The notes under the pieces are model-generated. The model was not told where the DNA came from and did no database searches. It saw only the letters and a program-made list of their open reading frames with translations. A stretch of DNA of 36,636 nucleotides from Acidobacteriota bacterium (GTDB taxonomy: Bacteria > Acidobacteriota > Terriglobia > Acidiferrales > UBA7541), in assembly GCA_003223215.1 (NCBI GenBank), contig QHYH01000140.1:1-36636 (forward strand), read 5' to 3'. This document shows positions 1 through 36,636 of the stretch, in pieces (position 1 is the stretch's first letter; each line of letters starts with the position of its first letter). Position numbers and translations under genes: made by a program.

Positions 1-60
1 CAGAGTGAGACGGCTTCTGTCGCCAACGCGGCTGCACAAACGCTACGACATCTCGAGCTC

Positions 61-94
61 ATTTTCATCCTTCGTTGTGACCCCGAAGGGGCCA
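61..94 (-). terminator. Hairpin tail downstream of adop1 (tail element copy 1)
   Basis: Read leftward, the adop1 stop is followed by a GC-rich perfect or G-U stem at 79-93 (GGCCCC-TTC-GGGGTC), then the conserved string CACAACGAAGGATGAAAAT. The same string follows adop2 and adop4, but there the stem is GGCTCT-CGG-AGAGCC, so the stem sequence changed while pairing was kept. This favours a functional RNA hairpin such as a terminator or 3' stabiliser. There is no long U tract directly after the stem. The distal half seen in the other copies is not present here. Confidence 0.6.
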
Positions 95-98
95 TGAG

Positions 99-2804
99 TT
101 ACTCGTACCTCAGGGCAACCATGGGATCGACACGCATAGCGCGGCGGGCGGGTAAATACCCCGCCACCAGCGCCACCGCCGACAGCACTCCCACCGCTAC
201 CGCCATCGTGTATGTGTCCTGCGCCGCCATGCCAAACAACAAGCTCTGCAACAAACGCACTGAGCCCAGCGCCACTCCCACCCCAATCGCCACGCCCACG
301 ACCAGGATCAGTAGTACTTCGCGCAACACAAGTCTCAAGATTGATCCCGGCTGCGCCCCCAGCGCCATCCGCACCCCAAATTCCGTCTGCCGCTGCGTCA
401 CCAGATAGCTCACCGCCCCAAACAGCCCCATCATCGCCAGCAACAACCCCAGCATTCCAAAAAATCCAGATACTGCGGCCAACAGCCGCTCCTGCACGAG
501 ATCGTCACCCACTTGACCAGCAAGCGTACGAAAGTTCAGAGGAATGTCCTTACTCACCTCTGCCGCAGCCCTCCGTACGGGTTCAATCAGCATCTCGGGC
601 GCGACAGTCGTTCGAAGCACGAACTCTTCAACAGATACGCGTGAAGGTATCTGGGCCGCGGGAAAGAACACTGTCGGCGGAACAACTTCTCGCACTCGTT
701 CGTATTTGGAGTCCTTCACCACACCTACAATTTCTACTTGTTCCGGTTCGTCTCCCCACCGGAAATGTCTTCCCAGTACGTTCCCGCCTGGAAAGAATTT
801 GCGCACTGCCGTCTCGTTCACGATCGCCACATGTGCGGAATTCTTCGAATCGTGTTCATCGAAGTCGCGCCCCTGCAGGAGAGGGCTGCGCAATACCGCG
901 AAATAACCAGGACTCACGAAGTTGAGGTAAATGGATGCCTCATCGCCTGTGGGCGCATTGGGAGCATCTGTGTGAATGATTTGAAGCCAATTGTCATCAC
1001 CAATGGGTGTTGTAAACGCACGGGCCGTCGAAAGGACGCCCGGAAGTGCACGCAGCCTCGGCTCGATCTCTTCATAAATCGCTGTTCGCTTTTCAGGTCC
1101 TGCCTTCGCCGTGTCTACCGCGAACCACGGTGGCGTCGCGCTGACCACCAAAACATTGCTACGGTCGAAACCTAGGTCAAGAGTCACCAGCTTCACAAAA
1201 CTGCGGAGCAGCAGGCCACCTCCGATCAACAGCACGAGCGTAAGCGCTACCTGCCCGGCCACAATCCATCGGCCTGCTCCTAATCCCCGTGCATCTCCGG
1301 CGCAGGCCCTAGCCTTCATCGCCTCAATCAGCGCGATCCTCGTCGAACGAAATGCGGGCAACAGCCCAACCAGAATCGCCGTGAGAGCCGCAGACAGCGC
1401 CGTGAATACCAGCACCCTTGCGTTGATGGAAAGATCGAGAAAGACGTCGTTTTCTGCAGTAGCTAATTGCCGCACCAGTAGCGCGCCGCTCCACTTTGCA
1501 AACAGCACCCCAAGTCCGGCCCCCACAAACGAGAGCAGCACAGATTCTGTGAGCAGTTGACGAATCAACCGGCCCCGCCCCGCTCCAAGGGCTTTGCGGA
1601 CGGCGATCTCCTTTCCACGGGCTGTGCCCCTCGCCAGCATCAGGCTTACGATATTCGCGCACGCGATGAGCATCACCACCGCGACGATGACCATCAGCAC
1701 GCGCAACGCCTGCCCAAACTCGCCGCGCAGTTCTGAAGTTCCCACACCCGCCGGAACGCTTACCAGTTTTGCCCTCAGGAATCGCCGTTGACCTTCTGCA
1801 TCCCAGCCCGGTAGCGCCGCATTCATCACTCCGGGCGAAAGTGCTTCTAGCCGTGCATTCAGTTGCACTGGTGTTATTCCCGGTTTGACGCGGCCCATGA
1901 TGCTCAGCCACCAGCGCGAGCGGCTCTCTGTGTTTCGCTTATCGAAGAGCGCGCTCGCGCAGATCGGCACAGCCACGTCAAACTTCTTCCCTACCTCGAC
2001 GCCGTAGAAGCGCGGCGCGCTGACACCGATCACCTCGAACGGTTGCCCGTACAAGGACAGCGTCCTGCCCAGTACGTTCCTCTCGCGACCAAAATTTGTC
2101 TCCCAGAATCCATAACTCAACACCGCAACGGGAGCGCAGCCCGGTCGGTCATCCGCAGCTGCAATCAACCGGCCTTCTGCTGCATTCACTCCGAGCGTGG
2201 TGAAGTAGTTCCCACTCACGAACAAGCCCTGCACCGCTCGAACGTTGCCGCTCCACTCCAGCGTGAATGGTTTCGAACGGCTCCAGGCAAACACTCCCGC
2301 GAAGGCCTCCTCCTGATCACGCACGCCTTCCCACAGAGCATTCGTGAAACCATCGCGGGCTTTGTCCTCGGGCTCCTGACGCAGAAGCAGCACCAGCTCT
2401 TGCGGATTTCCTACCGGCAACAGCCGCAGCAGCACCGCGTCCATCATGCTGAAAATGGTGGTAGTGGCGCCGATGCCGAGCGCGAGCGTGACAAGAGCAA
2501 CAGCGGTGAAGCCGGGAGATTTGCGCAATATGCGCAAACCAAAGTGCAAATCCTGTACGAAGTCCTGAATCAGATTTACACGCCGCGCGTCGCGGCATTT
2601 CTCTTTCGTCTGCTCGATACCGCCCAGGTCGAGTCGCGCCCGCCGCCGCGCTTCCTCTGGTGCCATCCCTTTTGCGACGTATTCGTCGGTTTTTCGTTCG
2701 ACGTGGTCGCGCAGCTCGTCGTCCAGTTCCTGGTCGGCCTGCGCCCCGCGAAACAACGACCGCAGTCTTAGGGGAATCGTGAACAGCCAATGTTCCGGTC
2801 GCAT
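99..2804 (-). CDS. ADOP-family orphan ABC permease (adop1)
   Basis: Inner-membrane permease of about 901 aa in the acidobacterial duplicated orphan permease family. Its role is unproven; relatives such as MacB, LolC and FtsX couple ATP hydrolysis to substrate extrusion or periplasmic mechanics. The order is a cytoplasmic N-terminal segment (about 1-85), first membrane helix (about 98-120), periplasmic MacB-type core, first FtsX helix block containing the hallmark EIAVRKALGAGRGRLIRQLL, a central helix, second periplasmic core, and a last FtsX block with EFGVRMALGAQ ending in VDPMVALRYE. The ATG at 2804 is preferred over an upstream GTG at 2822 because adop1-3 all begin MRPEHWLFTI there and a GGAGG lies just upstream. 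It is the last gene of the leftward operon, 111 bp after adop2, and that gap holds a repeat element. No ATP-binding subunit is encoded in the window. Confidence 0.93.
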   Translation of the reverse strand: MRPEHWLFTIPLRLRSLFRGAQADQELDDELRDHVERKTDEYVAKGMAPEEARRRARLDLGGIEQTKEKCRDARRVNLIQDFVQDLHFGLRILRKSPGFTAVALVTLALGIGATTTIFSMMDAVLLRLLPVGNPQELVLLLRQEPEDKARDGFTNALWEGVRDQEEAFAGVFAWSRSKPFTLEWSGNVRAVQGLFVSGNYFTTLGVNAAEGRLIAAADDRPGCAPVAVLSYGFWETNFGRERNVLGRTLSLYGQPFEVIGVSAPRFYGVEVGKKFDVAVPICASALFDKRNTESRSRWWLSIMGRVKPGITPVQLNARLEALSPGVMNAALPGWDAEGQRRFLRAKLVSVPAGVGTSELRGEFGQALRVLMVIVAVVMLIACANIVSLMLARGTARGKEIAVRKALGAGRGRLIRQLLTESVLLSFVGAGLGVLFAKWSGALLVRQLATAENDVFLDLSINARVLVFTALSAALTAILVGLLPAFRSTRIALIEAMKARACAGDARGLGAGRWIVAGQVALTLVLLIGGGLLLRSFVKLVTLDLGFDRSNVLVVSATPPWFAVDTAKAGPEKRTAIYEEIEPRLRALPGVLSTARAFTTPIGDDNWLQIIHTDAPNAPTGDEASIYLNFVSPGYFAVLRSPLLQGRDFDEHDSKNSAHVAIVNETAVRKFFPGGNVLGRHFRWGDEPEQVEIVGVVKDSKYERVREVVPPTVFFPAAQIPSRVSVEEFVLRTTVAPEMLIEPVRRAAAEVSKDIPLNFRTLAGQVGDDLVQERLLAAVSGFFGMLGLLLAMMGLFGAVSYLVTQRQTEFGVRMALGAQPGSILRLVLREVLLILVVGVAIGVGVALGSVRLLQSLLFGMAAQDTYTMAVAVGVLSAVALVAGYLPARRAMRVDPMVALRYE

Positions 2805-2818
2805 TCTCCGGCCCTCCC

Positions 2819-2914
2819 TCACTCCTATGAAAATAGCTGCCTATCGCGTTGAAAACAAAGCATAGGTGCCTGGGTCCATTTTCATCCTTCGTTGTGGCTC
2901 TCCGAGAGCCATGA
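2819..2914 (-). repeat. adop tail element (copy 2), between adop2 and adop1
   Basis: Read leftward from the adop2 stop: a 15-nt hairpin at 2896-2910 (GGCTCT-CGG-AGAGCC), then CACAACGAAGGATGAAAAT, a variable middle, then a distal block TTTTCAACGCGATAGGC followed by a block ending TATTTTCATAGGAGTGA. The last bases run into the ribosome-binding region of adop1. ATGAAAAT and ATTTTCAT are complementary, so a second, larger hairpin can form around the variable middle. The element closely matches 20611-20707 after adop4, in the same orientation relative to the gene. It may act as a partial terminator or processing site that sets adop1 expression below adop2; this is inference. Confidence 0.7.
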
Positions 2915-2915
2915 G

Positions 2916-5555
2916 TTACTCGTATCTCAGGGCTATCATGGGATCGACGCGCGTCGCGCGCCGTGCGGGGACGTAGGATGCTGCCAGCGCTGAGAGGACG
3001 AGGGCCACCACCACTGCTGCGAAGGTCTCTGGGTCGCCTGGTTTGACTTCGAATAAGAAATTCGCAAGCACGCGCGTTAAACTGAGCGCGCCAGCTCCCC
3101 CCAGAATGATTCCCATCGAAATCAGAACGAGCCCTTTTCTCAGGAGCATCTGTAATACGTCAGCACTCTGCGCGCCCAAAGCTATGCGGACGCCGATCTC
3201 TTGTGTGCGTTGCGCGACCGAGTAAGCCAAGACGCCATAAACGCCCACGATCGTCAGGACCAACGCAACGAGGGCGAATGTCATCAGCAATCTCGCCTGG
3301 AAGCGCGGCTCGGCGGTCGTCGTAGCAAGCAGGCTATCCATGGAAGTGATCGACACTGGCTGGTCCTTATCAATTTCTCGCAGAATGCTCCGCATCCCGG
3401 CAGCAACGTTTTCGGAAGGCGATGCGGTTTTCACGACGAACGTCATATGGCTGAGAAGGAATAGGTGCGTGATCTGGAGATAGGACTGGTAAATTGCGGG
3501 ATCGGATTTTTCCGCCAACCCTTTTTGCTTCACGTCATCTGCAACGCCGATGACGGTGAGCCAGTCTCCAGGTCCAGGATCATCTTCCATCGAGATGCGC
3601 TTCCCGATCGGATCTTCGCCAGGCCAGAGCGTTTGCGCGACGGACTGGCTCACGACAACGACCGCTGGCGCAGTGGCAGTATCGCGTTCGGTGAACTCAC
3701 GTCCGCGGAGCAAGTGGATTTCCATCGTCCTAAAATAACCAGAACTCACGCAAGGCTTATCGACGATGAAGCCCTTCGGCCGCAAACCGCCTTCGACTTG
3801 GAAATCGCCTCGGGTCAACTCTTCGGCGAGTGGAAGGTAGTTCACCAGCGCGGCAGCGAGCACGCCTGGCAGCCGGGAAAGCTCTGCCATCGTTCGTGTA
3901 TGAAACGCTTGCAACTGAGCCGCTGCGCGATAATTAGAATCGGGCAAGTCGACCGTGAGAGTGATCAGGCGCTGCGTCGAAAAACCAGGATCCACACTCC
4001 TCAGACGCAAGAAGCTCTTCAACATTAAACCAGCGCCGGTAAGTAGGATGAGCGCGAGGGCGATCTCTGAAATGGTCAGTGCGCCTCGAATACCTTCATG
4101 GCTCCGAGTCAGGGTGCGTCCCGCCGAACTCAACGCCTCGCGCGTGCTATGTCGCGTAGCCCGAAACGCCGGGGCCAAGCCGAACAGAATGCCAGTAAGA
4201 ATCGAAAGGCCAGCGGTGAAGGCAAGGACCCAACCATCGATCCGAATCATCTCCGTGCGCGGCACTGTTCCCACAGGCGCGAGAGCGGTGAGGGCCGGCA
4301 CACCCCAAAAGGCCAGTAACATTCCAGCCGTGCCTCCCGCGAGGGAAAGCAAGATACTCTCTGTTAGCAAGTGACGCACCAGCCGCCAACGGTTTGCGCC
4401 CAAGGTGCAGCGCACCGCGATTTCATGTCCTCGGCCGGCTGCCCGGGCCAAAAACAGATTGGCCACGTTCACGCAGGCGATCAGCAGAACGAACGCCACC
4501 GCGCCAGCGAACACGAGCAGCGAGCGACGAATGTTTGCAACGAATAAATCCTTTAATGGAATAATTTGCGGCCAACGGTCGCTTTTGTCCTCGCCTGGAC
4601 CGAGAGGCAGCCCGTCGGCGAAGGTTTCGAGTGCAACGTGCGCCTGTTGAGGCGAGACGCCGGGTTTCAGACGGCCCACTACTGGCCGAATGAAGGAATT
4701 GTGACCGATTTGCACGGCCAGCGGCATCCATACCTTGACTTCGGGCAGTGCAAAGCCGACGGGCATGATGCCAATCACGGTGCGGGCCACGCCGTCGAGG
4801 CGAATTGGCTTCCCTACAATTTGCGGGTCAGACCCAAAGCGCTCCTGCCAGAGGTTGTTGCTGATTACGGCGATATTGTCGCGGCCCGGCTGATCTTCTC
4901 CGGCAAAAAATTCTCGACCGATTGCGGGGTGGGTCCGAAGCGTCGCAAAAAAATCGGTCGTGACATACGAGACGGGAATTTGGACCGGATCACCCGCGTC
5001 AGTAAGATTTGCCCTATCTCCTCTGGTAAACATCGCTGTGCGCTCGAACACCTGATCCTGACCACGAAACGCGAGGTAATCGCGATCGGAAACGCCGGGT
5101 TCCCATCCGAAAGGGCCAACTCGCGGCACCAGCGAAACCAGGAACAGACGATCCGGTGCCGGGAACGGCATGGGCCGCAACAACACGCCGTTAACGACAG
5201 TGAAAACGGCCGTGTTAGCGCCGATGCCAATGGAAAGTGTTAGGACGGCAACGGCGGTGAACCCGGGAGATCTGCGCAGCATCCGCAGCCCGTAGCGCAC
5301 ATCTTGCGCAGAGTCCTGAATCCAGTTCACGCGTCGCGCGTCGCGGCATTTCTCTTTGGTCTGCTCGATACCGCCCAGGTCAAGTCGCGCGCTGCGGCGC
5401 GCCTCCTCTTGTGTCATCCCTTGTGCGACATATTCCTCGGTTTTTCGTTCGAGGTGGTCGCGCAGCTCGTCGTCCAATTCCTGGTCCGCCTGCGCCCAGC
5501 GAAACAACGACCGCAGCCGCAGTGGAATCGTGAACAGCCAATGCTCCGGTCGCAT
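2916..5555 (-). CDS. ADOP-family orphan ABC permease (adop2)
   Basis: A protein of about 879 aa with the duplicated MacB/FtsX architecture. The first helix motif is FTAVAVLTLSIGIGANTAVF, the first FtsX block carries GRGHEIAVRCTLGANRWRLV, and the last block has EIGVRIALGAQSADVLQML, ending VDPMIALRYE. The start is set at the ATG at 5555, which has AGGAGAG upstream and lies only 14 bp after the adop3 stop. A longer reading frame starting at 5633 would overlap adop3 and is not needed. The first 85 or so residues are almost the same as in adop1 and adop3, whereas the periplasmic cores are clearly different. The tight spacing implies co-transcription and possibly translational coupling with adop3. 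Two or three orphan permeases in one operon could form hetero-oligomers, but nothing in the sequence proves that. Confidence 0.93.
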   Translation of the reverse strand: MRPEHWLFTIPLRLRSLFRWAQADQELDDELRDHLERKTEEYVAQGMTQEEARRSARLDLGGIEQTKEKCRDARRVNWIQDSAQDVRYGLRMLRRSPGFTAVAVLTLSIGIGANTAVFTVVNGVLLRPMPFPAPDRLFLVSLVPRVGPFGWEPGVSDRDYLAFRGQDQVFERTAMFTRGDRANLTDAGDPVQIPVSYVTTDFFATLRTHPAIGREFFAGEDQPGRDNIAVISNNLWQERFGSDPQIVGKPIRLDGVARTVIGIMPVGFALPEVKVWMPLAVQIGHNSFIRPVVGRLKPGVSPQQAHVALETFADGLPLGPGEDKSDRWPQIIPLKDLFVANIRRSLLVFAGAVAFVLLIACVNVANLFLARAAGRGHEIAVRCTLGANRWRLVRHLLTESILLSLAGGTAGMLLAFWGVPALTALAPVGTVPRTEMIRIDGWVLAFTAGLSILTGILFGLAPAFRATRHSTREALSSAGRTLTRSHEGIRGALTISEIALALILLTGAGLMLKSFLRLRSVDPGFSTQRLITLTVDLPDSNYRAAAQLQAFHTRTMAELSRLPGVLAAALVNYLPLAEELTRGDFQVEGGLRPKGFIVDKPCVSSGYFRTMEIHLLRGREFTERDTATAPAVVVVSQSVAQTLWPGEDPIGKRISMEDDPGPGDWLTVIGVADDVKQKGLAEKSDPAIYQSYLQITHLFLLSHMTFVVKTASPSENVAAGMRSILREIDKDQPVSITSMDSLLATTTAEPRFQARLLMTFALVALVLTIVGVYGVLAYSVAQRTQEIGVRIALGAQSADVLQMLLRKGLVLISMGIILGGAGALSLTRVLANFLFEVKPGDPETFAAVVVALVLSALAASYVPARRATRVDPMIALRYE

Positions 5556-5569
5556 ACTCCGACTCTCCT

Positions 5570-8230
5570 TTACTCGTACCTCAGAGCGACTATCGGATCG
5601 ACACCCATCGCGCGACACGCGGGCAGATAGCACGCCGCCACGGCAACCGCCACAAACAAAATTGGCACTGCGGTGAACGTCAACGGATCATTGGGCGCGA
5701 CCTGATACAGCAATGTCGTGAGCGACCGGGTCGCTGCCAGCGCCACGACGATGCCCACCGCGACTCCTACCACCGCCAGCTTCAATCCACTGCCAATGAC
5801 CATGCGCAGTACCTGCACCGGGCTTGCGCCCAGCGCCATGCGGATGCCGATTTCGTGGATCCGTTGCGAAACCAGATGGGCCATTACGCCATAGATTCCG
5901 ATCGTCCCCAAAAACATGGCCAGCGCGCCGAAGAAGGCCATGAGCTTGGTCATCACGCGGTACCCTGCGTCCACAACAGCTATCAGGGTTTCGAGGGGAG
6001 CCGAAGAAATCGGCTGGTCGTTGTCTACCGACCAAATCGCATCGCGGATAGCGGTGGCCATCATCGTCGGATCAGCGGATGAGCGCACAACGAACGCCAG
6101 AGTCGAGGAAGGAAATTGGGCTAGGGGAACGAACATCAGCCATCCGCCTCGCTCTCGCAGGTGATCTCTCATAATGTCCCGTACCACCCCCACAATTGTG
6201 GCGACGGTATGTTGTTCGCCAAATCGAATTTGTCGTCCAATGGGATCTTCATTCGGCCAAAATTCCCGCGCGAAGCTTTGCGTGATAATCACGACTGGCG
6301 AACTTCCTTGCGAGTCCGCAGAATTAAAAAAGCGGCCTTTGACCAGCCCAATCTGCATCGTCGAAAAATAATCGGGGGAGGCGGCCGCAAAGCCTGCGCC
6401 AGTTCTTTCTCCCGGCTGAGAAGGCCTCCTAACGGCTTCCACTTCGACGCCCTGGCCAAAGCCGCCGAACGGAACGTTGCTGGCCGCGCCCGCCGAAGCT
6501 ACCCCCGGCAACGCACGGAGGCGCGCCAGAACTTCTTCACCGAAATTTCTCTTCTGCGAGTCATTTATGTATTTCGTCCTGGGCATCACAAGTTGCGCAG
6601 TCATGACGTTTTCCGGGTTGTAACCGGGGCTGGTGCGTATGGAAATGATGAAGCTCTTAACCACCAATGTCGCTGAGATGAGCACAACCACAGCGAGCGC
6701 TATCTCCGAAGCTACGAAGATTCGCCGCAAACGTGCGCCCCGTTGGCCGCCCGACGCCTGGCCTGACGCTTCCTTGAGCGTCTGATTAACGTCTAGCCTT
6801 GCATTCTGGAACGCCGGCGCCAGCCCGAACACTAACCCACACACGAGTGCAATTCCGAGCGTGAACGCCAGCGTCACGAAATCCAGGTCAACGTGTCCGT
6901 AATTGATCATGTATCCGCGAATGCGGCCCGGAATCCACGACTCGATCAGCCTCATCAACCAAAAGCCGAAAAGAGTTCCGGCGACTCCGCCCAGGAAAAA
7001 GAGAAGCAGTGATTCCGTCAGAAGCTGCCCAGCCAGCCGGCCTTCGGTCGCGCCAAGCGCCCCGCGTACGGCGAACTCCCTCGTGCGGCTTGTCGCCCGA
7101 GCCAGCATCAGATTTGCAACGTTCGCGCAGGCGATCAAAAGGATTAGCCCTACGATCACGAAGACAATCATCAGCTCAGGCCCTCCTTCTTTTCTGCGAA
7201 TATCCCAGGTCATGGAGTTGACAAGCCAGGTGAGATTGGCGTTCGTCTGTGAAAACTGCTTTTCAAGGCCTGAAAAAAACACTCCTGCTTCCGCTTCAGC
7301 TTGCTCTTGCGTCACGCCGGGCTTCAGTCGGCCAAATGCAGGAAGCCAGCTACCGCTGCGGTCCGCACGCTGCTTATCGGTGAGCGCCAGCGGCGTCCAT
7401 AAATTCGCGATGCCCATTAGCGGAAACTGAAACGTCCCCGGCATAACACCGATTACCGTGTACGCTTCGCCTCCAACGGTTATGTTGCGTCCGATAATTT
7501 TCGGGTTGCCGGCGTATCGGCCTTGCCATAATCCCTCGCCAAGAATGCAAACGTGCGGAGCGCCTGAGCGGTCGTCATCTGGTATAAAGGTTCGCCCTAA
7601 GATGGGCTTGGCGCCCAGCGCATCAAAGAAATTCCAGGTCACTCGCCCGCCGTCGACTAACTCGGGATGCCCGTCACCCGTGAGATTGAGACCCGCACCA
7701 GCCCAAGCTACGATTTGTTCGAACGAAGTGTTCTGCCGCTGAAAGTCGAAGAAGTCGGCAGGGGAGGTGACGTGCTCGCCGGTCCATCCGTTTTTCTTGT
7801 CATGCGTCGCGAATACCATCAAACGGTCGGATCGCGGATAGGGCAACGGTTTGATAATCCAGGCGTTGATACAGCTGAAGATGGCAGTGTTTGCGCCAAT
7901 CCCGAGGGCTAGCGTCAGGATCGCGACGACAGTGAACGCGCGGCTCTTTGCCAGCATTCGCAAGCCGTAGCGCAAATCCAGAATCAGGTCTTGAATCCAG
8001 TTGACTCTGCGCGCGTCACGGCATTCTTCCTTTACCTTCTCCACGCCGCCCAGGTCGAGCCGCGCGCGCCGGCGCGCCTCTTGTTGCGTCATTCCTTTTG
8101 CGAAATATTCCTCGGTTCTTCGTTCGAGGTGGTCGCGCAGCTCGTCGTCCAAATCCTGGTCCGCCTGCGCCCAGCGAAACAAGGACCGTAGCCGTAGGGA
8201 AATCGTGAATAGCCAATGCTCCGGTCGCAT
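5570..8230 (-). CDS. ADOP-family orphan ABC permease (adop3)
   Basis: First permease of the leftward operon, about 886 aa, starting 30 bp after the padR stop. The ATG at 8230 has GGAGG eight bases upstream. It has the N-terminal module MRPEHWLFTI, a first helix FTVVAILTLALGIGANTAIF, an FtsX block with REFAVRGALGATEGRLAGQLL, a central helix around IALAVVVLISATLVVKSF, and a terminal block with EIGIRMALGASPVQVLRMV ending VDPIVALRYE. Its stop leads directly into the adop2 ribosome-binding site. Placement right after padR suggests it is the direct regulatory target. The substrate cannot be deduced: the variable periplasmic cores carry no recognisable binding motif. Confidence 0.93.
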   Translation of the reverse strand: MRPEHWLFTISLRLRSLFRWAQADQDLDDELRDHLERRTEEYFAKGMTQQEARRRARLDLGGVEKVKEECRDARRVNWIQDLILDLRYGLRMLAKSRAFTVVAILTLALGIGANTAIFSCINAWIIKPLPYPRSDRLMVFATHDKKNGWTGEHVTSPADFFDFQRQNTSFEQIVAWAGAGLNLTGDGHPELVDGGRVTWNFFDALGAKPILGRTFIPDDDRSGAPHVCILGEGLWQGRYAGNPKIIGRNITVGGEAYTVIGVMPGTFQFPLMGIANLWTPLALTDKQRADRSGSWLPAFGRLKPGVTQEQAEAEAGVFFSGLEKQFSQTNANLTWLVNSMTWDIRRKEGGPELMIVFVIVGLILLIACANVANLMLARATSRTREFAVRGALGATEGRLAGQLLTESLLLFFLGGVAGTLFGFWLMRLIESWIPGRIRGYMINYGHVDLDFVTLAFTLGIALVCGLVFGLAPAFQNARLDVNQTLKEASGQASGGQRGARLRRIFVASEIALAVVVLISATLVVKSFIISIRTSPGYNPENVMTAQLVMPRTKYINDSQKRNFGEEVLARLRALPGVASAGAASNVPFGGFGQGVEVEAVRRPSQPGERTGAGFAAASPDYFSTMQIGLVKGRFFNSADSQGSSPVVIITQSFAREFWPNEDPIGRQIRFGEQHTVATIVGVVRDIMRDHLRERGGWLMFVPLAQFPSSTLAFVVRSSADPTMMATAIRDAIWSVDNDQPISSAPLETLIAVVDAGYRVMTKLMAFFGALAMFLGTIGIYGVMAHLVSQRIHEIGIRMALGASPVQVLRMVIGSGLKLAVVGVAVGIVVALAATRSLTTLLYQVAPNDPLTFTAVPILFVAVAVAACYLPACRAMGVDPIVALRYE

Positions 8231-8260
8231 ATGAAACCTCCGTTTCGCTCCGCGCGACGC

Positions 8261-8596
8261 TCACGCCTCTTTAAGCTTAATGACCCGCGAAATGGCGCTC
8301 GAAAGCCTGCCCCAGTTATCTGCTTCTTTTTCGAGCTGTCGCCGCCCGAGCCGCGTGAGCGAATAATATTTTGCGCGCCGACCATACTCGGACGTTTTCC
8401 ATTCGGCTGTGATCCAGCCCTCTTGCTCCAGCTTGTGCAACGACGGGTACAGCGATCCGTCGCTCACCTGCAAAACGTCGCCGGACACCTGCTTTAATCG
8501 CTGACTCACAGCGAAGCCGTTCATCGGCTCAAGCGCAAGAATTTTCAGCAGCAACATGTCCAACGTGCCCTGCACAAGATCGGAAGGCTTGCTCAT
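8261..8596 (-). CDS. PadR-family transcriptional regulator (acidobacterial ADOP-associated type)
   Basis: Small winged-helix DNA-binding protein of about 111 aa, beginning MSKPSDLVQGTLDMLLLKIL. The opening [D/S]LxQGTLDxLxLK is diagnostic of acidobacterial PadR proteins that sit next to ADOP permeases. The winged helix spans about residues 10-85, with the wing around DGSLYPSLHKLEQEGWI and GRRAKYYSLT. The C-terminal helix (about 85-111) is short, as usual in PadR-s1 proteins, and would form the dimer interface. The start at 8596 (GAGG eight bases upstream) is preferred over 8710, whose extra 38 residues are not PadR-like and cross an inverted repeat. PadR proteins usually repress their own operon until a ligand binds, so autoregulation of padR-adop3-adop2-adop1 is likely but inferred. 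Confidence 0.92.
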   Translation of the reverse strand: MSKPSDLVQGTLDMLLLKILALEPMNGFAVSQRLKQVSGDVLQVSDGSLYPSLHKLEQEGWITAEWKTSEYGRRAKYYSLTRLGRRQLEKEADNWGRLSSAISRVIKLKEA

Positions 8597-8622
8597 GTCT
8601 ATGTCCTCGGTAACCGAGACTA

Positions 8623-8655
8623 GCACCTCTGCGCTCGGTAAGCAAGGGGAGGTGC
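8623..8655. promoter_or_regulatory. Inverted repeat in the padR leader
   Basis: GCACCTC (8623-8629) and GAGGTGC (8649-8655) are perfect 7-bp complements separated by 19 bp, 27 bp upstream of the padR start. The position suits a PadR operator or a leader hairpin. On the top strand the right arm is followed by TTTTT, so it could also terminate rightward transcription, although no rightward gene precedes it. Confidence 0.35.
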
Positions 8656-8715
8656 TTTTTCGGGGCGCGAGACTGGCGGTTTGCGTTCCATTCAACGTGC
8701 TCCTGAGCAAGGAAT

Positions 8716-8749
8716 CCGAGTCAGAGAGGCTTTCGTCTCTCTGACTCGG
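8716..8749 (-). terminator. Perfect 13-bp hairpin downstream of the 8771-9157 ORF
   Basis: CCGAGTCAGAGAG (8716-8728) pairs perfectly with CTCTCTGACTCGG (8737-8749) around the 8-nt loop GCTTTCGT. It lies 22 bp after the stop of the leftward ORF 8771-9157 and ahead of the padR leader, so it probably insulates the adop operon from upstream transcription. There is no U tract, so it may act as a transcript end stabiliser or a weak bidirectional terminator. Confidence 0.6.
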
Positions 8750-8770
8750 CTAGGTGGATGTGGCAGCCCT

Positions 8771-9157
8771 TCATTCGGCAGCTTCGGGCAACTCTTCGAT
8801 GTTCTTGTATCCGTTGTTGCCCTGACCGACGTTCACCAGGCAGGGAAGATGGAGTTCCATCACGGCTTCGATCTCGTTCGCCGGAATGTCGTAACCACTC
8901 GCTTCCAGACGCTCCGCCAGCTCTTCGGGACGGCCGAACACGCGCACCGTCTTGCCGCCGACATCCACCTTGAGAAAAAGAGAGTCGCCCTGACGGGTTT
9001 TCATGCGATCAATCTTGGTGATGACCGCATGAACAGGACTCCCTTCAGTGGCGGATGTGGCACGAGACTTGATCGGCTTTGTTTTTGCCGCGCTCGGTGA
9101 AACAGCTTCCCGAGCATAGATGGCAACCTCACTGTCGATCCTTATATCAAACACCAA
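8771..9157 (-). CDS. Hypothetical protein with IS-derived N-terminus
   Basis: A 128-aa reading frame of unknown function. The first ~13 residues (MVFDIRIDSEVAI) are encoded by the antisense of an insertion-sequence end (homologous block begins at 9119), so the native 5' end was probably replaced. Residues about 14-40 are Lys/Ser/Ala-rich and look like a linker. Residues about 40-128 look folded, with a beta-rich stretch (AVITKIDRMKTRQGDSLFLKVDVGGKTVRVFGRP) and an acidic helical end rich in Glu. No family is recognised with confidence. It lies upstream of a strong hairpin, which supports it being, or having been, transcribed leftward. It may be a truncated gene that still finds a start inside the IS relic. 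Confidence 0.5.
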   Translation of the reverse strand: MVFDIRIDSEVAIYAREAVSPSAAKTKPIKSRATSATEGSPVHAVITKIDRMKTRQGDSLFLKVDVGGKTVRVFGRPEELAERLEASGYDIPANEIEAVMELHLPCLVNVGQGNNGYKNIEELPEAAE

Positions 9158-9372
9158 TGGCTGCGTGATTTTCCAAAGACTCGCGCTCGCTGCGATATCC
9201 TGTCTGACCTCGGCAAACTTTCCGAGAAATCATTCGGCTTCCTTACATCGAAACTAGCTTCGAGGATCCGATCGTGTCACTGCAACCGAATGCGTTCCGA
9301 ATATGAGACCCAGTTCACTTTCACAGTCTGATTACCCGTAAAATCGGCCCCGTAAGAATTCGCCAGCTACAG
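9119..9372 (+). mobile_element. IS relic A: transposase C-terminus plus IS right end
   Basis: On the top strand the first ~50 bp read RWQPHCRSLYQTPMAA then stop, the typical C-terminus of an integrase-type (rve) transposase common in acidobacteria. The following ~200 bp of noncoding DNA match 26322-26576 closely, including a 64-bp identical block (9273-9336 versus 26477-26540). Only the terminal fragment remains. Homology starts abruptly at 9119, inside the leftward ORF ending at 8771, and stops about 50 bp before the higBA promoter. Confidence 0.8.
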
Positions 9373-9420
9373 GTTATAAGCCTCAGTCTGGAAAACGGAT
9401 ATAACGGATATTCCTATTCA

Positions 9421-9449
9421 TTGACAAGTGACAATTGTCGCTGTACACT
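9421..9449 (+). promoter_or_regulatory. higBA promoter with embedded palindromic operator
   Basis: TTGACA (9421-9426), a 17-bp spacer and TACACT (9444-9449) form a near-consensus sigma-70 promoter. The spacer contains the perfect palindrome GACAATTGTC (9430-9439), a natural site for the HigA antitoxin dimer, so bound HigA would block RNA polymerase. The higB start codon begins 7 bp after the -10 box, so the predicted transcript would have essentially no 5' leader. Confidence 0.75.
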
Positions 9450-9455
9450 GACCCC

Positions 9456-9734
9456 GTGATCGTCAGCTTCAAGCACAAGGGCCTGATGCGGCTGTTCGAG
9501 CAAAACGATCGCAGCGGCCTTCGCGCCGACCTGATCGAGAAAATCGACCGCATTCTGACAGTACTGGACGCCGCTTCCGCCCCGCAAGCTCTCGATCTTC
9601 CAGGCTATCGTCTGCACCAGCTTAAGGGTGATTACAAGGGATATTGGTCCGTGACCGTTCGCGCCAACTGGCGTATCGTCTTTCGTTTTGAAAATGGCCA
9701 CGCTTACGACGTTGCCTTGGTTGACTACGATTAG
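9456..9734 (+). CDS. higB: HigB/RelE-type toxin
   Basis: A 92-aa protein of the RelE/ParE superfamily, HigB (plasmid maintenance killer) type. These toxins are ribosome-dependent endoribonucleases that cleave translated mRNA. The frame reads MIVSFKHKGLMRLFEQ from a GTG at 9456, then a helical hairpin (about 20-45), then beta strands with the signatures DLPGYRLHQLKGDYKGYWSVTV and NWRIVFRF, ending DVALVDYD. The conserved Lys/Arg/Tyr residues of the catalytic face are present, so the toxin looks intact. The GTG start is chosen because family members begin M-I-x-SF-K-H-KG; a TTG at 9435 lies inside the promoter. It is followed 14 bp later by higA, the usual toxin-first order. Confidence 0.92.
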   Translation: MIVSFKHKGLMRLFEQNDRSGLRADLIEKIDRILTVLDAASAPQALDLPGYRLHQLKGDYKGYWSVTVRANWRIVFRFENGHAYDVALVDYD

Positions 9735-9748
9735 GAAGGAGAATACTT

Positions 9749-10069
9749 ATGCCCATGAAGAGCCCGGTGCATCCTGGGAAGATTATCAGGCACGATTGCC
9801 TTGTACCGCTCGGGCTTACCGTCACCGCCGCTGCCAAGGTTCTCCGTGTGAGTCGGCAGGCTCTGAATAACCTTCTCAATGGCAAAGCGGGCGTTACGCC
9901 GGAAATGGCCATCCGGCTGGAAAAGGCTTTCGGTGGCACTGCGGATACGTGGCTGCGGATGCAGATGAACTATGACCTTGCGCGGGCGATGAAGGCCGAA
10001 AACAAGATCAAAGTAACGCGCTACAACCCGCCCGTGCGGCAGCCTGACCCCGGCGACGGTAACAAGTGA
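9749..10069 (+). CDS. higA: HigA-type antitoxin, XRE-family HTH
   Basis: A 106-aa antitoxin that should bind and neutralise the preceding toxin and repress the shared promoter. It opens MPMKSPVHPGKIIRHDCLVPLGLTVTAAAKV and carries an XRE helix-turn-helix at about residues 24-66, with the recognition segment VSRQALNNLLNGKAGVTPEM, followed by RLEKAFGGTADTWLRMQMNYDL, a highly conserved HigA signature. The C-terminal tail is basic and proline-rich and probably flexible. AGGAAGGAGA precedes the ATG at 9749; the Met at codon 3 (9755) is an alternative start. The module sits between IS relic A and a degraded peptidase fragment, typical of a mobile addiction module. Confidence 0.93.
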   Translation: MPMKSPVHPGKIIRHDCLVPLGLTVTAAAKVLRVSRQALNNLLNGKAGVTPEMAIRLEKAFGGTADTWLRMQMNYDLARAMKAENKIKVTRYNPPVRQPDPGDGNK

Positions 10070-10130
10070 ACTGTTGCCTGCACTTTTTAACACCTTGCAC
10101 CCACACCTGCCCTTGCCCCTACCATGGGAT

Positions 10131-10230
10131 CGTATGTTCTCCCAACAAGGGGATGCCGACTGGTTCGATTTTTGGCTGAATGGGCATGAAGATCCCGGCC
10201 CACGAAGGCCGATCAGTACATTTGATGGCG
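10131..10230 (+). pseudogene. C-terminal relic of a prolyl-oligopeptidase (S9) homologue
   Basis: The top strand reads DADWFDFWLNGHEDPGP, then after a one-base shift TKADQYI, a stop, and WR. This matches the C-terminal tail of acidobacterial S9 peptidases, which typically reads as DWFxFWLxGxEDPDPAKAEQYxRWR. No catalytic Ser-Asp-His region remains. With one frameshift and one internal stop within 100 bp, it is a dead fragment. The identification rests on family memory of a short motif. Confidence 0.5.
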
Positions 10231-10235
10231 TTAAC

Positions 10236-10631
10236 TCCACAAGCTCCAAAAAGAGAACGAAAAGAAGTCAAGAGCCCCAGCCAACTGACGGCGCTGTCAC
10301 GAAAATGTCACGCGAAGCGCGGCAAAGCGCAGCAAACTGCGAACAAAAGTTGAATACCAAAGGAGAAGTTGACTCGGCACGTTTGGTCAGAACTTGCCGA
10401 TTTCCCTCGGTTAGCGCCAACTCTGGCAAGATTTGATGACATCACTTCGACGGCTGTTAACCGAAGGGTTGCAAAGGCCCAGAAGCATCGGCGTAGGCGC
10501 TAGGCCATTCCTGCCTTCGGTTGTGGGCTGCATCGCGGTCCACCGTTTGGTCAATCTAGGCCGACGATGGAGTGAACCCTTGAAGTGGCACACAAAATTG
10601 GGAGGCACAGTTTCCGGGAAAGGAAACACCA
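10236..10631. other. Intergenic stretch, no supported gene
   Basis: About 400 bp between the peptidase relic and the IS3 remnant. The open frames here have no recognisable domain and atypical composition. A sequence around 10448-10465 resembles the anticodon arm of tRNA-Asn, but no tRNA can be folded. The last ~70 bp probably contain the left end of the IS3 element, whose terminal repeat could not be delimited. Confidence 0.4.
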
Positions 10632-10973
10632 GTGGAGAGAAAGAGATACTCCCGGAAATTTCAGCGAATGGCTGTCGCACGGATGGAGACTTGCGAAGAT
10701 GTCGGTGAGCTAGCGCGAGAACTCGGGGTACGACCGAGGTGCCTGTACAAGTGGCGCAGGAAGCTGGAGATGGTGGAACCAGGACAAGAAGCGTCACGGC
10801 CCAGCACACACGCATCGGCTCACCGCAAGGAAATCCATCGCTTGAAGCAGCTTTTGGCAGAGAAGACCCTGGAGGTGGATTTTTTCAAAGGTGCCTTGCA
10901 AAAAGTCGAGGCTCGACGCCAGAAGCGCGGTGGAACTGCCGAGACAGCATCTACGAGCAGATCCGAGAAGTAA
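10632..10973 (+). CDS. IS3-family transposase OrfA
   Basis: A 113-aa DNA-binding subunit of an IS3-family transposase. A GTG start at 10632 follows AAAGGAAA. The helix-turn-helix (about 5-55) includes YSRKFQRMAVARM and ELARELGVRPRCLYKWRRKLE. It is followed by a heptad-like coiled-coil segment, EIHRLKQLLAEKTLEVDFFKGAL, the usual OrfA leucine zipper. The stop overlaps the OrfB start as TAATG, and OrfB lies in another frame, the arrangement used for programmed frameshifting to OrfAB. OrfA itself looks intact, but the element cannot transpose because OrfB lacks its catalytic domain. Confidence 0.85.
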   Translation: MERKRYSRKFQRMAVARMETCEDVGELARELGVRPRCLYKWRRKLEMVEPGQEASRPSTHASAHRKEIHRLKQLLAEKTLEVDFFKGALQKVEARRQKRGGTAETASTSRSEK

Positions 10974-11206
10974 TGCTTTTGCAAGGCAGCCTGAGCATCG
11001 AACGCATGTGCCAGTTGGTGCCGGTCAGTCGCAGAAGTTTCTACCGCTCGCTGAAAGAGCAGCAACCTGCCGAAGAAGAGCTGGAGGTGCGATCTGCCAT
11101 CCAACAGATTGCCCTCGAGCATCGCCGCCGTTACGGCTATCGACGAATCACCGCGGAGCTGCACCGTCGAGGAATGCAGATCAATCACAAGCGTGTGGTG
11201 CGGATC
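10973..11206 (+). pseudogene. Truncated IS3-family transposase OrfB
   Basis: Starts at the ATG overlapping the OrfA stop and reads MLLQGSLSIERMCQLVPVS, then the HTH_21 region RRRYGYRRITAELHRRGMQINHKRVVRI. Similarity ends abruptly at about 11206. The frame stays open further but becomes a proline-rich run with no transposase character. The whole rve/DDE catalytic domain (about 200 residues) is missing, so this is a 5' remnant left by a deletion or later insertion. Confidence 0.85.
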
Positions 11207-11372
11207 TCCCTGCCACCTCCGCCGCCCCCTCCGCGTGCTCCTTCACAACCTCTCGGGGATCCCTGTCGTCTCGCAGCCCGGCGAACCTTGAATGCCGAAG
11301 CCCGACCCGCATCAGTCCACTCAAGGGACTCAGTCTGTGCAACAGCTTCCGGGCGCAGCCAAACGCATTCCT

Positions 11373-12188
11373 TCAGCTATCCGCCGTGGGGGCGGAGGGG
11401 TTGGAAATCTTCAGGGGGTTCGTGGTGACTTCAAACGCGCCTTCAAAAAAGCAATACCCAGAACTTGCTGCTGTCAAACGAACTAAAGCTGTAAGCCTCT
11501 CGGGTTTACCCAAACGGTGTAGGTCATTAACCCAGAACTGTCGCCGATGCCCAAAAACCTCGCTTTTTTCAAGTACACAAAAGTCGTCTCCTAGAATGAA
11601 ACCGATTATCAGCGTGTGCGAAGAATCAACTTGGAAGCGAACATCTGCTCCGTCTTGCCCTAGCCAGCTAGCTGTAACCCGCAGTAGTTCTTTCGCCCCA
11701 TCGCGGTAGATTATGGCAGCTTTGACAACAGCTTCCTTATTCTCAGCTCCCTTGATCGCATCGTTAGAGAATTGCACGACCGCTGCACTATTCCCGTTGT
11801 CATGCTGAAAGAACAGGCCACCGCCGCCGCTCAAAGCTTCTTGGATAGCGATTGTGTCTGTACCGCAAAACGCAATGTTAGCCTTTGGTGGCCGCTGATA
11901 GGACGCTTGAGCTACACGACCTGGCTGGGCTTGTGCCTGAGCAGTACCCGCTGGCTGGCCGATGTTCACGCTGACTACGGGTGCGCTGACGCTCTGATTG
12001 ATTCCCGAGCCAGCAGCTACAGGAGAATTGCTCACCTCGGAGTCTTGGGCGTTCAGCGTCGCTGGGGGCGCGGGTGCCGGATTGGACGTGCTTTTGCGAG
12101 AATCAATCCACCGCTTCAGCAGAAGCAGGATAATGGGCATTACAACAACGGCTATGAGCCATTGATAGTTGCTGCCAAGCCAGTGCAT
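11373..12188 (-). CDS. Hypothetical membrane-anchored protein
   Basis: About 271 aa, function unknown. A single strong transmembrane helix near the N-terminus (WLIAVVVMPIILLLLKRWI, about residues 10-28) is followed by a positively charged stop-transfer and a long Ala/Pro/Gln/Ser-rich linker (about 35-100). The folded domain (about 105-270) is beta-rich, with FCGTDTIAIQEAL, AAIIYRDGAKELLRVTASW and FILGDDFCVLEKSEVF. Topology is probably N-in with the globular part outside the cytoplasm. The ATG at 12188 is chosen because GGAAGG lies 11 bases upstream; a TTG at 12227 would add 13 residues but has no ribosome-binding site. It lies among relics of mobile elements, so it may be accessory. Confidence 0.6.
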   Translation of the reverse strand: MHWLGSNYQWLIAVVVMPIILLLLKRWIDSRKSTSNPAPAPPATLNAQDSEVSNSPVAAGSGINQSVSAPVVSVNIGQPAGTAQAQAQPGRVAQASYQRPPKANIAFCGTDTIAIQEALSGGGGLFFQHDNGNSAAVVQFSNDAIKGAENKEAVVKAAIIYRDGAKELLRVTASWLGQDGADVRFQVDSSHTLIIGFILGDDFCVLEKSEVFGHRRQFWVNDLHRLGKPERLTALVRLTAASSGYCFFEGAFEVTTNPLKISNPSAPTADS

Positions 12189-12254
12189 TTGGCCCCACGC
12201 CTTCCGTTGCAAGTCTGTCCTTGGCAAAATCGGAAGTCAACGAAGTATACGTCT

Positions 12255-12389
12255 TCAACCGAAATGAACTGGAACGGAACTGATCTCCTGGCTCGGTATA
12301 AGGCAGTTGGCATCGAGCTTGTTGAGAACGCAAAAATAGGCTGGCGCCGCGATCAGATTTGCGAGAGCAGCAATGAAAAGAGAGCTCAT
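12255..12389 (-). CDS. Possible 44-aa membrane or signal-bearing microprotein
   Basis: A short frame starting MSSLFIAALANLIAAPAYFC and ending SSVPVHFG, with a hydrophobic N-terminal third and an AGG-containing weak ribosome-binding site. It ends 66 bp upstream of the 12188 start and is read in the same direction. It could be a small leader gene, the severed 5' end of an exported protein, or chance. No homologue is recognised. Confidence 0.25.
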   Translation of the reverse strand: MSSLFIAALANLIAAPAYFCVLNKLDANCLIPSQEISSVPVHFG

Positions 12390-12580
12390 GGTGGTACCTG
12401 CCGTGATCTCACGAGTGATCGGAACCGCTGTACTTTGAGATCCGACGGAGTTTTTGGTCCGCAGGTTCGCTTAACGACCGCAAGTTCATTTACGGTATGA
12501 ACATCGTCAACCCCAGGGAAGAAGCTGCGACCTTGAGCTTGTCGTCCAGCGTCGCTAGCTGCAGGCCCAGGGGTCGATCA

Positions 12581-12771
12581 TGCTTCCGACACGGTCTTGC
12601 CATTGACCTTATAGGTCAGCCGGAAATTGGGCCGTGACCGGGCTGGCCTGGTTGATGACACTGACAGTCCGGCTTGCCGCACCTACCTAACGTGCTGGTA
12701 AGGCTGCCGGGGCGAACATCACCCAGTTGCGCAATGCGCTTAGCAATTACTTCACGTCCTTGTTCTAAATC
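12581..12771 (-). pseudogene. DUF6788-type protein relic
   Basis: Read leftward from 12771: DLEQGREVIAKRIAQLGDV, RPGSL, then RCGKPDCQCHQPGQPGHGP, then after a one-base shift PNFRLTYKVNGKTVSEA. This matches the DUF6788 pattern with its Cys cluster (C-x4-C-x-C) and the FRLTYKVNGKTV strand pair. The start codon is lost, there is a frameshift near 12625, and the sequence after SEA (about 12580) is unrelated. The family is often found next to transposases in GC-rich soil bacteria. Confidence 0.65.
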
Positions 12772-12867
12772 CGGAAGGGACTGGGTCTTGTGGTGGGCCT
12801 CCTATTCCGAGCGTATTACAGACGCAAGGAAGTAGCCCTTTGTCCCTGTAAAGTCGCGCGCCCCTTG

Positions 12868-13329
12868 TAAATGTGTCGGCGGCCCTGGTTGTAATCAGCC
12901 ACCCACTCCTTGAGAATTCTCCGCAGGTGTCTCTCGTTCAGCGGAATCAGGAAATCCAAACACTCGCGGCGGATAGATCCAAACGAGGCGTTCGCAGAAA
13001 GCGTTCGCCCTGGGGCGCGTGGAGCGGCGTTTTCAAGATGCTCAAGCCCATCGACTTCAGGGCCGAATCGAGTTCGGAGGAGTAAATGTTGTCGCGGTCG
13101 TGGATGAGGAACCGGGTACGGTTTCTCTCCCGTGATGGTCTCCCGAAACTGCTGGAGCGTCCGCGCTGGGATGAGTGGTGACGTTGCAGTGAGCGATCCT
13201 GCGCGTTCCCACTTCCATGATCACGAAAACGTACAGCACCCGAAGCTGGCTGTCACACCGACGAAGAAAATCACAGGCCAGCAGGCCCTGGAATGACCAT
13301 TTCGAGGAATCAATCGGTCCACCCTGCAT
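12868..13329 (-). pseudogene. Degenerate rve (integrase-core) transposase
   Basis: Two frames together spell the catalytic half of an rve-type transposase. From 13329 leftward comes FQGLLACDFLRRCDSQLRVLYVFVIMEVGTRRIAHCNVTTHP, containing the first catalytic Asp (ACDF). In another frame downstream comes IRREC then LDFLIPLNERHLRRILKEWVADYNQGRRH. The second Asp and the region before the catalytic Glu are scrambled. The N-terminal domain is absent, ending at 13329. The fragment at 17356-17496 is the N-terminal part of the same kind of transposase. Confidence 0.75.
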
Positions 13330-13341
13330 TAAGCCTGTTGG

Positions 13342-13557
13342 CTACTCCAGTGCGTGACGATAAAACGTGCACGCCGCAAACGCTAGTATGATGCCCATGA
13401 AGCTGTCAACCAGGAGAATTGTGGTTTGCGGCGCTCCTGAAATTGTTGCCAGTGTGAGACTCTTATCCGAGGCGGCGCGGACTACCACCCGCAACGGCGG
13501 GATGAGTGGTAGCAGACCGTACGTCCACGCCCAATTAGGAAATCCCTGTACGCCCAT
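13342..13557 (-). CDS. Possible small membrane protein
   Basis: A 71-aa frame with two hydrophobic segments (TYGLLPLIPPLRVVV, and TTILLVDSFMGIILAFAACTF) ending YRHALE. Composition is credible for an inner-membrane protein, but the ribosome-binding site is weak and no family is recognised. It is divergent from the ManD-like gene and may be a remnant. Confidence 0.3.
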   Translation of the reverse strand: MGVQGFPNWAWTYGLLPLIPPLRVVVRAASDKSLTLATISGAPQTTILLVDSFMGIILAFAACTFYRHALE

Positions 13558-13586
13558 TCAACATGGAAGTAGCATAGGCAACCACT

Positions 13587-14966
13587 ATGAACCGTCGTGA
13601 AGCAATAAGCTCTCTTTCTTTCGCTGGCGGCGCGTCCTTGTTCGCTCCTACATCGTTACTGGCGGACGTTCTTACGCCAAAATGTGATTCCAGTTACGCT
13701 CAGGCTGTGGCGGGCACAGCGACCGTGAAGATCCGAGATATCAAAACCATTCTGACAGCGCCGAATGGTATCCGGTTGGTCATCGTGAAAGTCGAAACGA
13801 CGGAGCCCAGCCTCGTGGGTTGGGGGTGCGCGACCTTTACACAGCGTGCGCTTGTCGTTCAGACGGCGGTCGAGCAGTATCTGAAGCCCTTTCTGATCGG
13901 GCGCAATGTAGACGAAATCGAGGATATCTGGCAGTCGAGTTATGTGAGCTCGTATTGGCGCAATGGGCCGGTGCTGTTCAATGCGATGAGCGGCGTCGAC
14001 ATCGCCCTCTGGGACATCAAAGCCAAACGCGCCGGCATGCCGCTCTATCAACTGCTCGGCGGCAAGGTGCGTCACGGCGCGGACTGTTATTTTCACGCGA
14101 GCGGCAGCAGTTTTTCCGAGGTGGAAGAAAATGCCCGGCGAGCGATGGAGCAGGGCTTCCGCCACGTGCGCGTGCAGGTCGCAACGCCCGGTTACGCCGG
14201 CTACGGAGCGCGTCGCCCCACACCTGCCCCTGGTGGCACGGCGGGCGAAGTGATCGGTCCGACCAACCCGAGAGAGATCTGGGAGTCGGGGCCGTACGTA
14301 CGGATGGTGCCCAAGTTATTCGAGTACCTGCGCGTCAAGTTGGGCGACGAGGTAGAGCTCCTCCACGACGTGCATGAGCGTGTGACGTTGAATCAGGCAA
14401 TCAACTTGTGCAAGGCGCTCGAACCCTATCGCTTGTTTTTTCTGGAAGATCCGCTGCCGCCGGAAGACAACGATCACTTCCGCTTGCTGAGGCAGCAGAC
14501 CAGCACTCCGCTGGCGATGGGCGAACTGTTCAACACGCAACACGAATATGTGCCGCTCATCAAAGAGCGGCTGATTGACTTCATTCGCATCCACATTTCG
14601 CAAATCGGGGGCTTGAGCCCGGCGCGCAAGGTTGCGGCCCTGAGCGAATTTTTCGGCGTACGCACGGCCTGGCACGGACCGGGCGATGCGTCGCCGGTGG
14701 CGCACGCCGCGCAGCTCGCACTTGAGCTGGCGAGTTACAACTTCGGTGTCCACGAAGGCAGCGGCTTCCCCAAGGAGACGCAGGAGGTATTTGTGGGCTG
14801 CCCGGAAGTGAAGAACGGCTACATGCTGGCGCAGGAGAAGCCGGGCCTCGGCATCGAGGTTGACGAAAAACTCGCGGCGAAATTCCCCTTCCCTGCCGGT
14901 CCGCCAAATTTCGATTATTCCTGGGGGACCACGCGGAGGCGGGACGGCACGGTCATCAGGCCTTAG
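13587..14966 (+). CDS. Mannonate dehydratase-like enolase-superfamily protein with export leader
   Basis: A 459-aa member of the mandelate racemase/enolase superfamily, closest in motifs to ManD (D-mannonate dehydratase, giving 2-keto-3-deoxygluconate). The predicted Mg2+ ligands D261, E287 and E313 show the exact 26/26 spacing of ManD, with H263 in HDVHE, H363 in AWHGPGD and E390 in VHEGSG; R195 and Y206 fit the Arg/Tyr pair of the ManD 150s loop. The capping domain is about 45-170 and the barrel about 175-430. Unusually, it starts with MNRREAISSLSFAGGASLFAPTSLLA, a twin-arginine-like leader, suggesting export although the family is normally cytoplasmic. Some ManD-subgroup members have weak or different acid-sugar activity, so the substrate is open. 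The PQQ dehydrogenase follows 109 bp later on the same strand. Confidence 0.88.
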   Translation: MNRREAISSLSFAGGASLFAPTSLLADVLTPKCDSSYAQAVAGTATVKIRDIKTILTAPNGIRLVIVKVETTEPSLVGWGCATFTQRALVVQTAVEQYLKPFLIGRNVDEIEDIWQSSYVSSYWRNGPVLFNAMSGVDIALWDIKAKRAGMPLYQLLGGKVRHGADCYFHASGSSFSEVEENARRAMEQGFRHVRVQVATPGYAGYGARRPTPAPGGTAGEVIGPTNPREIWESGPYVRMVPKLFEYLRVKLGDEVELLHDVHERVTLNQAINLCKALEPYRLFFLEDPLPPEDNDHFRLLRQQTSTPLAMGELFNTQHEYVPLIKERLIDFIRIHISQIGGLSPARKVAALSEFFGVRTAWHGPGDASPVAHAAQLALELASYNFGVHEGSGFPKETQEVFVGCPEVKNGYMLAQEKPGLGIEVDEKLAAKFPFPAGPPNFDYSWGTTRRRDGTVIRP

Positions 14967-15075
14967 CGTGTCTCGGAATTATTCAAAGAACGTAAATCGA
15001 TGATACGGAACACCGCATGATCCTCATCATTAAAGACCTCCAACCCATCAAGCAGTTTGAGCGGATCTGAGATCC

Positions 15076-17034
15076 ATGCTGGCGTGGCTCCTTATGATAA
15101 TTTCGGGGCTGGCCGTACAAGACGTCGAAGCCGTCGATGTCGGGCGCCAGGCTTTCGAGTCCCGCTGCGCCAGATGCCACGGGGCAGACGGCAACGGCGG
15201 TGACATCGGCCCACCAATTGGGTTGCGTCTGTACGCATACAACGACCGGGAGCTGGGGAGTTTGATCCGAAACGGCCTGCCCGCACGAGGCATGCCTCCA
15301 AGCCGCGTCCCAAGTCCTGAAATGGCGCAATTGCTGAATTTTCTGCGTACGATTCAGCATCGCGCCGCAGCCAGTCCGACGGGCGGTAAGAAGCTGCAGA
15401 TTCAGACCACGGAAGGCAAGACCATCGAAGGACACGTCCTCGGCGAGGGTTTTTACGACCTGCAGTTGCGCACCGCTGACCACCGCGTACTCTTGCTGCG
15501 CCGTGCCGGGAGCCGCTTTCGCGAAGTGACCTCCGACACGGACTGGCCTACTTACAACGGCGAGCCCGGCGGGAACCGCTACACCAAACTTACGCAAATC
15601 AGTCAGGACAACATTGCACATCTAGCGATGACGTGGATGTTCACGCTTCCCGGTGCAGGCCCCCTCGAGGTCACACCTGTCGTCGTCGGCGGAATGATGT
15701 ACGTCACTGGCCCGAATGAGTGCTTCGCGCTCGATGCCGGAAGTGGCCGGGAGATCTGGCATTACAAACGGCGGCGCACAGGGACAATGTCTGTAGGCGG
15801 CGGTGCGAACCGTGGCGTTGCCGTGGCGGGCGACCGTGTCTTCATGGAAACCAACAATGCGCACATCATTGCGCTCAACCGTTTCACCGGCGAATTGCTG
15901 TGGGATTCGGAGCTCGCGGACTCGCGCAAAAACTACTTTGCAACGTCGGCGCCTCTTCCGGCGAGGGACTTGGTCATCTCGGGCGTCGGTGGGGGCGAGC
16001 ACGGCGCGAACGGATTCGTCGCAGCTCACGATCAGAAGACTGGCAGGGAGATCTGGCGATTTTCAACCGTCCCGAGGCCAGGAGAACCAGGATCAGAGAC
16101 GTGGCAAGGGAAGGATATCGAGCATGGCGGCGCTCCGACCTGGTTTACCGGGAGTTACGACCCCGAGCCTGACATAGTCTATTGGCCCACTGGCAATCCC
16201 AGCAGGGAGTATAACGGAGATCTTCGCAAGGGGGACAATCTCTATTCCGACTGCATTCTGGCGCTAGAAGGCAAGACCGGGAGACTGAAGTGGTACTATC
16301 AATTCACACCACACGATTTGTGGGATTGGGATGCCACGGAAACGCCAGTGTTGGTGGATGCCGAATGGCAGGGCCAGCCTCGTAAGCTGATGCTGCATGC
16401 CGATCGCAACGGATTCTTCTACGTGTTCGATCGCCGCGACGGCACCCTCCTTCTGGCCAAACAGTTTGTCAAGTATCTGACCTGGTCAAGCGGGATCGGA
16501 CCCGACGGGCGACCCATCAAGCTTCCTGGCCAGGAACCCACCCCCGCGGGCACGAAAGTGTGCCCATCTCAGGATGGGGCGACGAATTGGTTCTCCCCCT
16601 CGTTTAATCCCGCAACCAGCCTCTATTATGTCCAGACTTTTGAAAAATGCAGCCTCTACACAAAGAGCGATTCGGGAGATTGGGAGCCAGGGAAGGCTTA
16701 CTTGGGCGGGTCGCAGCGTACTACACCGGACCCCGCGCCGCAGCGGATTCTGAAAGCGATAAATATCTTTACGGGCGACATTGCTTGGACGCTGCCGGAG
16801 CCAGGACCCGCCAACTCGTGGGGCGGCACGCTCACCACTGCCAGCGGCCTGGTGATTTTTGGCGAGGAGGGCGGAAGCCTGATCGCGGCGGATGCGGCGC
16901 ACGGCCACCCACTGTGGAGGTTTCAAACCAATCAGACCTGGAAAGCGTCGCCTATGACCTACATGTTCGATGGCAAACAATTCATCGCCGTGGCTGCGGG
17001 GCCGAACATTATGGCGTTCGCGATTCAAGATTAG
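15076..17034 (+). CDS. Cytochrome c-PQQ-dependent dehydrogenase (quinoprotein)
   Basis: A 652-aa periplasmic quinoprotein with an N-terminal cytochrome c domain. A signal peptide (about 1-19, ending DVEA) precedes the haem motif C31-A-R-C34-H35, with axial Met73 in ARGMPP. A small beta linker (about 105-150) leads to the eight-bladed PQQ propeller (about 156-652), with blade motifs such as ALDAGSGREIW, ALNRFTGELLW, AHDQKTGREIWRF and ALEGKTGRLKW. PTGNPS (371-376) and HDLWDWDATE (413-422; D417 is the likely catalytic Asp) match the alcohol/sugar dehydrogenase type. The vicinal Cys pair of classical methanol dehydrogenase is not seen. Electrons would pass from PQQH2 to the fused haem and on to the respiratory chain. 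The substrate is unknown; proximity to the ManD-like gene suggests a sugar or polyol. Confidence 0.9.
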   Translation: MLAWLLMIISGLAVQDVEAVDVGRQAFESRCARCHGADGNGGDIGPPIGLRLYAYNDRELGSLIRNGLPARGMPPSRVPSPEMAQLLNFLRTIQHRAAASPTGGKKLQIQTTEGKTIEGHVLGEGFYDLQLRTADHRVLLLRRAGSRFREVTSDTDWPTYNGEPGGNRYTKLTQISQDNIAHLAMTWMFTLPGAGPLEVTPVVVGGMMYVTGPNECFALDAGSGREIWHYKRRRTGTMSVGGGANRGVAVAGDRVFMETNNAHIIALNRFTGELLWDSELADSRKNYFATSAPLPARDLVISGVGGGEHGANGFVAAHDQKTGREIWRFSTVPRPGEPGSETWQGKDIEHGGAPTWFTGSYDPEPDIVYWPTGNPSREYNGDLRKGDNLYSDCILALEGKTGRLKWYYQFTPHDLWDWDATETPVLVDAEWQGQPRKLMLHADRNGFFYVFDRRDGTLLLAKQFVKYLTWSSGIGPDGRPIKLPGQEPTPAGTKVCPSQDGATNWFSPSFNPATSLYYVQTFEKCSLYTKSDSGDWEPGKAYLGGSQRTTPDPAPQRILKAINIFTGDIAWTLPEPGPANSWGGTLTTASGLVIFGEEGGSLIAADAAHGHPLWRFQTNQTWKASPMTYMFDGKQFIAVAAGPNIMAFAIQD

Positions 17035-17355
17035 CGTACAACGTCGTGAAACCCGGACCAGAGTGAAATTTGAAGGCGACGGTTTGCTAAAACGCTATGC
17101 GGTCGACGAACATGCTCGTCTCAATTCCTGTCCGGGGGGAGTTCTGACCAACCTTCCTAGTGATCACAAGTCGGACATCCTTGCACGTAACGAGGCGCTC
17201 CCCAGCAAAGTGCGCTGCTTCAAATGACTTGCTTCTTCCGCAGTGCTCGCTAGATCGGAAAAACAACTGTCCCTACCAAAAATTCCGTACGTGTTGAAAT
17301 CATTGCATTTGCAAAGCAACGACGTGTCGCCTTTCCGCGCCAATGCTGTGGCCAC
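17035..17355. other. Intergenic stretch, no supported gene
   Basis: About 320 bp after the PQQ dehydrogenase. Both strands contain short open frames, but none carries a recognisable motif or ribosome-binding site. Given the relics just downstream, this is probably decayed DNA. Confidence 0.4.
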
Positions 17356-17496
17356 AAGCCTCGCCTCGCCTGGACCGATCGCGTCCTCTGGGTTTGGCTC
17401 TCCCGGCGGTGAAACGATTGGCGGTCGGCACTGCTCATCCTCAAGCCCGAAACCGTCATCGCCTGGCACTGCAAGGGTTTCCGACTCGATTGGAGC
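17356..17496 (+). pseudogene. N-terminal fragment of an rve transposase
   Basis: The top strand reads KPRLAWTDRVLWVWLSRR, an in-frame TGA, then NDWRSALLILKPETVIAW and HCKGFRLDW. This is the characteristic region just ahead of the integrase core in acidobacterial rve transposases (PETVxAWHRKGFRLFW). It stops at about 17496, where an unrelated kinase-like fragment on the other strand begins. Only about 47 codons survive. Confidence 0.7.
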
Positions 17497-17498
17497 GG

Positions 17499-17552
17499 GC
17501 GATACACCTCCCCCATGCCGCCCGCACCGAGGGGGGCGCCAGGCGCTAACAT
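17499..17552 (-). pseudogene. Ser/Thr protein kinase glycine-loop relic
   Basis: Read leftward from about 17549, the frame spells LAPGAPLGAGGMGEVYR, the ATP-binding glycine-rich loop (G-x-G-x-M-G-E-V-Y) of Hanks-type kinases, which are numerous in acidobacteria. Coding similarity is lost before the invariant Lys. It abuts the transposase fragment, so a kinase gene was probably broken by a transposition. The match is short, so chance is not excluded. Confidence 0.5.
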
Positions 17553-17595
17553 TTCCTTCCCCTAAACGTCTTATGGATAAGGGTAAGGAACCTCC

Positions 17596-17937
17596 ATGAA
17601 GGATAAGCAGAAAAGCCCTGGAGACCTGCTCCAGGGAACTCTGGACCTCTTGATTCTGAAATCGCTGGCTCGGGGGTCGATGCATGGTTACGGCGTGGCC
17701 GAGTGGATTCACCAAACTTCCGAGGACGTGCTGCGCGTGGAGGAGGGTGCGCTCTACCCCGCCCTGCATCGCTTGGAACTGCGCGGCTTGCTGTCTTCGG
17801 AATGGGGTCTCTCGGACAACAACCGCCGTGCCAAGTACTACGCCCTTACAGCAGCGGGACTAAAGCAGTTAGCCCAAGAGACCGAGTATTGGCGGCGCAT
17901 GTCCGGAGCAGTCGCGCGCATTTTGCAGACAGCCTAG
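17596..17937 (+). CDS. PadR-family transcriptional regulator (acidobacterial ADOP-associated type)
   Basis: A 113-aa winged-helix regulator opening MKDKQKSPGDLLQGTLDLLILKSL, with the winged helix at about residues 12-88: GSMHGYGVAEWI, then EEGALYPALHRLELRGLLSSEW, then NRRAKYYALT as the wing. A short C-terminal helix ends RILQTA. AAGGAA lies upstream of the ATG. Its stop codon overlaps the AGGAGG ribosome-binding site of adop4, so the two genes are very probably translationally coupled and the regulator controls this permease. It shares the family signature with the regulator at 8261-8596 but differs in the rest, so the two likely recognise different operators. Confidence 0.94.
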   Translation: MKDKQKSPGDLLQGTLDLLILKSLARGSMHGYGVAEWIHQTSEDVLRVEEGALYPALHRLELRGLLSSEWGLSDNNRRAKYYALTAAGLKQLAQETEYWRRMSGAVARILQTA

Positions 17938-17946
17938 GAGGTGGCC

Positions 17947-20607
17947 ATGTTCTCTGAGTGGGCGAACAAAACCTGGCTGCGCCTGAAAGGGCTCTTCAAA
18001 AGGAGGCAGTTGGATCGCGACCTCGAAGATGAACTGGCGTTTCACTTGGCGAAGCGCGAGCAGAGGAACCTCGAAACGGGGATGGAGGCGAATGAGGCAC
18101 GATATGCCGCGAGGCGCCAGTTCGGCAATGTGTCTTGGACCAAACAAAGGAGCCACGAAATGTGGACCTTCGTATCGCTCGAATCCTTGGCCCAGGACCT
18201 TCGTTACGCCCTGCGGATGCTTCGCAAAAGCACTGCGTTCTCCACGGTTGCCATCCTCACTTTGGCTTTGGGCATCGGCGCGAATAGCGCGGTGTTCAGC
18301 GTTGTCTACTCAGTGTTGCTGAAGGCGCTTCCGTATCGCCAGGAACAGCGCTTGGTGCTGATCTGGGAGACCAAGGCTAACGAGGGGCGCGATCACAACG
18401 TGGTTTCACCGGCCAATTTCCTCTACTGGCAGAAACACAGCACGGCGTTCGAGCAGATGGCCACATTCTTCGACGACACCTCGACACTCACCAGAGAGGG
18501 AGAGCCAGAAGAGATCCCATCGCAGGGCATTTCAACGAATTTGTTTTCCCTGCTGGGTATCTCGCCCATGTTGGGCCGGGATTTTTCGAGTGATGAAGGG
18601 CGCCGCGGTCACAACCATCAAGTTCTGCTGAGCTACGGGTTGTGGCAGCGGCGGTTCGGCGGGGACCGCGCCGCCATAGGAAAGCTCATCAGGCTCGATG
18701 GGGAGAGTTTTCTTGTCGTGGGCGTAATGCCGCCTGGAGTAACGCTCTTCGCTTCGCAAGGCTCGCTGACGGAGAAAGTGGCGCAACTCTGGTGGCCCTA
18801 TGGGTGGAGAGACGAGGACTGGGCTCCGCGCGGCCGCTGGATGAGTGCAATAGGGAGACTTAAACCGGGAGTGAGTCTAACGCAAGCGCAAACCGAAATG
18901 AACGGTCTGGTCGCAAGTTTCACAAAGGTGTATCCAGATTTCGAAACGGGATGGGGAGTGAACTTGGTGCCGGTTCGCGAGGATCTCTCGAGTGCAATCC
19001 GGCCGACTCTGGCGGTCTTGCTTGGGGCGGTCGGTTTCGTGCTTCTGATTACCTGCGCAAACGTGTCAAACCTGCTTCTTTCTCGCGCTTCCAGCCGTGA
19101 CCGCGAGATGGCCGTGCGGGCCGCACTTGGCGCCAGCCGTTGGCGGATTGTGCGGCAATCGCTGACAGAAAGCCTGGTGCTTGCGATTTTGGGAGGTACG
19201 CTCGGGATTCTTGGAGCCCAGTGGACGCTCTCTGCGATGGTGCTGCTGATTCCCAAGACGCTCCACATGAGCCCGATCCACCTCGACTGGCGCATGGTAG
19301 TTTTCACAACCGCCGTTTCTTTACTGACGGGCCTGACGTTTGGATTGGCCCCCGCATGGGACACGGCTCGCATTGGTATAAGCGATGCGCTGCGCGAGGC
19401 AGGGCAGGCGCAAACGGGAGTTCGGGGGCACCACATTCGGAATGCGCTCGCCGTCGCCCAAATCACCTTGTCGCTGGTGCTGCTGGCGGGCGCGGGGCTA
19501 CTCATGCGAAGCTTCGTAATGCTTTCCTCTGTGGATCCGGGGTTCAACCCGCGGAATCTGCTGACCCTGAGAATCAGCCTTCCTTCAGTCAAATACGCAA
19601 AGCCGAACCAGTACATCGATTTTTTTCAACAGCTCTTGGAGCAGGTTCGGACGCTACCGGGGGTTCGGGCCGCAACGATTGACAATTCATTTCCGCTGAC
19701 CGGCATGACGCCTGGAACTGACTTCGACATTGCCGGAAAGCCGGCCCGCGCCCGCGGCCAGGAACGCCTCACCGACGTGCAGCTTGTGGGTTCCGACTAT
19801 TTCCGAACGATGCGAATTCCGGTGCTCCGAGGGCGGACATTTTCCGACCGGGAAGAAACCATAGAGTCTCACGTGGTAATCGTCAGCGATTCCCTGGCGC
19901 GGCAGTATTTCCCCGGCGAAGATCCTCTCGGACACAAGATCCGCATTGATATGAAAGACAAGAACGATTTTTCAGAGATCATCGGCGTCGTTGGCGACGT
20001 AAAACGGCAGGGGTTGGACACGACTCCGGTGGCCATGAGCTACTGGCCGCATGCCGAGCTTCCTTTTTCGAGCATGATGCTTGCGGTGCGTACGGATGGC
20101 GATCCTTTTGCAAAAGTAGCGCCAATCCGCGACATCGTTCATCGAATGGATTCCGATTTGCCGCTCTCCGACGTTGCCACGATGGACCAGGCGCTCGGAG
20201 ACTCGGTTGCACGCCAGCATTTTGGCGCTGTGCTGGTGACGATTTTTGCGGCCATCGCTTCGTTTCTTGCGGCCATTGGGATTTATGGTGTGGTGGCGCA
20301 CGCCGTGAGCCTGCGCACGCGCGAATTCGGGATTCGCATGGCGCTCGGTGCCGAACAACGAGATGTATGGTCGCTGGTGTTCCGTTTTGGATTCGCGATT
20401 TCGAGCATCGGCGTGGCGCTTGGTGTAGCCGGCACACTGGCGCTGACGCCGTTGATTCGAGGATTGCTGTTTGGAGTGGGCACGCATGATCCGGGAACGA
20501 TAGCCGGAGTTGCTGCATTGCTGATGGCCATGGCCCTTGCGGCTTGCTGGATTCCCGCCCGTCGCGCCACGCATGTGGATCCCATCGTGGCGTTGCACTA
20601 CGAGTAA
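17947..20607 (+). CDS. ADOP-family orphan ABC permease (adop4)
   Basis: About 886 aa with the duplicated MacB/FtsX architecture. The ATG at 17947 is chosen because AGGAGG occupies 17936-17941; a GTG at 17941 falls inside that site. The N-terminal module (MFSEWANKTWLRLKGLFKRR, then ELAFHLAKREQRNLETGM) differs from the MRPEHW type of adop1-3, so this is another subfamily. The first helix is FSTVAILTLALGIGANSAVF, the first FtsX block has DREMAVRAALGASRWRIVRQ, and the final block has EFGIRMALGAEQRDVW, ending VDPIVALHYE. There is again no ATPase gene nearby. The gene is followed after 3 bp by the hairpin tail element, which is nearly the same as that after adop2 although the N-terminal halves differ. 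Confidence 0.94.
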   Translation: MFSEWANKTWLRLKGLFKRRQLDRDLEDELAFHLAKREQRNLETGMEANEARYAARRQFGNVSWTKQRSHEMWTFVSLESLAQDLRYALRMLRKSTAFSTVAILTLALGIGANSAVFSVVYSVLLKALPYRQEQRLVLIWETKANEGRDHNVVSPANFLYWQKHSTAFEQMATFFDDTSTLTREGEPEEIPSQGISTNLFSLLGISPMLGRDFSSDEGRRGHNHQVLLSYGLWQRRFGGDRAAIGKLIRLDGESFLVVGVMPPGVTLFASQGSLTEKVAQLWWPYGWRDEDWAPRGRWMSAIGRLKPGVSLTQAQTEMNGLVASFTKVYPDFETGWGVNLVPVREDLSSAIRPTLAVLLGAVGFVLLITCANVSNLLLSRASSRDREMAVRAALGASRWRIVRQSLTESLVLAILGGTLGILGAQWTLSAMVLLIPKTLHMSPIHLDWRMVVFTTAVSLLTGLTFGLAPAWDTARIGISDALREAGQAQTGVRGHHIRNALAVAQITLSLVLLAGAGLLMRSFVMLSSVDPGFNPRNLLTLRISLPSVKYAKPNQYIDFFQQLLEQVRTLPGVRAATIDNSFPLTGMTPGTDFDIAGKPARARGQERLTDVQLVGSDYFRTMRIPVLRGRTFSDREETIESHVVIVSDSLARQYFPGEDPLGHKIRIDMKDKNDFSEIIGVVGDVKRQGLDTTPVAMSYWPHAELPFSSMMLAVRTDGDPFAKVAPIRDIVHRMDSDLPLSDVATMDQALGDSVARQHFGAVLVTIFAAIASFLAAIGIYGVVAHAVSLRTREFGIRMALGAEQRDVWSLVFRFGFAISSIGVALGVAGTLALTPLIRGLLFGVGTHDPGTIAGVAALLMAMALAACWIPARRATHVDPIVALHYE

Positions 20608-20610
20608 CCC

Positions 20611-20707
20611 ATGGCTCTCGGAGAGCCACAACGAAGGATGAAAATAGCCGCTCACTGTTGAGCCAATCTTTTCAATGAGATACGCGGCTATTTTCATAGG
20701 AGTGAAT
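20611..20707 (+). repeat. adop tail element (copy 3), two hairpins
   Basis: Immediately after adop4: hairpin 1 at 20613-20627 (GGCTCT-CGG-AGAGCC), then CACAACGAAGGATGAAAAT. Hairpin 2 has a perfect 14-bp stem, ATGAAAATAGCCGC (20638-20651) with GCGGCTATTTTCAT (20684-20697), and a 32-nt loop containing TTTTCAATGAGATA. The end, CATAGGAGTGA, matches copy 2, where it leads into the start of the next adop gene. TTTTCAATGAGATA recurs at 21068-21081. It probably works as a terminator or transcript stabiliser. Confidence 0.75.
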
Positions 20708-21133
20708 TCTGCCGGCCGAGGGGCGTACAGGCCTGAACGCATGGCAGGATGGCCGCGATCCCGCCGACGTCCAGAATTACCGCACGCTTCACCCTGTTTT
20801 CCCGCACCAATCCACGGCAAACCAATGGTTTGATGAATCGCAATTCGAAAGCTACCGGCAATTTGGGTCGCATTTCAGCTGAGACCGCCCTGAAGCTGGC
20901 CGGTAGTCCCGATGAGCTTCGTGCCATGCCCACTTCCAAAGTTTTTGAGAGTCTGTTGGCCTTGCTTTGATTGGCTTGCGACTTCTCCTCTAATCTCGGG
21001 CTTTCCCGACCACAACGTGTCCTCCTGGACACGGTTTCTCCAGGCTTCCCTGAGTTAACCAGCTTATTTTCAATGAGATAGGTTGGTGGCCTTGGATGTG
21101 CCTTTTCCCTCCGCGTCACACAGGAGGCACGCC
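20708..21133. other. Intergenic stretch with a short hairpin, no supported gene
   Basis: About 425 bp. Open frames exist on both strands (for example 20749-20970 rightward) but lack motifs or convincing ribosome-binding sites. A perfect 7-bp hairpin, CGTGTCC-TCCT-GGACACG, sits at 21016-21033, followed by GTTTCTCC. TTTTCAATGAGATA at 21068-21081 repeats part of the adop tail element. The region may be what is left of a lost gene between adop4 and the SPFH locus. Confidence 0.4.
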
Positions 21134-21331
21134 ATGATCGCCATGCTGAATTTCATTGAACTTGCCACCGCCACGGTATTTGCCGTCGCCGTGGCAGCCG
21201 TTTTTTCTTGGGTTTCCCTTCGCATCGCCTTCCTGCTAATGCAGCCCGCCACCGCCCGCGATCTTGCTCCGCGCACGGACCTCGCGCGCGGCACGGCGCA
21301 GCTGGCGCGCGCCTACGCCGCCAATCGCTAG
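21134..21331 (+). CDS. Small single-pass membrane protein upstream of the SPFH gene
   Basis: A 65-aa protein starting at the ATG at 21134, six bases after a perfect AGGAGG. It has one long hydrophobic segment (about 3-36, including FIELATATVFAVAVAAVFSW and LRIAFLLM) and a hydrophilic tail, ARDLAPRTDLARGTAQLARAYAANR, probably cytoplasmic and helical. The earlier frame start at 21083 is rejected because it lacks such a ribosome-binding site. It precedes the SPFH protein by 142 bp on the same strand; a small hairpin (CGTGCT-TGG-AGCACG, 21334-21348) lies just after its stop. Function is unknown; a role as a small partner of the SPFH complex is possible. Confidence 0.65.
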   Translation: MIAMLNFIELATATVFAVAVAAVFSWVSLRIAFLLMQPATARDLAPRTDLARGTAQLARAYAANR

Positions 21332-21473
21332 AACGTGCTTGGAGCACGGGCACGGAATAACCCAAGCCTGTGCTCGCAGATTCCCCGGCCCACAGCAAGC
21401 GGCGGCGAAGCCGGTCACCACTCCGCCGCAGTGCATTAAGAACGCCGGGAATGAAACGGAAGGGAGTAACTCG

Positions 21474-22829
21474 ATGCTAGCTTTGAAATACCTCTTGATG
21501 GTTCTGGGAGTGGGTCTCTTTGGTAGTGCCGGGGCCTTGGTTGCATATGACGTCTTCCTCGCTACGCAGCTTCGCCGATTGCTGGGCGGCAGAGGAGGTG
21601 GAGACGCGGCCGCGGAGGTGGGGCCGCTGGCTGGCCGCCTTTTTCGGCCAGCGCGAGCGCGGCTGGCGCTGCAGCTTGCAGCCGCGGGGGCACTGGCGAT
21701 CCTTATTACCGAGACGATCGTGGTGATTCCCGATGGAGCGGCAGGCGTCCGCATCAGCCAGATTTCGGGGGCGCGGCCCGGTACGCTGTACCCCGGCGTG
21801 CACCTGATTACGCCCCTGGTCGATTCCGTCGCAATCTACGATACGCGCGAACAGGTTTACACTACTCTGGCCTCCGAAAATCCCAAGCTCAAGGGTGACG
21901 TCCTGAACGTGCAGGCACGCGAAGGGTTGAACATCGGGTTGGCCGTTTCCGTGCGGTATCGTCTGGATCCCAAGCGCCTGGATTCCATCCACACGAATTT
22001 GCCGCAAGCCGTGGGTGAACAAGTGGTCGCTCCGGTTGTTTCTAGCATCTATCGCCAACTTGCTCCGAATTACATGACCCGGGAAATCTTCGCCACCAAG
22101 CGCGAAGAGCTGCGCACCAAAGCGGCCGAAGCCATCACCTCGCGGCTCGCAAGTGACGGCATCCTGGTTCGCGATGTGCTTCTTCGCGACCTCCAACTCC
22201 CTGAGGAATATGCCAAAGGGTTGGAAGGACTGTTGCTGAAGGAACAAGAGAACGAGCGTCTTGGCACGGAACAGGAAATCAAGGAGAAACAGGTAAAAAT
22301 CGCGGAGCTGGAAGCTGAAGCGCAGAAGTCACGCGACGTCAAGCAGGCCGAAGCTCAAGCGCAGGTGCGTGTCTTGCAAGCCAAAGCGGAATCGGACGCC
22401 ATGCAGTACACGCTGCCGTTGAAACAGAAGCAGATCGAGCAGACCAAGCTTGAGGCGCAGGCCCGCAAGGAAGCGACCATTGAAAATGCCGAAGCGGCCG
22501 CGCAAGCCAAAATCATCGACAGTAAAGCGGAAGTCGAGCGACAAAAGAATCTTGCTGACGCGGAAGCAAACCGCATTCGCGTGACGTCTGCGGCCGATGC
22601 CGAACGCATGAAGTACGAGGCAGCCGTGCTGAAGCAAAACCCCATGCTCATTCAGAAGATCATTGCCGAGCGGCTCTCGGACAAGTTGCAGATCATGATG
22701 GTGCCGATGGACGGAAAAAATTTCTTCGCCAATGACGTGTTGCGCTCGGCATTTTCAAGTGTGAACTCGGGCGATGACCCGGACGATCCGCCGCCTGCGA
22801 ACCAGCGCAAATCACAGCGCCGGCAGTAA
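21474..22829 (+). CDS. SPFH/band-7 (prohibitin/flotillin-like) membrane protein
   Basis: A 451-aa scaffold protein of the SPFH superfamily, which forms large membrane-bound cages or rafts and often modulates membrane proteases. The ATG at 21474 follows GGAAGGGAG. Two hydrophobic segments (about 5-29 and 64-85) precede the band-7 domain (about 82-255), with GVRISQISGARPGTLYPGVH and VSVRYRLDPKRL. A long Glu/Ala/Lys/Gln-rich coiled coil (about 255-390) leads to the conserved ending NPMLIQKIIAERLSDKLQIMMVP. The C-terminal tail is charged and proline-containing. Family members often sit with an NfeD or FtsH partner; none is seen here, only a 65-aa membrane protein upstream. The prohibitin-like order with an added N-terminal helix is slightly unusual. 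Confidence 0.9.
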   Translation: MLALKYLLMVLGVGLFGSAGALVAYDVFLATQLRRLLGGRGGGDAAAEVGPLAGRLFRPARARLALQLAAAGALAILITETIVVIPDGAAGVRISQISGARPGTLYPGVHLITPLVDSVAIYDTREQVYTTLASENPKLKGDVLNVQAREGLNIGLAVSVRYRLDPKRLDSIHTNLPQAVGEQVVAPVVSSIYRQLAPNYMTREIFATKREELRTKAAEAITSRLASDGILVRDVLLRDLQLPEEYAKGLEGLLLKEQENERLGTEQEIKEKQVKIAELEAEAQKSRDVKQAEAQAQVRVLQAKAESDAMQYTLPLKQKQIEQTKLEAQARKEATIENAEAAAQAKIIDSKAEVERQKNLADAEANRIRVTSAADAERMKYEAAVLKQNPMLIQKIIAERLSDKLQIMMVPMDGKNFFANDVLRSAFSSVNSGDDPDDPPPANQRKSQRRQ

Positions 22830-22839
22830 TGACCCGTAG

Positions 22840-22858
22840 CGCAGGGCGAAGCCCTGCG
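22840..22858 (+). terminator. Terminator hairpin after the SPFH gene
   Basis: CGCAGGGC (22840-22847) and GCCCTGCG (22851-22858) form a perfect 8-bp GC-rich stem with loop GAA, 10 bp after the stop codon. The following GTTTCTTC is only moderately T-rich, so this may be a weak intrinsic terminator. Confidence 0.65.
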
Positions 22859-23200
22859 GTTTCTTCGGGAAGTCTCAATGAGGTGACGAACAGAATCCGC
22901 ACCGCGGCTTTTACCGTATAGTGAGGCGCAGTGCCAACGAGCTCCGCTAGCCAAAACCCCGTGTGGTCAAAAATCCAAACGCATTGAAAAGCTTGGTTTC
23001 GGGTCTCATAATTTCCTCCCACGGCTGCTTTCTGAAACCTCAAGAGCATGTACAATCCGGGTTCGACGATCAAGTTTACGGAGGCTCTGGAATGATTTGA
23101 AGGTAAGCGCTTGCCGGGGCGTCTAGTACGCATTCGTGTGATTTCCATTCGTGATATCGTCTCAGGTTTGTCGGTGGACGTTGACAGGAAGGGATCAATC
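22859..23200. other. Intergenic stretch, no supported gene
   Basis: About 340 bp between the SPFH terminator and the hydrolase gene. No protein motif, RNA gene or repeat was recognised. The last part presumably carries the promoter of the hydrolase gene, which has AGGAAGGGA ahead of its ATG. Confidence 0.4.
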
Positions 23201-24037
23201 ATGCGGGTGTTCGTACTGCGGCTTTCAAGATTTGCGGCTCGGGTAATTGTTTGCGGCGTCTTCGTCGCGGGCGGGCAGACAAACGGACAGCCGCGGAGCT
23301 ACGAGACGACGTTTTATCCGAGCGGAAAATTCAAGATTGAGGCGTACGTTTACAAGCCGGAGGGCACGGGACCGTTTCCAGTGGTGATTTACAACCACGG
23401 GTCGCCAGGGGGGCACGAACGAGAAGAGCGGCCGTTTGTTTATGTGGGGGAGATGCTGACGCACAGGGGTTACGTCGTGATAGTGCCGGAGCGGCGCGGC
23501 TACGGTAAGGCGGATGGCCCGACCTTTGGCGAAGCGATCGGAGAAGATCGTGGGCCACGATTCGTGGCGCGTGTGCAAGAAGAAACCGACGATGTGCTGG
23601 CGGTGGTGGAGTTCCTCAAGGCGCTGCCATACGCGGACACGAAGCGCGTGGCTGTGATGGGCTGGTCGATCGGGGGGATTGTCAGCGTGCTTGCGGCGAG
23701 CCGGTCTTCGGCGTTTCGCGTGGTAGTGGATCAGGCAGGCGGGGCGCTCACATGGGACCAAAGTCATGCGATGCAGCAAGCACTGAAAGAAGCAGCGGCG
23801 AAGATTCGAATTCCGCTGCAAGGAATGGTTGCGAAGAACGATCGCACGACCGAGTCCGTGAAAACTGTGGTGCATGAAGCGGAAGAGCACGGGGCGACCG
23901 CGAAGCTCATTGTGTACCCAGCCTTCGCGCCCCGGGATGCCGGAGGGGTTCCGCCCGGGCACATGATTTTTGGAAAGGAAGGTTGGAAGATTTGGGAAGG
24001 GGACCTGCAGGAGTTCTTGTCGAAGTATCTCAGATAG
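23201..24037 (+). CDS. Secreted alpha/beta hydrolase (dienelactone hydrolase/S9-like)
   Basis: A 278-aa alpha/beta-hydrolase with an N-terminal signal sequence (about 1-29, hydrophobic core VIVCGVFVAGG). The ATG at 23201 with AGGAAGGGA upstream is preferred over a longer frame from 23111 that places the signal internally. The fold signatures are the strand and oxyanion region PVVIYNHGSPG (about 60-70), the nucleophile elbow GWSIGG with S156, a likely acid at D214 (KND), and H254 in GHMIF. Substrates of such proteins are esters or short peptides; the sequence does not say which. It is convergent with another alpha/beta hydrolase, 185 bp away on the other strand, but the two are not close paralogues. 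Confidence 0.87.
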   Translation: MRVFVLRLSRFAARVIVCGVFVAGGQTNGQPRSYETTFYPSGKFKIEAYVYKPEGTGPFPVVIYNHGSPGGHEREERPFVYVGEMLTHRGYVVIVPERRGYGKADGPTFGEAIGEDRGPRFVARVQEETDDVLAVVEFLKALPYADTKRVAVMGWSIGGIVSVLAASRSSAFRVVVDQAGGALTWDQSHAMQQALKEAAAKIRIPLQGMVAKNDRTTESVKTVVHEAEEHGATAKLIVYPAFAPRDAGGVPPGHMIFGKEGWKIWEGDLQEFLSKYLR

Positions 24038-24222
24038 CCCTGACATGCAAAAGACGCGAAGAGAAGAGCCAAAGTGTCGGTCCAGATCTGACAGTCAGCC
24101 AACGTCCCGATTAGCCGGGTAACCGCTGAAGTTCGATTTTGGCAGGGAACTTACCAGAGTTATCGCACGCGTTGTGGCCTAGTTTCCCCTTACTGCAGGT
24201 CCGGAAGGTGCCAGCTTCGCTT

Positions 24223-25398
24223 TTAACGCGGCTGGCTGAGCTGCTTCAGCTTCTGCTCCGCGCTCTCGCGGATCGCCTTGCGTCGATCTTCCGGATCGGT
24301 GGTGTCGTGCGCCAACAGCTCAATGGCCTTCTGCGCATTCCGCCGCGCCAAGTCGTTCTGCCCGTCGGCAAGGTACGCGTCGCCGAGGCTGTCGTAAACA
24401 TTAGGTGAATTGGGGTACAGACTGGCGTTGAGCCTGAGAAAGGCGATCGCGCCTTTTTTGTCGCCGTTCTGAAGATGCTCATAGCCGATGCGGTTGAGGA
24501 CCACCTCGGGAACCACAGCGCCAATCGGATTTTTGCCAGAGGCTTCGGCGTAGAGCTGCGCGGCGTTGGCCGCGGCGCCGGGCTGCTCGAGCGCGTCGAG
24601 AAATTGGGTCTCCGGCGAGGCGTTCGGCGAACCTTTCGCCGGGGCGGCCTTGGGCGAACGCACTGCGACCGTGACCCAATCCACAATCGTCGCCGGAAGC
24701 TCCGGGTGCACGGCGAAGATCTCCACGCCGTGCCCGCCGGTCTTGTAGCGCACAAATCTCGTGTGCGGATTAGTCGAAAACGTGGAAAGCCATTGCATCA
24801 GATCGGAGACGCCGGGATCGGCGTCGTCGTCGGCGGTGGCGAGGAAGAGTGGCAGCGACGGATGCGCGCGCAGAAAATTGCGTCCGTCAATGTCGGTGAT
24901 TTCCGAGAGCAGTACCAGCGCCTTGATTTCGGGGTGCTTCATCGCCAGATGCACGGATTGGTTGACGCCGCAGCTGGCCCCGCCCACGACGAGAATGCCT
25001 GCAGAGACCGTTGGTTGCGCGACCAGAAATTTGTAAGCGGTTTCAACGTCCAGTGGCATCTTCTCGTTGAACACCACGTTGATCTCTTCCGGCGCGAGCT
25101 TGTCGATGGGCGTGCCTTCCGAATCGCCGTAGCCGCGCAGGTCCACCGTCATTACGTTCATACCGGCCGCCGTCATGCGCCTCGCAAGATCGTCCCACAC
25201 CTTGCGCTGACGATTGCACTGGTGCAGCAGAAGCACGCCGGGGCCCGACGCAGCCGTGGCCGAAAATGTCCCCTTGAGCTTCAACCCGTCGGGAGCTGTT
25301 AGGTCCACGACGCGCGGCGCAGGCGCCTGCTGCCCTGCGGCGGCGAAAGCAGGGACTAGGAACACAAAAAGCGTTTTGCAGAGGCTACGTGCCAGCAT
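24223..25398 (-). CDS. Secreted alpha/beta hydrolase fused to TPR repeats
   Basis: About 391 aa. A signal peptide (about 1-22, LFVFLVPAFAAAG) precedes an alpha/beta-hydrolase domain (about 28-245) with the oxyanion strand GVLLLHQCN, LRGYGDSEG, a nucleophile elbow GASCG (S142), an acid cluster TADDDAD (190-194) and H223 in GGHG. A linker rich in Ala/Pro/Ser (about 248-275) leads to a C-terminal helical region with at least one clear TPR (GYEHLQNGDKKGAIAFLRLN, then SPNVYDSLGDAYLADG), about 300-391. The ATG at 25398 has GGAGG in good position; the frame extension to 25458 is not needed. The fusion implies the hydrolase docks to another exported protein. TPR-rich exported proteins are abundant in the operon at 31506-36419. 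Confidence 0.87.
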   Translation of the reverse strand: MLARSLCKTLFVFLVPAFAAAGQQAPAPRVVDLTAPDGLKLKGTFSATAASGPGVLLLHQCNRQRKVWDDLARRMTAAGMNVMTVDLRGYGDSEGTPIDKLAPEEINVVFNEKMPLDVETAYKFLVAQPTVSAGILVVGGASCGVNQSVHLAMKHPEIKALVLLSEITDIDGRNFLRAHPSLPLFLATADDDADPGVSDLMQWLSTFSTNPHTRFVRYKTGGHGVEIFAVHPELPATIVDWVTVAVRSPKAAPAKGSPNASPETQFLDALEQPGAAANAAQLYAEASGKNPIGAVVPEVVLNRIGYEHLQNGDKKGAIAFLRLNASLYPNSPNVYDSLGDAYLADGQNDLARRNAQKAIELLAHDTTDPEDRRKAIRESAEQKLKQLSQPR

Positions 25399-25716
25399 TT
25401 GGAACCTCCCGGGGGTAGGTTGTCTATTTTGACTCAACCCACGGGCGAGGGTGAGCAATTGGACGACGGCTGAAGTCGCGAAGTTTCACATAGTTTTAGT
25501 ACGGACTTGATGTCTGGTTCGCCGAACTTACCAGGCCGGCAAATAAAAAGGGGATTTCGTGAAGGTGGCCAGTCGAGCTAGGCGGGCAAGTGCCTCAAAG
25601 GACTTGGTAGGCCATCTAATTACTGTGTTTTCCTTTAGGAGGTTGCTCTCTGTCAAATCTAACAGCTCCAAGCCCGATTATTCTTGATTCTAATAACACA
25701 GTGTGGGTCGTTTCCG

Positions 25717-26157
25717 ATGAAGAAGTCCCTTGGTTTCGCATCGATGGCTGCTGTCCTCTTGGTTCTCGGCTCTTATCATTATGGACGACCTATGAGCAAG
25801 GCACCGAGGACCTATACCCCACCTCCTCGCTCTATTCTGATATGCGGAATCAAAGACCGCCCTTGCGTGACCTATAGCGTTTTGTATCACGGAGCGACGA
25901 CAGCGTTTGGGGACTCCCATGGCGAGGGTGTGACTGACTACGAAAGAAAGACAATTTCCCTCGCGTGGAGCAACGACCGCTTCGAGAATGTCCGGGCTCT
26001 CGAGCATGAGGTTTTCCATGCAGCCCTCTGGGAACGCGGTTTTCGCGACACTGATAAGTGGGACATCCATGCGTGGATCTACTTCTCAGAAAGCTCTTTC
26101 CCTTTGCTTTTTCACGACAATCCTGAGTTCGTCAACTACATCACCGCCGGATACTAA
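25717..26157 (+). CDS. Small exported protein with HExxH motif (putative metallopeptidase)
   Basis: A 146-aa protein with a short signal-like N-terminus (MKKSLGFASMAAVLLVLGSY) followed by a proline-rich stretch. H97-E98-V-F-H101 in ALEHEVFHAAL is a zincin-type active-site motif, and H118 in WDIHAWIYFSE could be the third zinc ligand. The protein is short for a known metallopeptidase family, and none is recognised with confidence. The start at codon MKKS (25717) gives a proper signal peptide, but the ribosome-binding site is poor. The gene ends 26 bp before an IS relic, which may have removed downstream sequence. It could be a peptidase or a metal-binding protein whose HExxH is incidental. Confidence 0.6.
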   Translation: MKKSLGFASMAAVLLVLGSYHYGRPMSKAPRTYTPPPRSILICGIKDRPCVTYSVLYHGATTAFGDSHGEGVTDYERKTISLAWSNDRFENVRALEHEVFHAALWERGFRDTDKWDIHAWIYFSESSFPLLFHDNPEFVNYITAGY

Positions 26158-26182
26158 GCGCCGCGCACACGCGAATGATGAC

Positions 26183-26576
26183 TTCTGGACGACGGCAGAT
26201 CTCGAAAACAAGCTGCTTGATTTCAGGACCTACTTCAACAACCATCGCAGGCATACGGCACGGCAAGGGCGAACGCCGGATACGGCTGTGGCCCCACCAG
26301 TCGCCAATCTCCGCTCGTTTCGATGGCAACCTCATTGTCGATCCTTATATCAGACACCCATCGCTGCATGATTCTCCAAAGACTCGCGGCTTCGCTGCGG
26401 CATCCGGTCGACCTCGGTAAAACCTCCAAGAAATCATTCGGTGTTCTTGCATCGCAACGTCCTTCGCGGATCTGACCGTGTCACTGCAACCGAATGCGTT
26501 CCGAATATGAGACCCAGTTCACTTTCACAGTCTGATTACCAGTAAATTGGCCCGTGACAATTCGCCACCCACAGGC
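26183..26576 (+). mobile_element. IS relic B: transposase C-terminal third plus IS right end
   Basis: The frame 26183-26371 reads FWTTADLENKLLDFRTYFNN then HRRHTARQGRTPDTAVAPP and FRWQPHCRSLYQTPIAA then stop, the C-terminus of an rve-type transposase. The catalytic domain upstream is missing. The noncoding part 26372-26576 matches relic A at 9119-9372, including a 64-bp identical block. The element is dead. The remaining ~200 bp up to the lipase stop (26577-26775) hold nothing recognisable. Confidence 0.8.
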
Positions 26577-26775
26577 CGACCGAACTTTAGTCTCCTCCAG
26601 AGTTTTCGCAGTGACGCATCTCGTATGAACTGGAAAAGCTAGATGGGGCGAAATTCTGGACGCCGAAAAGATGAAGAAATGCGTATGGGTAAATCTCCAG
26701 CTAGTTCCTTCAGGCACTCCGTGGGAAGACGCCGTGCGCGGCCCCGCGGCAGGAATCCACGTAAAATGCGATGAA

Positions 26776-27690
26776 TCAGTGCGCAACGCTGCCGGAGGAG
26801 GAAAGCGTCTTGGCGGGAGCGGACCCGTGAGCCGCGGCATACGCGGCCTGCATGTCTTTATCCAGCTTGAGGCGATAGAGCGCCCAGTCCTGGAGACTTG
26901 CGACGTAGCCGGCGATACGATGATTTTCAAACACCCTTTTGAAGTTGGTGACAAGGCTCAAGACAAAAGAAAAGAACAGACCGATGGAGTTGGGATCCTC
27001 GATCAAGGCTCCTGAACGCTCGATGTAGCGCAAGTCGCCGGCCTGCCGGTAGCCAAACCCAAAAGGCACGCGGGGCACAATGTCCGAGGAATGGACCTGT
27101 CGATAGACAGGGACTTTCCAGAGCTGGCTAGCAAATTCACCGGTGCCGACGCGAGGGCAGCCGTAGGTATAGCAAGCGGCGATGCGGTCCGACGGTTGAA
27201 TGCGAGTGGAGGCAATGACGGCAAGAGCGCCGCCAAGGCTGTGACCGGTTATGTAGAGCGGCAGGGAGACGGCGAGCGCGCCGACGGCTGCGGCGATATC
27301 GTCTTGCACGAGAGCGTAGGCTTTGCTGAATCCATCGGAGATTCTCGCGCCGGATTTATCGCGGTAAAAGCGAATGTCCATATCGGTGAGGATATTGCGG
27401 TAGTCCTGCGTGGTCCCGCGGAAAGCCAGGACAGCGAAGCGGTCATTGCGAGCGAGACAGGCGCACGTGGCGTCGCGACTGAATCCGCGCACGAACTCGA
27501 GGCCCAGTTCCTTGAGAGAATCTCGGAGCTGCTGCTCCTGGCCAGCTTCAAACTCGACATATGCCAATTCGGAACAGCGCGCCATGAGCCAGGCAGTGCG
27601 GTCCGAGTAAGCGGCACGCATCACTGGAAGATTGAGAAGGGAAGAATTGTGGTTCGAGTCGTAATATTTGCTGCGATTAGGTTTGTTCAT
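26776..27690 (-). CDS. Class 3 lipase (Lipase_3 family)
   Basis: About 304 aa, with the alpha/beta-hydrolase core of class 3 (fungal-type) lipases. The oxyanion region is LAFRGTTQDYRN (about 88-99), the nucleophile S151 lies in ITGHSLGGALA, followed by TYGCPRVG, then D203 in HSSDIVPRVP and H257 in ENHRIAGY, giving a complete Ser-Asp-His triad. No signal peptide is obvious; the N-terminus is polar (MNKPNRSKYYDSN). The ATG at 27690 is used; an in-frame GTG at 27735 is an alternative and neither has a strong ribosome-binding site. The protein ends in an Ala/Ser-rich tail. It lies between two relics of one IS family (26183-26576 and 28024-28148), which suggests acquisition or rearrangement by that IS. 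Triacylglycerol or phospholipid esters are likely substrates. Confidence 0.87.
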   Translation of the reverse strand: MNKPNRSKYYDSNHNSSLLNLPVMRAAYSDRTAWLMARCSELAYVEFEAGQEQQLRDSLKELGLEFVRGFSRDATCACLARNDRFAVLAFRGTTQDYRNILTDMDIRFYRDKSGARISDGFSKAYALVQDDIAAAVGALAVSLPLYITGHSLGGALAVIASTRIQPSDRIAACYTYGCPRVGTGEFASQLWKVPVYRQVHSSDIVPRVPFGFGYRQAGDLRYIERSGALIEDPNSIGLFFSFVLSLVTNFKRVFENHRIAGYVASLQDWALYRLKLDKDMQAAYAAAHGSAPAKTLSSSGSVAH

Positions 27691-28023
27691 GACGATATCC
27701 AGCCCGACGGGCTTTACGGCGCTGAGAACTCGCACTCAATTCCAAACCAAGTGAACGGAGCAGACCCCGAGAGACTTGGCTCTGTCCATGGTCGGTTCTG
27801 CTTTTTGACGAGTATGCCAATTTCTCGGCTCCTGACGATTACCATAAACAACTCGCTAGATGCGAGTGTTATAGCCCACGCGGTGAAGAGAGCGGAAAGC
27901 ATAACGAGCATTCGGAAGAGTTTCGTCTACTCGATGGCTATGTATTGTACTCCGAGCACTAAATTGATGACACTTTTTCAATTGGCGGCATATCGGACGT
28001 GGCGTTCTCGAAAATAGTTCTTG
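27691..28023. other. Intergenic stretch upstream of the lipase gene
   Basis: About 330 bp. A leftward 65-aa frame (27714-27911) begins with a hydrophobic run, MLVMLSALFTAWAITLASS, but has no ribosome-binding site and overlaps the possible early lipase start; it is not called. The promoter of the lipase gene is expected here, but no convincing -35/-10 pair was picked out. Confidence 0.35.
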
Positions 28024-28148
28024 GCGTTCCACATCCAAATCGACAAAGACGTGGTTCGAAGGATTCTCGCCCAGCACTGCCGGGCGGGCAGAACTCCGAT
28101 GATCCTTCCTGGCTGACTTTCCTGGGCCACATGAAAGACAGCCTCTGG
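28024..28148 (+). pseudogene. IS relic C: N-terminal/pre-catalytic part of an rve transposase
   Basis: The top strand reads AFHIQIDKDVVRRILAQHC, and after a one-base shift GQNSDDPSWLTFLGHMKDSLW. This is the segment between the helix-turn-helix and the first catalytic Asp in the same transposase type whose C-terminus is FRWQxHCRSLYQTP (relics A and B). It stops abruptly at about 28148. From there to the receptor start at 28317 nothing is recognised. Confidence 0.65.
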
Positions 28149-28316
28149 ATTCGCCAGAGACCCGCACCCCAATCTTGCTGGGCCACCTCACTCAGGGATT
28201 GAAATTGGCGAAGACGGGCATGTTCACTGGCTGGACAAGGGCGCCTGCGATAGTAGTGAATCGGATGGCACTACTCACGAGACAATTGGGAATTAGCCTT
28301 TTGGCTAGACAAGCAC

Positions 28317-30914
28317 ATGACTTTAGTCCGATCAGTAGTTCGCCAAATCGCGCCTTTGAACATCTTCTTGTGGCAAGTGGCGGCCGCGTCTGTGTTCATG
28401 CTCGCAACGTTCCCGGCCCATGGGCAGGCAACCAAGTCCGACAGCGAGAAGGTGCCTCTGGGATCTATCCACGGGACCCTCACCACGACGCAGGACGACC
28501 CCTCGAGCGGGCTAGCAGGGATTTCCCTAAGGCTGACCAAGGAGCCTCCCGACGGCAGCCCTCTGATCGCCGACACGGATGATGCCGGGCACTACGAGTT
28601 CAAGAACCTGAAGCCTGGAACCTATACGATTTCCATAAGTCAACCGGGATTCAAGCCCTTTACCAAGTTCCTTAGCCTCCATGCCGGAGAGGCGGCCGTC
28701 GTGGACATCCGGGTCGAACTCCAGACCGTCACGGAAAGGGTTGAGGTCAGCGAAGAGACTCAGTCCATCGCGACCGAGGACATAACGGCCCCGAGCGTGG
28801 AACTTACGCAGCGTCAGTTGATTTCGCTTCCAACGGCGCAGGAAAAGATCCGAGAAGTCCTTCCGGTGACCCCCGGAGTGGTGAAAACGCAGGATGGAAA
28901 GTTGAACTTCAAAGGCGCGGACGAGAATCAGAGCTTATTGCTCGTCAATTCCGCCAGGACCACCGATCCAGTGACCGGGAGCTTCGCGGTGCCTGTGCCA
29001 ACCGATGCCGTACAATCCTTCGCCGTTTACAAGACACCTTATAACGCTGGCCTGGGAAGCTTTTCCGGCGGGTTAACTCAGCTTGAAACCAAACCACCGG
29101 ACGATGGGTGGAGCTACAGACTAAAGAGTTTTATTCCTTCGGTACTCGGGAAGAACGGGAGCATGATCGGACTCCAGGAGGCGACCCCGGGGTTCGACTT
29201 CAGCGCACCACTGCTCAAACACAAACTGCTCTTTTCGGAGATTTTCCAGTACGACATGAAAAAGCGAACGGTGCGAGGCTTACCCTGGCCTTTTGACATC
29301 AGCAAGAAGCAGGGGTTTAGCACATTTTCGACGCTCGAAGCGATCCTGTCCAAGACACACGTGGTAACCCTAACGGTGAACGCATACCCGCTGCGGGTCC
29401 AGCATGCGGATATCAATGCTCTCGTTCCTCAGCCTGCTTCGAACGACCTGAACCAAAAGGGCGTGACGGTGGGTCTAACGGATCGGTACCAGTTTAGCTC
29501 CGGCGCAATCTTCAGCACCGTTGCGCAGTACACACGGTTTGACAGCAATGCGCATGGTCAGGGGCCTGCGGACATGCTAATCACACCGGAAGGATGGGGC
29601 GGGGATTTTTTCAATCAATGGTCACGCAGGGGCAAGGAACTTCAAGTGGTCTCCGCGTACCAATTCGTAGAGAAACATTGGCTCGGCCACCACGAGCTCC
29701 GCGCGGGCGGGGATATCGATCATCGGTCATACGTAGGAGTCAGCAGTTCGCATCCAGTGCAGATACTTCGTCGGGACGGGACTCTGGCGGAGGAGATTAC
29801 GTTTCTTCCAGGGACCATGCAGAACGCGTCGGACTCGGCAGTGGCCGAGTTCGTCCAGGATCATTGGGTTCTGGACTCCCACTGGGCCCTAGATCTGGGG
29901 ACCCGTTTGTCGAGCGAAACAAATGGCTGGTCCGCGGCGGTGGCTCCGCGCGCCGGTGTGGCTTATTCCCCAGGCAATGAGGGCAAGACCGTAATTCGGA
30001 CGGGCGTTGGCTTGTTCTACAGTTTGCTGCCGCTTCTTGCCGGAGACTTCGCAGCCAACCCGACTCAAGTGATTACGCCGTTCGATACAGCGGGCTTGCA
30101 GAGTGGGCTCCCCGTGACCTACACCAATGTCTATGTTGGCGGATCGAACCCTCTGACAGCCAGCAGTTTGCCAAGCCAGCTGAACACGACACCACGCAAC
30201 CTCACATGGAATGTCGCGATGGAACAAGAGTTGCGGAAAAACTGGCTTTTGCGCGTCGGTTACATCGATAGCCACACGACGTACCTCTTTGCAGTGAATC
30301 CGTTCACCGCTGCGGCCGGTGGGCAATCCTTTTTGGCTCTTACGAACATGGGCTCTTCGCATTATCGCGAGCTGGAAGGTACCGCGCGTTTCATCTTTCA
30401 TCGAACCGATGAGATAAATGTCTCCTACATCCGGAGCCGTACACGCGGAGATTTGAATAATCTTTCTGCTGTGCTCATTCCTTTCGAACAGCCGGTCATT
30501 CGGCCAAATGTGTATGGCATCCTGCCTTACGATGTGCCCAACCGGGTTGTGACCTGGGGGATTTTTTCTCTGCCGAAAAACCTCAAGTTCAGTCCCATCG
30601 CAGATCTACACTCCGGCTATACCTACTCCAATATCGATACGCTGCAAAATTATGTGGGGACGCCAAACGGGCAGCGCTTTGCTTCATTTTTCACACTAGA
30701 TGTGAAAGTCTATCGCCAGTTCCGAATTCCTTTTCTTGGCTCGGAGCATGGGAAGGGCAAGGGGCATCACGTGCGGCTTGGTTTCTACTCGCTGAACGTG
30801 ACGAATCACGGCAATTTTAACGCGGTGTACAACAACGTGACATCGCCAAACTTTGGCCATTTCGCCGGGTTCCTGGACCGGCGCGAAGGGGCCGTCATCG
30901 ACTTTATCGACTGA
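28317..30914 (+). CDS. TonB-dependent receptor-like outer-membrane protein (Oar/CarboxypepD_reg type)
   Basis: An 865-aa outer-membrane beta-barrel protein. A signal peptide (about 1-37, ending PAHGQA) is followed by a carboxypeptidase-regulatory-like Ig fold (about 48-132: GSIHGTLTTTQDD, then DDAGHYEFKNLKPGTYTISI), a plug-like domain (about 140-245) with LPVTPGVVKTQDGKLNFKGA, and a barrel of about 600 residues rich in alternating aromatic/polar strands, ending GFLDRREGAVIDFID. This order is typical of acidobacterial TonB-dependent/Oar-like receptors, which import large nutrients or act in adhesion. No clear TonB box is visible and no strong ribosome-binding site precedes the ATG, so the exact start is less certain. 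It is shorter than the usual ~1100 aa of acidobacterial Oar proteins. Its 3' end faces integrase relics and the TPR operon. Confidence 0.87.
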   Translation: MTLVRSVVRQIAPLNIFLWQVAAASVFMLATFPAHGQATKSDSEKVPLGSIHGTLTTTQDDPSSGLAGISLRLTKEPPDGSPLIADTDDAGHYEFKNLKPGTYTISISQPGFKPFTKFLSLHAGEAAVVDIRVELQTVTERVEVSEETQSIATEDITAPSVELTQRQLISLPTAQEKIREVLPVTPGVVKTQDGKLNFKGADENQSLLLVNSARTTDPVTGSFAVPVPTDAVQSFAVYKTPYNAGLGSFSGGLTQLETKPPDDGWSYRLKSFIPSVLGKNGSMIGLQEATPGFDFSAPLLKHKLLFSEIFQYDMKKRTVRGLPWPFDISKKQGFSTFSTLEAILSKTHVVTLTVNAYPLRVQHADINALVPQPASNDLNQKGVTVGLTDRYQFSSGAIFSTVAQYTRFDSNAHGQGPADMLITPEGWGGDFFNQWSRRGKELQVVSAYQFVEKHWLGHHELRAGGDIDHRSYVGVSSSHPVQILRRDGTLAEEITFLPGTMQNASDSAVAEFVQDHWVLDSHWALDLGTRLSSETNGWSAAVAPRAGVAYSPGNEGKTVIRTGVGLFYSLLPLLAGDFAANPTQVITPFDTAGLQSGLPVTYTNVYVGGSNPLTASSLPSQLNTTPRNLTWNVAMEQELRKNWLLRVGYIDSHTTYLFAVNPFTAAAGGQSFLALTNMGSSHYRELEGTARFIFHRTDEINVSYIRSRTRGDLNNLSAVLIPFEQPVIRPNVYGILPYDVPNRVVTWGIFSLPKNLKFSPIADLHSGYTYSNIDTLQNYVGTPNGQRFASFFTLDVKVYRQFRIPFLGSEHGKGKGHHVRLGFYSLNVTNHGNFNAVYNNVTSPNFGHFAGFLDRREGAVIDFID

Positions 30915-30979
30915 GCCGTCCGTTTCGTTCCGAATCGGGGAACAGCAAGGGAACAACAAGCCCCGAACACCGTGCAAAA

Positions 30980-31250
30980 CCGAAAGCGGCTTCCTAATTC
31001 GCGTGCAGAAGAGGAGTCCAGCTTTGCGGTTGCCAACGAACTGTCTGAGCAGTGCGGCAATCGCCGGGTGAAGATCGACCTGACGATACGCATTCACTGT
31101 CTTGAGCCGCTGTTCGATCTACCCACGACGAACCTTTTGTTGGACGTGGAGCGTCAAGAAGTCGGCGGAGATGTGCTTATCGATTTCGATGCCCAGCGCC
31201 TCTCCGATTCTTAAACCCGCCGCACCACAGAGAATGAAGATCACACGTTT
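30980..31250 (-). pseudogene. Tyrosine recombinase (phage integrase) fragment 1
   Basis: Read leftward from 31250: KRVIFILCGAAGLRIGEALG, then EIDKHISADFLTLHVQQKVRR, an in-frame TAG at 31119-31121, then IEQRLKTVNAYRQVDLHP and AALLRQFVGNRKAGLLF. The catalytic Arg of box I (GLRIGEAL) and the following strand are recognisable; box II (HxxR) and the Tyr are missing. The nonsense codon and truncations make it non-functional. Confidence 0.75.
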
Positions 31251-31273
31251 TCGCGGTTTCCTCCACCTGGCCA

Positions 31274-31489
31274 CAGTGAATGCCATGTGATCCCGTGCAT
31301 CCCAACTTTTTTGCACGCCGGCCTCAACTGACGCCACAAGAGATTGTGTCGATTCAACGGTTGACCCGCTTCTCTATGAAAGACGAGTTCGTCTGGCTGA
31401 ACGCTGTTCGTGCGAAGCCTTGCAAGAGTCTCGCTCGCCTGGCCACTGAGAGGGATGAGCCGCACACTTCTCTTCGATTTCGGCGTGAG
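31274..31489 (-). pseudogene. Tyrosine recombinase (phage integrase) fragment 2
   Basis: Read leftward from 31489: LTPKSKRSVRLIPLSGQASE, then DELVFHREAGQPLNRHNLLW, then QLRPACKKVGMHGITWHSL. This is the middle of a different tyrosine recombinase: the T-K-[S/T]-xRxIPL strand up to the start of box II, where the expected H-x-L-R-H becomes WHSLW. It lacks box I and the catalytic Tyr. It abuts fragment 1 at about 31260 and the TPR gene at 31506. Confidence 0.7.
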
Positions 31490-31505
31490 CTGGTTAAACC
31501 AAGAG

Positions 31506-33212
31506 CTACTCCCTTTTGCTTTGCTCCGGCATGCGCCAAGCAGGTAACAAGAAGTCGCCGAGCAGATCCGTTTCGGGGACCGAGGAAGTCTCAGCAGATG
31601 TCTCGGCGTACTTTGCGGCGTTCTTTGTATCGCCGATCCGTCGGTATGCTTGACTGAGCAGCCGCTGCGCCTGGGCATTTCCCGGAGCCAGTCGGACCGC
31701 CTCACTGAGTGCGGCAATCGCTTCGCCGATCCGCCCAACAGCCAACGTGCTTTTTCCGAGGCCTAAGTTCGCTTCGGAGCTATCCGGATTCAGGCGCAGC
31801 GCTTCTTGGAAGGCAGTGATTGCTTCAGTGCGCTTTGCTGCGCGATCGAGAGACAGACCCAAGAAATAATTGATCAAGAAATTTGAGCCGATTCTCTCTC
31901 GTGCGGCAGAAAGCTCACTGACGGCATCTTCTGCTCGACCCTCACGGAGCAACACCTGCGCCAGCCCTATGTAACTAGTGGGCAGGGGATCACCAGCGTC
32001 GGCCAGAGAGCGAAACACTCTCTCCGCGTCATGGTACTGCCCCGCCGCCAGACTCGCGGCTCCAAGACGGAGCTGCAATACGTATGAATTGGGGTTTGCC
32101 GCAATACCTTTTTCTGCTGCTGAAATCGCCTCAGCGTAGCGGCCCAGTTCCATCAACTCACGAGTCAGATTCAGCCAGCCTTCTTCTCGGTGGGGATCCA
32201 GTGTTGCCGCCTGCCGTAGCGCTTCAACTGCGAGGGTGCCGTGTCCAAGCCGGGCATACGCCAGGCCTACCAGAGACCACGCGGGAGCCATCTCATTAGG
32301 CTTCGCCTTGCTTTTGCGCAGCAGTTCAAGGTGGGAGTTGCCTTGCTCGACGGCCTGTTCCGCCCTCCCGGATAGAAGATAAGCCAAAGCAAGGTCGAAT
32401 TGCACCCAAGATCCCGAGCCGGCGAGCTGTCGTGTGCTTGACTTTGTGAGAAGTTCGATGGCTTTTGCATTCTGTTGAACATTCAGAAGAAGGGAGGCGA
32501 CACGCGCGGATTGGGTGTCATCGAGGGGAAGCTTCAGTAATTCATTTAGTGGTTCGCACGCGTCTGCTCGCTTTCCAATCGCTTCGTATCCTGTTGCGAC
32601 CTGGATCAAGAAGTCCGGATCGGCGGGCCATGACACGCCAGGTAGCTTTAGTTCTCGAAGGGCCTCCGTGAATTGCTGTGTGTCTAGCTGTACACGCCCG
32701 AGATAGTAATGCGCGAAAGAATCATCCGGGAACAGGCTGACCGCGCGTGTCAAAGCTTCTCGAGCTTCGCCGTACCGGCGCTCCGTCCAACGCAGAAATC
32801 CCAGATTTCGGTAAGCATCCTTGTTTTTCGGCTCCAAGCGTATCGCTTCTTGGTACTCTGCCGCAGCTTCCTCGTTTCTGCCGAGTTGGGCGAGAACAAT
32901 TCCCCGGAAATTGCGCACATTTGCATCAGTCGGATAGCGCTGTTCTGCTGCGGTGAAGGCGTCAAGCGCTTCGTCCAGGCGGTGCTGTTTCAAAGCGTTC
33001 AAACCTTTGAGAACTGAGTCTTCTTGAGAGATTGAGGAAGCGGGGGGAGTTTGAGAATAAGCGGGCGTCAGACTTAAGGTAAAACAGAGAGACACAATGA
33101 AAGCGGATAAAGCGGCGCAAACGGGGGCAAACATCAGGCGCCGAAGCCAACCCTGATCCTTAAGTCTGTCCGAACTGAGACAGAGGAAAATACCTTCAAT
33201 GTATCCAATCAT
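31506..33212 (-). CDS. Exported TPR-repeat protein (third gene of TPR operon)
   Basis: A 568-aa protein with an N-terminal membrane/signal segment (about 25-54: FAPVCAALSAFIVSLCFTLSLTPAYSQ) preceded by a hydrophilic stretch, then TPR repeats through about 540. Typical units include GLNALKQHRLDEALDAF, YRNLGFLRWTERRYGEA, AWSLVGLAYARLGHGTLAVEALRQA and ANLGLGKSTLAVGRIGEAIAALSEA. Such proteins act as scaffolds for protein-protein contacts in the periplasm or at the inner membrane. The ATG at 33212 begins 15 bp after the upstream TPR gene; an internal Met at 33134 would give a cleaner signal peptide. It is the last gene of the operon, and its stop is followed at once by integrase relics, so its original C-terminus may have been altered. 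Confidence 0.85.
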   Translation of the reverse strand: MIGYIEGIFLCLSSDRLKDQGWLRRLMFAPVCAALSAFIVSLCFTLSLTPAYSQTPPASSISQEDSVLKGLNALKQHRLDEALDAFTAAEQRYPTDANVRNFRGIVLAQLGRNEEAAAEYQEAIRLEPKNKDAYRNLGFLRWTERRYGEAREALTRAVSLFPDDSFAHYYLGRVQLDTQQFTEALRELKLPGVSWPADPDFLIQVATGYEAIGKRADACEPLNELLKLPLDDTQSARVASLLLNVQQNAKAIELLTKSSTRQLAGSGSWVQFDLALAYLLSGRAEQAVEQGNSHLELLRKSKAKPNEMAPAWSLVGLAYARLGHGTLAVEALRQAATLDPHREEGWLNLTRELMELGRYAEAISAAEKGIAANPNSYVLQLRLGAASLAAGQYHDAERVFRSLADAGDPLPTSYIGLAQVLLREGRAEDAVSELSAARERIGSNFLINYFLGLSLDRAAKRTEAITAFQEALRLNPDSSEANLGLGKSTLAVGRIGEAIAALSEAVRLAPGNAQAQRLLSQAYRRIGDTKNAAKYAETSAETSSVPETDLLGDFLLPAWRMPEQSKRE

Positions 33213-33227
33213 TCTTAGTTGTGCTTT

Positions 33228-35255
33228 TCACTCACGAGCCCATTTTTCGATTTGGCCCAGCCGCTCCGTTTGCTTTTCGAGCTTGCTGTGGGACTCCCTG
33301 TTCAAAGCGATGGACACTTCAAATTCGCGAGCGGCCTTTTCTTTTTCCCCCATCGCCTGATAGGCGCGGGCGAGTTTGTAATGAACGGAGCCATCATGGT
33401 CACTCGCGAGAGCGATGCGGAATTCCGCTGCTGCCTTTTCGTATTGGTGCAGTTCGGACCAAGCTGTTCCTACGTCGCGATGGAAGTCTGGATTATGGGG
33501 TTCTAGAGCACTTGCTTGCGTTAGATAGGTGAGGGCCTTCTCAGGCTGATGGTCGAGAAGGTAGGTATCACCGAGTTCGTTAAGCGCCCCAGGATGTCGG
33601 GAATTAATTCTCAGTTCGATCTCAAATTCCTCACGAGCCTCTTTCACCTTGACATCCTTCCAAAACACATGCCCCAGGCTGTAATGCAAGTTGGGGAGTG
33701 AAGGCTTCAGAGCAATGGCCGCGCGGTACTCTTCGATGGCATTGCCATCCTCATTCTTGGCGGCAGCCAAGTCACCGAGGAGTTGATGCATGCGGTAAGA
33801 ATTGGCATCTACCTGATATAGCTTCAAATATGCAGCGGTGGCCAGCCTCTCGTAGCATCGCGCCCGCAAGTAGGCTGCTTCGGAGGAATTTCTGTCCGGT
33901 ATCTCCAGTTTCGAAAGAACATCGAGGGCGCCTTCGCAAGCCCCTATCTCGAATAATGCGCTGGCTATCTGAAGCCGAAAGTCAGCCGGCGAGGCGGTCT
34001 CCAAGACTTGAGTTGCACAAGTTTTGACATTGGAATATTGCTCTTTCTCAAGCATTTCGCGGAGCTTATCCGGCAAGCAAACGCTCTGGCCGTCCGTATT
34101 TGTGGCGGTGAGATTTGCCTGGGCGAATTCAGCAGCAACCTTTTCGGTATCGCCATTCTGAGCGGCGAGGAAAGCGAGTACAAAATGTGCGGCACGAGTG
34201 TGACGATTTTCTAAGTCCAGAGAAACTTTCTCCAGGTTTTTCCGTACATCCTCCGGAAGTTGATCAAACACGGCATCTCCTAAACCAGCTTCCTGGAGCC
34301 CAAGAATTCTCTCCGCCTGCCGTGCATCGGTGTTCAGGGCTCGATCCCAATCCTGTAGCGATCCCGCCAGGTCACCTTGAATGAGTTTCACTTCCGCGCG
34401 ACGTACAACTGCTCGAAGGCTGTAGGGGTAGAGCCTCAGTTCTTCCTCAAATTCATCGGCGGCCCGCTTCACCTTGCCTTGTCGCAAAAGCACTTCGCCC
34501 AACTCGAGGTGCACGCCGCGGGTGTTGGGAGAAGCCGCCACCGCATTCTGGAAGTGCAAGACAGTCGTGGGCCACTCATTCGTTGAGGAGTAGCTTTCCG
34601 CTAACAATTGTTCGGCCCGTGCAGAACCGGGGGCTATCTTTTGCAATGCCGTGACTTGAAGCTTTCCCAGTTGTTCGAATGCGTGACCCAAGAGGTAAAG
34701 CGAATCCACGTTATCGGGCTGCAGCTCGAGAGCCTTCTGAAGGGATGCAATTTCGGCATGAATCTCGCCTAACATCTCCTGTGCCGTGGCCAGCCAGGAA
34801 AAAATGTCCGGTCGATTTGGTTCTGCTAGTGCGGCTGTCTTCAAGTACGGAATTGCCTTTTGTGCGTCTCCGTTCCTGCAATAGTCGACTCCGAGGAAGA
34901 AGTTTGCGCCAGTCAATGCCGGCTTGAGTGTGATTGCGCGGTGAAACTCCGTCATCGCCTCAGGAATGCGGTCCTGAAGCTGATAGACAAGGCCAAGATT
35001 CATGTGGACCTCGGCAAAATCGGGCTTGAGGGCTAGGACGGCCTTGTACTCTCGCTCCGCGGTGCTATAGTCCTGGCTTTTTTCGGCCGCCTGCGCAGAG
35101 CCAAAGTGTTCCTCCCACCCGGACGGATGGCGCGCGTGCGAGGATGCTGTTTGCGCCGGCATCCGCATGGAACCCACAACCATCAAGGCGCACGCCGCAA
35201 TCAGACAACGCGCAAACAGTGCGAAAAGTCCTAGTCTGTTTGACGAGATATTCAT
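33228..35255 (-). CDS. Exported TPR-repeat protein (second gene of TPR operon)
   Basis: About 675 aa. The ATG at 35255 is preferred over a longer frame to 35294 because it gives a compact signal peptide (MNISSNRLGLFALFARCLIA, cleavage after PAQTA) and GGGGA lies upstream. Many TPRs follow, for example AEREYKAVLALKPDFAEVHM, NLGLVYQLQDRIPEAMTEFH and SLGHVFWKDVKVKEAREEFE. A less regular middle (about 300-440) with scattered Cys residues may be a degenerate repeat region. The protein sits 42 bp after the first TPR gene and 15 bp before the third, so all three are probably one transcript. No catalytic domain is present, so a structural or adaptor role in the envelope is the best guess. Confidence 0.87.
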   Translation of the reverse strand: MNISSNRLGLFALFARCLIAACALMVVGSMRMPAQTASSHARHPSGWEEHFGSAQAAEKSQDYSTAEREYKAVLALKPDFAEVHMNLGLVYQLQDRIPEAMTEFHRAITLKPALTGANFFLGVDYCRNGDAQKAIPYLKTAALAEPNRPDIFSWLATAQEMLGEIHAEIASLQKALELQPDNVDSLYLLGHAFEQLGKLQVTALQKIAPGSARAEQLLAESYSSTNEWPTTVLHFQNAVAASPNTRGVHLELGEVLLRQGKVKRAADEFEEELRLYPYSLRAVVRRAEVKLIQGDLAGSLQDWDRALNTDARQAERILGLQEAGLGDAVFDQLPEDVRKNLEKVSLDLENRHTRAAHFVLAFLAAQNGDTEKVAAEFAQANLTATNTDGQSVCLPDKLREMLEKEQYSNVKTCATQVLETASPADFRLQIASALFEIGACEGALDVLSKLEIPDRNSSEAAYLRARCYERLATAAYLKLYQVDANSYRMHQLLGDLAAAKNEDGNAIEEYRAAIALKPSLPNLHYSLGHVFWKDVKVKEAREEFEIELRINSRHPGALNELGDTYLLDHQPEKALTYLTQASALEPHNPDFHRDVGTAWSELHQYEKAAAEFRIALASDHDGSVHYKLARAYQAMGEKEKAAREFEVSIALNRESHSKLEKQTERLGQIEKWARE

Positions 35256-35297
35256 GAGGATCGCATCCCCGCCATACTTAGTTGAAATTGGCAAGAC

Positions 35298-36419
35298 TCA
35301 GTTTTGTGGCGTGTTGCGAGCAGACTTATCCTTTTCCAGCTTTGCAAGCCTTTCAAACTCTGCAAACTCTTTCGCGCTTTGTTCGGGCTCCTTAAGATCC
35401 CGGTAAATCTGAGCCAGGAGGTAATGGGGCTCAGGCGCTTGTGAATCCGCCTCGATGGCTGCTATCAGTTCTAGCTTCGCTTTTTGGAAGTTGCCCTGAC
35501 CGCGGTAACATTTCCCGAGCAAAACGTGCAGTTGCGGCAGAGTTGGCTGCCCTTTCTCAGCCACGCGCAAATATCCGAGCGCTTCTGAATATTGATGATC
35601 GTCTACCGCGATGTCACCCAAATAGAGATTGGTCAAGGAGTCGTTAGGATTTTCCTTTAAGGCCAGCAGGAACTCGTTTTTTGCCGACTCCTTCTGGTGT
35701 TGGACCCAGTAGGCAACTCCAATTGCATAATGAATTCCCGTAGCATCTGGGCGCTTAACAAGCGCTGTCTGGTATTCCTTAATGGCTTCTGCATAGCGCT
35801 CTTCTTCGGTATGGAACTCTCCCATCAGCACGTGCAACTGAAAAGCATCGGGATCCAGAGATTTGAGCCGGTCGATTACCTGGATCGAGGCATTTTTGTA
35901 CATGCGAGCCAGCTGATAAAGAGCGTCTGCGTCATCAGGGTTTTCTGCAACGGCTCGATTAAATTGTGACATCGCCTCTTCTGCACGGCCCGCGGACTGA
36001 AGCGCCAAGCCCAGATAATAGCGGCAACGCGGATGCGGGTTCTCGCTCGCAAGTTCCGTTTCAAAGCTCTGGATGGCCTGGTTGAAATCGTTTTCACCGA
36101 GGTAAGACACACCGAGGAAAAAATTCACCCCGGAGTATCGTGGGTCGTGAGCAAGGACTTGCTTAAAGTGTGCAATCGATTCGGGAAATTTCACCTCTGT
36201 CTGTTCCAGGATGCCCAGGCGTTTCAGAACCTCTGGATTCCCGGGAGCAAGCTCAAGGGCTTGCAGATATATACGCTCTGCCGCTCCATAATCACCCTTC
36301 ATTTCCAGCGCGTGAGCCTGGTCAAGCTGAGGGGCAAAGTTCGCTTGCGCCTGCGTGCTCAAAGACCTGAACAAAATAGCGGCAAGGAAAAAGGCGAGGA
36401 CTGGCCAAGGCCTCCTCAT
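35298..36419 (-). CDS. Exported TPR-repeat protein (first gene of TPR operon)
   Basis: About 373 aa. A signal peptide (MRRPWPVLAFFLAAILFRSL, cleavage after QAQA) is followed by about nine TPR units, such as HALEMKGDYGAAERIYLQAL, VNFFLGVSYLGENDFNQAIQ and YYLGLALQSAGRAEEAMSQF. The ATG at 36419 is used, but a TTG at 36452 has a better-spaced AGGAG (eight bases) and would add 11 residues; the true start is therefore uncertain. It is the promoter-proximal gene and is divergent from the cobalamin riboswitch that begins about 60-100 bp away. The phrases VNFFLGVSYLGEN and ANFFLGVDYCRNG link it to the second TPR protein, consistent with tandem duplication. Confidence 0.87.
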   Translation of the reverse strand: MRRPWPVLAFFLAAILFRSLSTQAQANFAPQLDQAHALEMKGDYGAAERIYLQALELAPGNPEVLKRLGILEQTEVKFPESIAHFKQVLAHDPRYSGVNFFLGVSYLGENDFNQAIQSFETELASENPHPRCRYYLGLALQSAGRAEEAMSQFNRAVAENPDDADALYQLARMYKNASIQVIDRLKSLDPDAFQLHVLMGEFHTEEERYAEAIKEYQTALVKRPDATGIHYAIGVAYWVQHQKESAKNEFLLALKENPNDSLTNLYLGDIAVDDHQYSEALGYLRVAEKGQPTLPQLHVLLGKCYRGQGNFQKAKLELIAAIEADSQAPEPHYLLAQIYRDLKEPEQSAKEFAEFERLAKLEKDKSARNTPQN

Positions 36420-36512
36420 TGCTCCAAAGCCTTTTCCGTGCGCGTGTCTCAAACCGCAAACTCCTCATGAACGCGGTGGAATTCAAGAAGTATACCAATC
36501 TGAAAGATGGAA

Positions 36513-36636
36513 TTGCTCCGAAAAGACACCGCGCAAAACATTAACGAATTCGGCGAACGGTAACGAGCGTAGTTGAATTCGGTGCCCCCGCAACTGTGCG
36601 AGCGGATGAGGGCTTCAAACCAAATGCTTTCCGGAA
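36513..36636 (+). promoter_or_regulatory. Cobalamin (AdoCbl) riboswitch, truncated by window end
   Basis: The top strand contains GGTGCCCCCGCAACTGTG (36581-36598), the most conserved core of cobalamin riboswitches (B12 box region, consensus GYCCCCGCAACTGT). Upstream GAATTCGGCGAA and TTGAATTCGGTG supply the preceding pairing strands, and downstream GCGG, TGAGGGC and CAAACCAAATGC fit the following helices. The 5' boundary is approximate, and the 3' part and the regulated gene lie beyond the window. The riboswitch reads rightward, so the controlled gene (often a TonB-dependent B12 receptor, a B12-synthesis gene or a B12-independent isoenzyme) is not in this sequence. Repression at high adenosylcobalamin is the usual outcome. 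Confidence 0.85.

What the first reader, a model, noticed from the sequence alone, without database searches (positions are those of the whole stretch)
2819..2914. A two-hairpin tail element recurs after adop genes, with covarying stem
Copies at 61-94, 2819-2914 and 20611-20707 all follow adop stop codons in the same orientation. The short stem is GGCTCT-CGG-AGAGCC in two copies and GGCCCC-TTC-GGGGTC in the third, so pairing was preserved while sequence changed, while the neighbouring CACAACGAAGGATGAAAAT is invariant. This points to a selected RNA structure tied to this permease family and not to any nearby intergenic DNA. I know of no named element of this kind, but I cannot search.
Basis: partly seen in the sequence, partly recalled or inferred. 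Interest (0 to 1): 0.62.

Follow-up and report, generated by a model that had tools for sequence, protein, structure and literature searches.

The report
RNA-guided jumping elements in stop codons
The repeated two-hairpin tail behind these permease genes is most likely not a gene-regulating RNA but the ends of a jumping element, with about 97-base-pair stripped-down copies, that appears to use a guide RNA to insert exactly at the genes' stop codon and to bring its own stop codon with it, leaving the protein unchanged.

Summary
The repeat is real: 42 copies in the window's genome (41 examined, the last, decayed). Its cause is transposition, not a 3' regulatory RNA.

Position 1-101 is the left end of an IS110-family insertion sequence. 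Positions 2822-2918 and 20605-20702 are 97- and 98-bp mini-elements with the same ends and no transposase. Each sits between the last sense codon and the stop codon of a permease gene. The element starts with its own TAA; a second stop codon follows directly (32 of 36 minis). Empty sites exist in paralogues (12 of 35 joined flanks, 8 strong) and orthologues.

Full elements carry a bridge-RNA-like left end whose target guide spells the codons at the insertion site (15 of 15 distinct pairs, 90 of 90 bases) and whose donor guide spells the element's right tip.

The target is DNA sequence: single MacB/FtsX permeases (6) and non-permease sites (2) are also hit.

No IS110-derived mini-element turned up in the papers searched. 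Transposition was not observed; mobilisation in trans is inferred.

The parts
2822..2918 (-). Mini-element type A (97 bp): own stop codon TAA at its tip (2916-2918), 5' stem 2896-2910, core ACAACGAAGGATGAAAAT 2878-2895, right tip TTTTCATAGGAG
   Evidence: 21 type-A copies in the genome, most frequent sequence 15 times
2819..2821 (-). Displaced original stop codon (TGA) of the adop gene 2916-5633, now behind the element
   Evidence: (joined flanks of L003 match uninterrupted adop ends, best 91% over 103 bases)
20605..20702 (+). Mini-element type B (98 bp): tip TAA 20605-20607, 5' stem 20613-20627, core 20628-20645, 14-bp inverted arms ATGAAAATAGCCGC/GCGGCTATTTTCAT, right tip CATAGGAG
   Evidence: (folding z-score -3.7)
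20703..20705 (+). Displaced original stop codon (TGA) of the adop gene 17941-20607
1..101 (-). Left end of an IS110-family element (tip TAA 99-101, stem 79-93, core 61-78), cut off by the contig edge
   Evidence: same left-end type as the full element in contig C20
2919..2924 (-). Target hexamer TACGAG (Tyr-Glu codons) at the end of adop 2916-5633
20599..20604 (+). Target hexamer TACGAG at the end of adop 17941-20607
102..107 (-). Target hexamer TACGAG at the end of adop 99-2822
5573..5578 (-). Unoccupied target TACGAG followed by the gene's own TAA (adop 5570-8230): an empty site inside the window
   Evidence: (row L221)
99..2822 (-). ADOP permease gene (host of the IS110 left end); the ORF call starts inside mini A, the real start is probably the ATG at 2802-2804
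   Evidence: (TIGR03434, 845 bits)
2916..5633 (-). ADOP permease gene (host of mini A)
   Evidence: TIGR03434, 907.5 bits
17941..20607 (+). ADOP permease gene (host of mini B)
   Evidence: TIGR03434, 965.3 bits

Best explanation
The three copies are insertions of one family of bridge-RNA-guided IS110-type elements. One is an IS left end; two are 97-98-bp non-autonomous mini-elements (MITE-like) that keep about 40 bp of the left end and about 17 bp of the right end. The full IS codes for a DEDD transposase and, upstream of it, holds a structured RNA region whose target loop spells the last codons of permease genes (TAC GAG and variants, then the stop codon) and whose donor loop spells the element's right tip. 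The element inserts between the last Glu codon and the stop codon; because its own tip is TAA, TAG or TGA, the protein is unchanged. The minis lack guide and transposase and are most likely moved in trans by the RNA and protein of full copies. Shown by sequence: boundaries, empty sites, guide-target and guide-donor matches, conserved covarying stem. Inferred: that the RNA is made, that the transposase acts on the minis, and that the stem is the bridge RNA's 5' stem.
For: Full element in the same genome with PF01548 and PF02371; transposases of 412-418 aa with the same left end in other genomes (L047 and L055 in the same genus, L057 in a sister genus), matching the IS621 transposase by sequence. 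41 copies examined: 37 at permease ends (31 ADOP-like, 6 MacB/FtsX single permeases), 2 at other sites, 1 in tandem, 1 at a contig end. 32 of 36 minis are followed directly by a stop codon; in one of the 32 (L011) it is the tip of a second unit, so 31 old stops. IS right ends in the genus: of 11 with the transposase tail, 8 are followed directly by a stop codon, 2 after an extra GAG, 1 (L249) by none (read). Empty sites: 12 of 35 joined flanks match an unoccupied paralogue across the junction, 8 of them at 86-91% with at most one gap; 5 of 5 orthologues read at one locus lack the insert. Occupancy: TACGAG 15 of 23, all other ends 0 of 44 (p 1.4e-9); among GAG ends only, TAC 15 of 23 against 0 of 13 (p 9e-5). 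Target guide equals the left flank in 15 of 15 distinct pairs (90 of 90 bases; shuffled mean 77; 0 of 50000); over the 18 distinct pairs, which include other targets, 121 matches against a shuffled mean of 80. Donor guide: this genome's IS copies L008 and L013 read CATAGGAG, the right tip of its minis; group-1 IS of other genomes read CGTAGGAG, as do their right tips. A second group repeats the design with GAA: 25 of 26 left flanks.
Against: No transposition, RNA or protein was observed. The only full copy found in the window's genome (C20) has a broken reading frame, and its donor guide is CGTAGGAGG, not the minis' CATAGGAG; the other four left ends lie at contig ends, so an intact helper in this genome is likely but not seen. 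The right target guide is weaker: of 6 complete elements read by eye name the actual stop codon, 1 differs by a G-U pair and 1 (L092) does not match. The third base of the Glu codon may be altered by core exchange on insertion: 5 of 5 orthologues read have GAA where this genome has GAG plus a mini, so GAG/GAA is weaker evidence for target choice than the Tyr codon. 22 of 35 joined flanks found no paralogous match at all, and 4 of the 12 that did are weak (67-80%, 4-9 gaps). The left-end RNA of L055 does not fold better than shuffles (z -0.06), nor does mini A clearly (z -1.6). 4 of 36 minis are not followed directly by a stop codon.
Confidence: 0.93

Rival explanations
1. A selected RNA element (terminator, attenuator or mRNA stabiliser) that belongs to adop transcripts.
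For: Covarying stem, link to permease genes, type-B mini folds well (z -3.7).
Against: Scored ADOP genes with other final codons lack the group-1 unit (0 of 44); the insertion boundary lies between sense codon and stop codon and a second stop codon follows; copies are near-identical (mean identity 99.4% among 20 type-A and 98.8% among 14 type-B copies of equal length); the same left end sits on transposase genes. No terminator-like site in the type-A region; inside type B one weak match per strand (5-pair stem; 2 found against 0.4 expected). An effect on mRNA as a by-product of insertion is not excluded.
Confidence: 0.04
2. REP/BIME-like repeats moved by an IS200/IS605-type or REP-associated tyrosine transposase.
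For: Short, palindromic, many copies in intergenic places.
Against: The ends are those of an element with a DEDD (IS110) transposase; insertion is at a hexamer that a guide in that element spells.
Confidence: 0.01
3. Adop genes were duplicated together with their tails, so the units spread by gene duplication and not by transposition.
For: Adop genes lie in tandem clusters; some spacers are alike.
Against: Units are about 99% alike while gene ends and right flanks around them differ; copies sit behind other permeases and at two non-permease sites; unoccupied paralogous and orthologous sites have uninterrupted sequence; two unit types and full IS ends occupy the same kind of site.
Confidence: 0.02

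Closest known systems
IS110-family insertion sequences with bridge RNA / seekRNA (IS621, ISEc21; PMC11208160, PMC11187229)
   Same: DEDD (PF01548) and PF02371 transposase, long non-coding left end upstream of the gene, stretches that match target and donor, a 5' stem before them, a short core shared by element and target, insertion at one specific sequence.
   Different: Target is the 3' end of protein-coding permease genes, in register with the stop codon; tip of the element is itself a stop codon; top-strand guide lies 5' of the bottom-strand guide (the order reported for IS1111) although the RNA region is upstream of the gene; many transposase-less minis. Transposase is only a remote relative of IS621 by sequence (E 6e-12 over the C-terminal part).
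Bacterial MITEs (e.g. MITEPsy1 and MITEPsy2, PMC3189936; MITEPye1, PMC11578231; passages read)
   Same: MITEPsy1 is 100 bp; no gene, ends of a resident IS, several near-identical copies, presumably moved in trans.
   Different: The described ones are linked to elements with terminal inverted repeats (IS5-like, Tn3-like, IS1182); here the parent is an IS110-type element, the site is fixed, and guide RNA as well as transposase must come from elsewhere.
REP/REPIN elements with RAYT (PMC2817692, search listing only; REPIN recalled)
   Same: Short palindromic non-autonomous repeats in intergenic places.
   Different: Other enzyme class and other ends (recalled); considered and rejected.

Membership tests
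IS110 family (full-length parent element) | Transposase with N-terminal DEDD domain (PF01548) and C-terminal PF02371 | tested here: met
   (L040 pieces, L055, L095)
IS110 family (full-length parent element) | Long non-coding end upstream of tnp (IS110 group) instead of downstream (IS1111 group) | tested here: met
   left end about 225 bp, right end about 17 bp
IS110 family (full-length parent element) | RNA with target-binding loop complementary to both strands of the insertion site | tested here: met
   left guide: 15 of 15 distinct TAY/CAY-GAR pairs, 18 distinct pairs with other targets; right guide weaker: 4 of 6 exact at the stop codon, 1 with G-U, 1 mismatch (read)
IS110 family (full-length parent element) | Donor-binding loop complementary to the element's own ends | tested here: met
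   left donor guide equals the right tip over 8-9 nt in 9 of 11 elements scored (82 matched bases against a shuffled mean of 52, 0 of 3000); the 2 others (L098, L158) and the 2 that the script did not parse (L099, L101) match over 8-9 nt when the windows are read by eye. Right donor guide not resolved
IS110 family (full-length parent element) | Bridge RNA expressed and bound by the transposase | not testable with these tools
   needs small-RNA sequencing or co-purification
IS110 bridge RNA architecture as in IS621/ISEc21 | Order of guides: bottom-strand match 5', top-strand match 3' | tested here: not met
   order is top-strand match first, the IS1111 order of PMC11187229 (passages read)
MITE-like non-autonomous derivative | Short, no coding capacity, both ends shared with a resident transposase-bearing element, multiple near-identical copies | tested here: met
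   21 + 15 copies of 97/98 bp (one of 90); left end shared with IS left ends of this genome, right tip shared with its IS right ends L261 and L265
MITE-like non-autonomous derivative | Terminal inverted repeats and target-site duplication | tested here: not met
   inverted repeats are subterminal (ATGAAAAT.../...ATTTTCAT); no duplication beyond the shared 2-3 bp core. Hence 'MITE-like', not a classical MITE
MITE-like non-autonomous derivative | Mobilised in trans by the parent's enzyme | not testable with these tools
   inferred from empty sites and shared ends
   15 of 23 TACGAG ends against 0 of 44 other ends, of 67 scored hits
Known Rfam family | Match above gathering score | tested here: not met
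   window: 0; loci L055, L077, L099: none in the IS left ends (only a tRNA in L099)

The most novel reading that the evidence does not exclude
The minis are guide-RNA parasites of an IS110 bridge system: 97-98-bp DNAs without guide or transposase that are integrated by another element's bridge RNA. The roughly 40-bp left segment that group-1 and group-2 minis both keep (covarying stem plus ATGAAAAT) is then a cis-acting signal needed for mobilisation, beyond the short donor sequence described for IS621. Bridge RNAs of this clade have been repeatedly retuned to synonymous codon variants (TAC/TAT, GAG/GAA, and the Tyr-to-His variant CAC) of one conserved protein C-terminus, and the element evolved a stop codon as its tip, which makes a large paralogous gene family a harmless landing ground.
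Probability: 0.6. Interest if true: 0.75.

Novelty: new variant of a known kind. Interest (0 to 1): 0.66.

Why it matters
Bridge-RNA recombinases were described in 2024 and are studied as programmable DNA-insertion tools. This clade offers (1) natural mini-donors under 100 bp, which would say what an IS110 donor needs in cis; (2) a natural series of retargeted guides against one protein motif, useful for learning how guides evolve and which mismatches are tolerated; (3) a case of a selfish element that spares its host by carrying its own stop codon. It also explains a repeat that would otherwise look like an RNA element of acidobacterial permeases, and such tails should be recognised when ADOP genes are annotated.

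Tried and rejected
Terminator: nothing at the type-A copy; inside type B one weak terminator-like match on each strand, 2 against 0.4 expected. Rfam: no family. MAFFT alignment of left ends of unequal stem length was poor for the stem; I counted pairs from the outer ends in a script instead. The consensus fold of 9 left ends has changes on both sides in 10 of 37 pairs, but the single-sequence fold of L055 is no better than shuffles, so I do not rest the RNA claim on folding energy.

(a) In one search I used 16 occupied / 43 other ends; the recount is 15 and 44, used and here. (b) The patterns demanded a stop-like tip (T, then A or G twice) in both groups, and GAA in group 2, so its counts of tips and flanks are partly circular; I recounted without that demand and use that. 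(c) I had taken the 2-mismatch place in C70 for chance; one search shows a decayed mini behind ...ALRYE, so the genome has 42 copies, of which 41 entered. (d) One of the 13 joined-flank matches (L011 against L180) is not an empty site, because L180 carries a group-2 unit: 12 remain.

Rows dropped or chosen by hand. From the 24 guide rows I dropped 3 before counting: L030 (permease ORF), L106 minus strand (no left end), L103 (left flank off the contig). For one search I used 10 distinct pairs and added 5 read (L225, L228, L244, L049, L061); L049 is not itself behind a permease. L052 (loop broken by a deletion) and left ends that stop before the guide (such as L065, L066, L072) gave no pair. In one search the donor-guide window was picked wrongly for L098 and L158, and the right tips of L099 and L101 were not parsed; these four I read by eye. 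In one search the script misplaced the stem in L048, L052, L060, L067, L244 and L246, which I read by eye. ADOP occupancy rests on the 67 hits that the tool scored out of 274 candidates. L202 (TATGAA end) may hold a decayed group-2 left end; I counted it as empty. Right flanks of IS copies at contig ends are mostly unknown. A second locus tried for orthologues (L037) aligned at only 70-74%: 3 of 4 sequences are empty, 1 (L276) holds an IS left end, a fifth locus did not align; orthology is unsure, so I do not use it.

Literature: 10 searches of open-licence PMC papers only; ISfinder and TnPedia could not be searched. Read: abstract, four named sections and a term search of PMC11208160; passages of PMC11187229, PMC11578231, PMC3718332, PMC2680597, PMC3189936, PMC9769881, PMC9208149, PMC3852290, PMC6053426, PMC12859917; everything else only as search listings.

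Full report
They are there, the genes are ADOP permeases (TIGR03434), and the core 18-mer is far beyond chance (3 against 0.02 expected). In the whole 8.8-Mb genome one search lists 42 places, 40 of them exact.

Where it begins and ends. Aligning the 41 copies shows that the constant part starts with the gene's stop codon (TAA, in one copy TAG) directly after TAC GAG (in one copy TAT GAG; the tandem copy follows TAG GAG, and one copy has its left side off the contig), and in the minis ends with ...TTTTCATAGGAG or a close variant. Behind that comes, in 32 of 36 mini-elements, another stop codon (17 TGA, 8 TAG, 7 TAA); in one of these (L011) it is the tip of a second unit in tandem. The other 4 have an extra GAG (L007, L030) or a partly repeated right end (L023, L032). 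The plain reading is that a unit with its own stop codon was placed between the last sense codon and the old stop codon. This was tested with empty sites. Of 35 copies with both flanks, 13 joined flanks matched across the junction an adop end of the same genome that lacks a group-1 unit. One of these (L011 against L180) must be struck, because L180 carries a unit of another group; of the other 12, 8 are 86-91% identical with at most one gap, for example L014 and L030 against L173, and 4 are weak. For one single-permease locus (L034) the 5 orthologues read, out of more found, run from the last codon straight into the stop codon. The third adop gene in the window (5570-8230) is itself an empty TACGAG site.

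What it is. Five of the 41 copies have a longer, different interior, and four of these five lie near contig ends, as repeated elements do in draft assemblies. The fifth, in contig C20, can be read through: the same left end, about 200 bp of non-coding sequence, a transposase gene with both IS110 domains (its frame is broken), and a right end TATTTTCGTAGGAG followed by GAGTGA. In the order, 15 of 95 genomes hold the core with at most one mismatch and 13 of 95 a related transposase at E <= 1e-60. Of the 27 loci read from other genomes, by eye 24 show the left end directly behind a permease end (ALRYE, ALRHE or ALRYQ), L049 and L061 have an insert of about 85 bp in the left end, and L058 is no element. 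Unbroken transposases of 412-418 aa occur in L047, L055 and L057; that of L055 matches the solved IS621 transposase by sequence. So the window copy at 1-101 is the left end of an IS110-type element, and the copies at 2822-2918 and 20605-20702 are derivatives without transposase: 21 of type A (20 of 97 bp, one of 90) and 15 of type B (14 of 98 bp, one of 97), on average 99.4% and 98.8% alike among those of equal length. The left segment of about 40 bp and the right tip are shared with full elements of this genome (L008, L013, L020 for the left; L261 and L265 for the right).

How it finds its place. Between the left tip and the transposase gene lie two conserved blocks. The first contains a stretch that equals the last codons of the permease on its left, and another that is the reverse complement of the right flank with the stop codon. 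Over 15 distinct pairs of permease-type sites the left guide equals the left flank in 90 of 90 bases, against a shuffled mean of 77; taking only the Tyr/His codon, 45 of 45 against 38, reached by 8 of 50000 shuffles. The variants are instructive: TATGAG with a TATGAG guide (L040), CACGAG with CACGAG (L062), TATGAA with TATGAA (L077), TACGAA with TACGAA (L079). More distant relatives sit at unrelated sequences and their guides match those over 6-8 of 8 bases (L083, L089, L098, L099, L101, L106, L121, L158). The right guide is supported less well: among six complete elements four name the real stop codon (L040, L090, L091, L095), L093 differs by a pair that RNA tolerates (G-U), L092 does not fit. 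The second block contains the element's right tip: CATAGGAG in IS copies L008 and L013 of this genome, as in its minis; CGTAGGAG in group-1 elements of other genomes; CGTAGGAGG in the broken C20 copy, whose own right end reads the same; CTAAGGAA in L077/L095 of group 2. This resembles the architecture of a bridge RNA (PMC11208160, sections read), and it makes a resident IS of the L008/L013 kind the natural helper of the minis.

Codon dependence. If the unit belonged to ADOP transcripts it should not mind which synonymous codons end the gene. Of the 67 adop hits that the tool scored (of 274 candidates), 15 carry a group-1 unit, all at TACGAG; 8 TACGAG ends are empty; the other 44 ends carry none (Fisher p 1.4e-9). 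One of these 44 (L180, TATGAA) carries instead a unit of a second group. That group was then found at 26 places in 9 of 95 genomes of the order, all in one genus; by eye 24 of the 26 follow a permease C-terminus. Counted without presupposing the codon (six rows placed by eye), 25 of 26 group-2 left flanks read GAA and one is unclear; of 46 distinct group-1 rows, 43 can be read: 39 GAG, 3 GAA, 1 CAG. A caution applies: the last two bases of that codon are probably the recombination core, and in 5 of 5 orthologues read at one locus the codon is GAA where this genome has GAG plus a mini, so exchange of the core could itself turn GAA into GAG. The Tyr codon is free of this objection: among GAG ends, TAC 15 of 23 against 0 of 13 (p 9e-5).

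Not tied to ADOP. 31 of 41 copies follow ADOP-like proteins, 6 follow single MacB/FtsX permeases that stay far below the ADOP cut-off, 2 follow no permease in frame but the sequence GTACGAG, 1 is inserted in tandem at the end of another unit, and 1 has its left side off the contig.

The covarying stem. Among 21 distinct stems of group 1, group 2 and distant relatives, 95 of 105 cells of the outer five pairs are paired (shuffled mean 80, maximum 90, 0 of 5000), with changes on both sides at 3 of 5 pairs. Rows are related, so the shuffles overstate significance, but the stem is clearly maintained. It lies where, by description, the 5' stem-loop of the IS621 bridge RNA lies. That the minis of both groups keep it, though they hold no guide, suggests a role in cis; this is a guess.

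A stop codon as tip. In one search, read by eye where the script slipped, 43 of 43 readable group-1 units and 25 of 26 group-2 units begin with TAA, TAG or TGA. The eight relatives with other targets begin with TTC, TTG, TGG, TCA, TCC or TTT. In the transposase tree the five permease-targeting rows and L097, whose left end is off its contig, form one supported clade (98/96), so this tip may have arisen once.

Where it lives.

What remains open. No activity has been seen; expression of the RNA, the right donor guide and an intact helper in this genome are not shown. The literature check covers only open-licence papers.

Noticed in passing
L090, L091, L095, L040 left ends: The top-strand guide lies 5' of the bottom-strand guide, the order that PMC11187229 reports for IS1111, although the RNA region is upstream of tnp as in IS110; with the subterminal repeats ATGAAAAT/ATTTTCAT this looks like a mixed architecture.
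   Followed up: partly
G000:C111:10163-10182 (L180, L224): A mini-element of the second group (targets GAA) in the window's own genome, at a TATGAA adop end.
   Followed up: yes
L041 (G000:C70:54890-54907): A decayed mini-element with two changes in the core, behind a protein end ...ALRYE; older insertions with more changes would be missed by the core search.
   Followed up: partly
L049 and L061 (one genome, two contigs): IS left ends with about 85 bp inserted between the 5' stem and the core; the same insert in both, its nature unknown.
   Followed up: partly
L011 (G000:C38:6248-6363); L006 and L029: Two minis in tandem, type B then A, sharing the GAG junction; L006 and L029 share one right flank with different minis, so strain mixture or a second tandem.
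   Followed up: partly
L099, L101, L134 (same element as L083): A sister group of IS110 elements inserted at GGGATGAG; where the right side is known (L099, L101) AAGGCCGG follows, so the target itself looks like a repeated sequence.
   Followed up: no
window 9119-9349 and 26322-26553: Two further direct repeats (86% over 144 nt, 91% over 67 nt), 17.2 kb apart, unrelated to this finding.
   Followed up: no
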